A DNA stretch of 64,000 bases from the NCBI RefSeq assembly GCF_002927635.1, contig NZ_PRDS01000002.1, positions 62,001 through 126,000 of the forward strand, written 5' to 3'. The position numbers and the translations under genes are program-made. Positions 1 through 64,000 of this stretch are shown here, in pieces; positions within the stretch are counted from its first letter, which is position 1; the number at the start of each line of letters is the position of its first letter. Source of the stretch: Albidovulum inexpectatum. Its GTDB lineage: Bacteria; Pseudomonadota; Alphaproteobacteria; Rhodobacterales; Rhodobacteraceae. The notes under the pieces are model-generated. The model made no database searches. It was not told where the DNA came from and was given only the letters and a program-made list of their open reading frames with translations.

Positions 1-3
1 GGA

Positions 4-645
4 ATGATCATGCAGCGTACGGGTTTGCTCATCATCCTGTCCTCGCCTTCGGGCGCGGGGAAATCCACGTTGGCAAGGCGGTTGATGGCGTGGGACCCGA
101 CGATGAAGTTCTCGGTCTCCGCAACCACGCGCCCGCCGCGTCCGGGTGAGGTGGACGGGCGGGAATACTTCTTCCGCTCGCGCGAGGAATTTCTCGCCAT
201 GGTCAGGGCCGGCGAGATGCTGGAACATGCCGAAGTCTTCGGCAATCTTTATGGAACACCCAAGGCGCCCGTCGAAGAGGCCATGCGCGAGGGTCGCGAC
301 ACGCTGTTCGACATCGACTGGCAGGGCGGCCAGCAGATCCGCAACTCGGTACTGGGCAAGAATGTCGTTTCGATCTTCATCCTGCCGCCGTCGATCGCCG
401 AGCTGGAACGGCGCTTGCGTACGCGCGGACAGGACCCCGAAGAGGTCATCCAGGCCCGGATGGCCAAGTCCGAGGCGGAAATCAGCCATTGGGCGGAATA
501 TGATTATGTCCTGATCAACGACGATCTGGACCGGACCGAGGACGACCTGAAAACCATCATCCGGGCCGAGAGGATGCGTCGCGAACGCCTTCCGGGGCTT
601 TCGGAATTCGTGCGATCGCTGAACAAGGAGTTCGAAAGCCGATGA
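4..645 (+). CDS. gmk: Guanylate kinase
   Basis: Phosphorylates GMP to GDP with ATP in the cytoplasm, an essential step of purine nucleotide supply. The 213-residue length is normal for the family. The P-loop is at residues 13-22 ([10 protein letters not shown]), followed by the GMP-binding segment with [17 protein letters not shown] and the DIDWQGG motif near residue 102. Translation may start at the ATG at 4 or at the ATG at 10 (MQRTG). Only three bases lie upstream in the window, so the ribosome site cannot be judged. The stop overlaps the start of the next gene (ATGA at 642-645), so the two are probably translationally coupled. Confidence 0.96.
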
Positions 646-1160
646 TCTGGGAACTGGATGGAATCGCACCCGAAGTCGACGAAACGGTATGGATCGCCCA
701 CGACGCCAACGTGATCGGGCGCGTGGTCCTGAAGGCCGGGGCCAGCGTCTGGTTCGGTTCGACCCTGCGCGGCGACAATGAGCCCATCACGGTGGGTGAG
801 GTCACCAACATCCAGGAAAACTGCGTTCTTCATACCGACATGGGATTCCCCCTGACGATCGGTCCCCGTTGCACGATCGGTCACAAGGCCATGCTGCATG
901 GCTGCACGATTGGCGCGGGCAGCCTGATCGGCATGGGCGCCACCGTGCTGAACGGCGCGCGAATCGGCAACGGATGCCTGATCGGGGCGGGTGCCCTGAT
1001 CACCGAAGGCAAGGAAATTCCCGATGGCAGCCTGGTCATGGGTGCCCCCGGACGCATCGTTCGCGAGCTGGACGAAGCCGCCCGCGCGGCCATCTTGCAA
1101 TCGGCCGCGCATTATCGCGCCAATGCCGACCGCTTCCGCAAGGGCTTGCGGGCGATCTAG
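642..1160 (+). CDS. Gamma-class carbonic anhydrase family protein
   Basis: A left-handed beta-helix protein of 172 residues built of hexapeptide repeats. The three metal-binding histidines typical of gamma-carbonic anhydrases are visible at His64, His81 and His86 (VLHTD, then IGHKAMLHG). The family either hydrates CO2 or acts as a related metal-dependent protein of the YrdA/PaaY group; substrate cannot be told from sequence. It overlaps gmk by 4 bp and its TAG overlaps the stop of the convergent gene at 1157. Confidence 0.9.
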
Positions 1161-1549
1161 GCTGCCGCAAGGAGCGGCAGGGTCACAAGCTGAACCGTAA
1201 GCTCGGGCAGGGCAGTGGTCAGCTCTTCGCGGACGATTTCCGGGTTTGGCAGAGGAGGCGTCAGCACGGCCAGGGTGCCGCGATAGCCAATCTCGGCAAG
1301 GAACGCGCCCAGCTCGCAGATGTCAAGAACGGGTCCGAACAGGGGCGCGACAACCATGTCGGGGCGGGTATCGGCGATCGTTCGGGCGCTCAATTCCGCG
1401 GCATGCGCTTGCAGGACTTGCGTCCCGTTCTGGCGCCTGAGCCGCGCCAAGACGGATGGGGGCACGTCGCAGGCGATCACCCGGCTTTCGGTATCCGCGA
1501 CGGTGTGATCCATCTTCGCGATCGCGCCCTGGGTCTGAATCTCTGCCAT
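1157..1549 (-). CDS. Uncharacterised small protein with receiver-like layout
   Basis: 130 residues, no family recognised. The start is the ATG at 1549, preceded by a strong GAGGGGG ribosome site, rather than the upstream ATG at 1573. Alternating hydrophobic strands and helices ([26 protein letters not shown]) resemble a CheY-like or flavodoxin-like fold, but the acidic pocket and conserved Lys of a receiver are not evident. It is divergent from the histidine kinase at 1675, which makes a regulatory role conceivable; this is inference only. Confidence 0.7.
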
Positions 1550-1579
1550 CCGTTGCCCCCTCGATTCATGCAAACGTCA

Positions 1580-1589
1580 CGTCTAGACG
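1580..1589. promoter_or_regulatory. Palindrome CGTCTAGACG in the divergent promoter region
   Basis: A perfect 10-bp palindrome lies in the 125-bp gap between the receiver-like gene and the histidine kinase gene. It could be an operator half or a chance palindrome. I found no pho-box direct repeats beside it. Confidence 0.2.
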
Positions 1590-1674
1590 CTTGGAATGGC
1601 GAAATGAAGGCAGCAATTGCAATCTGCCCATGGCGCGCCCAGTCTGCGCGCGCCGGGACCTGCTGGAGGGACGA

Positions 1675-2721
1675 ATGCGGATCGAGGAAATTGGCCAGAT
1701 CATGCATGCGGTGCCGACCGCGTTGCTGCTGATCGACCAGGAAGAGCGTGTGCGCGCGGCCAACGAAGCCGCCGATCGCCTGTTGGGAAATGTCAATGTC
1801 GGCCGGCGCGTTTCGGCCACGATCCGGCATCCCGAATTCCTGGGGGCCGTCGAATCCTGTCTTCGGGAAGGCACGCGCCAAACCCGGCGTATCGTCCGGA
1901 CCGAAGGCTGGCACGACACGCATCTGGCCGTGACGATCACCGCGCTGGACCTGACGGGCGAGCGGCTGGCGATGGCGGCCTTCGAGGATGTCACGCCGCT
2001 GGAACAGGCGGGCGCGATGCGGCGCGATTTCGTGGCCAATGTCAGTCATGAATTGCGCACGCCATTGACGGCCCTGATCGGCTTCATCGAAACCCTGCGG
2101 GGACCCGCGCGCGACGATGCGGCCGCAAGGGACCGCTTTCTGGCGGTCATGGAACGCGAAGCGGGCCGGATGATCCGGCTGGTGGGCGATCTTCTGTCCC
2201 TCAGCCGGGTCGAGTCGATGGAACGCAGCCGTCCGTCCAGCCGTGTCGATCTGATTCCGATCCTTCGCACCGTCGTCTCTGCCCAGTCCGAACTGGCGCA
2301 ATCGGCACAGGTGACGATCCGCGCAGATCTGCCCGACGGGTCCGTCTGGGTTGTCGGCGATGCCGACCAGCTGACGCAGGTGTTTCACAACCTGGTCGAG
2401 AATGCGGTCAAATATGGAGGCTCCGGCGGCGAGGTTCGCATCGAAATCGGGCGGATCGAACGCGATCCCATATTGCGCGGTCCGGCAATCTCGGTCAGCG
2501 TCAGCGACCGCGGCGAAGGGATCGACCCCATCCACATCCCAAGGCTGACCGAGCGATTCTATCGCGTGGATACCCATCGCAGCCGCGAGAAGGGCGGCAC
2601 GGGGCTGGGTCTTGCGATCGTCAAGCATATCGTGAACCGCCACCGGGGACGCCTGCGGATCGACAGCGCCCCGGGCAAGGGAAGCCGTTTCACCGTGATC
2701 CTGCCCGAACAGATGGTCTGA
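1675..2721 (+). CDS. PhoR-like sensor histidine kinase (soluble)
   Basis: 348 residues from the ATG at 1675, which follows a good GGAGGG site. A PAS-like domain (about 1-105) precedes the HisKA dimerisation helix with phosphoacceptor His125 (VANVSHELRTP) and a HATPase domain with the N box (NLVENAVKYGG), G1 (DRGEGI) and G2 (GGTGLGLAIV). No membrane segment is seen, so it would sense a cytoplasmic signal or a partner. It most resembles PhoR of the phosphate regulon, but no pst, phoU or phoB genes follow. A small receiver-like gene is divergent. The 3' end overlaps the convergent amidase gene by 32 bp. Confidence 0.9.
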   Translation: MRIEEIGQIMHAVPTALLLIDQEERVRAANEAADRLLGNVNVGRRVSATIRHPEFLGAVESCLREGTRQTRRIVRTEGWHDTHLAVTITALDLTGERLAMAAFEDVTPLEQAGAMRRDFVANVSHELRTPLTALIGFIETLRGPARDDAAARDRFLAVMEREAGRMIRLVGDLLSLSRVESMERSRPSSRVDLIPILRTVVSAQSELAQSAQVTIRADLPDGSVWVVGDADQLTQVFHNLVENAVKYGGSGGEVRIEIGRIERDPILRGPAISVSVSDRGEGIDPIHIPRLTERFYRVDTHRSREKGGTGLGLAIVKHIVNRHRGRLRIDSAPGKGSRFTVILPEQMV

Positions 2722-5200
2722 TCTGGCCGCCGGCCGCGATTTCGCGGCGTGGCAGCAGATGGGTGATGCCCGTTCCGCCCGCCCGCGCCAGTTCCGGATC
2801 CAGTGACATCGGCACGTATTCGCCGCGACGCCAAAGGACGCTCAGATCATCGTAATGTGGCGACAAAGGGTGCCCGGACTGGCCAGTCGAGATGATGAAA
2901 ACCGATGAATCGGGGTCCGCGAAGTCATAAACGCCACGATAGCCGGCCCCGTTGACGTTCAGGAACGGGTCTGCGCCCATCCCGGCCGTGCGCCCCATGT
3001 TCAACGTAAAGTCGCCGCCGCTGGTCGATTGCCGGATATTGACGAACCAGCCCAGCACGGGGATGCGCCCAAGTACCAGGTGGTCGTGCGCGGCCTCGTG
3101 CACATCGCCCCAGCGCCAGCTTTCCAGGTTGCGCCCAAAGCGCTCGGTCAGCTGCAACAATGCCTCGTCCAGCGCCACGCGGGCAATTTCGGTGCAAGTC
3201 TCGACCCGGGAAGAGCGAATGACATCGCACCAATGCCCTGCGCCGTCGATGTCGCGATAGACGCGTTCTATGAACAGTGGCTCGACATGGGTAAAGGCCG
3301 AGGCGAGCGGGCCCAGCTCGTCCCGGATCAGCCGGTCCTGAAGAACCCGCATCCAGGCGGCATAGATCAGCGGCTCGGGAAGGTGCTCGTTCATCTCGCC
3401 ATCCCATTCGGCCAGCAGCTCCAGCGCGCGTTGCCGCATCCGTTCGGGTGTGCCTTCGGGGGCGGGTTCACCCGTGAACCACAGATCGGCCGCAACCAGC
3501 GGCAAAAGCGTGCGCGCCGCGGGCGAAACGGTATCCAGCTGGGCCGCGATGAAGCTTTCACGGGTGTGGACCTCGCGTTCCTGAAGCAGGCGGGTCAGGC
3601 GCTGGATCCGCTGGCTGTCGCCCCAGGTGAAGCTGACGTGATTGGGAAAGGGGCGGTCGACGACCTTGTTGTTGGTATTGGCGACGATGCCGCCCGTCGG
3701 ATCGACAAAGCGGGGGTTCGACGCGAACGGCAATACCCCGCGCCAGCGATTTTCCGGCATCCAGCCCAACGCGGGCAATCTGCCCTGGCCGCGCATCTGC
3801 GGGTTGCGATCGGGCAGAGCGCCGAACATGACCAGCGCGACCCGCTCTTGATCGGCCATGGTGACATTGACGATCGGGGCAACGTGATCCTTGCCGGCCG
3901 CGATTGCCTCGTCGATGCTGCCGGCCTGCATCAGCCGCATGGCGGCGCTCATCGACGGGTCATGCGGGGTCAGCGCGGTCCAGCTGAGGCTGGCGACATG
4001 ATCCGGCGGCGTCACGGCGGCAAGCCCAAGAAGACTGCCCGGAAGGATGGGGCCATTGTCCGACCATTGCAGCGATAGGGTTACCGGCCGCGCATCCTTG
4101 ATCTGCAGGATGGATTTGCGGGTTTCGAACGGTTTCCACCCCTCGGGCGAGCGGTAGCGGCCCGGGTCTGCGGGGTCGAGCTCTTCCAGCAGGATGTCCT
4201 GATCGTCCGCCCAGGCCGCACCGATGCCCCAGCCAAACCGGGAATTGCGCCCGGCAATGACGATCGGCATACCGGGAATCGTCGCCCCGATGACACCGCC
4301 GGACTCAAGCTCGATGCGGGCAAGGTAGAACAGCGAAGGCGCGGCAAAATCGACATGCGGGTCATTCGCCAGCAAGGCCCCGCCCGCAGCCGAGCGGGAC
4401 GGGGCAGCGGCCCAGGCATTCGAGGCGCCCGCATTCCACGTTCCGGGCATAGGCGCCAGGGGATCCTCGTCCCCCGCGACCGCCGCATATGTCCGGGGGA
4501 CGCCCGGCACCAGACTGGCATAGGGCGGCAGGCTGGCAACGCCGGGTCCGGGAATGTCGGGCATCAGATCGCGCGCCCAGTCCGGGGACAGCAACGACAG
4601 CCGCGCGCGCAGCACGTCGCTGCGCGCCTGTGCGGTGCTTCGGAAGGCGATGAGCTTCAGGATGGCCAGCGAGTCGGCCGGCTGCCAGAAAGCGATCTCG
4701 TTCGAGAACAGGAAGAACTCGGGCGCTCCGCGGCCGCGCGCCTCGGCATTCACGGTTTCGATCCACGCATTCACGCCGCGCGCATAGGCCCGCAATGCGG
4801 CCTTGGTCTTGTCGTCTTGCGCGTCAAGGGACTGCGCCGCAAGCCGGTACAGATCCAGCCTGCGCATCAGTTCGTCGCTTTCGACCGTTCGCTGGCCGAA
4901 GACCTCGCTGAGCCGTCCCTGGACGGTGCGGCGCAGCATCGTCATCTGCCACAGCCGATCCTGGGCATGGGCAAATCCCAGGCCAAAGAACACGTCCTCG
5001 TCGCTTTGGCCAAAGATATGCGGCACGTTCGCGGTGTCGCGCACGATCTCGACCGGGGCCGAGATACCATCGATCGTGATGGTTTCGTTGTAGTCTGGCA
5101 GCGAACGCGCGGCGAAATACCATGCAAGGGTCAACGCCGCCGCGCCGAGCACGACAATGCCAACGAAGATGCGCAAAAGCCAGCGAAAGACGGTCTGCAT
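2690..5200 (-). CDS. Penicillin acylase family Ntn-hydrolase
   Basis: 836 residues from the ATG at 5200, which places a hydrophobic signal/anchor segment (FRWLLRIFVGIVVLGAAA) at the N terminus; an ATG at 5269 is the alternative. Members are exported proenzymes that cleave themselves before a Ser that becomes the nucleophile and amide base of the beta chain. That Ser is Ser260 here, in the motif GASNAW. Substrates in the family include beta-lactam side-chain amides and acyl-homoserine lactones; the substrate here is unknown. It is divergent from the dehydrogenase at 5373, and its last 32 bp overlap the end of the histidine kinase gene. Confidence 0.9.
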   Translation of the reverse strand: MQTVFRWLLRIFVGIVVLGAAALTLAWYFAARSLPDYNETITIDGISAPVEIVRDTANVPHIFGQSDEDVFFGLGFAHAQDRLWQMTMLRRTVQGRLSEVFGQRTVESDELMRRLDLYRLAAQSLDAQDDKTKAALRAYARGVNAWIETVNAEARGRGAPEFFLFSNEIAFWQPADSLAILKLIAFRSTAQARSDVLRARLSLLSPDWARDLMPDIPGPGVASLPPYASLVPGVPRTYAAVAGDEDPLAPMPGTWNAGASNAWAAAPSRSAAGGALLANDPHVDFAAPSLFYLARIELESGGVIGATIPGMPIVIAGRNSRFGWGIGAAWADDQDILLEELDPADPGRYRSPEGWKPFETRKSILQIKDARPVTLSLQWSDNGPILPGSLLGLAAVTPPDHVASLSWTALTPHDPSMSAAMRLMQAGSIDEAIAAGKDHVAPIVNVTMADQERVALVMFGALPDRNPQMRGQGRLPALGWMPENRWRGVLPFASNPRFVDPTGGIVANTNNKVVDRPFPNHVSFTWGDSQRIQRLTRLLQEREVHTRESFIAAQLDTVSPAARTLLPLVAADLWFTGEPAPEGTPERMRQRALELLAEWDGEMNEHLPEPLIYAAWMRVLQDRLIRDELGPLASAFTHVEPLFIERVYRDIDGAGHWCDVIRSSRVETCTEIARVALDEALLQLTERFGRNLESWRWGDVHEAAHDHLVLGRIPVLGWFVNIRQSTSGGDFTLNMGRTAGMGADPFLNVNGAGYRGVYDFADPDSSVFIISTGQSGHPLSPHYDDLSVLWRRGEYVPMSLDPELARAGGTGITHLLPRREIAAGGQIRPSVRAGSR

Positions 5201-5295
5201 TGTCGGGCGCGGTGTCTCGGTCGGGCGTGGTCGGTTGTGCTGCCAGGCAGCTGGCGAAATGGCGGTCATGAATCTGGCGCATTGGGTTCGAACCA

Positions 5296-5323
5296 CTGTC
5301 AGGTTGACCGTCTGCGCTGACAG
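5296..5323. promoter_or_regulatory. Inverted repeat CTGTCAG-N14-CTGACAG
   Basis: Seven-base inverted arms (5296-5302 and 5317-5323) lie between the divergent amidase and dehydrogenase genes, about 50 bp before the dehydrogenase start. Position and spacing fit a dimeric regulator site. No adjacent regulator gene identifies the protein. Confidence 0.3.
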
Positions 5324-5372
5324 GGTAACTAGGACAGATCGCGTGGCTTCGCAATGATCGAGGGAGGATACG

Positions 5373-6245
5373 ATGGCGAAAGTGGCATTCCTGGGCCTGG
5401 GGGTCATGGGCTTTCCCATGGCTGGCCATCTGGCCGCCAAGGGGCATGATGTGACGGTCTATAACCGCACCGAGGCAAAGGCCCGCGCCTGGGTGGAGCG
5501 CCATGGCGGCGCATATGCCGCGACGCCGGCCGAAGCGGCCCGCGGGGCCGATTTCGTCATGGCCTGCGTGGGAAATGATTACGACCTGCGCGCCGTCTGC
5601 CTGGGCGATCATGGCGCGTTTTCGGGCATGGAGAAGGGCGCGATCTTTGTCGATCACACGACGGTTTCGGCCAGGGTCACGCGCGAGCTGGCCGAAATCG
5701 CGCATGCACGCGGTCTGGGCTATGTCGATGCGCCGGTGTCCGGCGGCCAGGCGGGGGCCGAAGGCGGGGTGCTATCGGTCATGTGCGGCGGCGACGAGCA
5801 AAGCTATGCGCGGGCAGAGCCGGTCATCGCCGCCTATGCCAGGATCTGCCGCCGGCTTGGGGATGTCGGATCGGGCCAGATGGCGAAGATGGTGAACCAG
5901 ATCTGCATCGCCGGGCTTGTGCAGGCGCTGTCCGAAGGGCTGCATTTTGCCGAAAAGGCGGGGCTTGATATCGAACGGCTGGTCGAGGTCATCAGCCAGG
6001 GCGCGGCCGGATCATGGCAAATGGTCAACCGTCACAAGACCATGGCCGAAGGGAAGTTCGATTTCGGCTTTGCCGTGGACTGGATGCGCAAGGATCTGGA
6101 CATCTGTCTGCGCACGGGGGACGAGCTGGGCGTAAGCCTGCCCGTGACGGCGCTGGTCGATCAATTCTACAAGGATGTCCAGTCGATGGGCGGCGGGCGC
6201 TGGGACACGTCCAGCCTGATCGCGCGGCTGCGCAAGTTCGATTGA
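5373..6245 (+). CDS. NAD(P)-dependent beta-hydroxyacid dehydrogenase (3-hydroxyisobutyrate dehydrogenase family)
   Basis: 290 residues, the family norm, with a clear GGGAGG-type ribosome site before the ATG. The N-terminal Rossmann motif is GLGVMG (residues 8-13). The substrate loop DAPVSGGQAGAEGG spans about 119-132, and the catalytic Lys is Lys172 (QMAKMVNQ). The family oxidises 3-hydroxyisobutyrate, 2-hydroxy-3-oxopropionate, gamma-hydroxybutyrate and related acids; the exact substrate cannot be assigned. It stands alone, with no valine-degradation genes next to it. Confidence 0.9.
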   Translation: MAKVAFLGLGVMGFPMAGHLAAKGHDVTVYNRTEAKARAWVERHGGAYAATPAEAARGADFVMACVGNDYDLRAVCLGDHGAFSGMEKGAIFVDHTTVSARVTRELAEIAHARGLGYVDAPVSGGQAGAEGGVLSVMCGGDEQSYARAEPVIAAYARICRRLGDVGSGQMAKMVNQICIAGLVQALSEGLHFAEKAGLDIERLVEVISQGAAGSWQMVNRHKTMAEGKFDFGFAVDWMRKDLDICLRTGDELGVSLPVTALVDQFYKDVQSMGGGRWDTSSLIARLRKFD

Positions 6246-6252
6246 TGCAAGT

Positions 6253-6273
6253 CGGGCGGGGGATCCCCGCCCG
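6253..6273. terminator. Hairpin between convergent genes
   Basis: CGGGCGGGG (6253-6261), loop GAT, CCCCGCCCG (6265-6273): a perfect 9-bp GC stem in the 36-bp gap between the convergent dehydrogenase and SYLF genes. There is no T-run on either side, so termination would be structure-driven or bidirectional. Confidence 0.55.
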
Positions 6274-6281
6274 CAGCATTG

Positions 6282-6842
6282 TCAGGGAATGATCCGGGTG
6301 TATTTCGTTCCGGTCAGGCGCGCGCCCGCGATGAAACCCGCCTGGCCATAGACCAGCGCGATGATCGGCGCCGAGGCCGTGGCCGTATCAAGCCCCAGCG
6401 AGCCGCCCTGATCGGGCAGGGCATAGGCGATGTTGGCACCAGCAACCCAACCCGGCGACGCGCGGAATTCCGCAAGCGCCTCGGGCGTCATGAAGAACAG
6501 GGCATGGGCGTATTGCTGCGCGCCAAGCTGAAGACCGACACTGGCCTGGGTTGCCGAATAATAGTCAACCGTGACGTCATTGATCCGCAGCGCGCCCTGG
6601 CCGTATCCGCCGCCAAAGGTCAGCAGACCGGCCTCGGTCACAAGCGGCATGTAGAGCACGCCCACGGCCTTTTCCATCAGTTCGCGCGTGCCCGGATAGG
6701 TATTCAGCAGATAGTCGCGCGCGGCGTCCACCCGTGCATCCAGTCGCGCAGCCCCCTGGCTGCCAAGGCCATTGGCGCAGGCAGACACTCCAAGAAGAGC
6801 CGCCCCACAGATCATCGCTTTGCGTCGGGAAATTCCGCTCAT
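6282..6842 (-). CDS. SYLF-domain (YSC84-like) lipoprotein
   Basis: 186 residues from the ATG at 6842, which follows a CGGAG ribosome site. The N terminus carries a lipoprotein signal ending in the lipobox LGVSAC (Cys22), so the protein is predicted to be anchored to the envelope on the outer face of the inner membrane or in the outer membrane. The rest matches the SYLF/YSC84 lipid-binding domain (GVLYMPLV, FGGGYGQGALRI, and the GASVGLQLG-like stretch). The function in bacteria is poorly known; phosphoinositide binding is known for eukaryotic members only. Confidence 0.85.
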   Translation of the reverse strand: MSGISRRKAMICGAALLGVSACANGLGSQGAARLDARVDAARDYLLNTYPGTRELMEKAVGVLYMPLVTEAGLLTFGGGYGQGALRINDVTVDYYSATQASVGLQLGAQQYAHALFFMTPEALAEFRASPGWVAGANIAYALPDQGGSLGLDTATASAPIIALVYGQAGFIAGARLTGTKYTRIIP

Positions 6843-6951
6843 CTCACTGCTCCGTTTTTGCCGGTTCGGTTTCCGCCCGTACCGATCTTGCCCCTTACCA
6901 ATATGGCACGGCGCCCATGCTGTCACCATCGCAGATCCGCAAGCGCGCCGT

Positions 6952-7962
6952 TCAGGCCCTTTCGGCCAGAATACGCGCAACGCGTGGCGCGAAATAGGTC
7001 AGGATGCCGTCGCACCCTGCGCGCCGGAAGGCCAGAAGGCTTTCCAGAATGACCTCATCGCGCAGCCAGCCATTCGCGATGGCGCCCGAAATCATCGCGT
7101 ATTCGCCCGACACCTGGTAGGCGAATGTCGGAACGCCGAAGGCCTCTTTCACCGCGCGGCAGATATCCAGATACGGCATGCCCGGCTTGACCATGACCAT
7201 GTCGGCGCCTTCGTCGATATCGCGCGCGACCAGGCGCAGGGCCTCGTCCCGATTGGCCGGGTCCATCTGATAGGTCTTCTTGTCGCCAACCAGCCGACCC
7301 GATGCGCCGACGGCATCGCGGAACGGACCATAGAAGGCGCTGGCATATTTGGCGGCATAGCTGAGGATCGCAACGTCCTGATGGCCGGCCGATTCAAGCG
7401 CGCGACGGATGGCCCCGATCCGTCCATCCATCATGTCGGACGGGCCAAGGATGTCGGCCCCTGACTCGGCTTGCGCCAAGGCCATGCGGACCAGCGCCTC
7501 GACCGTTTCGTCGTTCAGGATGACGCCGTCGCGCACCAACCCGTCGTGGCCGTTGGCATTATAGGGGTCAAGCGCGATATCCGTCATCACGGCGATATCG
7601 GGCACCTCGGCCTTGATCGCGCGGATCGTCCGGTTGATCAGGTTGTCGGGGTTCCAGGCCTCCTCGCAACCCTCGGTGCGCAGCGCCGGATCGGTATAGG
7701 GAAACAGGCACAGGGCAGGGATGCCCAGTTCGGCAGCTTCGGCCGCAGCGCGCACCGCGCCGTCGATCGTGACGCGCGTCACGCCGGGCATCGACGCCAC
7801 CGGAGCGTCCGCGCCGGGCACATCCGTCACGAAGATCGGCCAGATCAGGTCGTTCACGCCAAGGCGCGTTTCCGCAATCAGATCGCGCAGCGCGGCGGTA
7901 CGGCGGGTCCTGCGCGGTCGGGACAGCGGGAAGGGCGCATAGGCGCGGGGAATGCGAGTCAT
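6952..7962 (-). CDS. hemB: Delta-aminolevulinic acid dehydratase (porphobilinogen synthase)
   Basis: Condenses two 5-aminolevulinate molecules to porphobilinogen in tetrapyrrole synthesis. The start is taken as the ATG at 7962, seven bases after GGAG; the ATG at 7968 (MKMTR) is possible but too close to that site. Both Schiff-base lysines are visible (SYAAKYASAFYGPFRDA and MVKPGMPYLD). The zinc-cysteine motif of the E. coli enzyme is replaced (DIALDPYNANGHDG), which points to the zinc-independent type known from alphaproteobacteria. 336 residues, normal length. It is divergent from the SufBCD-component gene. Confidence 0.95.
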   Translation of the reverse strand: MTRIPRAYAPFPLSRPRRTRRTAALRDLIAETRLGVNDLIWPIFVTDVPGADAPVASMPGVTRVTIDGAVRAAAEAAELGIPALCLFPYTDPALRTEGCEEAWNPDNLINRTIRAIKAEVPDIAVMTDIALDPYNANGHDGLVRDGVILNDETVEALVRMALAQAESGADILGPSDMMDGRIGAIRRALESAGHQDVAILSYAAKYASAFYGPFRDAVGASGRLVGDKKTYQMDPANRDEALRLVARDIDEGADMVMVKPGMPYLDICRAVKEAFGVPTFAYQVSGEYAMISGAIANGWLRDEVILESLLAFRRAGCDGILTYFAPRVARILAERA

Positions 7963-8112
7963 CTTCATGCTCCGTCCGTTCCTGCCCCGATCAAGCCACG
8001 GGGCCTGCAACGACGCGTTACATGGATCGGACGTCATCTCAAGGGTGGAATCGCCCTGCGCTCGCGGATAGCATCGCGCCAGATCGGAACGCACAAGGCA
8101 GGCGGAGCGCAC

Positions 8113-8640
8113 GTGGACCTGAAAACGCAGATCTTCGATCTGATCGATCTTCGATCGTTTTCGAACCTTTGGTACTGGATCGCGCTGGCGGTGACATGGT
8201 CCACGACGTCGCACTGGATCCTTGGGGTTCCATTCGACATGGTCGTGCGCGCGCGGCGGCTGGGCGGGCAGGCCACCCAGGATCTCGAGACACTGGTTCG
8301 CATCCATATCGGGCGGATCACCTATATCGTGGATGAGGCCGGAACGCTGCTTTCGGCAATGATCGGCTTCATCCTCAGCGTGCTGGCCACCACGGGTTTC
8401 GTCTATGGGGCCGAGTTTTCCCAGGCCGTCTTCCTGATCGCGGCGCCGCTGACGATCGTTGCCGTCATCAGCGTGCGTGCCGCGCGCGCGATCCAGGCGC
8501 GGGGCTTGCGCGGCGAAGGCCTGATGCGACACCTTTCCGTCCTGCGGCTGGGCATCCAGATCATCGGCATGATCTCGATCTTCATCACGGCCTTCTGGGG
8601 CATGTTGCAGAACTACAATGTCTCGATCCTGCCCGGTTGA
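8113..8640 (+). CDS. Membrane protein, 'component of SufBCD complex' family
   Basis: 175 residues from a GTG start at 8113, placed five bases after GGAG. Four hydrophobic segments are visible (around NLWYWIALAVTW, AMIGFILSVLATTGFVYG, VFLIAAPLTIVAVIS and IQIIGMISIFITAFWGM). In Rhodobacteraceae genomes close homologues carry the name 'component of SufBCD complex', but no suf genes are near and a Fe-S role is not shown by the sequence. It lies between hemB (divergent) and mfd (same strand, 30 bp on). Confidence 0.75.
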   Translation: MDLKTQIFDLIDLRSFSNLWYWIALAVTWSTTSHWILGVPFDMVVRARRLGGQATQDLETLVRIHIGRITYIVDEAGTLLSAMIGFILSVLATTGFVYGAEFSQAVFLIAAPLTIVAVISVRAARAIQARGLRGEGLMRHLSVLRLGIQIIGMISIFITAFWGMLQNYNVSILPG

Positions 8641-8670
8641 CACCGCCGCAGGGCGCGCTAGGTCAGCCCG

Positions 8671-11600
8671 ATGATCGCCAAGAACCATATTGTCCTGTCC
8701 GGCGCGCCCGAGGGCCTGGATGGCCGCCTTCTGGCGCGCGAGCTTGAACGCGGAGCACCCGTCATCCACGTGGCCCGCGATGACAAGCGCATGGAGGCGA
8801 TGCGCGCCGCGCTGGCCTTCTTTGCGCCAGAAGCCGTCGTGCTGACCTTCCCGGCCTGGGATTGTCAGCCCTATGACCGCGTTTCCCCCGCGACCGAGAT
8901 CTCGGCCGCGCGGATGGCGACGCTGGCAACGCTGGCGCGGGGGCTGAAGGGTCCCTTTGTCCTGCTGACCACGCTGAATGCCGCGGCCCAGCGCATTCCC
9001 GCGCGCGACGTCGTGGCGCAATCCAGTTTCGTCGCGCGCGTCGGAACCCGGATCGACGAGGCCGCGCTGCGCGATTTCCTGGTGCGCATGGGCTTCAGCC
9101 AGAGCCCGACCGTGACGGAACCGGGCGATTATGCGATCCGCGGCGGCATCATCGACATCTTTCCGCCGGGACAGGCCAATCCGGTGCGGCTGGACCTTTT
9201 CGGCGATGTCCTGGATGGGGCGCGGCGCTTCGATCCCGAAACACAGCGCACAACCGAACGGCTGGACCGGGTCGAACTTGCGCCCGTCTCCGAGGTCATC
9301 CTGGACGAGGCCGCGATCACGCGATTCCGCCAGAACTATCGCATCGAATTCGGCGCCGCGGGCAGCGACGACCCGATGTACGAGGCCGTCAGCGCGGGCC
9401 GCAAGCATCAGGGGATGGAACATTGGCTACCGTTCTTTCACGAACGGCTCGAGACGATCTTCGACTATGTGCCCGACGCCTCGATCATGCTGGATGACGA
9501 GGTCGAGGCCCGCCGGCTTGCGCGGTGGGAGACGATCGCCGATCAGTACGACGTCCGGCGCGAGGCCATGAGCCGTCGCGATCGGGTGGACAGCGTCTAC
9601 AAGCCCTGTCCGCCCCAGCTTCTGTATCTGGACGATGCCGCGTGGACGCAGGCCCTGGCCCAACGCAGGACGATCCACCTTTCCGTCCTGCCGCGCCCCA
9701 CGGGGCCGGGCGTTCTGGACGCGGGCGGGCGGATCGGGCGTGACTTTGCACCCGAGCGGCAGATGGAAAACGTCAACCTCTTCGCGGCGCTTGCGGGGCA
9801 TGTGAAGGCAAGGCGGGCGCAGGGGCAGGTGGTCATCGCCTCGTGGTCCGAAGGCGCGCGCGAACGTCTGAAGGGGCTGCTGGAGGATGAGGGCGTCGTT
9901 GGCGCGACCCCTGTCGACGACATCCGCGCCGTGCCGCAGGGCAAGGGCGGGCTGTATCTGGCGGTCTGGCCGCTGGAACGGGGTTTCGAGACGGATGGGC
10001 TGACGGTCATCTCGGAACAGGATGTCCTGGGTGAACGCCTGGTGCGCCGGGGCCGCAAGCGCAAGCGGGCCGAGAATTTCCTGACCGAGGCCCAGTCCTT
10101 GTCCCCCGGCGACCTTGTCGTCCATGTCGAACATGGCGTCGGCCGGTATCTGGGGCTGGAAACCATCACGGCCGCCGGCGCTCCGCACGATTGTGTGGCG
10201 CTGGAATATGCCGGTGGCGACCGTCTGTATCTGCCGGTCGAGAATATCGAGCTGCTCAGCCGCTATGGCCACGAGGAAGGCTTGCTGGACAAGTTGGGCG
10301 GTGGCGCCTGGCAGGCCAGGAAGGCGCGGCTGAAGCAGCGGCTGCGCGAGGTCGCCGACCGGCTGATCCGCATCGCCGCCGAACGGTTGCTGCGCAAGGC
10401 GCCCGTGCTGGAGGTCCCGCACCACGAATATGACGCCTTTGCCGCGCGCTTTCCCTATGAGGAAACCGAGGACCAGCTGAACGCCATCGATGACGTTCTG
10501 AACGATCTGGCCGCCGGCAGGCCGATGGACCGTCTGGTCGTGGGCGATGTCGGCTTTGGCAAGACCGAGGTGGCGATGCGCGCGGCCTTTGTCGCGGCCA
10601 GCGCGGGGGTTCAGGTCGCGGTGATCGCGCCGACGACACTGCTGGCGCGCCAGCATTACAAGACCTTCGCAGAACGCTTCCGGGGAACGCCGATCACGGT
10701 CCGGCCGCTGTCGCGTTTTGTTTCCCAACGCGAGGCACAGGCGACGCGGCAGGGGCTGGCGGACGGGACGGTCGATATCGTCATCGGCACCCATGCCGTG
10801 CTGTCCAGACAGGTCAAGTTCCGCAATCTCGGCCTGCTGATCATCGACGAGGAACAGCATTTCGGTGTCGCTCACAAGGAACGGCTGAAGGAAATGCGCT
10901 CGGAGATCCATGTCCTGACCCTGACGGCAACGCCCATTCCACGGACGCTGCAATTGTCCCTGACGGGGGTCCGGGATCTGTCGATCATCGGAACGCCCCC
11001 GGTGGATCGCCTGGCAATCCGCACCTATGTCAGCGAGTTTGACGCCGTGACGATCCGCGAGGCCCTCTTGCGCGAGCGCTATCGCGGCGGGCAGTCCTTC
11101 TATGTCGTTCCGCGGGTGTCGGACCTGGCCGAGATCGAGGAATTCCTGCAGACCCATGTGCCCGAGGTCAGCTATGTCGTTGCGCATGGCCAGATGGCCG
11201 CGGGGGAACTCGACGACCGCATGAATGCCTTCTATGACGGCAAGTATGACGTGTTGCTGGCCACGACGATCGTCGAAAGCGGGCTGGATATTCCGACCGC
11301 GAACACGATGATCGTGCATAGGGCCGACATGTTCGGCCTTGCGCAGCTTTATCAGATCAGGGGGCGTGTCGGCCGGTCGAAGGTGCGGGCCTATTGCTAT
11401 CTGACCACGCGCCCGCGCATACCGCTGACGCCCGGCGCGCAGAAGCGGCTGCGGGCCCTGGTTGCGCTGGACAGTCTGGGGGCGGGCTTCACGCTGGCCA
11501 GTCAGGATCTGGATCTCCGGGGCGCCGGCAACATCCTGGGCGAAGAGCAATCCGGCCATATCAACGAGGTGGGCTACGAGCTCTACCAGCAGATGCTGGA

Positions 11601-12144
11601 AGAGACGATCGCCCGGATCAGGGCGGGCGACATCGACGCGCCGATCGAGGATGACGGCCAATGGTCGCCGCAGATCAATCTTGGCGTGGCGGTGATGATT
11701 CCCGAAAGCTACGTCCCTGATCTGGATGTGCGGCTGGGTCTCTATCGCCGCCTGTCCGGCCTGACCGCGAAGGTCGAGCTGGAAGGCTTTGCCGCCGAGC
11801 TGATCGACCGTTTTGGCCCCTTGCCGAAAGAGGTCAACACGCTGCTTCTGGTCATGCGGATCAAGGCGATGTGCCGCAAGGCCCATATCCGGCGACTGGA
11901 TGCCGGGCCCAAGGGCGCGACGATCCAGTTCCACATGGACCGCTTCCCGAACCCCGCCGGGCTGGTCGAGTTCCTTCAGGCGCAGAACGGCCTTGCGCGC
12001 ATCAAGGACAATCGACTGATCGTGCGCCGCGACTGGAAGAAGGATTCCGACAAGATCAAGGGCGCCTATGCGATCGCGCGCGACCTTGCCGAAAAGGTCC
12101 GCGAAGCCGACCGCGCTCCGAAGAAGGCGGCCAAGACCACCTGA
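8671..12144 (+). CDS. mfd: Transcription-repair coupling factor
   Basis: Removes RNA polymerase stalled at DNA lesions and recruits UvrA. The 1157 residues match the family. Domains in order: UvrB-homology region (about 1-330), RNA polymerase interaction domain starting near SLSPGDLVVHVEHGVGRY, and the RecG-like translocase with Walker A Lys631 (GDVGFGKTEV) and the DEEQ box at 726-729. The helicase C-terminal part contains VESGLDIPTANT and QIRGRVGRS, followed by the TRCF C-terminal domain. It begins 30 bp after the membrane protein gene with only a weak ribosome site. Confidence 0.97.
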   Translation: MIAKNHIVLSGAPEGLDGRLLARELERGAPVIHVARDDKRMEAMRAALAFFAPEAVVLTFPAWDCQPYDRVSPATEISAARMATLATLARGLKGPFVLLTTLNAAAQRIPARDVVAQSSFVARVGTRIDEAALRDFLVRMGFSQSPTVTEPGDYAIRGGIIDIFPPGQANPVRLDLFGDVLDGARRFDPETQRTTERLDRVELAPVSEVILDEAAITRFRQNYRIEFGAAGSDDPMYEAVSAGRKHQGMEHWLPFFHERLETIFDYVPDASIMLDDEVEARRLARWETIADQYDVRREAMSRRDRVDSVYKPCPPQLLYLDDAAWTQALAQRRTIHLSVLPRPTGPGVLDAGGRIGRDFAPERQMENVNLFAALAGHVKARRAQGQVVIASWSEGARERLKGLLEDEGVVGATPVDDIRAVPQGKGGLYLAVWPLERGFETDGLTVISEQDVLGERLVRRGRKRKRAENFLTEAQSLSPGDLVVHVEHGVGRYLGLETITAAGAPHDCVALEYAGGDRLYLPVENIELLSRYGHEEGLLDKLGGGAWQARKARLKQRLREVADRLIRIAAERLLRKAPVLEVPHHEYDAFAARFPYEETEDQLNAIDDVLNDLAAGRPMDRLVVGDVGFGKTEVAMRAAFVAASAGVQVAVIAPTTLLARQHYKTFAERFRGTPITVRPLSRFVSQREAQATRQGLADGTVDIVIGTHAVLSRQVKFRNLGLLIIDEEQHFGVAHKERLKEMRSEIHVLTLTATPIPRTLQLSLTGVRDLSIIGTPPVDRLAIRTYVSEFDAVTIREALLRERYRGGQSFYVVPRVSDLAEIEEFLQTHVPEVSYVVAHGQMAAGELDDRMNAFYDGKYDVLLATTIVESGLDIPTANTMIVHRADMFGLAQLYQIRGRVGRSKVRAYCYLTTRPRIPLTPGAQKRLRALVALDSLGAGFTLASQDLDLRGAGNILGEEQSGHINEVGYELYQQMLEETIARIRAGDIDAPIEDDGQWSPQINLGVAVMIPESYVPDLDVRLGLYRRLSGLTAKVELEGFAAELIDRFGPLPKEVNTLLLVMRIKAMCRKAHIRRLDAGPKGATIQFHMDRFPNPAGLVEFLQAQNGLARIKDNRLIVRRDWKKDSDKIKGAYAIARDLAEKVREADRAPKKAAKTT

Positions 12145-12149
12145 CCGGC

Positions 12150-12178
12150 GACCGCCCCCGCGCTCAGGCGGGGCGGTC
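12150..12178. terminator. Hairpin at the mfd/MFS convergent junction
   Basis: GACCGCCCC (12150-12158) pairs with GGGGCGGTC (12170-12178) across an 11-base loop. The stop codon of the convergent exporter gene lies in the loop. No T-run follows, so it may act as a bidirectional stop of transcription. Confidence 0.5.
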
Positions 12179-13387
12179 AGGGACGAACGCCATCAGGATT
12201 CGTGCAAGCGCCGTGCAGATGAACACGCCGGCCATCATGGGAACGGGCGTGCCATTGAAGGCCAGCCCGATCGGAATGGCCACCACGACCGACATCACCG
12301 TCGCCATGGCCGCGACCAGCGACGCCGCCATGCCCGCGATATGGCCCATCGGCTCCATCGCAAGGGCGTTCAGGTTGCCGATCGTCAGTCCGATCATGAA
12401 AAAGACGCTGACCGTCCAGTAAAGATACAGCCAGAAGGCAATGGACTGCGGCACAAGGCCCAGAGCGAAAAGCGCCATAACAAGCGCCGAGTTGACGGCC
12501 TGGAAAGCGAACATGCCCGAAGCCAGCCTGCGCATGCCCAGATGCGGCACAAGACGACCGTTCACGATGCTGCCGGTGCCTGCCAGAAGGGCGATCAGCG
12601 CGAACCACTTCGGAAAGGACTCGGCCCGGCCGAAGGTCTGGTCGAAGACCTGCTGGGTCGAGGACAGAGTCGCAAAGAGGCATCCGAAGGCCAGGGTCTG
12701 GGCCGCCGTGACCGTGACGACAAGCCTGTTCGTCAACACTTCGCGCGCCGCTTCCAGCAGGGGCGCGAGACGCAGCGACCGGCGGCGTTCGGGGGGAAGG
12801 GTCTCGGGCTGCCGGATCGTGAACCACGTCATGCTGATCACCGCGAACAGGATGAACGCGATGAAGATTGCCCGCCAGCCGGAATGTGAAATGATCCACG
12901 AGCCCGCCAGCGGGGCAACCGCGGGCACGAGCGAAAAGATGGTCATGACGAACGAGACAAGCCTTGCCATCTCGCGTCCGGAATAGAGATCGCGCACCAG
13001 CGCGATGCCTGCGATGCGCGGCCCCGCCACGCCTAGACCCTGCAGCAGTCGGGCGGCCAGCATCAGCTCCAGTGTCGGTGCCGTCCATGCCAGCGCCGCG
13101 CCAATGCAATACAGCCCCGCGCCGCCCAGGATCACGGTCCGTCGGCCAATGCTGTCGGACAAGGGGCCGGTCACGAAGGTTCCGATCCCCATGCCCAGTA
13201 CGAAGAAGGTAATGATCAGCTGGGCGCGGTTCGGCGCATCGGGGCTCAGCTCGGCTGCGATGCTGGGCATTGCCGGCAGCATCGCGTCGATGGAAAAGGC
13301 CGTCAACGCGAAGATCATCGCAAGCATGGCGACAAATTCGGCGACGGGCAGTCGGGAGGGCCGGGGCTCTGCGGCGGATAGCGTCAT
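12164..13387 (-). CDS. Bcr/CflA-type MFS drug efflux transporter
   Basis: 407 residues with twelve predicted membrane helices, inner-membrane proton-driven exporter type. The family signature between helices 2 and 3 (GPLSDSIGRRTVILGG) and the helix-4/5 region GVAGPRIAGIALVRDLYSG are typical of Bcr/CflA proteins that export bicyclomycin, chloramphenicol and similar compounds; its substrate is unknown. The start overlaps the end of the FrnE-type gene by 4 bp (ATGA), so it is the last gene of a three-gene unit with the acyl-CoA ligase. Confidence 0.88.
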   Translation of the reverse strand: MTLSAAEPRPSRLPVAEFVAMLAMIFALTAFSIDAMLPAMPSIAAELSPDAPNRAQLIITFFVLGMGIGTFVTGPLSDSIGRRTVILGGAGLYCIGAALAWTAPTLELMLAARLLQGLGVAGPRIAGIALVRDLYSGREMARLVSFVMTIFSLVPAVAPLAGSWIISHSGWRAIFIAFILFAVISMTWFTIRQPETLPPERRRSLRLAPLLEAAREVLTNRLVVTVTAAQTLAFGCLFATLSSTQQVFDQTFGRAESFPKWFALIALLAGTGSIVNGRLVPHLGMRRLASGMFAFQAVNSALVMALFALGLVPQSIAFWLYLYWTVSVFFMIGLTIGNLNALAMEPMGHIAGMAASLVAAMATVMSVVVAIPIGLAFNGTPVPMMAGVFICTALARILMAFVPDRPA

Positions 13388-14070
13388 TGCAGGTCTCCAT
13401 CGCTGGCCGCGCCGGACCCGTCCGCGATCTGGCGGTTGATCTCTTCGATGATCTGACTCCAGGTTTCGGTCGGCTGCGCGCCCTGCAGGACATGGGTGTT
13501 GTCAATGATGAAGGTCGGAACGCCGCGAACCCCACGCGCCCGCGCATGGGCATCGCGGGCGCGGATCTCGGCGACGTCGGCATCGCTGTCGAGCAGCCGG
13601 CGGACGAGGTCGCGTTCCATGCCGATGCTTTCGGCGATGTCGCACAGCACCGCCCGGTCCCCGATGTCACGCCCCTCGTGCCACATCGCGCGGAAGAGCG
13701 ACGAAACGGCGGCGGCCTGGCGGCCCTCGATCCCGGCCCAATGGATCAGCCGGTGGGCGTCAAGCGTATTGGGCTGCCGCTTGACGCGGTCGAGATTCAG
13801 TTCGACGCCGGCGGTTTCGGCGTACTGGATCAGCGGCATGTAGGCGCGCACCGCGCCTTCCTTGCCCCCGAACTTGGTTTCCAGATATTCGCGCCGATCC
13901 ATGCCGCCCGCGGGCATGTCGGGGTTCAGCTGGAACGGATGCCATTCGATCGCGAAGGGATGGTCGGGATGGGCCTCGAGAGCCCGGTCAAGGAATACCT
14001 TGCCAAGATAGCACCAGGGACAGGCGACGTCGGAGATTATGTCAAGCTTGATCAAGGGACTGCCTTCCAT
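13384..14070 (-). CDS. DsbA-family oxidoreductase, FrnE type
   Basis: 228 residues with a thioredoxin fold split by a helical domain. The redox motif Cys17-Pro-Trp-Cys20 (SDVACPWCYLG) and the cis-Pro loop RGVRGVPTFIIDN are visible. There is no signal peptide, so it acts in the cytoplasm, unlike classical DsbA. FrnE proteins are disulfide isomerases/oxidoreductases; the first homologue was found in a polyketide cluster. It overlaps the upstream acyl-CoA ligase gene by 19 bp and the downstream exporter gene by 4 bp. Confidence 0.88.
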   Translation of the reverse strand: MEGSPLIKLDIISDVACPWCYLGKVFLDRALEAHPDHPFAIEWHPFQLNPDMPAGGMDRREYLETKFGGKEGAVRAYMPLIQYAETAGVELNLDRVKRQPNTLDAHRLIHWAGIEGRQAAAVSSLFRAMWHEGRDIGDRAVLCDIAESIGMERDLVRRLLDSDADVAEIRARDAHARARGVRGVPTFIIDNTHVLQGAQPTETWSQIIEEINRQIADGSGAASDGDLQ

Positions 14071-15569
14071 TCTTCGCGCAAGGTTCGACGGCTGACCTTG
14101 CCATTCGGGGTGGTGGGTATCGTGTCGCGCCGGATCAGGATCCGGGGCTGCTTGAAGGGAGCGAGCATTTCCGCCGCATGGGCCTTCAGCGCGTCCTCGC
14201 TGGCCGATCCGCTGTAGAACAGGCCGATGACCGTAGTATCGTGCGCAACGGACAGTTCGACCGCGGCGCAGGCCGTGACCTCGGGGTCGGACGCGAAGGC
14301 GGCTTCGATCTCTTCGGGCGCGATGCGGAAGCCCCCCGCGGTGATCATGTCATCGGCGCGGCCAAGCACGGTGATTGCGCCATCCTCGGCCATGATCGCG
14401 GTGTCGCCGGTCGGGAACCAGTCCTGATCCACGGGATCAATGCCATCCGTGGTTGCGCGGCCAAGAAACAGCCCGGGGTCAGCGCGGTGCACGGCAAGAA
14501 GGCCCGGGACGCCGCGCGTGACAGGCGCACCGTCCTCGCCAAGGACCGCGACATGCCGCCCGTTCTGGGCATATCCGGTGGCTCCATCCGGGGCAGGGCG
14601 GGACGGAGAGGATGAAATGAAGGTCGAGCATTCTGAAAGCCCCATCGCCTCGTGCAATTCGGTGCCCGTCGTTAGCCGCCATGCCTGGCGCAGATCCGGG
14701 CTCAGCCGCTCTCCGGCCGACAGGGCATGCCGCAGACGCGGCAGGCGCAAATCGGGATTCAGTCTCAGCAATCGCCTGTAAACCCCCGGAACCGAAGCAA
14801 GGATCGTCGCGTCGAAACGGCGGGCAAGAAGCGCGAGGGTCTCGATCCCGACGCCGTGGGCCGGTATCAGGGCGCAGGCTCCCACGGTCCATGGATCGAT
14901 CAGCCCGACACCCAGCGTGTAGGTCCAGTTCAGCGCGCCCGAATGCAGAACCCGATCGCCCGGCTGGATGTCATGCCATCCGCCAAACATGGTCTGGCGG
15001 GCCCAGACGGCGCGATGGGCATGCGCGACGGCCTGCGGTTGCCCCGACGTGCCGGAAGTGAAGACGATATAGGCCAACCGGTTCGGATCACCCATCTGCC
15101 AGTCTGCCGGGGGCAGCGTCTCGTAGCCAAGAACCCGGTCCGAGGGCAGGACGGGGCAGGGCAGGCTGTCGGGCATCGCAAGGGCCTTGTCCGCCACGAT
15201 GAGCGCGGGGCCGATCGTGTCGATCAGGCGTTGGAATTCCGCCGCTGTCAGCGCCGCGGCCGTCGGAACGGGCACAAGACCCGCCGCGATCGCCCCAAGA
15301 AATGCCAAGGGGAACGCCACGCCGTTCCCAAGCCTGAGAACGACACGGTCACCCGGTCGAAGGCCGCATTGCAAAAGACCATGACCCACGCCGCGCACGG
15401 CTTGAACCAGACGGCCATAGCTCCATCGTTCCGCGCCGGTCGGGCGCAGGATTTGAAGCGCGATGCGGTCGGGCATTTCCGCCCCACGTTCCAGCACATG
15501 CCGCGCGAGATTGAAGCTGGCAGGTGGCGGTGGAAGGGGATGATGATCGGTCACCGAAAGCATGGCCAT
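14052..15569 (-). CDS. AMP-dependent acyl-CoA synthetase/ligase (benzoate-CoA ligase-like)
   Basis: 505 residues of the ANL superfamily, which activates a carboxylic acid as an acyl-adenylate and transfers it to CoA. The AMP-binding P-loop is visible (IVFTSGTSGQPQAVAHAH), as are the MGLSECSTF core motif, the hinge WFPTGDTA...GRADDMI and the C-terminal catalytic Lys (PNGKVSRRTLRE). The layout is closest to benzoate/aromatic CoA ligases, but no ring-degradation genes are present. First gene of an overlapping unit with the FrnE protein and exporter; divergent from the XRE-cupin regulator 79 bp away. Confidence 0.87.
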   Translation of the reverse strand: MAMLSVTDHHPLPPPPASFNLARHVLERGAEMPDRIALQILRPTGAERWSYGRLVQAVRGVGHGLLQCGLRPGDRVVLRLGNGVAFPLAFLGAIAAGLVPVPTAAALTAAEFQRLIDTIGPALIVADKALAMPDSLPCPVLPSDRVLGYETLPPADWQMGDPNRLAYIVFTSGTSGQPQAVAHAHRAVWARQTMFGGWHDIQPGDRVLHSGALNWTYTLGVGLIDPWTVGACALIPAHGVGIETLALLARRFDATILASVPGVYRRLLRLNPDLRLPRLRHALSAGERLSPDLRQAWRLTTGTELHEAMGLSECSTFISSSPSRPAPDGATGYAQNGRHVAVLGEDGAPVTRGVPGLLAVHRADPGLFLGRATTDGIDPVDQDWFPTGDTAIMAEDGAITVLGRADDMITAGGFRIAPEEIEAAFASDPEVTACAAVELSVAHDTTVIGLFYSGSASEDALKAHAAEMLAPFKQPRILIRRDTIPTTPNGKVSRRTLREEWKAVP

Positions 15570-15648
15570 TCGCTACGCCTGTCTGCCGGGCGTTGCAAGC
15601 GCGGGCAGAATATCGTTTATGCAGGGTGCACTCTGCCGAGATGAACAG

Positions 15649-17939
<2,291 letters not shown>

Positions 17940-17942
17940 CCC

Positions 17943-18806
17943 ATGCGACCGGTCCTGATCGGAATCGATGGCGGCGGCAGCGGATCGCGCGCGGCATGCC
18001 TTTTGCCCGACGGACATCGGACAGAGGTCACCGGAGGGCCGGCCAATGTCTCGCTGCGCGAAGAGGCGCTGAACAATATCAAGGCGCTTCTTGTCGCACT
18101 TTGCACCAAAGCGGGGCTGCAAAGGGAACAGCTTGCCGAGGCCAAATGTCATATCGGGCTCGCGGGCGTTCTGGAGGATCAGGGCGCCAAAGACATTGCC
18201 GTTGCTCTTGGTCTGCCCAAGGCGACGATGTCGGATGATCAGATCACGACGATCACGGGCGCGCTGGCAGACGGCGATGGGATCGTGGTCGCGATCGGCA
18301 CAGGCTCATTCCTGGGTCGGAAACAGGGCGAACACATCCGGCGCATAGGTGGATGGGGGCTTGCCCTGGGGGATGAGGCCTCGGGTGCCTGGATGGGACG
18401 GCGCGCCCTGTCGCTGGCACTGAAGTCATGTGATGGACTCGCGCCCGTGACGGCCTTTGCGCGTCGCATTCTTGATCGGTTCGATGGTGCTGCTGGAGTA
18501 GTCAGGTTCTCGCTTCGCGCGGCGCCGTCCGATTACGCGGCGCTGGCGCCCGAAATCCTTCAGGCGGCCGGGCAGGGAGATGACATGGCGCTGTCGATCC
18601 TGCGCGACGGGGTCGGCTATTTGCAGGCGGGAATTGCAGTGCTCGACGATACGGGCACTTGTCCGGTCTGCCTTGCTGGCGGGTTGGGCCCGCATTACGC
18701 CGGTTTCCTGCCGCACGATCTGAAAGAACGTCTGATCCCGGCAGCCGGTACCGCCCTTGACGGCGCGCTGCTGATGGCCGCCCGAAATGCGGAATTTGAT
18801 CCATGA
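17943..18806 (+). CDS. BadF/BadG-type ATPase, probable N-acetylglucosamine kinase
   Basis: 287 residues of the actin-like ATPase fold. The phosphate-1 motif IGIDGGGSGSRA lies at residues 6-17, the adenosine/phosphate-2 region is AIGTGSFLGRK, and a GGWGLALGDEASG loop typical of eukaryote-type GlcNAc kinases follows. It would phosphorylate an amino sugar to its 6-phosphate, the substrate of NagA encoded directly downstream (4-bp ATGA overlap). It starts 3 bp after pgm. Glucosamine is an alternative substrate. Confidence 0.87.
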   Translation: MRPVLIGIDGGGSGSRAACLLPDGHRTEVTGGPANVSLREEALNNIKALLVALCTKAGLQREQLAEAKCHIGLAGVLEDQGAKDIAVALGLPKATMSDDQITTITGALADGDGIVVAIGTGSFLGRKQGEHIRRIGGWGLALGDEASGAWMGRRALSLALKSCDGLAPVTAFARRILDRFDGAAGVVRFSLRAAPSDYAALAPEILQAAGQGDDMALSILRDGVGYLQAGIAVLDDTGTCPVCLAGGLGPHYAGFLPHDLKERLIPAAGTALDGALLMAARNAEFDP

Positions 18807-19966
18807 CGGCCGTCCTTTATACCGGAGCGCGCATTTTCGACGGCTGGCGGTTGTATCCCGCATCGGTTCTGGTCGACTCCGGGCGGATCGCTGCCATTGT
18901 CGGGCCCGACAAGAAGTTGCCGCACGCCACCCATGTGGATCTGGATGGCGGAATCCTTGCCCCAGGGCTGGTGGACCTGCAGGTCAACGGGGGCGGTGGA
19001 ATATTGCTGAACGACGCCCCGAGCGTCGAAACCCTGCGTCGGATGGTTGCGGCCCACGAACGGCTTGGCGTCGCACAGATCCTGCCTACGCTGATCACGG
19101 ACAGTGTTGAAAAGGCCTTTCAGGCCGTTGATTCTGTTGAACAATATCTGATTCAAGGCGGGCAGGGCATTCTGGGCCTGCACCTGGAAGGGCCGCATCT
19201 GAATCCCGTGCGCAAAGGCGCGCATGACGCCGGCCTTGTCCGGCCCATGACCGATGAGGATGAAGGCTTCCTGATCCGGTCCGCCGCGCGACTGCCATGC
19301 CTGATGGTGACGCTTGCGCCCGAAATCGTTCCGATCGAACGGATCGCGCGGCTGGCTTCCGCGGGCGTGATCGTGTCGCTGGGCCATTCCGACTGTGACC
19401 TGCGGACCGCACGCGATGCAATCGATGCAGGCGCGCGTGTCGTGACCCATCTTTTCAACGCAATGAGCCAGATGGGCGCGCGGTCACCGGGCCTGGTCGG
19501 GGCTGCGCTGACCGATGGCCGCGTCCATGCCGGCCTGATCGCGGATGGTGTTCATGTCGATCCCGCCACGATCCGCGTTGCGTTTTCAGCCAAGGCAGGC
19601 CCGGGCGGGCTCTTCCTTGTTTCGGATTCGATGGCCGTCGCGGGAACGGATCTGATGGCATTCAAGCTGAATGGCCGCGATATCCGGCGCGACAATGGCC
19701 GATTGACGCTTGCGGATGGCACTCTGGCGGGCGCGGATCTGGATTTGCCGCGCGCGATGCGCATCATGGTCAACCAGGTCGGCGTTCCCGTGCAGCATGC
19801 CTTGGCGATGGCAACAAGACTGCCCGCCGAGGTGATCGGCGCGCGCGCCGGATGCCTCATGGCAGGCCTGTCGGCCGACATCATCCATCTGTCGGATGAT
19901 TTGCATCTGCGATGCGTCTTGCGCGCAGGGCAGCCCTTGCAGAGTATCAATCCAGATATCCGATAA
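18803..19966 (+). CDS. nagA: N-acetylglucosamine-6-phosphate deacetylase
   Basis: Hydrolyses GlcNAc-6-phosphate to glucosamine-6-phosphate and acetate. 387 residues, usual length. Amidohydrolase features are visible: GLVDLQVNGGGG, the metal-binding Glu in LHLEGPHLNP, histidines in LGHSDCDL and THLFNAMSQM, and the catalytic Asp in LVSDSM. It is the last gene of the tight run XRE-cupin, pgm, kinase, nagA. No deaminase (nagB) or SIS-domain gene follows; rpe begins 97 bp downstream. Confidence 0.95.
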   Translation: MTAVLYTGARIFDGWRLYPASVLVDSGRIAAIVGPDKKLPHATHVDLDGGILAPGLVDLQVNGGGGILLNDAPSVETLRRMVAAHERLGVAQILPTLITDSVEKAFQAVDSVEQYLIQGGQGILGLHLEGPHLNPVRKGAHDAGLVRPMTDEDEGFLIRSAARLPCLMVTLAPEIVPIERIARLASAGVIVSLGHSDCDLRTARDAIDAGARVVTHLFNAMSQMGARSPGLVGAALTDGRVHAGLIADGVHVDPATIRVAFSAKAGPGGLFLVSDSMAVAGTDLMAFKLNGRDIRRDNGRLTLADGTLAGADLDLPRAMRIMVNQVGVPVQHALAMATRLPAEVIGARAGCLMAGLSADIIHLSDDLHLRCVLRAGQPLQSINPDIR

Positions 19967-20063
19967 TCAGTATTATGTTAAATATACATGTACCACGGCT
20001 GGCCAAAAGAACGATCAACGGCTAGATGTGGCGCGAAACCCACCCATCCAAGGTAACACGCGC

Positions 20064-20768
20064 ATGAGCTTCGACCGCAAGATCAAGATTGCCCCGTCCA
20101 TCCTGTCGGCCGACTTTGCCGATTTCGGTCGCGAAATTCGTGCAATCGAGGCTCAGGGCGCCGACTGGGTACATGTGGACGTGATGGATGGTCACTTCGT
20201 TCCGAACCTGACCTTCGGGCCGGCGATGTGCAAGGCAATCCGCCCGCATATCCGCACGATCATGGACGTGCATCTGATGATTGCGCCCGTAGATCCCTGG
20301 ATTGAGGCCTTCGCCGACGCCGGCGCGGATATCATCACGGCACATCTCGAGGCCGGTCCGCATGTCCACAGAACGCTGCAAGCCATCAAGGCAACGGGGA
20401 AAAAGGCCGGTCTGGCGTTGAACCCGGGAACGCCCGCCGAGGCCGCCGCCGAACTGCTGGACATGGTCGATCTTGTTTGCGTCATGACCGTCAATCCGGG
20501 CTTCGGCGGGCAGAAATTCATCCATTCGCAGATTGCCAAGATCGAGCGGCTGCGCGCGATGATCGGGGACCGACCGGTTCATATCGAGATCGATGGCGGC
20601 ATCACAGCCGAGACGGCGCCCTTGGTCGCGCGTGCCGGAGCTGATGTTCTGGTCGCCGGGTCCGGTGTGTTTTCGGGCGGATCGGTGCAGAACCCCGAAA
20701 TCTATGGCCGAAACATCGCTGCGATCCGCAAGGCGGCCGAGGCCGCACAACTTTCACCCGAAACTTGA
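20064..20768 (+). CDS. rpe: Ribulose-phosphate 3-epimerase
   Basis: Converts ribulose 5-phosphate to xylulose 5-phosphate in the pentose phosphate and Calvin cycles. 234 residues from the ATG at 20064. TIM-barrel motifs are intact: APSILSADFADFG, the metal-binding HVDVMDGHFVPNLTFGP, DVHLMI, VMTVNPGFGGQKFI and EIDGGI. The 97 bp upstream are AT-rich compared with their surroundings and probably hold its promoter; no clear -35/-10 pair was found. The thioredoxin-like gene follows after 14 bp. Confidence 0.96.
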   Translation: MSFDRKIKIAPSILSADFADFGREIRAIEAQGADWVHVDVMDGHFVPNLTFGPAMCKAIRPHIRTIMDVHLMIAPVDPWIEAFADAGADIITAHLEAGPHVHRTLQAIKATGKKAGLALNPGTPAEAAAELLDMVDLVCVMTVNPGFGGQKFIHSQIAKIERLRAMIGDRPVHIEIDGGITAETAPLVARAGADVLVAGSGVFSGGSVQNPEIYGRNIAAIRKAAEAAQLSPET

Positions 20769-20782
20769 GGATGGAGGTCTAA

Positions 20783-21337
20783 ATGGCCGTTTCTACGCCA
20801 ATTTGTGACTTTGGATGGAAGGCTGTCGATTTCGAGCTTCCCGGGACGGATGGCCGCATGTGGAGATTGGCGGACATTCGCGGCCCCAAGGGCACGTTGA
20901 TCATGTTCATCTGCAACCATTGCCCCTATGTGCAGGCGGTCATGGGCCGCATCCTGCGGGACGCACGGGAATTGCAGGAACTGGGGATCGGCGTCGCGGC
21001 GATTTCGTCAAACGATGCGACCACCTATCCGCAGGACAGTTTCGAGGAGATGAAGAAGGAAGCCGAACGGCATGGCTTCACCTTCCCCTATCTTTACGAC
21101 GAAAGCCAGGACGTTGCCCGCGCCTATGGGGCTGTTTGTACGCCTGATTTCTTTGGCTTCAACGCCGATCTGGAGCTGCAATATCGTGGGCGGCTCGATG
21201 CGTCCGGACGCCAACCGGCGGGCCCGGATGTGCGCCGCGAATTGTTCGAGGCGATGAAGCAGATTGCCGAAACCGGCAAGGGGCCGCAGGATCAGATTCC
21301 GTCGATGGGCTGCTCGATCAAGTGGAAGCAGGGGTAA
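20783..21337 (+). CDS. Thioredoxin-like (AhpC/TSA-type) redox protein
   Basis: 184 residues preceded by a strong GGAGG site. The redox-type motif Cys-Asn-His-Cys-Pro (MFICNHCPYVQAVMGRI) lies in the first third, with a peroxiredoxin-like core following (SSNDATTYPQDSFEEM, FPYLYDESQDVARAYGA). There is no signal peptide, so it is cytoplasmic. The CNHC active site is characteristic of a family annotated simply as thioredoxin family protein; the partner is unknown. It is 14 bp downstream of rpe and convergent with the FAD oxidoreductase. Confidence 0.88.
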   Translation: MAVSTPICDFGWKAVDFELPGTDGRMWRLADIRGPKGTLIMFICNHCPYVQAVMGRILRDARELQELGIGVAAISSNDATTYPQDSFEEMKKEAERHGFTFPYLYDESQDVARAYGAVCTPDFFGFNADLELQYRGRLDASGRQPAGPDVRRELFEAMKQIAETGKGPQDQIPSMGCSIKWKQG

Positions 21338-21362
21338 TCCCCCTGCCCCCTATGGTCGCAGT

Positions 21363-22541
21363 TCAGACGATTGCCTTTTCGGCAAAGGGCGTGTTCGACA
21401 AAATGCGCTCGGGACTCAGGGGGGACAGATCGATGCTTTGATAGGCGCCCGTCGTGATCAGCTCGGCCAACGCGCGTCCGACTGCGGGAGCCTGCTGCAA
21501 GCCATGGCCCGAATAGCCCGTGGCGAGATAGAAGTTCCTCAGGTCCGGCCATCGACCCACGATCGCGTTCTGGTCCAGCCGGTTATAATCGTAATGCCCG
21601 GCCCATGCGCGTTTTACCTTGACCGCATCGAAACGCTCGGACCGCTGATACAATCTGGGCCACAGAAGGGTCTCGAACAAATGAAGGTCGGGGTCCCAGT
21701 CATCAGGCGCGCAGGGGCCGTCATCCTCGGGCACGATCGCCGCGATCCAGTGGTCGCCCTCGGGGCGCAGATAAAAGCCCAGATGATCCACGATCAACGG
21801 CGCGTCGGGATAGCGCGCCCTGGGAGCATCAATCACGAAAACCGTCCGCTTGCGGTGTTCGACAGGAATGCTGACGCCCGCGCTTGCGCAAAGCGCGGGC
21901 GAACCTGTCCCTGCCGCGCAAATTACCGTGCCGCACGCGATCTGTCCGGAAGAATTCGTGGTGACGGCGATGATCCGGTCGCCCTTTCGCACGAATCCAG
22001 TCGCCTGATCCTGCAAGAACGCGACGCCCAAAGCCCGTGCTGCCCGGCGCAGCCCCCAGAGCAGACCCATATTGTCGAACCATCCTTCGTCCCGTGCGCC
22101 ATGGCTGCCCGCGGTGACGTCTTCAAGGTTCATCCACGGATATCGTTCGGCAAGTTCAACGCGAGAGAGAACGCGCGTATCTGCCCCCTGCCCGTTCTGT
22201 ACCGCCGCCAAGTCGCGCATGGCGCGCGCCATGTGATCGCTGCCCGCCAGGAAAAGATAGCCGTTTTCACGAAAGCCAAGGTCAGAGACCCCGGATTCCA
22301 CCCCGACATGGTTCGCGAAGTTGCGAATGAAATCGACGCCGAAGCGAGAAATCTGGACATTGACCGGATTGGAAAACTGGCTGCGGATCGACGCAACGGA
22401 CAGCGCCGTGGCCGCGCGCGCGAAGGAATGATCACGGTCGATGACCAGGATGTCGAGCTTCGGACAAAGCCGCTTGAGCCACCAGGCTGCCGAAGCGCCG
22501 CTGGCAGCCCCGCCGACAATGACGATGTCCCAGTTCTTCAT
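21363..22541 (-). CDS. FAD-dependent oxidoreductase (D-amino-acid oxidase-like)
   Basis: 392 residues from the ATG at 22541, giving an immediate FAD-binding fold (DIVIVGGAASGASAAWWL). The DAO-family C-terminal segment LATGYSGHGLQQAPAVGRAL is visible. Members oxidise glycine, sarcosine, dimethylglycine or other amines; the substrate is not evident. It is divergent from the LuxR-type regulator gene 213 bp away. Confidence 0.87.
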   Translation of the reverse strand: MKNWDIVIVGGAASGASAAWWLKRLCPKLDILVIDRDHSFARAATALSVASIRSQFSNPVNVQISRFGVDFIRNFANHVGVESGVSDLGFRENGYLFLAGSDHMARAMRDLAAVQNGQGADTRVLSRVELAERYPWMNLEDVTAGSHGARDEGWFDNMGLLWGLRRAARALGVAFLQDQATGFVRKGDRIIAVTTNSSGQIACGTVICAAGTGSPALCASAGVSIPVEHRKRTVFVIDAPRARYPDAPLIVDHLGFYLRPEGDHWIAAIVPEDDGPCAPDDWDPDLHLFETLLWPRLYQRSERFDAVKVKRAWAGHYDYNRLDQNAIVGRWPDLRNFYLATGYSGHGLQQAPAVGRALAELITTGAYQSIDLSPLSPERILSNTPFAEKAIV

Positions 22542-22754
22542 GGCCGGCCTGCCCCCTGTTGCCGTTTCGAATTGATAGCAACCCTGACGCGAAATGTAAG
22601 TGCGGGCTCGACACAGGGGCGTAGACATGGCATTTCGTAATTGGGGATTGATTTATGTTTATATCCGGCCATCAGGCCCATCGCTGATCCTCGATCGGCT
22701 AGATGCGGCAGGGTCTGGTGACGCGCGGGAATGGTGGATTTCCAGGCGAAGGAC

Positions 22755-23522
22755 ATGGCGGAGCATACGGATCTTGTTGGCCACCTCGAGGCAGTGTTCG
22801 AAGCGGACTCGATAGAAGAGATCTGGGGGCTTCATGTCCGCAAGATGGCCGAATATGGCTTTGATCGGCTGCTCTACGGCTTTACCAAGTTCCGGACGGC
22901 GAACTCCTTCGGCAGTGAAGACGACCTGCTGATGCTGTCGAACCATGATCCGACATATATCGACGAATTCGTGCGCAGCGGGCTGTATCTGCATGCGCCG
23001 ATGGTCCGTTGGGCTGTCGAGAATGTCGGGCCGGGCTCATGGCGGATGATCCACGAGATCGTGAAGTCCGGGATGATGACGTCCACCGAACAGAAGATCC
23101 TGGAGCTGAACCAGCGTTACGGGGTCGTCGCTGGCTACTCCATCAGCTTCAGGGATCTGTCGTTGCGCGCAAAGGGCGCAATCGGGCTGTGCGCCCGCCC
23201 CGGCATGACGCAAGAGGATGTCGAGGTGGTCTGGGCCCGGCACGGCCGTGAGATCACGATCATCAACGACGTGACCCATCTGCGAATCGCCTCGATGCCG
23301 TTTGCTTCATCGCGCCGGGCACTCACGCCACGTCAGCGCGAGGTTCTGGAATGGGTTGCCGATGGCAAGACGATGCAGGACATCGCCCAGATAATGGGGC
23401 TGACCCCTGCAACCGTGGAAAAGCATCTGCGCCTGGCGCGGGAAGCCCTGGATGTCGAGACAACCGCACAGGCGGTGCTGAAGGCATCCTTCCAGAACCA
23501 GATTTTCATCATTCCGCACTGA
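22755..23522 (+). CDS. LuxR-family regulator with autoinducer-binding domain
   Basis: 255 residues from the ATG at 22755; an in-frame ATG at 22731 would add eight residues. The N-terminal half resembles an autoinducer-binding domain (YGFDRLLYGFTKFRTANSF, VRSGLYLHAPMVRWA). The C-terminal HTH is well conserved (LTPRQREVLEWVADGKTMQD, then IMGLTPATVEKHLRLAREAL). No luxI synthase is in the window, so it is a solo in this context. Two palindromes follow its stop (23644-23659 and 23664-23678) and could be its sites or part of an RNA. Confidence 0.9.
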   Translation: MAEHTDLVGHLEAVFEADSIEEIWGLHVRKMAEYGFDRLLYGFTKFRTANSFGSEDDLLMLSNHDPTYIDEFVRSGLYLHAPMVRWAVENVGPGSWRMIHEIVKSGMMTSTEQKILELNQRYGVVAGYSISFRDLSLRAKGAIGLCARPGMTQEDVEVVWARHGREITIINDVTHLRIASMPFASSRRALTPRQREVLEWVADGKTMQDIAQIMGLTPATVEKHLRLAREALDVETTAQAVLKASFQNQIFIIPH

Positions 23523-23604
23523 ACCGCCACGACAGGCGATTCGAGACCGGTTTGAGCGCCAATTGCGAAATCCCCAACCGATTTAGGCCTTATTGTTTAC
23601 GAAA

Positions 23605-23634
23605 ATGGCATCAATCCCTGTCGAGACCTATACT
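23605..23634 (+). promoter_or_regulatory. Candidate promoter of the structured RNA
   Basis: A -10-like TATACT (23629-23634) lies 18 bases after a -35-like ATGGCA (23605-23610, four of six consensus bases). It points toward the structured stretch at 23641-23914. The -10 is good and the -35 is weak. Confidence 0.35.
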
Positions 23635-23640
23635 TTTCGT

Positions 23641-23914
23641 CAGGTCAGGAAATCCTGACTTCCTTTACGTTACGTAAATAAGCAATACTGTAATCGTTCC
23701 GTGAGTGGTGGCATTAGCCAGGAACACCCCTCCTCGACCAACCCGCGATTTCGGGGGGACGGGAGGGCCGGGAAACCGGACGCTGGGACAGTCGGTTGTA
23801 TTTTTCCAACCGACTGGCTTGGCAGAAAACGCGCCCTGTCCTCATCCCCAACAGGTGCTGGCGCGATTTCAGGCGGTGCAGTTTCAAACGAACTGCACCG
23901 CCTTCTTTGTTCTT
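23641..23914 (+). ncRNA. Candidate structured non-coding RNA
   Basis: The 451-bp gap between luxR (stop 23522) and tsf (convergent, end 23974) contains no convincing gene but a dense run of hairpins. In order they are GTCAGGA-AA-TCCTGAC (23644-23659), TTTACG-TTA-CGTAAA (23664-23678), CCCTCC/GGAGGG (23728-23733 with 23762-23767) enclosing CCCG/CGGG, CCGG-GAAA-CCGG (23768-23779, a GNRA loop), a 10-bp stem at 23789-23816, a GCGCC/GGCGC stem at 23831-23864, and a 13-bp terminator at 23871-23903. It may be an independent sRNA or a 3' UTR of luxR. No match to 6S, tmRNA, SRP or RNase P RNA was recognised. Confidence 0.5.
23871..23914 (+). terminator. Strong intrinsic terminator (+ strand)
   Basis: AGGCGGTGCAGTT (23871-23883), seven-base loop, AACTGCACCGCCT (23891-23903): a perfect 13-bp stem followed by a T-rich tract (TTCTTTGTTCTT). 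It faces rightward, so it ends a plus-strand transcript: either the candidate RNA or the luxR mRNA. Confidence 0.8.
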
Positions 23915-23950
23915 CCAAAAGAAAGACCGGGTCAGCAAATGACCCGGTCT
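23911..23950 (-). terminator. Intrinsic terminator of the rpsB-tsf transcript
   Basis: AGACCGGGTCA (23924-23934) and TGACCCGGTCT (23940-23950) form a perfect 11-bp stem with a five-base loop. Read on the minus strand it is followed by TTCTTTT. It lies 24 bp after the tsf stop, back to back with the plus-strand terminator at 23871. Confidence 0.85.
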
Positions 23951-23973
23951 GCCGTTGTCGATTTCAACCCGCC

Positions 23974-24882
23974 TCAGGCGCCCAGGGTCTTGGCGACCTC
24001 GGCGGCGAAGTCCTCTTCCTTCTTCTCGATGCCTTCGCCGACCATCATGCGGACATATCCGGTGATCTCGACGCCGGCTTCCTTCGCGGCCTGCTCGACG
24101 GTGACGTCCGGGTTCACCACGAATTGCTGACCCAGCAGCGTGTTTTCCGCGATGAACTTTCGCATCCGGCCGGGGATGATGTTGTTGTGGATCACCGCAT
24201 CCGGCTTGGGCTTGGCCGCATTGGCGTTTTCTTCCAGCGCTTTCTGGGTCTGAACGGTGCGCTCACGCTCCAGCAGCTCGGGGTCCAGATCCGCCTCGGA
24301 CAAGGCAAGCGGAGCGGTTGCCGCGATGTGCATGGCGATCTGCTTGCCGATAGAGTCGGCCTTGTCCTTGTCGCCTTTCAGCGCGACCAGAACGCCGATC
24401 TTGCCGATTCCGTCGGCAACGGCATTGTGGACATAGGAAATGATGGTTTCGCCTTCCAGCTGGGCGACACGGCGCAGGGTCATGTTCTCGCCGATGCGCG
24501 CGATCGCATCGGTCAGGATCTCGGCCACCGTCTTGCCGCCAAGCGGGGCGGTCTTGAGGGAGTCAACCGATTCGCCATGGTCCAGTGCCACATCGGTGAT
24601 GTCGCGAACCATCTGCTGGAAGTCCGCGTTCTTGGCGACGAAGTCGGTTTCCGAGTTGATCTCGATCGCGACGCCGCGACCATCGCGAACGGCAACGCCG
24701 ACCAGGCCTTCGGCCGCGACGCGGTCGGCCTTCTTGGCAGCCTTGGCAAGCCCCTTGGTACGCAGCCAGTCGATGGCGGCTTCCATGTCGCCATTGGTTT
24801 CGGTCAGCGCCTTCTTGGCGTCCATCATGCCTGCGCCGGTCTTTTCGCGCAGTTCTTTCACCATTTGTGCGGTGATGGCCAT
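23974..24882 (-). CDS. tsf: Translation elongation factor Ts
   Basis: Nucleotide exchange factor that reloads EF-Tu with GTP. 302 residues with a GGAGAG ribosome site. The N-terminal UBA-like domain ([19 protein letters not shown]) and the EF-Tu contact region with [10 protein letters not shown] are intact, followed by the two core subdomains. It is the second gene of the classical rpsB-tsf operon, separated from rpsB by 113 bp that hold two hairpins. Confidence 0.98.
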
Positions 24883-24915
24883 GTCTGGCTCTCCTTCGAA
24901 GATTTCAACGGATCA

Positions 24916-24985
24916 GGCGGGGTCCTGCCCCGCCCGAAGACAATTCTGTAACGCAAGCGGCCGGCAGCCGATCTGCGGGCTGCCG
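24916..24985 (-). promoter_or_regulatory. Two hairpins in the rpsB-tsf spacer
   Basis: CGGCAGCC/GGCTGCCG (24962-24969 with 24978-24985) and GGCGGGG/CCCCGCC (24916-24922 with 24928-24934) form two GC-rich stems between rpsB and tsf. Neither has a U-tract on the minus strand. They could be a partial terminator, mRNA processing site or stabiliser that sets the rpsB:tsf ratio. Confidence 0.45.
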
Positions 24986-24995
24986 ACCCTGACGG

Positions 24996-25766
24996 TCAGG
25001 CCTGAGCGGCTTCTTCGTTGGCGGCTTCCTCGGCCGGCGCTTCTTCCAGGGCGCCAAGGTCGATGCCCGCAGCACCCAGCTGCGCCTGCATGCCGTCCAG
25101 CGCGGCCCGCGCCACGAGGTCGCAATACAACTGGATCGCGCGCGACGCGTCGTCGTTGCCGGGGATCACATAGTCGATACCCTCAGGCGAGCAGTTCGTG
25201 TCAACCACGGCAACAACCGGAATGCCCAGCTTGTTGGCTTCGGCCACGGCCAGGTCTTCCTTGTTCACGTCGATGACGAACAGCAAGTCCGGCAGACCGC
25301 CCATGTCGCGGATGCCGCCAAGGCTGGCCTGCAGCTTGGCCTGCTCACGCTCCATCTGAAGACGTTCTTTCTTGGTCAGGCCTTCGGCGCCGCCGGCCAG
25401 GATCTCGTCGATCTGCTTCAGGCGGCCGATCGATTGCGAAACGGTCTTCCAGTTGGTCAGCGTGCCGCCCAGCCAGCGATGGTTCATGTAATACTGGGCG
25501 CATTTCTCGGCAGCCTCGGCGATGGGCTTTTGCGCCTGGCGCTTGGTGCCGACGAACAGCACGCGGCCGCCCTTGGCCACGACGTCACGAACCGCCTGCA
25601 GCGCGGCGTCCAGCATGGGAACCGTCTGCGTCAGGTCGATGATGTGGATACCGTTGCGTTCCCCATAGATGTACGGGGCCATGCGCGGGTTCCAGCGCTG
25701 GGTCTGGTGGCCATAGTGAACGCCAGCTTCCAGAAGCTGACGCAGAGTGAATTCCGGGAGCGCCAT
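24996..25766 (-). CDS. rpsB: 30S ribosomal protein S2
   Basis: 256 residues. S2 signatures are clear: [19 protein letters not shown] near the start, [13 protein letters not shown], the [13 protein letters not shown] segment, and [13 protein letters not shown] with [19 protein letters not shown]. The acidic/Ala-rich C-terminal tail (about residues 235-256) is common in alphaproteobacterial S2. First gene of the rpsB-tsf operon with a promoter candidate about 120 bp upstream. Confidence 0.98.
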
Positions 25767-25883
25767 ATGTCGTTTCCTTTCCGGTTTCTACCTTGGCGGA
25801 GCGTTTCAGGGACCCTGTCCCAACCGGCGGACCGCAGGGGATGTCTCACCCCTTGGCCCAGACTCCGCCTGTGAAGTGGCGCC

Positions 25884-25912
25884 GCTTTACGTCGGAACCG
25901 CCAAAAAGGCAA
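25884..25912 (-). promoter_or_regulatory. Candidate rpsB promoter
   Basis: On the minus strand TTGCCT (25912-25907) and TAAAGC (25889-25884) are separated by exactly 17 bases, a spacing and -35 form common for strong ribosomal promoters. It would give a 5' leader of about 110 nt before rpsB, long enough for S2 autoregulation. Confidence 0.45.
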
Positions 25913-25966
25913 GTCCCCTTGATCCGCCCTCTTGCGCGGCCGCCCGTTTATGGGCACAGGGGCGCA

Positions 25967-26860
25967 ATGACGAACAAACCCGACATTCTTTGCATAGGTT
26001 CTGTCCTGTGGGACATCATCGGGCGCACGCCGGCCCATATGGGCGCGGGCGCCGATGTGCCGGGACGGATCAGCCGCCTGCCCGGTGGTGTCGCGATGAA
26101 CATCGCGATGACCCTGGTTCGTTTCGGTCTGCGGCCTGCCCTGTTGACGGCCATCGGCCGCGATCCCGAAGGCGATGAGCTGATCCATGCCTGCGAGCGA
26201 ATGGGGATGGACACCGCTCATGTCTATCGCTCGGATGATCTGCCGACCGATCGCTACATGGCGATCGAGGGCGGAAATGGTCTTGTCGCGGCAATCGCCG
26301 ATGCGCATTCGCTGGAAGCCGCGGGTGACAAGATTCTGCGCCCTCTTGGCAATGGGGCACTGGGCGATCCGGCCAGACCATGGCGCGGACTGATCGCGCT
26401 TGACGGCAATCTGACTACGGCACTTCTGTCCGATATCGCGCGATCGCCGCTTTTCGCGATGGCCGACCTTCGTATCGCCCCCGCCTCGCCGGGCAAGGCA
26501 GAGAGGTTGCTGCCATTGCTGCCGCTGAAGAACGCGACGATCTATGTCAATCTGGAAGAGGCCGGAATTCTTTGTCACCGCCGGTTCGACACCGCCCCCG
26601 AGGCGGCCGAGGCGCTGGTCGCGGCCGGCGCCGCCCGGGTTCTGGTGACGAATGGCGGACGCACGACGGCCGAGGCCACCGCCGATGGCGTGATTGCGGC
26701 CGATCCCCGTCCCGTCCTTGTAACCCGCGTGACTGGTGCGGGGGATACCTTCATGGCCGCGCATATCGCGGCCGAGCATCGCGGCCGCAATCGTGAGCAG
26801 GCTTTGCGCGACGCGCTGGACGCGGCTGCGACCTACGTATCAGGAGACATCACCACATGA
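25967..26860 (+). CDS. psuK: PfkB-family carbohydrate kinase, probable pseudouridine kinase
   Basis: 297 residues from the ATG at 25967 after an AGGGG site. Ribokinase-fold motifs are visible: LCIGSVLWDIIGR at the start, SRLPGGVAMNIAMTLVRFG for the sugar site, and VTRVTGAGDTFMAAHIA with the catalytic Asp in GAGD. The next gene, overlapping by 4 bp, is the pseudouridine-5'-phosphate glycosidase. The pair would phosphorylate pseudouridine and split it into uracil and ribose 5-phosphate. The substrate call rests mainly on this neighbour. Confidence 0.88.
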   Translation: MTNKPDILCIGSVLWDIIGRTPAHMGAGADVPGRISRLPGGVAMNIAMTLVRFGLRPALLTAIGRDPEGDELIHACERMGMDTAHVYRSDDLPTDRYMAIEGGNGLVAAIADAHSLEAAGDKILRPLGNGALGDPARPWRGLIALDGNLTTALLSDIARSPLFAMADLRIAPASPGKAERLLPLLPLKNATIYVNLEEAGILCHRRFDTAPEAAEALVAAGAARVLVTNGGRTTAEATADGVIAADPRPVLVTRVTGAGDTFMAAHIAAEHRGRNREQALRDALDAAATYVSGDITT

Positions 26861-27810
26861 CCGACCTGCCCCTGACATTTTCGCCCGAGGTCGATCAGGC
26901 GATGCGCAATGGCGCGCCCGTCGTGGCGCTGGAATCCACCATCATCACCCATGGCATGCCCTGGCCGCAGAACATGGAAACCGCGCTGAAGGTCGAATCC
27001 GAGATCCGGTCTCACGGCGCGACGCCGGCGACCATCGCCGTGATGGGCGGTCGCATCCATATCGGCCTGACCGAATCCGAGCTGCAGACCCTGGCCCAGG
27101 CTCAGGGCGTGCGCAAACTGTCGCGCGCGGACCTTGCCGCCTGTCTGGCAAGCGGCGAGGTTGGCGCCACCACCGTTGCCGCGACGATGATCGCCGCGCA
27201 CCTGGCCGGGATCGAGGTCTTCGCGACCGGCGGCATCGGCGGTGTCCACCGTGGTGCCGAACACAGCTTCGACATCTCGGCCGACCTGCATGAGCTGGCG
27301 CGCACCCCGGTCAGCGTTGTCGCGGCAGGCGCCAAGGCAATACTGGACCTTCCGAAGACGCTGGAGGTCCTGGAAACCCTGGGCGTTCCGGTCATCGCAT
27401 TCGGTCAGGACGCGTTCCCGGCCTTCTGGTCGCGCAGCTCCGGGCTGAACGCACCCCTGCGCATGGATGACCCCGCCCGGATCGCGGCTGCGCATCGGAT
27501 GCGCAAGACGCTGGGCCTGGGCGGCGGCCAGCTGATCGCCAATCCGATCCCGCCCGAGGATGAAATCCCGCGCGAAGAAATCGTGCCGGTGATCGAAACC
27601 GCACTGACCGAAGCCGAGGCCGCCGGCATCTCGGCCAAGGATGTGACGCCGTTCCTGCTTGGGCGGATCTTCGATCTGACCGATGGTCGTTCACTGGACG
27701 CCAATATTGCCCTGGTCCTGAACAACGCGCGGCTGGGCGCGGCCATCGCGCGTTGTCTGGCGGACGGACAAGCCCGTCTGCCCATTGATGAAACCTGTCC
27801 GAATTCATAG
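26857..27810 (+). CDS. psuG: Pseudouridine-5'-phosphate glycosidase
   Basis: Reversibly cleaves the C-glycosidic bond of pseudouridine 5'-phosphate, giving uracil and ribose 5-phosphate. 317 residues. Signature segments are ALESTIITHGMPWPQN near residue 25, GATTVAATMIAAHLAGI, FATGGIGGVHRGAEHSFDIS, and the Asn-rich NPIPPEDEIP. Translationally coupled to psuK (ATGA). The pair lies immediately beside the divergent rpsB-tsf operon and may recycle pseudouridine from rRNA/tRNA turnover. Confidence 0.95.
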   Translation: MTDLPLTFSPEVDQAMRNGAPVVALESTIITHGMPWPQNMETALKVESEIRSHGATPATIAVMGGRIHIGLTESELQTLAQAQGVRKLSRADLAACLASGEVGATTVAATMIAAHLAGIEVFATGGIGGVHRGAEHSFDISADLHELARTPVSVVAAGAKAILDLPKTLEVLETLGVPVIAFGQDAFPAFWSRSSGLNAPLRMDDPARIAAAHRMRKTLGLGGGQLIANPIPPEDEIPREEIVPVIETALTEAEAAGISAKDVTPFLLGRIFDLTDGRSLDANIALVLNNARLGAAIARCLADGQARLPIDETCPNS

Positions 27811-27837
27811 ATTGCGTTCGGCATCGGGGAGGGCCGG

Positions 27838-28566
27838 ATGACGTCCAATCAGGACCACGACGAAAACAGCACGCCGCATCCCCTGCGTCGGCGGGGGCTT
27901 GTTGCGCGACTGCGGGCCAATTTCTTCACGGGTCTGGTCGTCGTTGCGCCGATCGGGCTGACCTTGTGGCTGATCTGGACCGTGACCGGCTGGATCGACA
28001 GCTGGGTGTTGCCGCTTATTCCGGCGCCCTACAAACCCGATCAGATCCTGCGAACACTTTTCGGCATCGATTACGCGGTCAACCTGCGCGGGCTTGGTGT
28101 GGTCGTCTTTCTGGCCTTCACCGTCTTCGTGGGCTGGATCGCAAAGGGGATCATGGGGCGGTCCCTGATTTCCCTTGGCGAAAGCATCGTGGATCGGATG
28201 CCGATCGTCCGGTCGATCTACAATGGCGTCAAGCAGGTCGCCGAAACCGTTCTTTCCCAGACCGAGGCCAAGTTCGACAAGGCCTGTCTGATCGAATACC
28301 CGCGCAAGGGGATCTGGGCGGTCGGCTTCGTCTCGACGCGGGCCAAGGGTGAAATCCTTGCCCGCCTGCCGGATGACGAGGTCATGACGGTCTTCCTTCC
28401 CACAACGCCCAACCCGACATCGGGATTTCTGCTTTACGTGCCAAAGCAGGACGTAATTTTCCTCGACATGTCAGTCGAGGATGCGGCCAAGCTGGTGATC
28501 TCGGCCGGGCTTGTCTATCCGAATGGCAAGCCCCGTTCCGCCCCGGCGGCCAGCGACGAGGCGTAA
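27838..28566 (+). CDS. DUF502 family inner-membrane protein
   Basis: 242 residues after a GGGGAGGG ribosome site. Two membrane helices are evident (ANFFTGLVVVAPIGLTLWLI and LRGLGVVVFLAFTVFVGWIA), then the conserved DUF502 core (ESIVDRMPIVRSIYNGVKQV, VFLPTTPNPTSGFLLYVPK, MSVEDAAKLVISAGLV). The family is widespread in bacteria and plants (the COV proteins) but its biochemical role is unknown. The next membrane gene starts about 80 bp downstream on the same strand. Confidence 0.9.
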   Translation: MTSNQDHDENSTPHPLRRRGLVARLRANFFTGLVVVAPIGLTLWLIWTVTGWIDSWVLPLIPAPYKPDQILRTLFGIDYAVNLRGLGVVVFLAFTVFVGWIAKGIMGRSLISLGESIVDRMPIVRSIYNGVKQVAETVLSQTEAKFDKACLIEYPRKGIWAVGFVSTRAKGEILARLPDDEVMTVFLPTTPNPTSGFLLYVPKQDVIFLDMSVEDAAKLVISAGLVYPNGKPRSAPAASDEA

Positions 28567-28647
28567 CTGCGCCCGTGGTTGCACATTGATTTCACAGATT
28601 TACCCGATTTGAGGTGCAGTCTGATCGCGTATTTTGCGGGGTGCAGC

Positions 28648-29733
28648 ATGTTCCAGTGGCGCGACGACAGGCAGATCAGCGCATTCGACCGGTCGATTGT
28701 CTTTCTTGTTCAGGCTCTGACGGGGCTGGCCTTTCTGGGCCTTTCCATGCGTTATTTCGCTGGCCTGTTTCCTTGGCGCGCGGTCGACTCATGGGCCCCG
28801 CGGGACTGGGCCTTGGCACAATCGGGCATCCTGGCGTTTGGCGCGGCGCTTCTGTTCCTCTTGCCCGCCTTGTTTGATCGGCTGCTCTACCTCTGTCGTG
28901 GCGGTCGCTTGCGTCTCTTGATCGCGATCGGTTTTGTCCTGCTCTTGCCCTTCCTGGCCGAGTTCGCGCTATGGCTTGGCATGGGCCCTGAATCTCCGAT
29001 TGGCGGGCAGATGCGTCCCGAAACGCTGCTGTGGGCATTCGCCGCCTATGCGCCGGCATATGTTTATGCCTTTGTCGTTCCCGGGCGTGCGTTCGACCGC
29101 GTGCGCCCAATCGTTCCCGAACATGTCTTCATTGTCCCGGGCAAGCCCGCACGGCTGCGGCGCGACTACGGCGCAATGGATCTTGCGCGGGCTGGCATGC
29201 TTGGGCTGATCATCCTGTTCTGGGCCGTGGGAATCGCGGGGTTGTATTTCCTGAACTGGCTGCCCGAGCCCGAACTTGTATCCACCACGGAACGATACTG
29301 GTTCGTCAGCGCATCTGTGGCGTTGCTTGCGTCGCTGTTTGCCTTCAGCGGTCCGCTGGCGGGCTCTGACGAAAGCACCTTTCGAACGATTGCACGACGG
29401 GGTCTTCTGGTTCTGACAGCCGCGATCATGACCTATTCGCTGGCCGCGCCGACACTGACGCGCGGTCTGCCGTGGCTGCATTCCCAATTGCCCGCGGCGG
29501 GCGCCGAAGCGTCGCGCATCGAGGTGACGGTGATGGGCCGCAAGGGCACGGGCCGCGGGCGGGCCTGCGATCGCGCGGCAATCGTCACCGTCGCGGGAGC
29601 TGGCGAGCGCCCGGTCGTCCTGTGTTCCTTGCCGGGCAATATCTGGCAGGGCTTGCAGCCCGGCGACAAGCTTCTGCTGTCGGGGGTGCGCACGCCGTGG
29701 GGCATGCGCTTCGACTCCATTCAGGACCTCTAG
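28648..29733 (+). CDS. Uncharacterised polytopic membrane protein with soluble C-terminal domain
   Basis: 361 residues from the ATG at 28648 after GCGGGG. No family recognised. About seven hydrophobic helices are visible (for example FLVQALTGLAFLGLSMRYF, LIAIGFVLLLPFLAEFALWL, LGLIILFWAVGIAGLYF). A basic/aromatic C-terminal domain of roughly 75 residues follows the last helix, containing IEVTVMGRKGTGRGRACD and GLQPGDKLLLSGVRTPWG, with a beta-rich, OB-like look. Two cysteines in that domain could form a disulfide if it is periplasmic. Convergent with bdhA, 3 bp apart. Confidence 0.75.
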   Translation: MFQWRDDRQISAFDRSIVFLVQALTGLAFLGLSMRYFAGLFPWRAVDSWAPRDWALAQSGILAFGAALLFLLPALFDRLLYLCRGGRLRLLIAIGFVLLLPFLAEFALWLGMGPESPIGGQMRPETLLWAFAAYAPAYVYAFVVPGRAFDRVRPIVPEHVFIVPGKPARLRRDYGAMDLARAGMLGLIILFWAVGIAGLYFLNWLPEPELVSTTERYWFVSASVALLASLFAFSGPLAGSDESTFRTIARRGLLVLTAAIMTYSLAAPTLTRGLPWLHSQLPAAGAEASRIEVTVMGRKGTGRGRACDRAAIVTVAGAGERPVVLCSLPGNIWQGLQPGDKLLLSGVRTPWGMRFDSIQDL

Positions 29734-29736
29734 CGT

Positions 29737-30510
29737 TCAGAGCGCCGTCCAGCCGCCATCAACCGAAATCGTCGTGCCCGTGATCTGGTTTGCCGCGGGC
29801 GAGCACAGGAAGACCGTCGTCCCGCCGATTTCTTCCACGGTTGCAAACTGGCGCGAGGGCTGACGCAGCAACATGACCTCGCGGATGACGGTTTCGCGGT
29901 CCATGTTGTGCACCTTCATCTGGTTGGGAATCTGGGATTCGACCAGGGGCGTCAGCACATAGCCGGGGCAGATCGCGTTGCAGGTGATCCCCTGCCCGGC
30001 CGTCTCCAGCGCAACGGTCTTGGTCAGTCCGACGATCCCGTGCTTGGCCGAAACATAGGCCGACTTGAAGGGCGAAGCCGTCAGGCCATGTGCCGAGGAT
30101 ATGTTGACGATCCGTCCCCAACCCTTCTCGCGCATGCCCGGCAGGGCCGCCGCGATCGTGTGGAAGGCCGAGGTCAGGTTGATCGCGATGATCCGATCCC
30201 ATTTTTCGGTCGGAAATTCCTCGATCGGGGCGACATGCTGGATACCGGCATTGTTGACCAGGATATCGCAGCCTCCCGCCTGTTCGATCAGGGCGCGACA
30301 TTCTTCGCCATTGGCCATGTCCGCCTTGATATAGCGCGCGTTGACACCGAATTCGCGCCCGATATCGGATGCCAGCGCGTGATCTTCTTCCCTGTCGGTG
30401 AACGAATTCAACACAACGTCCGCGCCCGCGCGGGCCAGTTCCCGGGCGATTCCCAGCCCGATGCCCGAGTTCGACCCGGTTACGATGGCGCGCTTGCCCT
30501 TCAGATTCAT
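29737..30510 (-). CDS. bdhA: 3-Hydroxybutyrate dehydrogenase
   Basis: Short-chain dehydrogenase of 257 residues that interconverts D-3-hydroxybutyrate and acetoacetate with NAD, used in polyhydroxybutyrate turnover. Motifs: cofactor loop TGSNSGIGLG (11-20), LVNNAGIQHVAPIEEFP, catalytic Ser in NISSAHGLTASPFKSAY, Tyr/Lys in YVSAKHG, and the family-typical NQMKVHNMDRETVIREVML lid. Acetoacetate is also a product of the BKACE enzyme encoded at 51633, so the two could be linked metabolically. Confidence 0.95.
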   Translation of the reverse strand: MNLKGKRAIVTGSNSGIGLGIARELARAGADVVLNSFTDREEDHALASDIGREFGVNARYIKADMANGEECRALIEQAGGCDILVNNAGIQHVAPIEEFPTEKWDRIIAINLTSAFHTIAAALPGMREKGWGRIVNISSAHGLTASPFKSAYVSAKHGIVGLTKTVALETAGQGITCNAICPGYVLTPLVESQIPNQMKVHNMDRETVIREVMLLRQPSRQFATVEEIGGTTVFLCSPAANQITGTTISVDGGWTAL

Positions 30511-30691
30511 GCCAGTCTTCCCGTCTTCATGAATTGCTCCGCGGCAAGACTACATGCCGCACGCGCGAAATACACAGGAAAATCGGGGCCGGGTTTCCAG
30601 TCACGCACTTCGCCCCATGCGATTCGCGTGGCGATTCCGTCACCTCCCAGGCCACGTCTGCAAGCAGCTTGAAAGATGCCGCATTGCCAAT

Positions 30692-30717
30692 AAAAAAACG
30701 CCCGCGCAAGGCGGGCG
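30692..30717 (-). terminator. Intrinsic terminator with seven Ts (minus strand)
   Basis: CGCCCGC (on the minus strand 30717-30711), five-base loop, GCGGGCG (30705-30699) and then seven T residues (30698-30692). It ends the candidate small RNA. Confidence 0.85.
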
Positions 30718-30767
30718 TCAAGTTATTGAGGCAGGTTTCATACAGGCAAGAAACCTATCGAGCAGTA
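30692..30767 (-). ncRNA. Candidate small RNA with intrinsic terminator
   Basis: In the 370-bp gap between bdhA and the binding-protein gene, the minus strand shows a promoter-like pair (30773-30802), then a short transcript of about 75 nt. The transcript has a 7-bp stem AGGTTTC/GAAACCT (30756-30750 with 30739-30733) and ends in a textbook terminator at 30717-30692. No open frame explains it and no minus-strand gene lies upstream whose mRNA would need this terminator. The rest of the gap (30511-30691 and 30803-30880) shows nothing I can name. Confidence 0.55.
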
Positions 30768-30772
30768 AGCTC

Positions 30773-30802
30773 TTTATACTGCAAAGACTTGCCGATGGCC
30801 AA
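30773..30802 (-). promoter_or_regulatory. Candidate promoter of the small RNA
   Basis: Minus strand: -35-like TTGGCC (30802-30797), 18-base spacer, -10-like TATAAA (30778-30773). Transcription would start near 30767. A GAGC-AGTAA-GCTC dyad (30760-30772) overlaps the expected start point and might bind a regulator. Confidence 0.45.
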
Positions 30803-30880
30803 GCTAAAAGTTTGAAATGGCGGCAAAGCCCGTCTAGCGTCGGGTCGAACCGTGAATGACATCCAAACAGGGGCAGCCGA

Positions 30881-32695
30881 ATGACATCCGGGATCAGGAA
30901 GACCCTTCTGAAATGCGCCATGGCGCTTGCGCTTTGCGGGGCGATGACGGGCGTGCAGGCCGAACCGCAGCATGGCATAGCCATGTACGGAAAGCCCGCC
31001 CTGCCCCCCGATTTTGTGTCCCTGCCCTATGCGAACCCGGATGCGCCCAAGGGTGGACGGATCATCTTTGGCGAACCCGGCGGCTTCGATTCGCTCAATC
31101 CCTATATTCTCAAAGGCAACGCGCCCTGGGGGCTGGGCCTGCACACGGTCGAGACGCTGATGGCCCGTTCGATCGACGAACCCTTCACGCTGTACGGCCT
31201 GCTGGCCGAGACGGTTGAAACCGATGATTCGCGCTCCTGGGTCGAATTCACCCTGCGGCCCGAGGCTCGGTTTTCGGATGGCAGCCCTGTCACGATCGAA
31301 GACGTGATGTGGAGCTATGAAACGCTGGGAACAAAGGGACATCCGCGTTATCGCACGGCCTGGCTGAAGGTCGCCAGGATGGAACAGACCGGTCCGCGCT
31401 CGGTTCGCTTTACCTTCACCGAACCCGACCGTGAGCTTGCGCTGCTGATGGGGATGCGCCCCATCCTGAAAAAGGCCCAGTGGGAGGGCAAGGTTTTCGA
31501 GGATGCAGCCCTGGAAGTTCCGATCGGATCGGGCCCCTATGTCGTGGACAGTTTCGAGCCCGGCCGATACATCACCTTCCGCCGCAATCCCGACTATTGG
31601 GGCCAGGATCTGCCGATCAACCGTGGCCGCAACAATTTCGACGAAATCCGCTATGACTATTTCGGCGATGGCGATGTCGTCTTCCAGGCCTTCACGGCGG
31701 GCGAGACGACAACCTATCGCGAAACGAACGCCCAGAAATGGGCCACCCAGTACGACTTCGCCGCCATCCGCACCGGCGAGGTCGTCAAATCCGAGATCCC
31801 GCATCACCGTCCTTCGGGCATCGCCGGACTGGTGATGAACACGCGCAACCCCATCTTTGCCGACTGGCGCGTGCGCGAGGCAATGATCCTTGCCTTCAAT
31901 TTCGAGTTCATCAACACAACGCTGAACGGCGGAACCGAACCCCGCATCACGTCCTATTTCTCGAACTCGGTTCTGGGCATGGATCATGGCCCGGCACAGG
32001 GCAAGGTGCTGGAGCTACTGGCCCCCTTTGCCGACCAGCTGCCGCCCGGCACGATCGAAGGCTACAACCTGCCGGTCGGAAAACCGGACCGCGCCATAGA
32101 TCGGGGCAACCTGCGCAAAGCTGCCCGCTTGTTGCAAGAGGCAGGTTGGCAGGTTCAGGGCGGTCGTCTGGTGAATGACAAGGGCGAACCGTTCACCTTT
32201 GAAATCCTGCTGACCTCGGGTGCGACCGAAACCCATTCGATCGTGGACATCTACCTGAAGTCGCTGGAATCGCTTGGCATCTTCCCGCAGGTCACGATCG
32301 TCGACAGTGCCCAGTACAAGGAGCGCACGAACGAATACCAGTTCGACATGACATGGTACACCCGTGCGCTGTCCCTTAGCCCCGGCAACGAACAGTTCCT
32401 GTACTGGGGATCGAAGGGTGTCACGGAACCCGGCAGCCGCAACTGGATGGGCATGAATTCGCCCGCGGCCGAAGCGATGATCCGGACGATGCTGGAAAGC
32501 CGCAGCCAGGAGGATTTCATCGCCGCCACGAAGGCTCTGGATCGGATCCTGACGGCTGGACGCTATGTCATACCGGTCTGGTTCTCGAATGTCTCGCGCA
32601 TCGCGCATTCGTCGCGGCTTCACTATCCTGATCGCATTCCGCTATACGGCGACTGGCCGGGTTTCCAGCCCGAGGTCTGGTGGTATGAGGAATGA
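30881..32695 (+). CDS. Extracellular solute-binding protein of a peptide-type ABC transporter (YejA-like)
   Basis: 604 residues. A Sec signal peptide covers about residues 1-27 (hydrophobic core CAMALALCGAMTGVQA), so it is periplasmic. The family-5 binding-protein fold is evident, with GGRIIFGEPGGFDSLNPYIL near the start of the mature protein and NRGRNNFDEIRYDYFGDGD and the TWYTRALSLSPGNEQ segment later. The long YejA-type proteins bind oligopeptides such as microcin C. No permease or ATPase gene is next to it, so its transporter must lie elsewhere. A tiny lipoprotein gene follows 1 bp after its stop. Confidence 0.9.
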   Translation: MTSGIRKTLLKCAMALALCGAMTGVQAEPQHGIAMYGKPALPPDFVSLPYANPDAPKGGRIIFGEPGGFDSLNPYILKGNAPWGLGLHTVETLMARSIDEPFTLYGLLAETVETDDSRSWVEFTLRPEARFSDGSPVTIEDVMWSYETLGTKGHPRYRTAWLKVARMEQTGPRSVRFTFTEPDRELALLMGMRPILKKAQWEGKVFEDAALEVPIGSGPYVVDSFEPGRYITFRRNPDYWGQDLPINRGRNNFDEIRYDYFGDGDVVFQAFTAGETTTYRETNAQKWATQYDFAAIRTGEVVKSEIPHHRPSGIAGLVMNTRNPIFADWRVREAMILAFNFEFINTTLNGGTEPRITSYFSNSVLGMDHGPAQGKVLELLAPFADQLPPGTIEGYNLPVGKPDRAIDRGNLRKAARLLQEAGWQVQGGRLVNDKGEPFTFEILLTSGATETHSIVDIYLKSLESLGIFPQVTIVDSAQYKERTNEYQFDMTWYTRALSLSPGNEQFLYWGSKGVTEPGSRNWMGMNSPAAEAMIRTMLESRSQEDFIAATKALDRILTAGRYVIPVWFSNVSRIAHSSRLHYPDRIPLYGDWPGFQPEVWWYEE

Positions 32696-32696
32696 C

Positions 32697-32813
32697 ATGA
32701 TGCGGATCATTGTCTTGATCGCGGCCCTGCTTGGCCTGTCGGCCTGCAACACCGTTGCGGGTATCGGCGACGACGTGTCAGGGGCCGCACGTCGGGTCCA
32801 AAGCTGGATCTAG
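32697..32813 (+). CDS. Entericidin-like small lipoprotein
   Basis: Only 38 residues, starting at the ATG at 32697 (or the adjacent ATG at 32700), six bases after GAGG within the end of the previous gene. Signal and lipobox are clear (IIVLIAALLGLSAC, Cys17), followed by NTVAGIGDDVSGAARRV, the pattern of entericidin A/B family lipoproteins. These are small outer-membrane lipoproteins of an antidote/toxin type in enterics; here no paired second entericidin is seen. Confidence 0.8.
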   Translation: MMRIIVLIAALLGLSACNTVAGIGDDVSGAARRVQSWI

Positions 32814-32894
32814 GCGTCCGCCCCCGATTTTGCCTTTCGTCCCGGCACGATCGGGGGCAAACTGAAAGCCGCACAGGAACAAGTGAGGCACGCC

Positions 32895-33212
32895 ATGAAA
32901 TGGCAGCATGTTCAGGAAAACTGGCCCGCCTTCTTCGAGGCGATCATCGACCGTTGGCCGGCCGCGGATGAGGCCGATCTGGAAGAGATCGACGGCGACC
33001 AGCGTGCTTTCATCCGCTATATCGCCAAGCTGACCGAACAGGACCCCGCCGATGCGCGCGACGAGATTCGCGAATGGCTGACGGGTGAGTTGCCCTCGGA
33101 CGTTGTCATGGATCCGATCCACGACAATCACTCGATCCACCTGTCCGGCAAGTTCCTGCCCGAGGGCGAGGACGAGCTGGACGACGACTCCCGCTATGGC
33201 GACGGCGATTGA
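32895..33212 (+). CDS. Small acidic protein, CsbD-like layout
   Basis: 105 residues from the ATG at 32895 with a GAGG site. The sequence begins MKWQHVQENWPAFFEAIIDR, reminiscent of the MNWxxIxGxW start of CsbD stress proteins, and continues with DLEEIDGDQRAFIRYIAK. The C-terminal 30 residues are strongly acidic (EGEDELDDDSRYGDGD). The CsbD link is weak and the function is unknown. It is convergent with hflX, 9 bp apart. Confidence 0.75.
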   Translation: MKWQHVQENWPAFFEAIIDRWPAADEADLEEIDGDQRAFIRYIAKLTEQDPADARDEIREWLTGELPSDVVMDPIHDNHSIHLSGKFLPEGEDELDDDSRYGDGD

Positions 33213-33221
33213 ACAGCGGCC

Positions 33222-34490
33222 CTACAGCCTTTCGAATTCGGCCTTTTGCCGCGGCGTCCATCGGATGGTGATGCGATAGCCCGACCGTGTCTGATCTTCG
33301 CCGAGGATCGAGACATGTTCATGCAACCATGCACGGCGGCGCCCATCCGCAAAGGGCAGTTCCAGCACCGTCTCCTCGCGCCCTCGCTCCAGCTCGTCGG
33401 CGATGGCGGACAGCAAGGGATCCATGCCCGCCCCCGTGAGTGCCGAGACGGCAAAGACGCCGGGTTTGCGGCCGTCCTGTCCGGCAAGCGCCTCGCGCAA
33501 GGGCGGGGCCAGAAGGTCGATCTTGTTCCAGACCTCGATCACCGGCACGTCGGCCCCGACCCCCAGCGAATCCAGGATGTCGCGCACGTCCTGTGCCTGC
33601 TCTTCGGTTTCGGGGTGGGCGATGTCGCGCACATGCAGGATCAGATCGGCCTCCAGCACCTCCTCCAGAGTGGCCCGGAAAGCGGCGACAAGCTGCGGTG
33701 GAAGGTCGGAAATGAAACCCACGGTATCGGACAGGATGACCCGATGCCCGGTCGGCAGTTCAACCCCCCGCATCGTCGGGTCCAGCGTTGCAAACAGCAT
33801 GTCGCGGGCCAGAACCTCGGCCCCGGTCAGGCGATTGAACAGCGTGGACTTGCCGGCATTCGTATAGCCGACCAAAGCGACCACCGGGAACGGCACCTTG
33901 CGGCGCGCCGCGCGATGCAACTCGCGCGTCTTGACGACCTTTTCCAGCTGCCGACGGATCTTGACGACTTCCTCGTCGATGGCGCGGCGGTCGGCTTCCT
34001 TCTGCGTCTCGCCCGGTCCGCCCACGAAACCCAGGCCGCCTCGCTGACGCTCGAGATGAGTCCATGCACGCACCAGCCGGGTGCGCTGATAGCTTAGCGC
34101 GGCCAGTTCCACCTGCAGCACACCCTCTCGGGTGCGCGCGCGATCCGCGAAGATTTCGAGGATCAAACCGGTGCGATCCAGGATCTTCAGCCCCCATTCC
34201 CGCTCGAGATTGCGCTGCTGGATCGGGCTCAACGGGCCATCCACCAGGACGAGCTCGATCCCGTCGCGCTGGAAGATCGTCTTCAGCTCGGCGATCCGGC
34301 CCGAGCCGAACAGCGTACCTGGCTGCACCTTGGAAATCCGCACGACTTCGGAACCGACGACCGTCAGATGCGGCAAGGCTGCGGCCAGCGCGACGGCCTC
34401 TTCCAGCGCGAGTTCGGGCGCGCGCCGGGGCCTGTGGCTGTTGCGGATATCGGGATGCAGAACATAGGCGCGCGTCCTGGCCTCGCGCGT
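33222..34490 (-). CDS. hflX: GTPase HflX, non-canonical start
   Basis: Ribosome-associated GTPase that splits stalled or stress-inactivated ribosomes. The HflX N-terminal domain (GTLFGSGRIAELK, ILDRTGLILEIFADRARTRE, GGLGFVGGPGETQ) and G domain (GYTNAGKSTLFN, DTVGFISDLP, NKIDLL) are intact. The family N terminus (RAYVLHPDIRNSHRPRRAPE) is encoded in frame upstream of the first canonical start, a TTG at 34376, with no ATG, GTG or TTG before it. The best-placed start is an ACG at 34490, seven bases after AAAGGA; an ATT at 34520 overlapping the hfq stop is another option. About 422 residues from the ACG. Confidence 0.88.
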   Translation of the reverse strand, partial: TREARTRAYVLHPDIRNSHRPRRAPELALEEAVALAAALPHLTVVGSEVVRISKVQPGTLFGSGRIAELKTIFQRDGIELVLVDGPLSPIQQRNLEREWGLKILDRTGLILEIFADRARTREGVLQVELAALSYQRTRLVRAWTHLERQRGGLGFVGGPGETQKEADRRAIDEEVVKIRRQLEKVVKTRELHRAARRKVPFPVVALVGYTNAGKSTLFNRLTGAEVLARDMLFATLDPTMRGVELPTGHRVILSDTVGFISDLPPQLVAAFRATLEEVLEADLILHVRDIAHPETEEQAQDVRDILDSLGVGADVPVIEVWNKIDLLAPPLREALAGQDGRKPGVFAVSALTGAGMDPLLSAIADELERGREETVLELPFADGRRRAWLHEHVSILGEDQTRSGYRITIRWTPRQKAEFERL

Positions 34491-34519
34491 CGCGTGTTCC
34501 TTTCTGTGATCGGTCGAAA

Positions 34520-34753
34520 TCAGTCTTCGCCCTCGTAAAGCGAGATCGGCTGTCCGGGCATCACGGTCGAAATCGCGTGCTTGTAGACAAGCTGCGACTG
34601 GCCGTCACGGCGCAGAAGCACGCAAAAGTTGTCGAACCAGGTGATGACACCCTGCAGCTTGACGCCGTTGATCAGGAAAATGGTCACGGGAACCTTGCCC
34701 TTGCGGACATGGTTCAGAAAGGCATCTTGCAAATTTTGTCGGTCGGCAGCCAT
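34520..34753 (-). CDS. hfq: RNA chaperone Hfq
   Basis: Hexameric Sm-like protein that binds small RNAs and mRNAs. 77 residues from the ATG at 34753, usual for alphaproteobacteria. Sm1 and Sm2 regions are clear ([20 protein letters not shown], the Sm1 end [12 protein letters not shown], then YKHAISTV). The long C-terminal tail of the enteric protein is absent. Same strand as trkH (153 bp upstream) and hflX (directly downstream). The two RNA candidates in this window would be natural clients. Confidence 0.97.
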
Positions 34754-34906
34754 GTTTGTGTTCGCCTTTATCTTTGCATTGTTATGCGATTTCGTGCGCG
34801 CAACACGCACCGCCCCTCGGCGCTGCACCGGGAACTTGCGACGAGTATGCGAAGAAACCCGACAGTTTCCAGTGCAAAAATGATCACGAACGCGAATTTG
34901 CATCCT

Positions 34907-36421
34907 CTAGTTGCGCCAGAAATCCGGGTTCAGCAAGGCGACGATGGCCAGAGTCTCCAGCCGTCCCAGCACCATTGCGGCTGCCAGGATCGTGCGCGCG
35001 GGACCATCGAGCGCGGCCCAGGACAAAGGCTCGGCGGCCGTGACGCCGGCCAGTGGCCCTGTCGTGGACAGCGCGGCGACGGCAAATGTCGTGGACTGGA
35101 CAAAGTTCAGACCGGCAAGCGACAGCGCCAGCATCGTCACCGCGATCGACAGGGCAAACAGCATGAAGAAGATCCAGGCCATCCGCGCGCCTTGCCGCCG
35201 CAAGCGGCGTGCCAGAACGCCCCCGCCCCCGATCGAGTTGGGATGGATCAGCCGCTCGACCTCGCGTTCGCCGTGCAGAAAGATCGCATATACGCGCAAC
35301 AGCTTGACCCCGCCCGCGGTCGTGGCAACGCCGCCCCCGATCACCGCAAGACCAGCCAGCACAAGCCCCGGCGTCTCAAGCCCCGACCAGTTGCGCGCGG
35401 TCATCCAATGCGCCGATTCAAATCCGGTGGTGGTCAGAAAGGACAGAACGGTGAACAGCGTTCCCCACAACGCGCCGAACGCCGCGCGGATGTCGCCGAC
35501 ATCGTCCACAGAAAGCGCCCCGAACCAGTGCCGAAGAAACAGCAGCGCCGGCACGGCCGTACATAGCAGGATCGCCATGCGCATCTCGGGGTCTTCGCGC
35601 AGCGAGCCGGGGGCGACATGCCGGTGTCCCGTCGGGATCAGGCGGCGCGAAACGGCCAGGGCCATGAAGGCCAGGATCAGTGCCTCGCCCAGGACACCGG
35701 ATCGCGCCTCGTCAAGGCCACCCAGCGGCGTTATTCCGGATGTCGACAAGACAGACATCGCATGGCAGGCGGCAACCAGGGCCGTCTCGCCCGCCATTAC
35801 CAGACCGATCATCAATGCAAGAGTCAGCCCCAGATAGGCGGGCAGCAGGTCCGCCGCATGCGCGACCAGCTGCTCGCTTGCCGTCTTTTGCCGGGCCCAG
35901 TGATCGCTGCCCGCTTCGCTGAAGCGGGGCCGCACATCCCGCAACACTTCGAACCCGCCAAGATTCATGGGCGCCAGAATGGCGACAGCCGTGACAAGGA
36001 CGAAGAAGCCCCCCATCCAGCCGACCATGGCGCGCCACAAATGCAGGCTGGGTTCCAGCCGGTCAGGCGCATAAAGCGAGGCGCCCGTCGTCGTGAGGGA
36101 CGAAATCATCTCCCACCAGGCCGAGGTGAAATGCGTGTCGGGGATGGCTTCGGAAAACGGCACGGCCAGAATCAGGGGCAACCCGGCATAGGCGCCCAGC
36201 AGGGTCAGAAGCTGATCGCGCGCCGGTTGCCTGGGCCGGTTCCCGACCGAGGCAATCGCGATCATCGCGGTCAGGATCAGGAAGATCAGGGCCGAATACA
36301 GGAACGCCCGAGACACCGAATAGTCGCGCAGAAGAAAGGCATGGATGGCCGGCACCAGCATCGCCAATGCGCTGCCACCCATCAGGATGATCATGACCGG
36401 AATACGTGACAGCCGTATCAT
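34907..36421 (-). CDS. trkH: Trk-type potassium uptake protein TrkH
   Basis: 504 residues, integral membrane channel subunit for potassium uptake. Repeated selectivity-loop elements are seen (SSLTTTGAS, SVLSTSGITPLGG, SFLTTTGFES, AALSTTGPLAG), one per TM-P-TM repeat. It follows trkA by 3 bp in the same direction, so channel and gating ring are co-expressed. Confidence 0.94.
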   Translation of the reverse strand: MIRLSRIPVMIILMGGSALAMLVPAIHAFLLRDYSVSRAFLYSALIFLILTAMIAIASVGNRPRQPARDQLLTLLGAYAGLPLILAVPFSEAIPDTHFTSAWWEMISSLTTTGASLYAPDRLEPSLHLWRAMVGWMGGFFVLVTAVAILAPMNLGGFEVLRDVRPRFSEAGSDHWARQKTASEQLVAHAADLLPAYLGLTLALMIGLVMAGETALVAACHAMSVLSTSGITPLGGLDEARSGVLGEALILAFMALAVSRRLIPTGHRHVAPGSLREDPEMRMAILLCTAVPALLFLRHWFGALSVDDVGDIRAAFGALWGTLFTVLSFLTTTGFESAHWMTARNWSGLETPGLVLAGLAVIGGGVATTAGGVKLLRVYAIFLHGEREVERLIHPNSIGGGGVLARRLRRQGARMAWIFFMLFALSIAVTMLALSLAGLNFVQSTTFAVAALSTTGPLAGVTAAEPLSWAALDGPARTILAAAMVLGRLETLAIVALLNPDFWRN

Positions 36422-36424
36422 CGA

Positions 36425-37801
36425 TCAGAAGAAGTCGATCGAGACCTGCAGAAGCCGTTCGACCTCTGGCACGTCGCTGGCCATGGAGAACAGCGCGACC
36501 ACGTCGCCCTCCTCGATACGCAGGTGGCCGTGAGGTTTCAGGACCTTGTCGCCCTTCATCACGGCACCGACCAGCACACCTTCCGGAAACTCGATGTCCC
36601 GGACAAGCTTGCCCGAAATCGGCGAGGTTCCCATCACCTGCGCCTCGATCATCTCGGCCTCGGCATCGCCGATGGAATAGATCGCGCGGACACGGCCATG
36701 ACGCACATGACGAAGGATCGAGGACACCGTGGTGGCGCGGGGATTGATATAGGCATCGATGTTCAACGCCGGCATCAGCGGGGCCAAAGTCGGGTCGTTG
36801 ATCAACGCGATGCCCAGCTTGCATCCCGCCTGCTTGGCCCGAACCGTGGCCAGGATATTCGTCTTGTCATCATCCGTCACCGCCAGAACGGCATCCGCGC
36901 GGTCGATATTGGCTTCGGTCAGAAGGTCCATGTCCATGCCGTCGCCGTTCAGCACGATCGTGCGTTCCAGGGCGTCAGCCGCCTGCTCGGCCCGCTCTCT
37001 GTTGCGCTCGATCATCTTGACGCGCACCCGTTCCGTCCGGGCCTCCAGCGCGCGCGCAACGGCAAGGCCGACATTGCCGCCGCCGATGATGACGACCCTC
37101 TCCTGCTTGCGCGTCGTCTTGCCAAAGATTTCAAGCGTGCGGGGAACGTCCTCGGTATGGGTGAAGACATAGATCTGGTCGCCCGCGAACAGCTGGTCGC
37201 CCGGCTCGGGCGCGAACAGCCGCCCTTCGCGGCGGACGCCGACGACGATTGCGCGCAATGTCGAAAACAGGTCGGTCAGCTGACGCAAGGGCGTATTCAG
37301 GACCGGACAGTTTTCGTCAAGCGCGATCCCCAGCAATTGGGCCTTGCCGCCGAAAAAGCTTTCGGTGTCGAAGGTGGAAGGCGCAGCCAGGCGTTGCAAC
37401 GCGGCCTCGGCCACTTCGCGTTCCGGGCTGATGACGACATCGATCGGCAGGTGGTCACGACGGTAAAGATCGGAATAGATGGCATCGGTATAGGACTGCG
37501 CGCGAAGGCGCGCGATCTTGCGCGTGATGCCGAATATCGAATGGGCCACCTGGCAGGTGACCATGTTCACCTCGTCCGAATAGGTGGCCGCGATGATCAT
37601 GTCGGCATCCCGCGCGCCGGCCTTTTCCAGAACGTCGGGATAGGATGCAAAGCCCGCCACGCCCTGAACGTCCAGAGACTCGGTCGCGCGGCGTACCAGC
37701 TCGGGGTTGTTGTCGACCACGGTGACGTCGTTGCGTTCGCCCGACAGATGGCGCGCGATCTGCCAGCCAACCTGGCCCGCGCCGCAGATGATGACCTTCA
37801 T
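36425..37801 (-). CDS. trkA: Trk system potassium uptake regulator TrkA
   Basis: 458 residues from the ATG at 37801 after AGGAG. Two RCK modules are present: the first NAD-binding motif is ICGAGQVGWQIA at the N terminus, the second IIGGGNVGLAVARAL near the middle, each followed by a TrkA-C domain (LFAPEPGDQLFAGDQIYVF; VLKPHGHLRIEEGDVVALF). It forms the cytoplasmic ring that gates TrkH. In many alphaproteobacteria the nitrogen-control genes ntrY-ntrX lie just upstream; here ppk2 is divergent instead. Confidence 0.95.
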   Translation of the reverse strand: MKVIICGAGQVGWQIARHLSGERNDVTVVDNNPELVRRATESLDVQGVAGFASYPDVLEKAGARDADMIIAATYSDEVNMVTCQVAHSIFGITRKIARLRAQSYTDAIYSDLYRRDHLPIDVVISPEREVAEAALQRLAAPSTFDTESFFGGKAQLLGIALDENCPVLNTPLRQLTDLFSTLRAIVVGVRREGRLFAPEPGDQLFAGDQIYVFTHTEDVPRTLEIFGKTTRKQERVVIIGGGNVGLAVARALEARTERVRVKMIERNRERAEQAADALERTIVLNGDGMDMDLLTEANIDRADAVLAVTDDDKTNILATVRAKQAGCKLGIALINDPTLAPLMPALNIDAYINPRATTVSSILRHVRHGRVRAIYSIGDAEAEMIEAQVMGTSPISGKLVRDIEFPEGVLVGAVMKGDKVLKPHGHLRIEEGDVVALFSMASDVPEVERLLQVSIDFF

Positions 37802-37953
37802 GGGTCGCTCCTGACTGTCCCTTGGCCTTGGTGTAGGCCCAGCAGGGCCCGGGGTCAACGTGGCGCGAAACCCGACCCACGGCATGGCGGCGATTGCGCC
37901 CCGCGCGGCGATCGTCATACTGGCCTCGACCCGTGCAACCAAGGCAGAACCGC

Positions 37954-38850
37954 ATGACCGACACGACTTCGACCGCAAGGATCGAGATCCCATTCGTGGG
38001 ACAGATCACCGACTATCTTCAGAATGGCGCGCCGCCAGAGATCGCCCGCGCCATCCGGTCGGCCGACAGGGACGACATCATCTCGCCGGGCTATCCCTAT
38101 TCGCGGCGCATGAAGCGCAAGGATTATGACCGGCGGATAGAGGCCTTGCAGATCGAACTGGTCAAGATGCTGCGTGACCTGCGTGAGACGGGCAAGCGGC
38201 TGTGCGTTCTGTTCGAGGGCCGCGATGCCGCCGGCAAGGGCGGCACGATCGGGCGGATGCGGCAGAACCTGAACCCGCGTTCGGCCTATGTCGTCGCCCT
38301 GCCCAAGCCCACGGAAAAGGAAGTCGGCCAATGGTATTTCCAACGCTATGTGGACTGGCTGCCCGGCGCGGGTGAAATCGCCCTCTTTGACCGATCGTGG
38401 TACAACAGGGGCGTCGTTGAACATGTCTTCGGCTTTTGCACACCGGCACAGCGCGAGCTGTTCTTTGCCCAGGTTCCCGATTTCGAACGGATGCTGGTCG
38501 ATGATGGAATCATCCTGGTCAAGCTCTGGCTGTCAGTCGGCCGGGCCGAACAGCTGCGCCGGTTCCTGGACCGCGAGCGCGATCCGCTGAAGCAGTGGAA
38601 GCTCAGCTGGATCGATGTCGAAGGGCTGAAGAAGTGGGACGCATACACGGCAGCGATTGCCGAAACCATCGAGCGCAGCCACACCGATCATGCCCCCTGG
38701 ACGATCATACGCGCCGACGACAAGCGGCGTGCCCGGCTGGCGGCGATCCAGACCGTGCTTGGCCAGATCGACTATATCGGCAAGGATCGTCAGGCGATCG
38801 GCAAGATCGACGGCAAGATCTGTGGCGGGCCGGACCTTCTGGATGTCTAA
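37954..38850 (+). CDS. ppk2: Polyphosphate kinase 2
   Basis: Transfers phosphate between polyphosphate and nucleoside diphosphates (GDP or ADP). 298 residues from the ATG at 37954. The class I single-domain form is recognised by the Walker [12 protein letters not shown] (88-98), the lid-containing [20 protein letters not shown] and Walker [13 protein letters not shown]. The TetR gene begins inside its last codons (ATGTCTAA, 8-bp overlap), so the two are co-transcribed. Confidence 0.94.
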
Positions 38851-39463
38851 GAAGGGATATCACCACGGCAACCTGCGCAGCGCATTGGTGGATGCCACCC
38901 TTGCCCTGATCGAAAGACAGGGGCCGCAGGGCTTTTCCCTGTCGGATGCCGCGCGTTCGGTCGGCGTGACGCCGGCCGCTGTCTATCGGCACTTTGCCGG
39001 CCGGGACGATCTGATCGCCGAATGCGCGCGCCAGGGATTCGATCTGTTCGCCGAGGAGATGCGCCGCGCCTGGAATGACGGGCGCCCCAATCCCCTGCGC
39101 GCGTTCGAGGCCGTGGCGCTTGCCTATCTGGACTTTGCCCGCGACCATCCGGGCCATTACATGGCCATGTTCGAAAGCGGAATCAGCCTGTCGCTCAATC
39201 CCGATCTTGCCCGCGCGCATGAACGCGCCCTTGCGGTCTTTGCGCGCGCCGCCGAGCCGCTGATCGAGCGACTGCCCGGCGACCGGCGCCCGCCGGCCGC
39301 GATGTTCGCCGCCCATGTCTGGGCCCTGTCGCACGGCATCGTCGAGCTTTTCGCGCGCCCCGGACCGGGCAGCCGCGCGCCCTTTCCGCCCGATGCGCTG
39401 CTGGAGGCCGGAATCGGCATCTATCTGCGTGGCCTGGGCCTTGTTCCCGGCGACCCGGACTAG
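38843..39463 (+). CDS. TetR/AcrR-family transcriptional regulator
   Basis: 206 residues starting in the stop region of ppk2. N-terminal HTH of TetR type ([20 protein letters not shown], then [11 protein letters not shown]) with a preceding helix [18 protein letters not shown], and a C-terminal ligand/dimer domain of the WHG type ([19 protein letters not shown]). The ligand is unknown. The MFS gene 73 bp downstream is a possible target, as is its own ppk2 operon. Confidence 0.88.
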
Positions 39464-39536
39464 ACGCGACACAACGCCCCTTGCCTTGGCACCGGGCGCG
39501 CATTAGCCCTTCGGCAAATCGATGACAGGTGAACGA

Positions 39537-40760
39537 ATGACCGCCACGACCACGGCATCCGATGACCGTCGCGCCAGACGCAATGTCGTGGTGCTTATCC
39601 TGGCCCAGGCACTGCTGGGCGCGCAGATGCCGATGATCTTCACGGTCGGGGGGCTGGCGGGACAGATGCTTGCCCCCAATCCCTGCCTTGCCACCCTGCC
39701 GATCTCGATGACCGTGATGGGCTCGATGCTGTCCGCCGCGCCGATGTCGTCCTTCATGGCGCGCCACGGGCGCCGGGCGGGATTCTGGCTGGGCGCGCTG
39801 GGCGGCGCTGCGGGCGGGGCCATTGCCGCCGCGGGGCTCTACCGGGGGTCCTTTGCCCTGTTCCTCGTCGGGTCGCTCATGACAGGGATCTACATGTCGG
39901 CCCAGGGCTTCTATCGCTTTGCCGCGGCCGATACGGCGTCCGAGTCGTTTCGCCCCAAGGCAATCTCGTGGGTGATGGCCGGGGGGCTGGTGTCCGCCAT
40001 CATCGGGCCGCAGCTTGTCAAGGTGACGGGTTCGGCCCTGCCCGCGGCCTTCCTTGGAACCTATCTGGCGGTGGTGGTGCTGAACCTTGTCGGCATGGGG
40101 CTGTTCCTGTTCCTGGACATCCCCCGCCCTGGGGCAATGGGCACGCAGTCCAGCCCTGCCCGATCGCGGATCGAGATGCTGCGCGATCCCGCCATTTCGG
40201 TTGCGATCATCTGCGCGATGGTTTCCTACGCGCTGATGAACCTTGTGATGACCTCGACCCCGCTTGCGGTCGTCGGCTGCGGGTATTCGCAGAACGATGC
40301 GGCGGATATCGTGTCGGCCCATGTGCTTGCCATGTTCGTGCCCTCGTTCTTCACGGGGCATCTGATCGCGCGGTTCGGCGCGCCGCTGATCACGGGGACG
40401 GGCCTTGCCCTGCTGGCCGGGGCGGGCGCCGTGGCATTGACCGGGGTCGAGCTGGAGCAGTTCTTTGCCGCCCTGGTCCTTCTTGGCCTTGGCTGGAATT
40501 TCGGGTTCATCGGCGCAACCAGCATGCTGGCCGGGGCCCATCGGCCCGAGGAGCGCGGAGCCATCCAGGGGCTGAACGACCTCATCGTCTTTGGCGGTGT
40601 CACGGTCGCCTCGCTGGCCTCGGGCGGATTGATGAACTGCGCCGGGACCAGTGTCCTGGCCGGTTGGCAGGCCGTGAACCTTGCGATGATACCGTTTTTG
40701 GTGCTTGCGGGCGGCGCGCTGATCTGGCTGGTCCTGCGCCCGCGCGAGGAAAAAGCCTAG
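39537..40760 (+). CDS. MFS transporter
   Basis: 407 residues from the ATG at 39537 after AGGTGA. Twelve hydrophobic segments with the MFS loop (SFMARHGRRAGFWLGAL). The region around GIYMSAQGFYRFAAADTA and GLNDLIVFGGVTVASLASGG is typical of an MFS subgroup of unknown substrate found in alphaproteobacteria. Its TAG stop overlaps the stop of the convergent gene by 4 bp. Confidence 0.87.
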   Translation: MTATTTASDDRRARRNVVVLILAQALLGAQMPMIFTVGGLAGQMLAPNPCLATLPISMTVMGSMLSAAPMSSFMARHGRRAGFWLGALGGAAGGAIAAAGLYRGSFALFLVGSLMTGIYMSAQGFYRFAAADTASESFRPKAISWVMAGGLVSAIIGPQLVKVTGSALPAAFLGTYLAVVVLNLVGMGLFLFLDIPRPGAMGTQSSPARSRIEMLRDPAISVAIICAMVSYALMNLVMTSTPLAVVGCGYSQNDAADIVSAHVLAMFVPSFFTGHLIARFGAPLITGTGLALLAGAGAVALTGVELEQFFAALVLLGLGWNFGFIGATSMLAGAHRPEERGAIQGLNDLIVFGGVTVASLASGGLMNCAGTSVLAGWQAVNLAMIPFLVLAGGALIWLVLRPREEKA

Positions 40761-41527
40761 ACACGCCCGCGCAGGACGCGCCACAACAGCGCCAGACGGC
40801 GGGCGAATTCCGACGTTTCCGCCCGTCCCTGCCCGACCCGCGCGGGGTCCCTGACGATGCCCTTCAGCACTTGCCGTGCCGGCGATACGGTCCAAAGCGC
40901 TGGCCTGACTTCCGTCGGAAACCTGACGCGACGCGCCTTCTCCAGCCGGGTCAAACCCTCGGCCGCGAGTCCGGCGATGGCGCTTGCGCTGTCATCCGGC
41001 AGCGGCTGACGACCGCGCGCGACCAGATGCGGAACCGCCCGCAGATAGGCGGCGATCGCCCCGCCCATGGCGGCGTCACGGATCGCGGGCTCCAACCGTT
41101 CCTCTGCGCCAAGAGCCAGTGCCGCCGCCCACATCAGGTTGCCGGCCGTTGCATCCAGATAGGCCAGAAGATCGTCCCTGCCCTCGAACGGGTCGGGCCA
41201 GCAGTCGCGCCGACGTGCTTCGGCCAGATCGATCATCGCGCGGGAAACACGCGGATCGCGCGCAAGGACAGGGCCGACCGCCATGACCACCGGCGGGCCA
41301 GAGACATTCCGCCCCTCGGCCAATGCGGAAACGGTATCGATCCACCACTGAAGCCGCATTTCGGCGACCATCGGCTCGGCCGAACTCCACGGCGCGCGTG
41401 CGATTTCGAGGTTCAGCGCATATAGCGGGAACAGGATGTCCCGCGCCGCTGGGGGCGCGGCCATCGTCGCGGCATGCCGATCGGGGTCGCCCCTTTGAAC
41501 GATTTCAGCACAGTCGGTCACGCTCAT
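40757..41527 (-). CDS. Squalene/phytoene synthase-like protein (NDUFAF6 type)
   Basis: 256 residues of the isoprenoid-synthase fold (AARDILFPLYALNLEIARA, MRLQWWIDTV, AYLDATAGNLMWAAALALG). The paired Asp-rich motifs that bind prenyl diphosphate in true squalene or phytoene synthases are not intact, which suggests the group related to the mitochondrial complex I assembly factor NDUFAF6 rather than a carotenoid enzyme. No crt genes are nearby. Its start overlaps the cimA stop by 4 bp. Confidence 0.8.
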   Translation of the reverse strand: MSVTDCAEIVQRGDPDRHAATMAAPPAARDILFPLYALNLEIARAPWSSAEPMVAEMRLQWWIDTVSALAEGRNVSGPPVVMAVGPVLARDPRVSRAMIDLAEARRRDCWPDPFEGRDDLLAYLDATAGNLMWAAALALGAEERLEPAIRDAAMGGAIAAYLRAVPHLVARGRQPLPDDSASAIAGLAAEGLTRLEKARRVRFPTEVRPALWTVSPARQVLKGIVRDPARVGQGRAETSEFARRLALLWRVLRGRV

Positions 41528-43143
41528 GCCGGGGCAACCCCGTCCCGGACAAGCTTCCACAGGATCGCCTCGACGAGCGCCTCGAAGCTTGCGTCAACGA
41601 TGTTCGCGCTGACGCCCACCGTGGACCAGCGCTGGCCCGCGCCATCCTCGCTGTCGATGATGACGCGCGTGACGGCCTCGGTCCCGCCCTGGGTGATGCG
41701 CACCTTGAAGTCCACCAGCTTCATGTCGTCGATCGAGGCCTGATAGGGCCCCAGATCCTTGGCCAGGGCCTTGGCCAGCGCGTTGACCGGACCGCGGTCA
41801 GAGCCGGTTTCGTCCAGGGATTCCGAAACCGACAGCATCTTTTCGTCGCCGATCTTCACGACGACGACGGCCTCGGACAACGTGACCATCTGATTGTACT
41901 TGTTCTTGCGCCGCTCGACGGTCACGCGATAGCGCTTGACCTCGAAATAGTCGGGCAACAGCCCAAGCGCGCGCCGGGCCAGCAGCTCGAACGAGGCCTG
42001 CGCGCCGTCATAGGCATAGCCCTGATCTTCACGCTCCTTGATCTGTCGCAGGATCTGGCCCAGGCGCGGATCGTCTGGCGCAACTTCGATCCCGGCGGCG
42101 GCAAGGCGTGCGCGCAGGTTGGACAGGCCCGCCTGGTTCGACATGGGAATCAGACGCTGGTTGCCGACAAGGGCCGGATCGACATGTTCGTAAGTCGAAG
42201 GGTCTTTCAGAATCGCGCTGGCATGCAGGCCCGCCTTGTGCACGAAGGCCGAGGCCCCGACATAGGGCGCGCTGCGCAGCGGTACGCGGTTCAGGATGTC
42301 GTCAAGCATCCGGCTGGCGCGGGTCAGACCGCGCAGGGCATCATGCGTAACGCCCGTTTCGAACCGGCTGGCATAGGGTTCCTTCAAAAGAAGCGTCGGA
42401 ATCAGGGTCGTGAGATTGGCATTGCCACAGCGTTCCCCAAGGCCATTCAACGTGCCCTGGATCTGGCGCGCGCCCGCATCCACCGCCGCAAGCGTACCCG
42501 CCACGGCATTGCCCGTGTCGTCATGGCAATGAATGCCCAGCCGGTCACCGGGAATGCCCGCCGCGATCACCTCGGCAGTGATGCGGCCGATCTCGGCCGG
42601 CAGCGTGCCGCCATTGGTGTCACACAGAACGATCCAGCGCGCGCCAGCGTCGAACGCAGCCCGCAAACAGGACAGCGCATAGTCCGGATTTGCCTTCCAT
42701 CCGTCGAAGAAATGCTCGGCATCGAACAGCGCCTCGCGTCCACGGGACACGGCATGGGCGACCGAGCTGCGGATCGCTTCCAGGTTTTCCTCAAGGCTCT
42801 GCCCCAAGGCGGTGGTGACATGGAAATCATGCGCCTTCCCGACCAGGCACACGGCCGGTGTCTGGGCGTTCAGAACCGCGGCCAGCACGTCATCGTTTTC
42901 GGCCGATCGTCCGGCCCGGCGCGTCATGCCAAAGGCCGTGAAGGTCGCCCGCGTTTGTGGACGTGCATCGAAGAAATCGCTGTCTGTCGGGTTCGCGCCC
43001 GGCCAGCCGCCTTCGATGTAATCGATGCCCAGATCGTCCAGCGTACGCGCAATCTGGATCTTTTCGGCAACCGAGAACTGAACGCCCTGTGTCTGCTGGC
43101 CGTCTCTCAGGGTCGTATCATAAAGGTAGAGCCGTTCCTTCAT
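41524..43143 (-). CDS. cimA: (R)-Citramalate synthase
   Basis: Condenses pyruvate and acetyl-CoA to citramalate, the threonine-independent entry to isoleucine synthesis. 539 residues from the ATG at 43143. HMGL-like TIM-barrel motifs are LYDTTLRDGQQTQGVQFS, the metal ligands in GIHCHDDTGNAVA and the loop GAGARQIQGTLNGLGERCGN-like; a C-terminal LeuA-type allosteric domain follows. The length matches the CimA group rather than LeuA. Lies 13 bp after cysS and is coupled to the next gene. Confidence 0.92.
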   Translation of the reverse strand: MKERLYLYDTTLRDGQQTQGVQFSVAEKIQIARTLDDLGIDYIEGGWPGANPTDSDFFDARPQTRATFTAFGMTRRAGRSAENDDVLAAVLNAQTPAVCLVGKAHDFHVTTALGQSLEENLEAIRSSVAHAVSRGREALFDAEHFFDGWKANPDYALSCLRAAFDAGARWIVLCDTNGGTLPAEIGRITAEVIAAGIPGDRLGIHCHDDTGNAVAGTLAAVDAGARQIQGTLNGLGERCGNANLTTLIPTLLLKEPYASRFETGVTHDALRGLTRASRMLDDILNRVPLRSAPYVGASAFVHKAGLHASAILKDPSTYEHVDPALVGNQRLIPMSNQAGLSNLRARLAAAGIEVAPDDPRLGQILRQIKEREDQGYAYDGAQASFELLARRALGLLPDYFEVKRYRVTVERRKNKYNQMVTLSEAVVVVKIGDEKMLSVSESLDETGSDRGPVNALAKALAKDLGPYQASIDDMKLVDFKVRITQGGTEAVTRVIIDSEDGAGQRWSTVGVSANIVDASFEALVEAILWKLVRDGVAPA

Positions 43144-43156
43144 CCCACGCACTTTC

Positions 43157-44551
43157 TCAGGCCAGATCCTGCAGCTTCCCGGCGTCGAAATCCGGCCCCG
43201 GAACCAATTCGACCCCCGCGCGCGACATGCGCACCTCGACGCCGGCCGCCACAAGGGCGGACTTCATCCTGTCAACTTCCGAGAAATCTTTTGTCTCCAT
43301 CGCCTTGCGACGCATTTCTGCCAATCGTTGTGCAAGCGGTGCAAGATCCACCTTCGGAGCCAGCCAGTCAGGCCGATCCTGCGTCAGCAGCCCCATCAAC
43401 CGGGCAGAGGATTTCAGCAGCGCCGCCTGACCGGCATTGGCCAGCGCGTGCAGCTCGGCGATCGCGCCGGCGGTGTTCAGATCGTCCGCCAGTGCCGCGA
43501 CGACTTCCGGCGCGGGTTCGGGTGCGGGCTCGATGTCATCGACCAGCGAATGCCAGCGTCGCAGGACGGCTTCCGCCGCGCGGGCCTTTTCGGCCGTCCA
43601 GTCCATGGGGCGGGAATAATGCGTCTGCAGGAAGACAAGGCGGATCACTTCGCCCGGCACGCCCTGATCCAGCAGGTCACGTACGGTAAAGAAGTTGCCA
43701 AGGCTCTTGGACATCTTCCTGCCTTCGACCTGCAGCATTTCATTGTGCATCCAGTACCGGGCGAAACCGCCTTCGGGATGGGCGCAGCGGCTTTGCGCGA
43801 TTTCGTTTTCGTGATGCGGGAATTGCAGGTCGATGCCCCCGCCGTGGATGTCGAAACTGTCGCCCAGCAATTCATGCGCCATGGCCGAGCATTCGATATG
43901 CCATCCGGGCCGGCCCCTGCCCCAGGGGCTGTTCCATCCCGGCAGATCGTCGCTCGACGGTTTCCACAGCACGAAATCCAGCGGATCTTCCTTGAACGGC
44001 GCGATCTCGACCCGTGCGCCCGCGATCATGTCATCGACAGAACGCCCCGAAAGGCGTCCATATTCCCTGTAGCTTCGCACGCGGAACAGGACATGGCCGT
44101 CGCGCTCATAGGCATGTCCGCCGGCGACCAGCTGTTCGATCATCGCGATCATGGCGCCGATCCACTCGGTCGCGCGCGGCTCCTGTGTCGGGCGCAGGGC
44201 GCCGAGCGCGTCCATGTCGGCATGATACCATTCGATCGTGCAGTCGGTCAGATCGCGGATGATCTCTTCCAGCGGGCGCGCGTCTCCGGCTGCACGCAGT
44301 TCGGCCGCGCGCGCGTTGATCTTGTCATCCACGTCGGTGAAGTTGCGGACATAGGTGACGTGATCCGCCCCGAAGACGTGGCGCAGCAGACGAAACAGCG
44401 TGTCGAACACGATCACGGGCCGCGCATTGCCCAGATGCGCGCGGTCATAGACGGTCGGTCCGCAGACATACATTCGGACGTTGGAAGCGTCCAAAGGCTC
44501 GAACAGTTCCTTGCTGCGGGTTCTGGTATTGGTCAGCCGGATCGAGGTCAT
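43157..44551 (-). CDS. cysS: Cysteinyl-tRNA synthetase
   Basis: Charges tRNA-Cys. 464 residues from the ATG at 44551. The class I signatures are the HIGH-like loop in [15 protein letters not shown] (zinc Cys included) and KMSKS in [10 protein letters not shown]; the zinc site residues in WHIECSAM and HHENEIAQS are present. C-terminal DALR-type helical domain intact. Followed closely by cimA. Confidence 0.97.
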
Positions 44552-44848
44552 GCCATCTGTCCCTTCGCGCCCCATCGCGCCTGCGGGCTTGCTGTCTCGC
44601 ATCAATCGGGAAACAGGAACGGCCCGCCTGACGTTCGTCAGCCGCCAATGCACGGAATGAGGATGCGGATCGTTTCCATGCCGCCTTGGTTAGCGGCAAA
44701 TCCCATGATGCGCAAAGGGAAAAGTGCCACCTTTGGCGTCGCAGTCCCGATGCATGCCGGGCGCGCCGGATCGCCGCCCCAGACACCAAGGGGCGGCCAT
44801 CTCGCCGCCCCTTGAGCCACGTTTCGTTTGTGAGCCTTTTCGGCCGGG
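44552..44848. other. Non-coding gap between cysS and the DUF6778 gene
   Basis: 297 bp with no gene I can support. It holds the cysS leader on the left and a terminator-like hairpin at 44787-44814 on the right. No RNA gene seen. Confidence 0.5.
44787..44814 (-). terminator. Hairpin downstream of the DUF6778 gene
   Basis: CAAGGGGCGGC (44787-44797) and GCCGCCCCTTG (44804-44814) form a perfect 11-bp stem with a six-base loop, 35 bp after the stop of the lipoprotein gene. There is no T-run after it on either strand. Confidence 0.6.
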
Positions 44849-45469
44849 TCAGCCGCCCAGGCTGCTGAACGTCTCGCGCGCATCGGCGCCGATGCCGAAG
44901 ATCGCCCTGATCGTCTTTTCGACATGCTCGGTGATCTGGCTCTTCTGAGTCTGGCCTTGGGCGCGCGCCTGCGCCATGCGTGCCCCGGTCAGAGCCGGGA
45001 ACGACGCCTCGACATATTCGGGCCCAAAGAGGATCTCGCCACTTTTGGCATCGCGCACGGCCAGCGTGAATTCGATGTCATGCACACCCGAAGGCGCGCG
45101 CGTTTCTGCGATGAAGGTCAGCGCGTGGAAACGTGCCATCGTCACTTCGACCACCACCTCGCGGTCGCCATTCAGATCGGCAACACCTTTGCTAATTGCG
45201 TCGCGCATGATCTTGGCGACCTGCTCATACCGGTCGCCAGGCGGATCTTCGCGCCAAACGATATCCGCCCTTGGGAAAAAGATCTCTTCTTCGGAAACGA
45301 CAAGCGTACGCGGCACATCAACCTTCACGTCGACGACCTTCCATTCGGACGTGACCTCGGGCGGTGCCGACACGAGATAGGCCGTCCGATGAATGCCGCC
45401 ACTGCATCCGGCAAGCGCCGCCACGACCATCAGGCCGGCCAGCAGCCTCTTGAAACCATACGCAAACAT
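44849..45469 (-). CDS. DUF6778 family lipoprotein
   Basis: 206 residues with a GGAG ribosome site. A lipoprotein signal ends at Cys22 (MVVAALAGCSGG), so it is predicted to be an envelope lipoprotein. The mature part (WKVVDVKVDVPRTLVVSEEE, GDREVVVEVTMARFHALTF, ILFGPEYVEASFPAL) matches a family known only from Rhodobacteraceae-type genomes as DUF6778, of unknown function. Confidence 0.82.
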   Translation of the reverse strand: MFAYGFKRLLAGLMVVAALAGCSGGIHRTAYLVSAPPEVTSEWKVVDVKVDVPRTLVVSEEEIFFPRADIVWREDPPGDRYEQVAKIMRDAISKGVADLNGDREVVVEVTMARFHALTFIAETRAPSGVHDIEFTLAVRDAKSGEILFGPEYVEASFPALTGARMAQARAQGQTQKSQITEHVEKTIRAIFGIGADARETFSSLGG

Positions 45470-45760
45470 CTACCACCACTCCTTTCCTTGTAACGGATCC
45501 GGGCGCTTCCGAATCCATGCGCCAAACTTCATACCCAAGAATGTGGCGCCAATTCGTTCACAAATCGTCGTCGCCGCCACGTCACTTGACAATGTCGACC
45601 GCCGCGAAAGGGCGGATGTTTCGCGCTATGTAGCAACAAATCCCATTTCAAACAACGCCCGGGGCGAAACGATATTGCCGCGGGCGGGGGCTTGCGGATC
45701 GGTTGCTTCGCGGCGCGGTTTGCCCCAAGCTTGACGCCCATCACAGTTGCAGGAGTTTTC
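45470..45760. other. Divergent non-coding region before the lipoprotein and TPM genes
   Basis: 291 bp between two divergent genes. A TTGACA occurs at 45586-45591 on the plus strand but no matching -10 lies 16-18 bases on. Otherwise I see nothing beyond presumed promoters. Confidence 0.4.
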
Positions 45761-46618
45761 GTGATTCAACGCCTGTTTGGCATCCTTGCCGCCCTGTTCG
45801 CATTGCTTGTCTTCGGCCCGGCCGTCGGGGCGCCGTATCCGCAGCCCGTGGATACCTACATGAACGATTTCGCAGGCCTCATCGAGCCTGACGCGGCGCA
45901 AGCCCTTCGCGGGTCGCTTGCCGCGCTCGAGCGCGAAACGGGCATCCAGATGGCAGTTCTGACGATACGGGCAAGGTCCGATTATGACCCTTCGACCTCG
46001 ATCGCCGACTTTGCGCAGCGCGTTTTCAATGGATGGGGCATAGGAGATCCCCAGACAAACGACGGCATTCTTCTTCTGGTTTCCAGTCAGGACCGCGAAA
46101 TCCGTATTCATCTGGGCGCAGCCTATGATCAGGCCTATGACGTCATCGCCCAGGACATAGTCAGCAACGTGATCGCACCGCGATTCCGCGAAGAGCAATT
46201 TTCCGAAGGCATCGAGGATGGCATCATGCAGACCATCGACCGGATCGCCTTGCGCCTGGTCAGCGAAAGCCCCCATGACGGCACGGGCGGCGGCTTTCTT
46301 GATCGCATAGATCACTGGATCTTCGGTGCAATCGCGGGAATCGTCGGCTATGGCCTGTTCGGCCGGAAGATCCGGAACGCCGCCGCGCGGCTTCGGCGCT
46401 GCCCCGGCTGCGGAACGCGCGGATTGCGGCGGGTGACGGTACGTCTGCCCGAAGGCGGGCGCAGGCTGCGCACCTATTGCAGGAATTGCGACTATCGCGA
46501 CGATCGGATGCTGCGCGAAAAAAGGGACGAACATGTCCGCCACCGGCGCAGGACGAACAGCTCGGGCGGCTTTGGCGGTGGCAGATCCTCGGGGGGCGGT
46601 GCGTCGGGCAAGTGGTGA
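45761..46618 (+). CDS. TPM-domain membrane protein with C-terminal zinc ribbon
   Basis: 285 residues from a GTG at 45761, five bases after AGGAG. A signal/anchor (residues 1-24) precedes the TPM domain (about 28-165; LIEPDAAQALRGSLAALE, QTNDGILLLVSSQDREIRI, GAAYDQAYDVIAQDIV). One further helix lies at about 186-200, followed by a CPGCG...CRNC zinc ribbon (Cys214, 217, 240, 243) and a Gly/Ser-rich tail. TPM domains are phosphatase-like or photosystem/respiratory assembly proteins; the zinc ribbon after the helix is a less common addition. Convergent with the outer-membrane protein gene. Confidence 0.85.
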   Translation: MIQRLFGILAALFALLVFGPAVGAPYPQPVDTYMNDFAGLIEPDAAQALRGSLAALERETGIQMAVLTIRARSDYDPSTSIADFAQRVFNGWGIGDPQTNDGILLLVSSQDREIRIHLGAAYDQAYDVIAQDIVSNVIAPRFREEQFSEGIEDGIMQTIDRIALRLVSESPHDGTGGGFLDRIDHWIFGAIAGIVGYGLFGRKIRNAAARLRRCPGCGTRGLRRVTVRLPEGGRRLRTYCRNCDYRDDRMLREKRDEHVRHRRRTNSSGGFGGGRSSGGGASGKW

Positions 46619-46644
46619 CATGCGGCGCATCGGCGCCGCATGTC
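46617..46644. terminator. Bidirectional hairpin overlapping the TPM gene stop
   Basis: GACATGCGGCGC (46617-46628), loop ATCG, GCGCCGCATGTC (46633-46644): a perfect 12-bp stem that begins inside the TGA of the TPM gene and ends 16 bp before the stop of the convergent outer-membrane protein gene. No T-run. Confidence 0.65.
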
Positions 46645-46659
46645 GGTGTTGCTGAACGA

Positions 46660-47262
46660 TCAGAAGCGGAAGCTGGCGCGAATCGTCGCGGTCGTCGCAT
46701 CGATATCCACGCCCGAGCCGTCGAAATTGTCGAACTGATGGGTCAGGACTTCGCCGCCGACCGTCCAGCTGTCGGTCAGGCGGTAATCGGCCCCGATGCC
46801 CACGAACCAGCCATCGTCCGACAGGTTCGATCCGCCGACATCCGCCCGAGCGTATGCGGCACCGGCGGTACCGTAAAGCAGCGTCTGACCCAGATCGGCA
46901 CCTGCGCGCAGCTTCAGCCGGGTGACCGAATCCAGCGATCCCGCGCCATTGCCCAGGTCGATATCGGCGATATCGTGGTCGATTCCCGCGCCGACGACCC
47001 AGTTGCCGAAATCCCAGTCATAGCCGGCATGAACACCGCCCAGAATGCCATCGCCATCCAGACCGGTCGCAGAGATGTCGCCATATCCCAGCTGTCCACC
47101 GACATAGGCTCCGGTCCAGTCCGATCCGGTCGAGACCGGCTCGACCGGCATCACGACGGGCGCGGGCTCTTCGGTCGGGGCGCTCAAACCACCTGCCATC
47201 GCAGGCGCGGCCACCACCGAGGCCAGGGCGATACCGCCGGCAATCTTGATCACCTTCTTCAT
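46660..47262 (-). CDS. Outer-membrane beta-barrel protein (OMP25/31-like)
   Basis: 200 residues from the ATG at 47262 after AAGGAAG. A Sec signal (GGIALASVVAAPAMA) is followed by a Pro/Glu-rich linker and an eight-strand-type barrel with alternating aromatic strands (WTGAYVGGQLGYGDI, VHAGYDWDFGNWVVGAGID, WFVGIGADYRLTDSWTVGGE). The protein ends in Phe (RASFRF), the C-terminal signature for outer-membrane insertion. Similar to the small porin-like proteins of Rhizobiales and Rhodobacterales. Confidence 0.9.
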   Translation of the reverse strand: MKKVIKIAGGIALASVVAAPAMAGGLSAPTEEPAPVVMPVEPVSTGSDWTGAYVGGQLGYGDISATGLDGDGILGGVHAGYDWDFGNWVVGAGIDHDIADIDLGNGAGSLDSVTRLKLRAGADLGQTLLYGTAGAAYARADVGGSNLSDDGWFVGIGADYRLTDSWTVGGEVLTHQFDNFDGSGVDIDATTATIRASFRF

Positions 47263-47601
47263 GACTGTCTTCCTTGTTCCAAGATTCACGTTTCATCCAG
47301 AGCGATCGCCCACCGCATCCGCTTTCGGTTCAGCGGGTCGCGGCGAAAGCATCCGTCGCTCGCTGGCTCAATTGTGCATCGCGACGAAGGTTCCAACCCC
47401 GCCTCACGAAATGCTGAGCGGGGGCTGCCGGGCATGGCGGATTTTTTCCTGCGATATCGGCCGGCATGGCGAGGATTGGCCGATCATCTGGCCGCACGCG
47501 ATCGTGAACGACGGAAGTGGCACATGTGCGCGTCTGACAAGGTTGGTCTTTGCCCGCGACCGTGGCACGCTGATCTTGACCCAGCGCAAGGACACCCCTC
47601 C
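47263..47601. other. Non-coding region between the outer-membrane protein and hydrolase genes
   Basis: 339 bp between divergent genes. The left part is the leader of the outer-membrane protein gene. The hydrolase reading frame is open throughout the right part, so a longer N terminus (for example from the ATG at 47434) cannot be excluded. The added residues do not look like a hydrolase N terminus. No RNA gene or clear promoter seen. Confidence 0.4.
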
Positions 47602-48534
47602 GTGCCGAATCGCCCGAACTACTCCTGCCTGCTTGATGCCGAGATTCGCGCCTTCGTCGCGCGATGCGGGCGCAGCCGGGCGGTCCCCGACGGCGGCATC
47701 GCGGCCGAGCGCGCAGCCTATCGTGCCCTGGCGCGGGATCTCGACCCAGGACGCCCCAAGGGGCTGGCTTCATCGGATCGCAGCTTTGGCGGCGTTTCCT
47801 GTCGGCTGTACAATCCCGCGCGGATCCGGGAGACGCCAATCATTCTGTACCTGCATGGCGGAGGCTTCGTCGTCGGCGATCTGGATACCCACGATTCGAT
47901 CTGTGCCGAGCTGTCGCATCGGGCCGGGGCAAGGCTGGTCGCGGTCGATTACCGCCTGGCGCCAGAGCACCCCCACCCGGCGCAACTTGTCGATACCATC
48001 GCGGCGGCCAGGGCAGTTTGCCGCGAACTGGCTGCGCCGATCATCCCCTGCGGTGACAGCGCCGGGGGGACGCTGGCCGCGGCGCTGACGCATGCGACGC
48101 GCGGATCCGGGCTGCGGGTTCCGGGGCAGGTTCTGATCTACCCCGCCCTGGGCCGTCAGACCGACCGTGACAGCCATATCAGACATTCCGACGCGCCGAT
48201 GCTGACCCGCGCGGACATGGCGCGATATATCGCGCTCAGGTTTTCGGGTCGGCCCTCACCTGTGCCCGACCCGACGGCCTGGCCTCTCGAAGATCCCGAC
48301 TGCACAGCCCTTCCCCCGACCCATGTCTTTTCGGCGGAATGCGACCCGCTGGCCAGCGATGCGCGGGACTACGCGGCGCGCTTGCGACGGCACGGCAGCC
48401 CAGTCCGACTGGTCGAGGAGCGCGGGCTGGTGCATGGTTATCTGCGTGCCCGGAATGTCTCGCGTCGCGCCGGGGCCGCCTTTGATCGCATCGTCGCGGC
48501 ACTGGTCACCGTCGCGCGGTCCGCCGGAACATGA
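47602..48534 (+). CDS. Alpha/beta hydrolase (hormone-sensitive lipase family esterase)
   Basis: 310 residues from a GTG at 47602 with AAGGA ten bases upstream; chosen because it gives the usual family length. Oxyanion motif LYLHGGGFVVGDLDTHD, nucleophile elbow GDSAGG, acid in the CDPLASDARDYA segment and catalytic His in GLVHGYL are all present. It should hydrolyse short-chain esters in the cytoplasm; substrate unknown. It is 105 bp upstream of the choline sulfatase gene in the same direction and could be co-transcribed. Confidence 0.87.
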   Translation: MPNRPNYSCLLDAEIRAFVARCGRSRAVPDGGIAAERAAYRALARDLDPGRPKGLASSDRSFGGVSCRLYNPARIRETPIILYLHGGGFVVGDLDTHDSICAELSHRAGARLVAVDYRLAPEHPHPAQLVDTIAAARAVCRELAAPIIPCGDSAGGTLAAALTHATRGSGLRVPGQVLIYPALGRQTDRDSHIRHSDAPMLTRADMARYIALRFSGRPSPVPDPTAWPLEDPDCTALPPTHVFSAECDPLASDARDYAARLRRHGSPVRLVEERGLVHGYLRARNVSRRAGAAFDRIVAALVTVARSAGT

Positions 48535-48639
48535 TCTTCCTTGTCGCAAAGCGGCGATGGCCGTCGGTTCCCGGCAAACCGAGGGCCGCGGTCCGACAGA
48601 ACCTGCAGCGGGCAAATCGCAACACGCATGGGGGAATGC

Positions 48640-50151
48640 ATGTCATCACGTCCGAATATCCTGATCATCATGGTCGATCAGTTGAACGGAACGCTGTTCC
48701 CCGACGGCCCGGCGGATTGGCTGCATGTGCCGACGCTGAAAGCCCTGGCAGAACGTTCGGTGCGATTTGCGAATACCTACACGGCTTCGCCCCTGTGCGC
48801 GCCGGGGCGGGCATCCTTCATGACCGGGCAATTGCCCTCACGAACCGGGGTCTATGACAATGCCGCCGAGTTCTGCTCGGCCATTCCGACATTCGCCCAC
48901 CATCTGCGGCGCGCGGGCTGGCACACCTGCCTGTCGGGCAAGATGCATTTCGTCGGCCCCGACCAGCTGCACGGCTTCGAAGAGCGCCTGACGACCGACA
49001 TCTACCCGGCGGATTTCGGCTGGACGCCCGATTACCGCAAGCCCGGCCAGCGGATCGACTGGTGGTACCACAACATGGGCAGCGTCACGAATGCCGGCGT
49101 GGCCGAGATCACGAACCAGATGGAATATGACGACGAGGTCGCCTTTCACGCGATGCAGAAGATCTATGATATTGCGCGCGGGGGCGACGCGCGCCCGTGG
49201 TGCCTGACGGTCAGCTTCACGCATCCCCACGACCCCTATGTCGCGCGCCGCCGGTTCTGGGATCTCTACGAAGACTGCGACCACCTGCTGCCCGAGGTTC
49301 CGGCAATGCCCTACGAGGCGCATGACCCCCATGCGCAGCGCATCTTCGACGCGAATGACTGGCGCAATTACGACGTGACCGAAGAGCATGTACGGCGCGC
49401 CCGCAGGGCCTATTTCGCGAACATTTCCTATCTGGACGACAAGATCGCCCAGATCATGGACGTCCTGCGCGCCACCCGGCAGGACGCGATCGTGGTCTTT
49501 GTCTCGGACCACGGCGACATGCTGGGCGAACGTGAGCTGTGGTACAAGATGAACTTCTACGAAGGGTCGGCCCGGGTGCCGTTGATGATCGCCGCGCCGG
49601 GGATTGCACCGGGGCGGATCGCAACGCCGGTCTCGACGATCGACGTCGCGCCGACGCTGTGCGATCTTGTCGGCGTCAGCATGGATGAGGTTCTGCCATG
49701 GACGGATGGCGAAAGCCTGTTGCCGCTGATGCAGGGCGCGACCCGCGAAAGCCCGGTCTTCATGGAATACGCGGCCGAGGCTTCCTATGCGCCGCTTGTC
49801 TCGATCCGTCACGGACGCTGGAAGTACAACCGCTGTGCGCTCGACCCCGACCAGCTCTTCGATCTCGCGGCCGATCCGCATGAGTTGAACAACCTGGCCG
49901 ACGATCCCGCCCATGCCGAAACGCTGGCGCATCTGCGCGCGATGTCCGAAGCACGCTGGGTTCTCGACCGCTTCGATGCCGAGGTGCGCGAAAGCCAGGC
50001 GCGCCGGCTGATCGTCTATGAGGCACTTCGCAACGGCGCCTATTTCCCCTGGGATTACCAGCCGCTGCAGAAGGCGTCGGAACGCTACATGCGCAATCAC
50101 ATGGACCTGAACGTTCTGGAGGAAAGCAAGCGCTTCCCCCGGGGCGAATAG
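48640..50151 (+). CDS. betC: Choline sulfatase
   Basis: Hydrolyses choline-O-sulfate to choline and sulfate. 503 residues from the ATG at 48640 after GGGGGAA. The sulfatase signature Cys53-Ala-Pro-Gly-Arg57 (SPLCAPGRASFMTG), whose Cys is converted to formylglycine, sits near residue 54 where known choline sulfatases have it. Other metal/substrate segments are NILIIMVDQLNG, SGKMHFVGPDQLHGFEERL, FTHPHDPY and FVSDHGDMLGERELWYKM. The C terminus (YFPWDYQPLQKASERYMRN) is the choline-sulfatase-specific extension. No betA, betB or betI is in the window; the convergent neighbours make betaine from carnitine. Confidence 0.94.
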   Translation: MSSRPNILIIMVDQLNGTLFPDGPADWLHVPTLKALAERSVRFANTYTASPLCAPGRASFMTGQLPSRTGVYDNAAEFCSAIPTFAHHLRRAGWHTCLSGKMHFVGPDQLHGFEERLTTDIYPADFGWTPDYRKPGQRIDWWYHNMGSVTNAGVAEITNQMEYDDEVAFHAMQKIYDIARGGDARPWCLTVSFTHPHDPYVARRRFWDLYEDCDHLLPEVPAMPYEAHDPHAQRIFDANDWRNYDVTEEHVRRARRAYFANISYLDDKIAQIMDVLRATRQDAIVVFVSDHGDMLGERELWYKMNFYEGSARVPLMIAAPGIAPGRIATPVSTIDVAPTLCDLVGVSMDEVLPWTDGESLLPLMQGATRESPVFMEYAAEASYAPLVSIRHGRWKYNRCALDPDQLFDLAADPHELNNLADDPAHAETLAHLRAMSEARWVLDRFDAEVRESQARRLIVYEALRNGAYFPWDYQPLQKASERYMRNHMDLNVLEESKRFPRGE

Positions 50152-50156
50152 GCCGT

Positions 50157-51620
50157 TCAGCCGCTGCGTTGGCCGACGTGGCGGCCAACGCCTTCGGGTC
50201 GCGGAAGGCTTGCATGGGCCTGCGCAATCGGCATCAGCCGATCCAGTATCGCGGCGGCGGCCGGACAGGAGCGGCCCGCCTTCATGTCGACATGCAGCAG
50301 CATCTGCTCCAGCGTGGCGAGGACATCCTCGCCCCGCGAGATGCGAATGAAGACATGCAGCCGCTTTTCGTCGGCATGCAGAACCTGAAGACTGCCCGTC
50401 AACCGGTCGCCAAGCTTGCCTTCGCCCAGGTGCATGATGTGCGTCTCGACCGTGTAATAGCTATGGCCGCCAGCGACATAATCCATGTCGGCCCCGATGA
50501 ACCGAAGGAATGCGTCGGTCGTTTCCGATGCCGCGAACAGATAGCGGCTTTCGGTCATGTGGCTGTTATAGTCGATCCAGCCCGGCAGAACCTGCATTCG
50601 CGCCATGACAAGCGGTTGGTCGAGATCGCCCACCATCGCATCCAAAACACCGGACCTGCGCCTTTCGTCATGATCGCGCAGCACCTTGCCCGCCCCCCAG
50701 TTGCGGTCCTTCAAGGCCCGCAGGATGCCGACCAGGTTCGAGTCGCGAATGCGCTCAAGCTCGCGGATCGAATGATGGCCCGATTGCCGGTCGGACTGGC
50801 CCGCGATCAGATCGACCAATGCGTCATCGAAGTCCGGCACCTCCGTCAGCCGCGTCCATGGCCATTTCAGCGCCGGCCCGAACTGTGCCAGGAAATGGCG
50901 CATCCCCGCCTCGCCCCCCGCGATGCGGTAGGTCTCGAACAACCCCATCTGGGCCCAACGCAGGCCAAACGCCATGCGGATCGCATCGTCGATTTCGGCG
51001 GTCGTGGCGATGCCGTCGCGCACCAGCCACAGCGCCTCGCGCCAGACGGCCTCGAGCAGCCTGTCGGCGATATGCGCGTCGATCTCCTTCCGGATATGCA
51101 ACGGATACATCCCCACGTCGCGCAGGGTTTCCTGAACGCGATTTACAAGCTCCGGTTCATTGGCCGGGCTGGTCACGATCTCGACAAGCGGAAGCAGATA
51201 GACGGGGTTGAAGGGATGCGCGACGAACACGGCGCCCGGGTTGATCGCACCTTCCTGCAATTGTGACGGACGAAAGCCCGAGGTCGAGGAGCCCACGGGC
51301 ACATTCGGCGCGACAGCCTGGATACGGGCCAGCACATCGCGCTTGAATTCCAATCGCTCGGGGACCGATTCCTGAATGTAGTCAGCGTCTTGAACGGCAT
51401 CCTCGATGCTGGATGCAAATGTCAGGCGGCCCTCTTCGGGTATCGGCAGGTCCGACAGGGCCGGAAGGCTGCGCCGCGCATTGTCCAGGACCGCGTGGAT
51501 CTTGCGTTCGGACTCGGGGTCGGGATCAAGCACCGCGACGTCCCAGCCGTTCAGCAGAAAGCGCGCGGCCCAGCCCCCGCCGATCACGCCACCGCCGATG
51601 ATTGCCGCCTTGCGTGCCAT
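50157..51620 (-). CDS. lcdH: L-carnitine 3-dehydrogenase fused to a hotdog thioesterase
   Basis: 487 residues in two parts. Residues 1-320 are a 3-hydroxyacyl-CoA-dehydrogenase-like carnitine dehydrogenase (IIGGGVIGGGWAARF at 7-21, catalytic His135 in VAHPFNPVYLLPLVE) that oxidises L-carnitine to 3-dehydrocarnitine. Residues about 335-460 are a hotdog-fold thioesterase (QVLPGWIDYNSHMTESRY), expected to hydrolyse betainyl-CoA to glycine betaine. The middle step, cleavage of 3-dehydrocarnitine with acetyl-CoA, is provided by the BKACE gene 12 bp upstream on the same strand. Known fusion in alphaproteobacteria. Confidence 0.92.
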   Translation of the reverse strand: MARKAAIIGGGVIGGGWAARFLLNGWDVAVLDPDPESERKIHAVLDNARRSLPALSDLPIPEEGRLTFASSIEDAVQDADYIQESVPERLEFKRDVLARIQAVAPNVPVGSSTSGFRPSQLQEGAINPGAVFVAHPFNPVYLLPLVEIVTSPANEPELVNRVQETLRDVGMYPLHIRKEIDAHIADRLLEAVWREALWLVRDGIATTAEIDDAIRMAFGLRWAQMGLFETYRIAGGEAGMRHFLAQFGPALKWPWTRLTEVPDFDDALVDLIAGQSDRQSGHHSIRELERIRDSNLVGILRALKDRNWGAGKVLRDHDERRRSGVLDAMVGDLDQPLVMARMQVLPGWIDYNSHMTESRYLFAASETTDAFLRFIGADMDYVAGGHSYYTVETHIMHLGEGKLGDRLTGSLQVLHADEKRLHVFIRISRGEDVLATLEQMLLHVDMKAGRSCPAAAAILDRLMPIAQAHASLPRPEGVGRHVGQRSG

Positions 51621-51632
51621 GATGCCCTCTTC

Positions 51633-52547
51633 CTATGCAGCCATCGGAGGACGTTTGACCAGCTGCAGGCGCTCGCGCACCTCGGCCGGGCCGATCACGC
51701 GCGCGCCCATCCGTTCGATGATGCCAATGGCGCGATCGACAAGCTGGGCATTCGTCGCCAGAACGCCCTTGTCCAGAAACAGGTTGTCCTCCAGCCCCAC
51801 GCGGACATTGCCCCCCGCCAGCACCGCGGCGGCGACATAGGGCATCTGATGACGGCCAAGGGAAAAGGCCGAGAAATGCCATCCTTGCGGGACGTTGTTC
51901 ACCATGGCCATGAAGGTGTTCAGGTCGTCCGGCGCGCCCCACGGCACCCCCATGCACAATTGCACCAATACAGGTTCCGGAATCACGCCTTCGCGCACCA
52001 GTTCACGCGCCATCCACAGATGGCCGGTATCGAAGGCTTCGATCTCGATCCGCACGCCGGCCTCGGTCATGCGGCGCGCCATGTCGCGCAGCATTCCGGG
52101 CGTGTTGACCATCACGTAATCGGCCTCGGCAAAGTTCATCGTGCCGCAATCGAGCGTGCAGATCTCGGGTCGGCATTCGACGACATGGGCGACACGTTCG
52201 GCGGCCCCGGCCATGTCGGATCGTTCCGACATCCGGTCCATGGCCTCGGTCCCGTCAAAGAACAGATCGCCCCCCATCCCCGCGGTCAGGTTCAGCACGA
52301 CGTCAACGTCGGCATCCCGGATGCGTTCGGTCACTTCGCGATACAGCTCGCGCCGGCGCGACGGTGCGCCGGTATCGGGGTCGCGCACATGGCAGTGAAC
52401 GATGGCGGCCCCTGCCCGCGCCGCCTCGATCGCCGAGTCCGCGATTTCCCGTGGCGAGCGTGGCACATGCGGGCTGCGATCCTGGGTTCCGCCGGAACCG
52501 GTGACGGCACAGGTCACAAAGACTTCACGATTCATCCGAAGCGGCAT
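51633..52547 (-). CDS. BKACE-family beta-keto acid cleavage enzyme, probable 3-dehydrocarnitine cleavage
   Basis: 304 residues from the ATG at 52547 after GGGAGG. Zinc-binding His51 and His53 in AAIVHCHVRDPDTG and the catalytic region NLTAGMGGD, LDCGTMNFAE and VRVGLEDNLFL identify the family. BKACE enzymes transfer the acetate unit of a beta-keto acid to acetyl-CoA, giving acetoacetate and a new acyl-CoA. With lcdH next door the substrate is most likely 3-dehydrocarnitine, giving betainyl-CoA. Divergent from the glycan locus. Confidence 0.92.
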   Translation of the reverse strand: MPLRMNREVFVTCAVTGSGGTQDRSPHVPRSPREIADSAIEAARAGAAIVHCHVRDPDTGAPSRRRELYREVTERIRDADVDVVLNLTAGMGGDLFFDGTEAMDRMSERSDMAGAAERVAHVVECRPEICTLDCGTMNFAEADYVMVNTPGMLRDMARRMTEAGVRIEIEAFDTGHLWMARELVREGVIPEPVLVQLCMGVPWGAPDDLNTFMAMVNNVPQGWHFSAFSLGRHQMPYVAAAVLAGGNVRVGLEDNLFLDKGVLATNAQLVDRAIGIIERMGARVIGPAEVRERLQLVKRPPMAA

Positions 52548-52670
52548 CGATACCTCCCTGTTGTCGGCAGGCTAGCCCGGCCAAACTGCAGTCGTCAGCA
52601 GAAAACCGAAGCCTTTCGCATCGTTTTCGTCCATCAATCCGCGCGGGATCTCGCCCCACCACAACCCAAG

Positions 52671-52705
52671 GGTGCAATTCCACCCCGGAACCCGGTTTTT
52701 GCACC
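52671..52705. promoter_or_regulatory. Inverted repeat GGTGCAA-N21-TTGCACC
   Basis: Seven-base arms at 52671-52677 and 52699-52705 in the 244-bp gap between the carnitine genes and the glycan locus. The centre-to-centre distance of about three helical turns fits a looped or tetrameric operator. The controlling protein is not evident in the window. Confidence 0.3.
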
Positions 52706-52791
52706 ATTTCATGGCCTTCGGCGCTACAATTGCGGCATTGCGACTCGGAATTTGCCCGGCCCCGTTTTCAAGATTTCAGGACCTTTTTGCC

Positions 52792-53790
52792 ATGAAGAAG
52801 ATCTCGATCGTTTCGCCCTGTTTCAACGAAGAGGACAATGTCGAAACATGCTACCGCACGGTGCGGGAAATATTCGAACGCGACCTGCCCGGCTACGAGC
52901 GCGAGCATATCTTTGTCGACAATGCCTCGACCGATCGGACGGTTGAAATCCTGCGCCGGATCGCGGCCGAGGATCCTTGCGTCAAGGTCATCGTGAACTC
53001 CCGAAATTTCGGCGTCTATCGGTCCACCTTCAACGGATTGCGCCATGCGACGGGTGACGCGACGCTTTGCATGCTGCCCGTGGATCTGCAGGACCCGCCC
53101 GAGCTGTTGCCCGAATTCGTCAAGCTTTGGGAAAGCGGTTACGACGTTGTCGCCGGCGCGCGATCGACGCGCGAGGAAGGCTTTTTCCTGCGGACCGCGC
53201 GCAAGGCCTTTTACCGCATCGTCAATGCACTGTCGGATTTCGAACTGTCGCCCGACGTCGGTGAATTCCAGCTGATCGACCGAAAGGTGCTGGACGCCGT
53301 CCTGGCCCATGACGACAATTATCCCTATATAAGGGGGATCATCGCCTCGGTCGGATTTCGCAAGGTCATCATTCCCTATACCTGGCGTGCGCGAAAACGC
53401 GGCATGTCCAAGCACAGCATGATGATGCTGACCGACCAGGCTCTGAACGCGATCTTTGCCTTTACCCGTGCACCGCTGCGATTCTGCAGCCTTGCCGGAT
53501 TCGGGATTGCGATATTTTCCATCCTGTTTTCCATCGTCTCGGTCGTCCTGTGGTTCCTGGGCGTGGGCGACGCTCCGCGAGGAACGACGACCATCATCGT
53601 GGCGCTGTTCTTCCTGTCCGGCGTGCAGCTGTTGTTCATAGGTTTGATGGGCGAATACATCACCGCGATCCACAATCAGGTTCGCGGCGGCCCCTGCGTG
53701 ATCGAGAAGGAACTGATCAACATCCCCAAACTTGCCAGCGTCGGACCCGAACGCGGCAGGGTCACGAAATTCCCCGGAAGAAAAACCTGA
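52792..53790 (+). CDS. Family 2 glycosyltransferase, polyprenyl-phosphate sugar synthase type
   Basis: 332 residues from the ATG at 52792. The GT-A domain opens with SIVSPCFNEEDNVETCYRTV, has DNASTDRTVEI and a DxD-like site in PVDLQDPPELLPEFV, and the C terminus carries two membrane helices (FGIAIFSILFSIVSVVLWFL; IIVALFFLSGVQLLFIGL). This is the GtrB/DPM-like architecture that loads a sugar onto undecaprenyl phosphate. A GT-C-like gene follows 4 bp on, and a GtrA flippase homologue lies at 59258; the three could form one sugar-transfer route. Confidence 0.9.
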   Translation: MKKISIVSPCFNEEDNVETCYRTVREIFERDLPGYEREHIFVDNASTDRTVEILRRIAAEDPCVKVIVNSRNFGVYRSTFNGLRHATGDATLCMLPVDLQDPPELLPEFVKLWESGYDVVAGARSTREEGFFLRTARKAFYRIVNALSDFELSPDVGEFQLIDRKVLDAVLAHDDNYPYIRGIIASVGFRKVIIPYTWRARKRGMSKHSMMMLTDQALNAIFAFTRAPLRFCSLAGFGIAIFSILFSIVSVVLWFLGVGDAPRGTTTIIVALFFLSGVQLLFIGLMGEYITAIHNQVRGGPCVIEKELINIPKLASVGPERGRVTKFPGRKT

Positions 53791-53794
53791 CGAC

Positions 53795-55897
53795 ATGGCA
53801 TCGGGGCGAACCAGGTCGCGTCCAGGCGGAATTCTTGCCATGCTGGCGGGGTGCGCCATCGTGGCCCTTGCCGTCGCAGCTCCCGTATCCGTTCCCGCCG
53901 CCGATCGCTGGGCGCTGTCGGTCCTGGGCGTTGCGCTGCTGTGCCTTGGATTTTGCGTCAGACATGAGGCTGCGGCCTTCGGTGCGATCGGCGCCGCGCT
54001 TGTCCTGGGGTGGGGCGCGCAGCTTTACCTGACCGAACCGCTTTGGTTCCCGGCCCTGCGACTGCGCCCGCTGGACGCACGTGACATCGGGATGATGGCA
54101 ATCCTTTCGCTCGAGACAGCCCTTGCCATAACGCTGTTCCTGCGGCTGGGGCTTGCATCGGCGTTTCGTCATGCCGCTCAGCGTCTGGGCTGGCGCCGAA
54201 TGGCTGTCGCTGCCGCCGTGATTTTTCTCTCCTCTGCCCCCGTCATAGGGTATCTCGACCGCGATGCGCAGGGCGCGTGGATTGCGCATCTGATCGTCAC
54301 GTCCGGCCTGATGGCCGTGCATGGCATACTTTTCACAGCCCTCTTCCACGTCGCGCCACCGCTGAGCGGCAGTCACAGGTTGCGTCCCATCGGCCTTGCC
54401 GCTTGCGCGTCGATCAGCGCATTGCTGTTGTCGGCCCTGGCGTTCCAGACCATTCCCCATGTCGAGGACGAGGTCGCCTATCTGTTTCAGGCGCGCACAT
54501 TTTCACAGGGGGCCTTGTGGGCGCCGGTGCCGCCCGAGCCGGCCCGCGCGGGTCTGGACTATTATCTTCTCGAGATCGGCGGGGACCGGTGGTATTCGAC
54601 AACCCTGCCCGGCTGGCCTGCGGCCCTGGCACTGGGCCTGCTTCTGGGTGTCGAGTGGCTGCTCAATCCGCTGCTGATCGGGGCCAGTGTCTTGCTTGGT
54701 CACGCGGTCGTGCGGCGGATGTCCAATACCGAAACCGCGGACCGCACGGCAATTCTGATGGCCCTTTCACCATGGATGCTTGCCGCCGGCGCCAGCCTGA
54801 TGCCACATGCGCTTGCGCTTGCCCTTTCGCTGCTGTCATGGTGGCTGATCCTGCGCGCGGATGAACGACCTGGCAAAAGCCTGCCCCTGCTGCTGCTTGC
54901 AGGCGGCTCCATGGGGTGGATCTTTTCCACGCGTCCCCTGGATGGGGTGATACTTGGTGGATCGACCGGGCTTTGGCTGTTGCTGACAGCCAGGCGCGAT
55001 CAGGGGATCAGGCGCGCCCTCGCCTATGGCGCAGGCTGCGTTGCCATCGGAAGCCTCTTGCTGCTCTACAATGCCGCAATGACGGGGTCGCCCCTGACGC
55101 TGCCGCTGTCCGCCTATCTCGATCGACATTGGAGCCCGGGTGCAAACGCGTTCGGGTTCGGAGCGGATATCGGGCCGCCCGGGAAATGGGGGGCGCTGGA
55201 TCTGTGGCGCGGGCATGGCCCGGTCGAGGCCGCGATCAACACGCTGAACCTGATCTTCAGCCTTCAGTTCGAACTATTCGGCTGGCCCATTGGCTCGCTG
55301 TTGCCAATCCTGGGTTTCCTGCTCTGGGCAGACCGTCGCAGCGGTTTCGACCGGGCCATGATGGTGCTTCTTGCCGCGGTCATCGGCGTCATGTCGCTCT
55401 ATTGGTTTGCCGAAAGCTATTACTTCGGCCCCAGGTACTGGTTCCCGGCCGCTCTTCCCGTCCTGTATCTGTCCGCGCGGGGGATCGGCACCTTGCTCGA
55501 CCGTCTCGATGTGAACCAGGACGGGCGCGTCTCGTCCGGCTTGTGGTTTCTGTGCGCCACGGGACTTCTGGTATTCCTGCCCTGGCGCGCGGTCATGAAA
55601 TACCACGAATATGGCGATTTCCACACGGCCTATCGTGACGCCCAAGAAGCTGGCCTGTTCGGCGACGCCGTGGTCGTCTTCGAGAAGGCGGGAAATGAAG
55701 GATCGGCCATCATGCTGAACGATCCCTTTCTGCGCGACGGTCCGATCCTGATCATGGCTGGGCCAGAGACCGACGACGCGGCCTTGTCACGGGCCTTTCC
55801 CGGCCGCGAGATCGTCCATTTCAGCCCCGATTGGCAAAGCACCGACCCATCGGGAAGAAACCGGCCGCGCTATGTCAGTCGCAACGCCAATCGGTGA
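53795..55897 (+). CDS. Large integral membrane protein, GT-C glycosyltransferase-like
   Basis: 700 residues with about eleven or more hydrophobic helices. The first large loop has HVEDEVAYLFQARTFSQGAL, the acidic pair typical of GT-C enzymes such as ArnT/PMT that use polyprenyl-phosphate sugars on the periplasmic side. A soluble C-terminal part of about 120 residues ends the protein. It starts 4 bp after the GT2 gene, so donor synthesis and transfer are probably coupled. The last 23 bp overlap the convergent arylsulfotransferase gene. Confidence 0.82.
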   Translation: MASGRTRSRPGGILAMLAGCAIVALAVAAPVSVPAADRWALSVLGVALLCLGFCVRHEAAAFGAIGAALVLGWGAQLYLTEPLWFPALRLRPLDARDIGMMAILSLETALAITLFLRLGLASAFRHAAQRLGWRRMAVAAAVIFLSSAPVIGYLDRDAQGAWIAHLIVTSGLMAVHGILFTALFHVAPPLSGSHRLRPIGLAACASISALLLSALAFQTIPHVEDEVAYLFQARTFSQGALWAPVPPEPARAGLDYYLLEIGGDRWYSTTLPGWPAALALGLLLGVEWLLNPLLIGASVLLGHAVVRRMSNTETADRTAILMALSPWMLAAGASLMPHALALALSLLSWWLILRADERPGKSLPLLLLAGGSMGWIFSTRPLDGVILGGSTGLWLLLTARRDQGIRRALAYGAGCVAIGSLLLLYNAAMTGSPLTLPLSAYLDRHWSPGANAFGFGADIGPPGKWGALDLWRGHGPVEAAINTLNLIFSLQFELFGWPIGSLLPILGFLLWADRRSGFDRAMMVLLAAVIGVMSLYWFAESYYFGPRYWFPAALPVLYLSARGIGTLLDRLDVNQDGRVSSGLWFLCATGLLVFLPWRAVMKYHEYGDFHTAYRDAQEAGLFGDAVVVFEKAGNEGSAIMLNDPFLRDGPILIMAGPETDDAALSRAFPGREIVHFSPDWQSTDPSGRNRPRYVSRNANR

Positions 55898-57188
55898 CCG
55901 TGAAATAGGACGGATCGAAGCTCTCGGCATCGTGGAGCCATGTCACGCGATCGTCGTCATGGCGGTTCACGTATTCCCAGACGATACGGCCGGACGAATC
56001 CACCTGAAATGCCCGGCCCTCTTGTGCCGCGGTGATCAGGATACCACCATCGGGCAGCATCTGATGGGTCGAGCGTTCCGGTGAAAAGAATCTCTGGCCG
56101 TCCCGGCCACCGTAAAGCAATTCGGCACCGCCCGTTTCCGGATCCAGCCGCCAGATCCGGCTTCCCCCACCGCGCGAGCCGTCAGGCGTATCGTCGCTGT
56201 GGTTGTCGAACACCGTAATGGTGCCGCCTGGTTGAAAATCCGGGTCATGCTGACGAATGAACGGACCGATGCGGAACCACTTGATCGTGCGGACGTCCGG
56301 GTCGGTCACCACGATCATGTTGCGGTTGCGCAGGGAGAGCATCAGATCTCCGGCCTCGAACATCGGGAAGTCCGGCGCAAGCTCTGAACTCAGCTCCTCG
56401 ACCTCGTTCATGTGAAACTCACCGCCGGTCCGCGTGCGGAAGAACCCGGTCGAGGTGATCAGCGCCTCCATGTCGTTTTCGATGAACAGCTCGGTCAGCG
56501 CGCGCTCGAACACCTTGTTCCCGGCAGCGTCATACTTGAAGACCAGATCCTCCCAATAGGGACCGGCAAACGGCCAGGGAATTTCGGCATTCGGCCTGTC
56601 GATGTATCGCCCCCCCGAAATGACGATGCCGCCATCCATCAGCCAGTTCGGCGAGTGGTGGTTGACGATTCCGGGCGTCGTCCAGACCGTTTTGCCGCAC
56701 CGATCCAGCCGTGCCATCCCGCCGCTTTCGAAACTGAACACGATATCGCCGTCGGGCGTGATGATCGTGCCATGCGTAATCGCGTTCCAATCCGTCGCGG
56801 GGGGATCACGAAAGAACGACAGGTCGGGGAACAGGGCATGGGCGCTCAACTCCCAATCGGTCAGCACGGTGCCGTCGCGCCGGATCAGCCTTGCGCGATT
56901 GTTGCCGTCAAGGAACCCGGACAGCAGGATCAGGTCTTCCCGATCTGCCGAAGGTTCATTCACGGTGACGCCACTGCCCGGCCTTGTTGCCGGTCGCAGG
57001 AAGTGAACCGGCTCTTGCCCCAGAAGATTCGGCAATTCCTCGACGACCGTTCGGCCCTGATCAAGAATACCCCAGACGGCGCGGTGCAGGCGGGTTTCCT
57101 TGACTGCCGAATACTGCCCCGCGACGAACGCGCCAGCCACGACAAGCGCCGCGCCCGCCACGATCGAGATTGCCTTGCCGCGTTCCAT
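55875..57188 (-). CDS. Arylsulfotransferase (ASST)-like protein
   Basis: 437 residues from the ATG at 57188 just after AGGGGCGTG; a GTG at 57191 is in frame directly before it. An N-terminal hydrophobic segment (AISIVAGAALVVAGAFVAGQ) anchors or exports it. The body shows beta-propeller repeats with His-containing loops (IVNHHSPNWLMDGGIVISG, VFDNHSDDT, HQMLPDGGILITAAQEG, WLHDAESFD) as in ASST-type proteins. Known ASST enzymes move sulfate between phenols in the periplasm. Here it sits at the end of a glycan operon, so modification of a glycan or lipid carrier is possible but unproven. Confidence 0.82.
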   Translation of the reverse strand: MERGKAISIVAGAALVVAGAFVAGQYSAVKETRLHRAVWGILDQGRTVVEELPNLLGQEPVHFLRPATRPGSGVTVNEPSADREDLILLSGFLDGNNRARLIRRDGTVLTDWELSAHALFPDLSFFRDPPATDWNAITHGTIITPDGDIVFSFESGGMARLDRCGKTVWTTPGIVNHHSPNWLMDGGIVISGGRYIDRPNAEIPWPFAGPYWEDLVFKYDAAGNKVFERALTELFIENDMEALITSTGFFRTRTGGEFHMNEVEELSSELAPDFPMFEAGDLMLSLRNRNMIVVTDPDVRTIKWFRIGPFIRQHDPDFQPGGTITVFDNHSDDTPDGSRGGGSRIWRLDPETGGAELLYGGRDGQRFFSPERSTHQMLPDGGILITAAQEGRAFQVDSSGRIVWEYVNRHDDDRVTWLHDAESFDPSYFTVTDWRCD

Positions 57189-57198
57189 CACGCCCCTT

Positions 57199-59271
57199 TC
57201 AAATGCCCAGAATCCGGCGCGCCAGATGGATCAGGTCATGAACCCGCCTGTCCCCGCTCAGGCGCCGACCGTGACCGTAGATGATGCTGCGCGGCGTTTC
57301 GTAGATTGCAGCGCCCGTATCCACCGGCGGCGGGTTCGCGGCGGTCTGGCGCCATGCCTTTGGGTTCAGAACGAACATGCCATAGCCCAGATGGGTCGCG
57401 ATCGGTTCTCCGTCCGCGGGCGTTGCGCGCTCCAGAGGCTTGAGAACATAGTTGATCTGCTGGCCTTCGGGTTTCGGAAACTCGGAATAGAACCACCACA
57501 CCAAGGGTGCGCCATAGAAGCGCTGGGCCGGATCATCCTCGCCATAGGTGATCGGAAAAAGCTCTGCCAGAAGCACATGGGCAACGTCCACGGCCTGTAT
57601 CGAAAAGCCCCGGAAACGTTCGCCGTCCGCGCGTTGCGCTGTTTCGAAGATCGGTCCTTCGGTCACGATCTGCTGGCCGATGTCGCGTTCGAAGCCGTGC
57701 AGGCGCATTTCCTTTGGCCACGACAGATACAGCGACAGCAACAGCCCCGCGAACACCAGGACGCGCAGGGGCGCCGCCCAGCCCTTGCGCGCGAACAGAT
57801 CGGACCGCCACATGACGATCAGTGGCGGGATCATGGCCGGAATGAAATGGTGCAGCAGCACCCGCCACGCCTGAAAATAGAAGAACAGGAAGAACGCGAC
57901 GGAAACCAGCGTCAGGCTGCGCGCAAGCCTGTCCTGCCATGGCCACAGCAGAAGGAACAAGGCTGGCACGATCCCGACCGGGACGATCCAGAATCCGATC
58001 TTCCAGAAGTCGAACGCCGTGAAGAAGCGCAGGCGGTCGATGATGTTCGACGCGCCAAATTCATCACCAGGAAACGGCAGACCCAGCGCGGCGATCAGCC
58101 GCGGTGCAAGAACCGAAATGGCGGCCGCCAAGGCCAGCGTGCCAAGCGCCGTGCCAAGCCGTTGCCAGGGCACGGGCCGCCAGGTCAGCATTGCCGCGAC
58201 CGGCCACAGCACCAGCCAAAGCCCTCCGGTGGGGATGACCAGATGCGTCATGATGCCCGTTGCCACCATCAGGCCGGGCCGGTTTTCGACAAAGGCCAGC
58301 ACATAGCCCAGGAACACGACCACAGCCAGGGTTTCACGCGCTGCCGGCATGGGCGAGTCGCCGAAATAGACGTGGTAGCCCCCCGAATAGACGACCGAAA
58401 GCGTGTAGATCAGCAATGCCGCGACAAGTGCCACATGGTCGATGGCCGGCAGCCCGGTTTCCCGGCCGGAACGGATCAAACGGCACAGCACCGGGTAGAG
58501 CAGCGCCAGATACATCAGCAGAGGCGCGCGCACGGAATATTCCCATTCCCCCCACAGCCTGACGAACCAGCTTTCGGGAAAGACGAACAGGACCATGGTC
58601 AGGCCGGGCGCGTTGCGGATGGGGCCGGCCTCGGGCGGCCAGAACGGCCACAGCCTGGCAATGTGAAGCCGCGCGAACTGCAACGAGCCCGATCCGTCGC
58701 CGGTGAAGTTTTCCCAATAGAACTTGGGCGCGAACAGGCAGATGCACAGCCAGAACAGGACCAGAGCGCCGATCAGGTCGCCGCGATCGGTTTCGTCGAA
58801 ACGCAGCTTGAACTCGGCGCCCGCACCAAGCCACAAGGCGCCGGCCACAAGGCAAGAGACGTTCAGGAATGCCATCAGAAGGGCGAAGTCCTGCCCCCGG
58901 ACAACATGCCCAGTTGCCAGTTGAAACAGGCTGATCCCGGTCACGTTCAGGACGATCGCCCAACCCAGAGCGCTGAGCAGCCACGTGGCCAAGGTCTTGT
59001 CACGTCCCCAGACCGCGGCAACGATCAAGCCGGGTCCCAGAAGAAAGACGCAGGCCGCAAGCGTTGCAAGCGGAGTCAGTAGATACAGCTGCAGCGCATG
59101 TGCCGGCAGGAAATACGGGTTGTTCCCCAATCCCAGCGGCCAGTTCCAAAGCGTTTCACGCACGATCGCGATACCCGGAAAGGTCACGAGTCCGGCGATC
59201 AGGATCACCAGGCCGAGCGGCCACAATCCGGGGCGATCCCCTTGGCTGCCGGATGTATCAAGAAAACTCAT
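57199..59271 (-). CDS. Large integral membrane protein, putative GT-C-like glycosyltransferase
   Basis: 690 residues with about twelve hydrophobic helices and a soluble C-terminal domain of about 160 residues (from RLHGFERDIGQQIVTE). No exact family recognised. The first periplasmic loops carry an ETLWNWPLG segment and a FTGDGSGSLQFARLH segment with an acidic residue where GT-C enzymes place a catalytic acid. Its start overlaps the gtrA stop by 14 bp, and the arylsulfotransferase gene follows after 10 bp. Confidence 0.75.
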   Translation of the reverse strand: MSFLDTSGSQGDRPGLWPLGLVILIAGLVTFPGIAIVRETLWNWPLGLGNNPYFLPAHALQLYLLTPLATLAACVFLLGPGLIVAAVWGRDKTLATWLLSALGWAIVLNVTGISLFQLATGHVVRGQDFALLMAFLNVSCLVAGALWLGAGAEFKLRFDETDRGDLIGALVLFWLCICLFAPKFYWENFTGDGSGSLQFARLHIARLWPFWPPEAGPIRNAPGLTMVLFVFPESWFVRLWGEWEYSVRAPLLMYLALLYPVLCRLIRSGRETGLPAIDHVALVAALLIYTLSVVYSGGYHVYFGDSPMPAARETLAVVVFLGYVLAFVENRPGLMVATGIMTHLVIPTGGLWLVLWPVAAMLTWRPVPWQRLGTALGTLALAAAISVLAPRLIAALGLPFPGDEFGASNIIDRLRFFTAFDFWKIGFWIVPVGIVPALFLLLWPWQDRLARSLTLVSVAFFLFFYFQAWRVLLHHFIPAMIPPLIVMWRSDLFARKGWAAPLRVLVFAGLLLSLYLSWPKEMRLHGFERDIGQQIVTEGPIFETAQRADGERFRGFSIQAVDVAHVLLAELFPITYGEDDPAQRFYGAPLVWWFYSEFPKPEGQQINYVLKPLERATPADGEPIATHLGYGMFVLNPKAWRQTAANPPPVDTGAAIYETPRSIIYGHGRRLSGDRRVHDLIHLARRILGI

Positions 59272-59680
59272 CGCGCCCTCGGCGTGTCACGAAAGGCAGC
59301 CGTCCCGTCAATGCAAACGACACCAGAAGATAGGCCAGGACCGCTATGGGCAGCACAAGAACCGCCTGAGCCGCAATCGGGTGCAGACCCAGTGCCAACA
59401 ATGCACTCAGGCATCCCGCGTTGACGACATATATTGCGCCATAGCTGGCCACATAGAACGGAAGCCGGTCCAGACCGGTCGTGTCGAAAACCAGCCGCGC
59501 ATGGGTGCCGAAATTCCACAGCACTCCCAGGCACCACGACAGGGCCAGGGCAAGCTGAGGCGCAAGCGCCAGCCAGATCAATAGCGCATAGACGCCAAAT
59601 CCGAACGCAGTATTCACAACGCCAACAAGGAGAAACCGAACAAGGCGGCCAAGATCCGATCTGCCTGAAAGCCCGCTCAT
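59258..59680 (-). CDS. GtrA-family membrane protein
   Basis: 140 residues, four transmembrane helices. The N terminus RLVRFLLVGVVNTAFGFGVY and the SWCLGVLWNFGTHARLVFDT loop are the GtrA signature. The family is thought to flip polyprenyl-phosphate-linked sugars across the inner membrane. It overlaps the upstream SDR gene by 4 bp and the downstream GT-C-like gene by 14 bp. Confidence 0.9.
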   Translation of the reverse strand: MSGLSGRSDLGRLVRFLLVGVVNTAFGFGVYALLIWLALAPQLALALSWCLGVLWNFGTHARLVFDTTGLDRLPFYVASYGAIYVVNAGCLSALLALGLHPIAAQAVLVLPIAVLAYLLVSFALTGRLPFVTRRGRDEFS

Positions 59681-60552
59681 GCAAGTCCTTCCTCTCTCAG
59701 AGCTGCCGCAAGGCCGGATTCCAGGTCGTATCGCGGCTCGAAGCCCGTCGCATCACGCAGGCGGGCAATGTCGGCCTCGATCACGTCCGGGTCTCCGGGT
59801 GGGCGCGGTCTTTCACCAAGATGCACCAGATGGTCGCATCCCGCCAGCCGCGCCGCGGTCAGGACCAGTTCGCGAACCTCGATCGCCCTGCCCGAGCCGA
59901 TATTCACCGCGCCCTCGACGGAAGATTGCAGAAGCTGTGTCAGAGCCAGCGCCAGATCATCGACATGCAGGTAATCCCGGCGCTGCCGACCGTCGCTGCA
60001 GGCAATCGTTGCGCCCGCGCGAAAGCCCCGGACAAGATCCCCCAACAAACGCCCCTCGGCTTCCCCGGCTCCATAGACGAAGAAGGGACGTGCCCAGGCA
60101 AGCGATACCCCCAGCGCATCCGCAGCCCCCATCGCCGCAAGTCCCGTCGCGGCCTTTGCCGCCCCATAGACCGAGGCTGGTCTCAGGGGTGAATCTTCGG
60201 AAAACCTTCCGCCCAATGCCCAATCGTATTCTGCGCAGCTGCCGACAAGCACCGCCCGCTTGCCGCCGTTCGCCGCAAAAGCCTGCAACAGGCGCAGCGT
60301 CGCAATGACCCAGTTCAGGTTTGCAACATCGTTCATCCGATGCGGCCCATCGGCCCACGCCAGATGCAGAAGTGTATCGGCCTGCGCCATTTCGGCCGCG
60401 GCCTCGGGATCGCGCAGAAGATGGCCACGCAACGCCGTGTCCCCGCTGCGCGACAATCCGACCACGTCATAACCCAGCCGCTGCAGCGGCCGCATCACGG
60501 CCCGACCGATCAGGCCGGACGCGCCCGTGACAAGTATGCGCCGCGAGGTCAT
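59677..60552 (-). CDS. NAD-dependent epimerase/dehydratase (extended SDR)
   Basis: 291 residues. Cofactor motif ILVTGASGLIGRAVM at residues 6-20. Instead of the usual YxxxK within a longer motif there is SVYGAAKAATG, with Ser in VGSCAEYDWALG upstream. Segments typical of nucleotide-sugar reductases are present (RRDYLHVDDLALALTQLL, AVNIGSGRAIEVRELV). It may reduce the 4-keto group of a CDP-deoxysugar. Overlaps the methyltransferase gene and gtrA by 4 bp each. Confidence 0.87.
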   Translation of the reverse strand: MTSRRILVTGASGLIGRAVMRPLQRLGYDVVGLSRSGDTALRGHLLRDPEAAAEMAQADTLLHLAWADGPHRMNDVANLNWVIATLRLLQAFAANGGKRAVLVGSCAEYDWALGGRFSEDSPLRPASVYGAAKAATGLAAMGAADALGVSLAWARPFFVYGAGEAEGRLLGDLVRGFRAGATIACSDGRQRRDYLHVDDLALALTQLLQSSVEGAVNIGSGRAIEVRELVLTAARLAGCDHLVHLGERPRPPGDPDVIEADIARLRDATGFEPRYDLESGLAAALREEGLA

Positions 60553-61802
60553 GTCCAGACCCGAATTTCAGGGATCGCGGTCACGATCCTCATCCCGCCT
60601 GCACGCAGATCGGATAGCTGATCCATGATCTCTTCGCGCAGGTTCCACGGCAGGATCAGAAGATCGTCGGGCGGGTCGGCCCGAAGATGCTCGACGCCGT
60701 GCACCGGGATCTGGCTGCCTGGCAACAAGGTGTTCTGCTTGGCCGGGTTTCGATCGACGCAATAGGCAATGTCCCGACGGTCAACCCGGCAGAAGTTCAG
60801 CAACGTGTTTCCCTTCGCTGCCGCTCCATAGGCCGCGACACGCCGCCCTTCGGACCTTGCCTGGTCCAGATAGGCGCGCAGGCCTTCTCGCACCGCATGG
60901 GCGCGGTCGGCAAAACCGCGATAGCCTTCGGGCGTATCAAGCCGCGCTGCCTGTTCCTGGGCCCGGACCGCGGAAACGCCCGGCATTTCCGGGAAGGAGG
61001 CCTCACCGCGGCAGGCGAATACGCGCAGGCTGCCGCCATGGGTGGAAAGTTCCTGCACGTCGAAAACACGCAGGCCGTGGGCAGAGAAAATCCGCTCGAC
61101 CGCAAGCAGAGACAGGTAGGAATAATGTTCGTGATAGATCGTATCGAACTGCACCTCTTGCAGCATGCGCAACAGATGGGGGAACTCGACGGTATAGACC
61201 GCATCGCCCCGTAGCAGCGTCGCGATGCCGGATACGAAGTCGTTGATGTCGGGTACATGCGCCAGCACGTTCGCCGAACAGATCAGGTCCGGGCGCAAGC
61301 CATCCCGATGCAGTCGTTGCGCCAGTTTCTGTCCGAAGAATTCCACGATCGTCGGAACGCCGTTTTCTTTCGCCGCGCGCGCCACCGAGGCCGACGGTTC
61401 GATCCCCAGGACCGGCATTCCGGCACGCACGAAATTGCGCAGCAGATACCCGTCATTCGAGGCAATCTCGATCACCAGGCTGTCGGGTCCAAGGCCAAGC
61501 CTGTCGATCATGCTTTCGGCATAATGCCGTGCATGTTCCAGCCAGCTTGATGAGAAAGACGAGAAATAGGCATAGTTTTCGTTGAAGATTTCCCCGGGCG
61601 GCACATCGCGATCGACCTGCACCAGCCAGCAGCTTTCGCAAACCCTGACATGCAGGGGATACCGCGGTTCGGGCTCATCGGCGCGGTCAAGCGGAACATA
61701 GGAATTCGCGACCGCCGACATGCCAAGATCGACAAGGCTCAGTGACAGTGGCGCCCCGCAATGACGGCAGGGATGCGTGACTTCGGGCTGCGGTGCATTC
61801 AT
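60549..61802 (-). CDS. Sugar C-methyltransferase-like SAM enzyme
   Basis: 417 residues in three parts. An N-terminal zinc module has Cys12, Cys15, Cys55 and Cys58, the SAM-binding domain contains LVIEIASNDGYLL (about 109-121), and a C-terminal Rossmann-like module has VAAYGAAAKGNTLLNF. The catalytic region FDTIYHEHYSYLS matches NDP-hexose C-3 methyltransferases such as TylCIII and NovU. It therefore probably adds a branching methyl to a 4-keto-deoxysugar. The rfbF homologue is 12 bp upstream. Confidence 0.87.
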   Translation of the reverse strand: MNAPQPEVTHPCRHCGAPLSLSLVDLGMSAVANSYVPLDRADEPEPRYPLHVRVCESCWLVQVDRDVPPGEIFNENYAYFSSFSSSWLEHARHYAESMIDRLGLGPDSLVIEIASNDGYLLRNFVRAGMPVLGIEPSASVARAAKENGVPTIVEFFGQKLAQRLHRDGLRPDLICSANVLAHVPDINDFVSGIATLLRGDAVYTVEFPHLLRMLQEVQFDTIYHEHYSYLSLLAVERIFSAHGLRVFDVQELSTHGGSLRVFACRGEASFPEMPGVSAVRAQEQAARLDTPEGYRGFADRAHAVREGLRAYLDQARSEGRRVAAYGAAAKGNTLLNFCRVDRRDIAYCVDRNPAKQNTLLPGSQIPVHGVEHLRADPPDDLLILPWNLREEIMDQLSDLRAGGMRIVTAIPEIRVWT

Positions 61803-61814
61803 CGACCCGGCCCC

Positions 61815-62585
61815 CTACCAGATTTTCCACGGAGCATTGCCGCTTTGCCACAGCGCCTCGAGCTGCTGCTTCTCTCGCAACGTGTCCATCGGCTGCCAGA
61901 AGCCGCGATGCTCCCACGCCATCAGCTCACCTTCGCGGGCAAGCTGCATCAGGGGTGCGCGTTCCCAGATCGTTGAATCGTCCTCAAGGTACTTCTCGAC
62001 CCCGGGCGAAAGCACGAAGAACCCGCCATTGATGACCCCTCCGTCTCCCTTCGGCTTTTCCGAGAATTCGGTGACATGCCCTTCATCGAGTTCCAGCCGC
62101 CCGAAGCGCGCAGCGGGCGGGACGGCCGTGACCGTCGCCAACTTGCCATGCGCGCGGTGAAACGCGATCAGCGAGGCAATGTCCACATCTCCCAGCCCAT
62201 CGCCATAGGTCATGCAGAAGGCTTCCTCGTCACGCAGCAAAGGCATGACGCGCCGCAGGCGGCCGCCCGTCATGCTGTCCTGTCCCGTGTCGATAAGGGT
62301 CACGCGCCAGGGCTCGGATCCGTTCTGAAGCACTTCGGCCTTGCCGCTGCGCAGGTCGAACGTGATGTCCGCGCCGTACATGTGGTAATTGGCGAAGTAT
62401 TCCTTGATGACATTGCCCTTGTAGCCGCAGCAGACGATGAAGTCATTGATACCGTGGGCGGAATAGATCTTCATGATGTGCCAGATGATCGGTCGCCCGC
62501 CGATTTCGACCATCGGCTTTGGAACACGCACGGTTTCTTCGGCCAGACGCGTGCCAAGACCGCCCGCCAGAATGACACATTTCAT
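61815..62585 (-). CDS. rfbF: Glucose-1-phosphate cytidylyltransferase
   Basis: Makes CDP-glucose from glucose 1-phosphate and CTP, the first step of CDP-deoxysugar synthesis. 256 residues from the ATG at 62585 after AAAGGAG. Nucleotidyltransferase motifs: [13 protein letters not shown] (6-18), [30 protein letters not shown] and [16 protein letters not shown]. The usual partner, CDP-glucose 4,6-dehydratase (rfbG), is not in the window. First gene of the overlapping run to 55875. Confidence 0.95.
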
Positions 62586-62767
62586 CAATGCATCTCCTTT
62601 CAAAAATACGGGACCTGAACGACCGAAAATGCGGCCTGTCCCTGCACCGATCACCCTGCCAGGGCCAAAACGGCCGCCGACAAAATACCACCCTAGATAC
62701 CGAGGTAGCACAAAGCCGCCGATCGCGCTACTTCTATGCAAAGGGCCGCGCCCAAGGGGGGATCTTC

Positions 62768-63799
62768 ATGCGCATTCTGATCATCGGGCACAGGGGCTAT
62801 GTCGGTCCCGTCGCGGCGCGGCATCTGGCCGGGGCGATACCGGGTGCCGAACTTCACGGGCTGGATGCCGAATGGTTCGTCGGCGCCGAAAGCGGGCAGA
62901 TTCCCGATGATGTCTTCGTCAGTCAGCGGCGCGGCGATATCCGCGATCTGCATGCGCGCGATCTGGAGGGCTTCGATGCGGTCGTTGCCCTGGCCGCCGT
63001 CTCGAATGACCCGATCGGCAAGGAATTCGAGGCCGCAACCGAGGCGATCAATGCCAACGGGGTGCTGAATGCGGCGCGCGCGGCGCGTCAGGCCCGCGTG
63101 CGCCATTTCGTCTTTGCCAGCTCCTGCTCGATGTATGGGGCCGGATCGGACAGCTTTCGCCGCGAGGACGACCAGCTGAATCCCTTAACCGCCTATGCCC
63201 GATCGAAAGTCGCCGCCGAGCAAGGCTTGCAGGACCTCGCAACCGAGGATTTCCGTGTGACCGCCCTGCGCTTTGCGACGGCCTGCGGCGCAAGCCCGAT
63301 GCTGCGCCTTGACCTCGTGCTGAACGACTTTGTCGCGACGGCGATCACAACCGGCCGGATCGAGGTCCTCTCGGACGGCAGCCCATGGCGCCCGCTGATC
63401 CATGTCGATGACATGGCGCGCGCGATCGAATGGGCGCTGGTGCGCGATGGCGAACCCCATGTAGCGGTCAATGTCGGCTCGCAGAGCTGGACGTGGCAGA
63501 TTGGCCAGCTTGCGCGGGACGTGGGCGCGGCCCTGGGCGGTGTGGCTGTCGACATCAATCGCGACGCCGCGCCGGACAACCGTTCCTATCGGGTCGATTT
63601 CACGCGCTTTTCAGAACTTGCCCCGGACCATCAGCCGCAAAAGGACTTTGGCGAGGCCGTCGCGGAGCTGGCCAGCCAGGTTCGGGCACTGTCGCTTTCC
63701 GATACGGGGGTGCGGGGGTCGCGGTTCATACGACTGAATGTCTTGCGCGACCATGTGCAAGCCGGAAGGCTTGACAAGGACTTGCGCTGGGCCGGCTAG
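62768..63799 (+). CDS. NAD-dependent epimerase/dehydratase (extended SDR)
   Basis: 343 residues from the ATG at 62768 after GGGGG. Cofactor motif ILIIGHRGYVGPVAARHL (3-20). Catalytic Ser in FASSCSMYGAGSDSF and Tyr-Lys in LTAYARSKVAAEQ are intact, as is the WRPLIHVDDMARAIEW nucleotide-sugar segment. It resembles nucleotide-sugar 4-epimerase/reductase proteins of glycan loci. Divergent from rfbF across a 182-bp gap in which I see no clear promoter. Confidence 0.87.
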   Translation: MRILIIGHRGYVGPVAARHLAGAIPGAELHGLDAEWFVGAESGQIPDDVFVSQRRGDIRDLHARDLEGFDAVVALAAVSNDPIGKEFEAATEAINANGVLNAARAARQARVRHFVFASSCSMYGAGSDSFRREDDQLNPLTAYARSKVAAEQGLQDLATEDFRVTALRFATACGASPMLRLDLVLNDFVATAITTGRIEVLSDGSPWRPLIHVDDMARAIEWALVRDGEPHVAVNVGSQSWTWQIGQLARDVGAALGGVAVDINRDAAPDNRSYRVDFTRFSELAPDHQPQKDFGEAVAELASQVRALSLSDTGVRGSRFIRLNVLRDHVQAGRLDKDLRWAG

Positions 63800-63883
63800 G
63801 ATGCATGTTCCATCGTTAGGAAATTCGCCACGATCATGGTATTGGTTCCAGATTGTTGAACGAATTTCCGGGCGACGCATTGG

Positions 63884-64000
63884 ATGCACAGATTCCTGTT
63901 CCGCCAGATCCCGCTGTGGGTCATTCTCTTGCTGTTGCCCGCATTGGTTCCGGCCGCGGTCGTGTTCGGCGCAATGGTTCTTGATGGCGCAGACGACGGT
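63884..64000 (+). CDS. Start of a membrane or exported protein, cut by the window edge
   Basis: An open frame of 39 codons from the ATG at 63884 to the window end. The N terminus has a basic start followed by a long hydrophobic stretch (MHRFLFRQIPLWVILLLLPA, then LVPAAVVFGAMVL), as in a signal anchor. No good ribosome site is seen. The family cannot be told. It lies 84 bp after the SDR gene on the same strand. Confidence 0.5.
   Translation, partial: MHRFLFRQIPLWVILLLLPALVPAAVVFGAMVLDGADDG

Follow-up and report, generated by a model that had tools for sequence, protein, structure and literature searches.

A conserved structured RNA gene beside an autoinducer-domain luxR gene in Rhodobacteraceae, preceded by a putative LuxR operator

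The 451-bp gap between luxR and tsf in a 64,000-nucleotide stretch of the Albidovulum inexpectatum genome (hereafter the window) holds a structured RNA gene, a conclusion supported by compensatory base changes, a promoter of its own, a terminator and wide presence in the family; the first-pass annotation, which had proposed a possible new structured RNA gene here, is borne out in this, and the RNA belongs to no Rfam family. We consider it probable, though well short of certain, that the product is a trans-acting small RNA (sRNA) of about 215 nt, which has its own promoter, is dedicated to the LuxR-type receptor encoded upstream and pairs with mRNAs. Comparison among genomes shows the RNA, its fold, its promoter, the palindrome in front of it and the linkage to luxR; from these we infer the binding of LuxR, activation rather than repression, and base pairing. 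What is new here is an RNA without an Rfam family, paired with an autoinducer-domain LuxR; receptor-sRNA pairs are already known in kind.

Results

The sRNA gene is placed on the plus strand at 23696..23910, its start being set by promoter spacing and conservation and its end by the terminator. G23696 is most likely the 5' end, and 23605-23695, which lie inside the range given by the first-pass annotation, would instead be promoter and operator; transcription of the sRNA is predicted from the DNA. The run of stem-loops described earlier is present: the fold of 23644-23914 has a z score of -7.67 and that of 23696-23910, taken from the inferred start, one of -5.51, and in each case none of 200 shuffles was as stable. 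The latter stretch forms six successive hairpins, that is, five hairpins and the terminator, and its minimum-energy fold matches the consensus fold.

Hairpin 1 (23696..23725, plus strand, as are all elements of the RNA) consists of an outer GUUCC/GGAAC stem, an 8-nt bulge, GUGAGUGG, and an inner UGGC/GCCA stem. The outer helix is intact in 152 of 154 distinct members and is the best of 18 offsets; it varies by wobble only, with at most 13 G-U changes per pair among these members, while the inner stem has 4/4 pairs in 99 members and three pairs in 54. When 230 nt from the start, reaching beyond the terminator, were folded, hairpin 1 was seen in merely 23 of 106 loci; for the window RNA this is because bases 3' of the terminator compete, and hairpin 1 is present once that RNA is ended at 23910. 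Hairpin 2 (23728..23767) is a covarying stem made up of consensus helices 3 and 4. Hairpin 3 (23768..23779; CCGGGAAACCGG) is the CCGG-GAAA-CCGG hairpin, present exactly where it had been reported; all 23 aligned RNAs have the same stem here, so that it yields no covariation evidence. Hairpin 4 (23782..23823) is a long covarying stem of 16 pairs, nine of them with two-sided changes (helix 6), and within it sits the 10-bp stem CAGTCGGTTG/CAACCGACTG, which had been recognized before, at 23789-23816.

Hairpin 5 (23825..23870; consensus helices 7 and 8, seen also in the fold) carries a conserved and exposed C-rich loop, CCUCAUCCCCA (23840..23850), whose CAUCCCC core is the proposed pairing region. 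CAUCCCC was found in 66 of 106 boxed loci, against 1.8 in shuffles, and at least four of the six bases of CAUCCC were unpaired in 53 of 69 loci; the 40 boxed loci that have no CAUCCCC count against reading the RNA as a pairing sRNA. The intrinsic terminator (23871..23914) comprises a stem at 23871-23903, in which we count 14 pairs rather than the 13 given earlier, and a T-rich tail that runs to 23914, as had been described. A terminator-like stem with a T run was recognized in 77 of the 106 boxed loci and none in 29; across the family, both ends of the RNA are conserved and the body drifts. The convergent neighbour is tsf (elongation factor Ts; 23974..24882, minus strand, identified as an open reading frame and by tblastn), with its own terminator at 23924..23950 on the minus strand according to a terminator scan. 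In three sets of fetched loci, some of them too short, tblastn found tsf in 22 of 26, 26 of 30 and 72 of 80.

Compensatory changes are seen among relatives. They were counted in an alignment of 23 RNAs (A1), from which L020 (another genus), L022 (of the window's genus, its RNA shortened) and L026 (a degenerate second copy) had been excluded beforehand; since all three are divergent, the structure counts are somewhat favoured. A1 includes three second copies (L023, L024 and L025), the ends of which were assigned by hand, and one RNA from another genus (L021). RNAalifold on A1 returned 53 pairs, 17 of them with two-sided compensatory changes. In the consensus structure 95.3% of cells were paired, as against 36-45% when it was slid by 1-3 columns, a control that favours the structure because the structure was derived from the same alignment. 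Two-sided changes occupied 45 cells versus 14.9 in shuffles, and not one of the five observed structure values was reached in 500 shuffles. This covariation supports an RNA fold.

Searches for known RNAs gave no match at the locus, in keeping with the earlier remark that it resembles no known housekeeping RNA. A cmscan of the whole window against Rfam 15 yielded no match at the gathering score; in the luxR-tsf gap, a search at E<=10 gave six matches, the best at 0.11 and all well under their gathering scores, and 12 loci of named relatives gave no match to Rfam 15. The sole 6S RNA (RF00013) match of the genome lies elsewhere, at G000:C3:166182-166339 (55.4 bits), and no tRNA or tmRNA was found. 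The earlier claim that no convincing open frame explains the gap holds in part: frames do cross it, one of them, from 23701, being a GTG frame of 416 aa, but in 79 of 144 related loci the GTG frame that covers the 5' motif runs into a stop in its first 40 codons (in 48 it has at least 60), and a coding reading was rejected.

The RNA is widespread in the family, called Rhodobacteraceae here on the evidence of its named members. By DNA search over 41 genomes, the stretch is present in 20 of the 22 that belong to the window's genus (the window's own among them), in two of three from other genera of the family and in none of 16 from other families. The covariance model R1, applied at E<=0.001 with strict filters, matched 218 of 394 family genomes and 217 of 393 genera, with one match in nearly every genome matched; on a class-wide draw of 240 genomes it gave two matches, both in Rhodobacteraceae. 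The 17-nt 5' motif, GTTCCGTGAGTGGTGGC, occurs with at most one mismatch in 220 of the 394 family genomes, some matches being due to chance (that in G053, as well as two more, each with one mismatch, in the genome that contains the window). Exact matches in named genomes gave at least 119 stretches, 80 of them listed by name; five or more of the 119 (L100, L107, L125, L166 and L183) lie off the locus and match by chance. Among the matches listed are Ruegeria, Phaeobacter, Leisingera, Shimia, Rhodovulum and Rhodobacter aestuarii, together with sequences labelled Streptomyces (L107, by chance), Sphingomonadales (a MAG, L099) and Alphaproteobacteria (MAGs); in L099, luxR and tsf are arranged as in Rhodobacteraceae.

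A promoter profile was assembled from 163 distinct loci, with the G of GTTCC as +1. The exact 5' motif was the means by which 119 of these loci were found, so its invariance in the profile is partly selected; the unselected figure, at one mismatch or fewer, is 215 of 291 luxR-bearing genomes. The -10 element is AATACT (23684..23689, plus strand), in which A-11 and T-7 each occur in 91% of the 163 loci. TATACT, the -10-like box of the first-pass annotation, does stand at 23629-23634, but it is not conserved in relatives and was rejected as the promoter. Further upstream, the profile holds a palindromic block, GGTAnGGAATCCCnnACTT, at -52 to -34, of the form GT-N2-GG-N4-CC-N2-AC; in the window it is represented by the operator-like palindrome GTCAGGAAATCCTGAC (23644..23659, assigned to neither strand), the proposed LuxR site. 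Both blocks keep a fixed distance to the first G of the RNA, and the centre of the palindrome falls at -43.5 in the consensus and, owing to a single additional base, at -44.5 in the window. Apart from the edge of the palindrome block, the 163 loci show a weak -35 region, and a promoter of this kind, good in its -10 and poor in its -35, looks like an activator-dependent one. The sites from which LuxR-type proteins activate are usually centred at -42.5, and the palindrome, at -43.5, lies close to this position.

In the window's genome, GTMAGGWWWYCCTKAC is matched perfectly at the palindrome site only. One single-mismatch site exists, inside a 445-aa open frame that we take to encode a membrane zinc protease, and no such palindrome was seen in the 230 bp upstream of luxR. 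Two-mismatch sites number 36 and 32, versus 6 and 2 for a reversed control, many of them being counted once per strand; the genome may contain further weak LuxR targets.

The luxR gene (22731..23522, plus strand) encodes a 263-aa LuxR-type regulator in which Pfam recognizes an autoinducer-binding domain, PF03472 (Autoind_bind; E 4e-26, 91.6 bits, cut-off 23), and a helix-turn-helix, PF00196 (GerE; E 2.5e-12, 46.7 bits, cut-off 23.5), the combination that defines autoinducer-binding regulators; the scan returned these two and other HTH models, and no PAS. All 22 genus genomes have it, and of the 394 family genomes 291 do at E<=1e-40. We take the Trp and Tyr of the AHL-contacting pocket to be W57 and Y61 of TraR. 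When LuxR was aligned to QscR, the equivalent places were non-aromatic, and positions 66-70 in 139 LuxR sequences are mostly F/L, L/V, I/V, L and S/T, the mapping of the pocket being uncertain in both instances. The genome carries two luxI genes, on another contig. An AHL is a possible ligand because of these luxI genes, and a non-AHL ligand is also possible because the pocket residues look atypical. In the genus, the luxR promoter (22607-22648) shows CTCGACA, about 17 nt, a -10 of the GGCA type, and GGGGAT at the predicted mRNA start.

The RNA and luxR occur together far beyond the genus. Among the 218 R1-positive genomes, 213 have luxR (Fisher odds ratio 53.5, kinship ignored), while 78 family genomes have luxR without an R1 match and 98 have neither. 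The 5' motif likewise, present in 215 of the 291 luxR-bearing genomes as given above, was seen in only five of the 103 others, luxR having been found without using the RNA. For 18 of the 78 genomes with luxR and no R1 match, the stretch 3' of luxR was fetched; in 14 the palindrome (at most one mismatch) precedes a GTTCC-type start by 51-52 nt, so R1 undercounts the RNA. In the other four, L198 has a palindrome without a recognizable RNA, L201 has an RNA motif but no palindrome at this spacing, and G290 and G375 lack both, tsf being the gene after luxR. Two genomes of the window's genus, G010 and G015, resemble the last two in having kept luxR and lost the RNA, and in none of these four genomes was the palindrome found (at most one mismatch) in the 330 bp after luxR.

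Palindrome and luxR were tabulated in 147 distinct loci, after 10 duplicates, eight loci with a short upstream region and eight without luxR or tsf in the stretch had been excluded. luxR lies at most 2.6 kb upstream of the RNA in 140 of them. The palindrome (at most two mismatches, -56 to -31) is present in 136 of these 140, the exceptions being L050, L112, L147 and L160, and in four of the seven others (Fisher p 0.002, kinship ignored). It is kept in all four loci where luxR is elsewhere or 4.5 kb away: in L014 (G018) and L040 (G241) luxR is on another contig, in L138 it stands upstream at 4.5 kb, and L023 is an additional copy that sits on a short contig from G003, a possibly mixed assembly in which the other RNA adjoins luxR. 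In G018, luxR and the RNA are on separate contigs (C133 and C283; L205 and L208), with the palindrome still at the RNA; the gene that follows luxR there is presumably ArsR-like.

Five R1-positive genomes lack luxR at E<=1e-40, and four were examined (G060, G141, G259 and G289; G253 was not included). The RNA adjoins tsf in all four, none has the palindrome, and the luxR profile found nothing on the fetched flanks; two of the four are absent from the 147-locus table, tsf lying outside the second stretch. The upstream region of these genomes (L206, L207, L259, L260, L262 and L263) is changed, and another regulator may have taken over the RNA. When a luxR at any place in the genome is counted, the palindrome is present in 140 of 144 loci with luxR versus none of four without (p 3.6e-6, kinship ignored); L098, which has neither an adjacent luxR nor a palindrome, was excluded from this count as its genome was outside the search. 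Together these data suggest that the presence of the palindrome follows that of luxR.

Discussion

The arrangement suggests a mechanism in which LuxR, with or without a ligand, would bind the palindrome, centred about 43-44 bp upstream of the start, and bring RNA polymerase to a promoter whose -10 is good and whose -35 is poor. The sRNA would then act on mRNAs, most likely by pairing through the exposed CAUCCCC loop, with the GUGAGUGG bulge as perhaps an additional pairing region, and would thereby pass the receptor's signal on at the post-transcriptional level; the RNA may be the chief output of that signal. A broader proposal, toward which we are slightly more doubtful than convinced, is that of a family-wide module of one receptor and one RNA, in which the one conserved DNA target of an autoinducer-domain LuxR is an sRNA gene through which a small-molecule signal is read, and in which the 5' hairpin with its highly conserved GUGAGUGG bulge is a kind of RNA element not described before.

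The vqmA and vqmR genes are neighbours, and the sensor domain of VqmA is a PAS domain. Our luxR and RNA resemble this pair in that a gene for a LuxR-type helix-turn-helix protein stands beside an sRNA gene, within 2.6 kb in 140 of 147 loci here; they differ in that the window's LuxR has Autoind_bind and no PAS, in the bacterial class, and in that the targets of VqmR are known, and the two RNAs were set side by side by description only. In passages of PMC6451090, VqmA of Vibrio cholerae is a cytoplasmic LuxR-type factor that senses a small molecule, DPO, and induces the mRNA-pairing sRNA VqmR. By analogy, the best reading is that LuxR would switch on one dedicated sRNA as VqmA does VqmR, and the palindrome, its position and its loss together with luxR fit a VqmA-like activation of the promoter. 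The Qrr sRNAs of Vibrio also belong to a quorum-sensing pathway, but qrr1-4 are under LuxO and there are several per genome (passages of PMC6451090), whereas the RNA reported here gives about one match per genome. LuxR solos share the combination of Autoind_bind and helix-turn-helix, and in the window's genome the luxI genes are on another contig; with two luxI genes in the genome, however, this LuxR is no strict solo, and it differs further in having a single clear site, at an sRNA gene.

That the RNA, though real, derives by processing from the 3' UTR of the luxR mRNA, the other origin entertained by the first-pass annotation besides an sRNA, is very improbable. It is on the same strand, 173 bp past the luxR stop, and the interval holds just a weak terminator-like site, 23642-23661, which is the palindrome itself; yet the conserved -10 and palindrome stand between the two at fixed spacing, and the RNA is kept without luxR in the four examined genomes and in four loci where luxR is elsewhere. 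The independent sRNA is favoured because a promoter lies between it and luxR and because it persists without luxR in four genomes. The palindrome might, in turn, serve a different regulator and be linked to luxR through synteny alone, since the order luxR, RNA, tsf is kept in nearly all tabulated loci, so that joint inheritance is expected, and four luxR-bearing loci lack the palindrome. We regard this as quite unlikely: the palindrome was lost with luxR (4/4) and retained where luxR had moved (4/4), the lack of a second perfect match in the genome fits a dedicated local regulator, and the centre is about 1 bp off the -42.5 usual for LuxR activation.

Two further alternatives concern what a LuxR-dependent sRNA would do, and each strikes us as unlikely without being negligible. 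The RNA could bind a protein instead of mRNAs, as a titrator or scaffold like 6S or CsrB, with the 5' hairpin and its GUGAGUGG bulge as the site. The conservation of the 5' 17 nt in luxR-bearing genomes seems to go beyond the needs of pairing with targets that change, and a search with the loop complement in the 22 genus genomes found no conserved mRNA partner; the second conserved element, on the other hand, is an exposed C-rich loop, as expected of a pairing region, and the genome has its 6S RNA at another place. Alternatively, the sRNA could feed back on luxR, its CAUCCCC loop pairing with GGGGAU at the 5' end of the luxR mRNA. GGGGAT occurs in 17 of 18 distinct genus-like luxR leaders (luxR at least 64% identical; L204, a paralogue, and L057, of another genus, excluded) versus 1.7 in shuffles, usually 35-37 nt after CTCGACA, and the longest loop match is at least 7 nt in 15 of the 18. 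But 109 other leaders are at chance (GGGGAT in nine, shuffles 8.3) though CAUCCCC persists, duplex energies of -15.6 barely differ from the -14.7 of shuffled leaders (sd 2.7), and GGGGAT could instead be a start-site element of the luxR promoter. Autoregulation of luxR by the sRNA is thus a lead for the genus rather than a function for the family.

As for targets of the trans-acting sRNA that we favour, the exact complement of the 11-nt loop occurs at 60 places in the 22 genus genomes, 19 of which are the RNA's own locus; blastn and blastp of the surroundings of the other 41 found no gene shared by more than two of the 22 genomes, and a conserved target defined by the exact loop complement was rejected. 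A GUGAG-CUCAU pseudoknot was likewise dropped, the loops being different in many relatives.

StsR, UpsM and CcsR of Rhodobacter sphaeroides are sRNAs of the same family, Rhodobacteraceae. CcsR/cuckoo-type sRNAs expose CUCCUCCC in a hairpin loop; here CUCCUCCC is no conserved exposed element, and CCUCC is paired in the fold and unconserved in the alignment, so membership of this type was rejected. The CCTCC near 23730 does exist as the first-pass annotation had it, but the suggested pairing with ribosome sites is unsupported, as it is paired in a covarying stem and variable. StsR has 72 nt and is under RpoHI/RpoHII according to passages of PMC8307010, and UpsM derives from the dcw 5' UTR according to passages of PMC8625941.

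A literature search, outside which most subscription journals lay, found no description of this RNA. Two surveys report 99 putative sRNAs in Ruegeria pomeroyi (PMC4809877) and 167 in Paracoccus denitrificans (PMC5107571), and the RNA may be an unnamed entry in either. A table of PMC4809877 has riboswitch82, a 188-nt R. pomeroyi RNA, at the luxR gene SPO1974.

If a receptor with an sRNA as its output is indeed present across the family, a core signalling part has been overlooked in the annotation of most of its members. Rhodobacteraceae are major players in the marine turnover of carbon, sulfur and nitrogen, and their quorum sensing has been much studied. The genomes that differ in their losses of receptor, palindrome and RNA amount to a natural experiment.

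Additional copies were seen of both members of the pair. In G009, G016 and G018, a tandem second RNA (L026, L025 and L024, respectively) lies about 300 bp further on; these three have altered loops and no palindrome at the expected place, and are possibly decaying or specialised. A second luxR copy is present in the window's genome (G000:C13:31955-32731; L204), where genome searches found no RNA motif; it is 71% identical with a near-identical helix-turn-helix, and the sequence after it, near the contig end, is one that we take to be a transposase.
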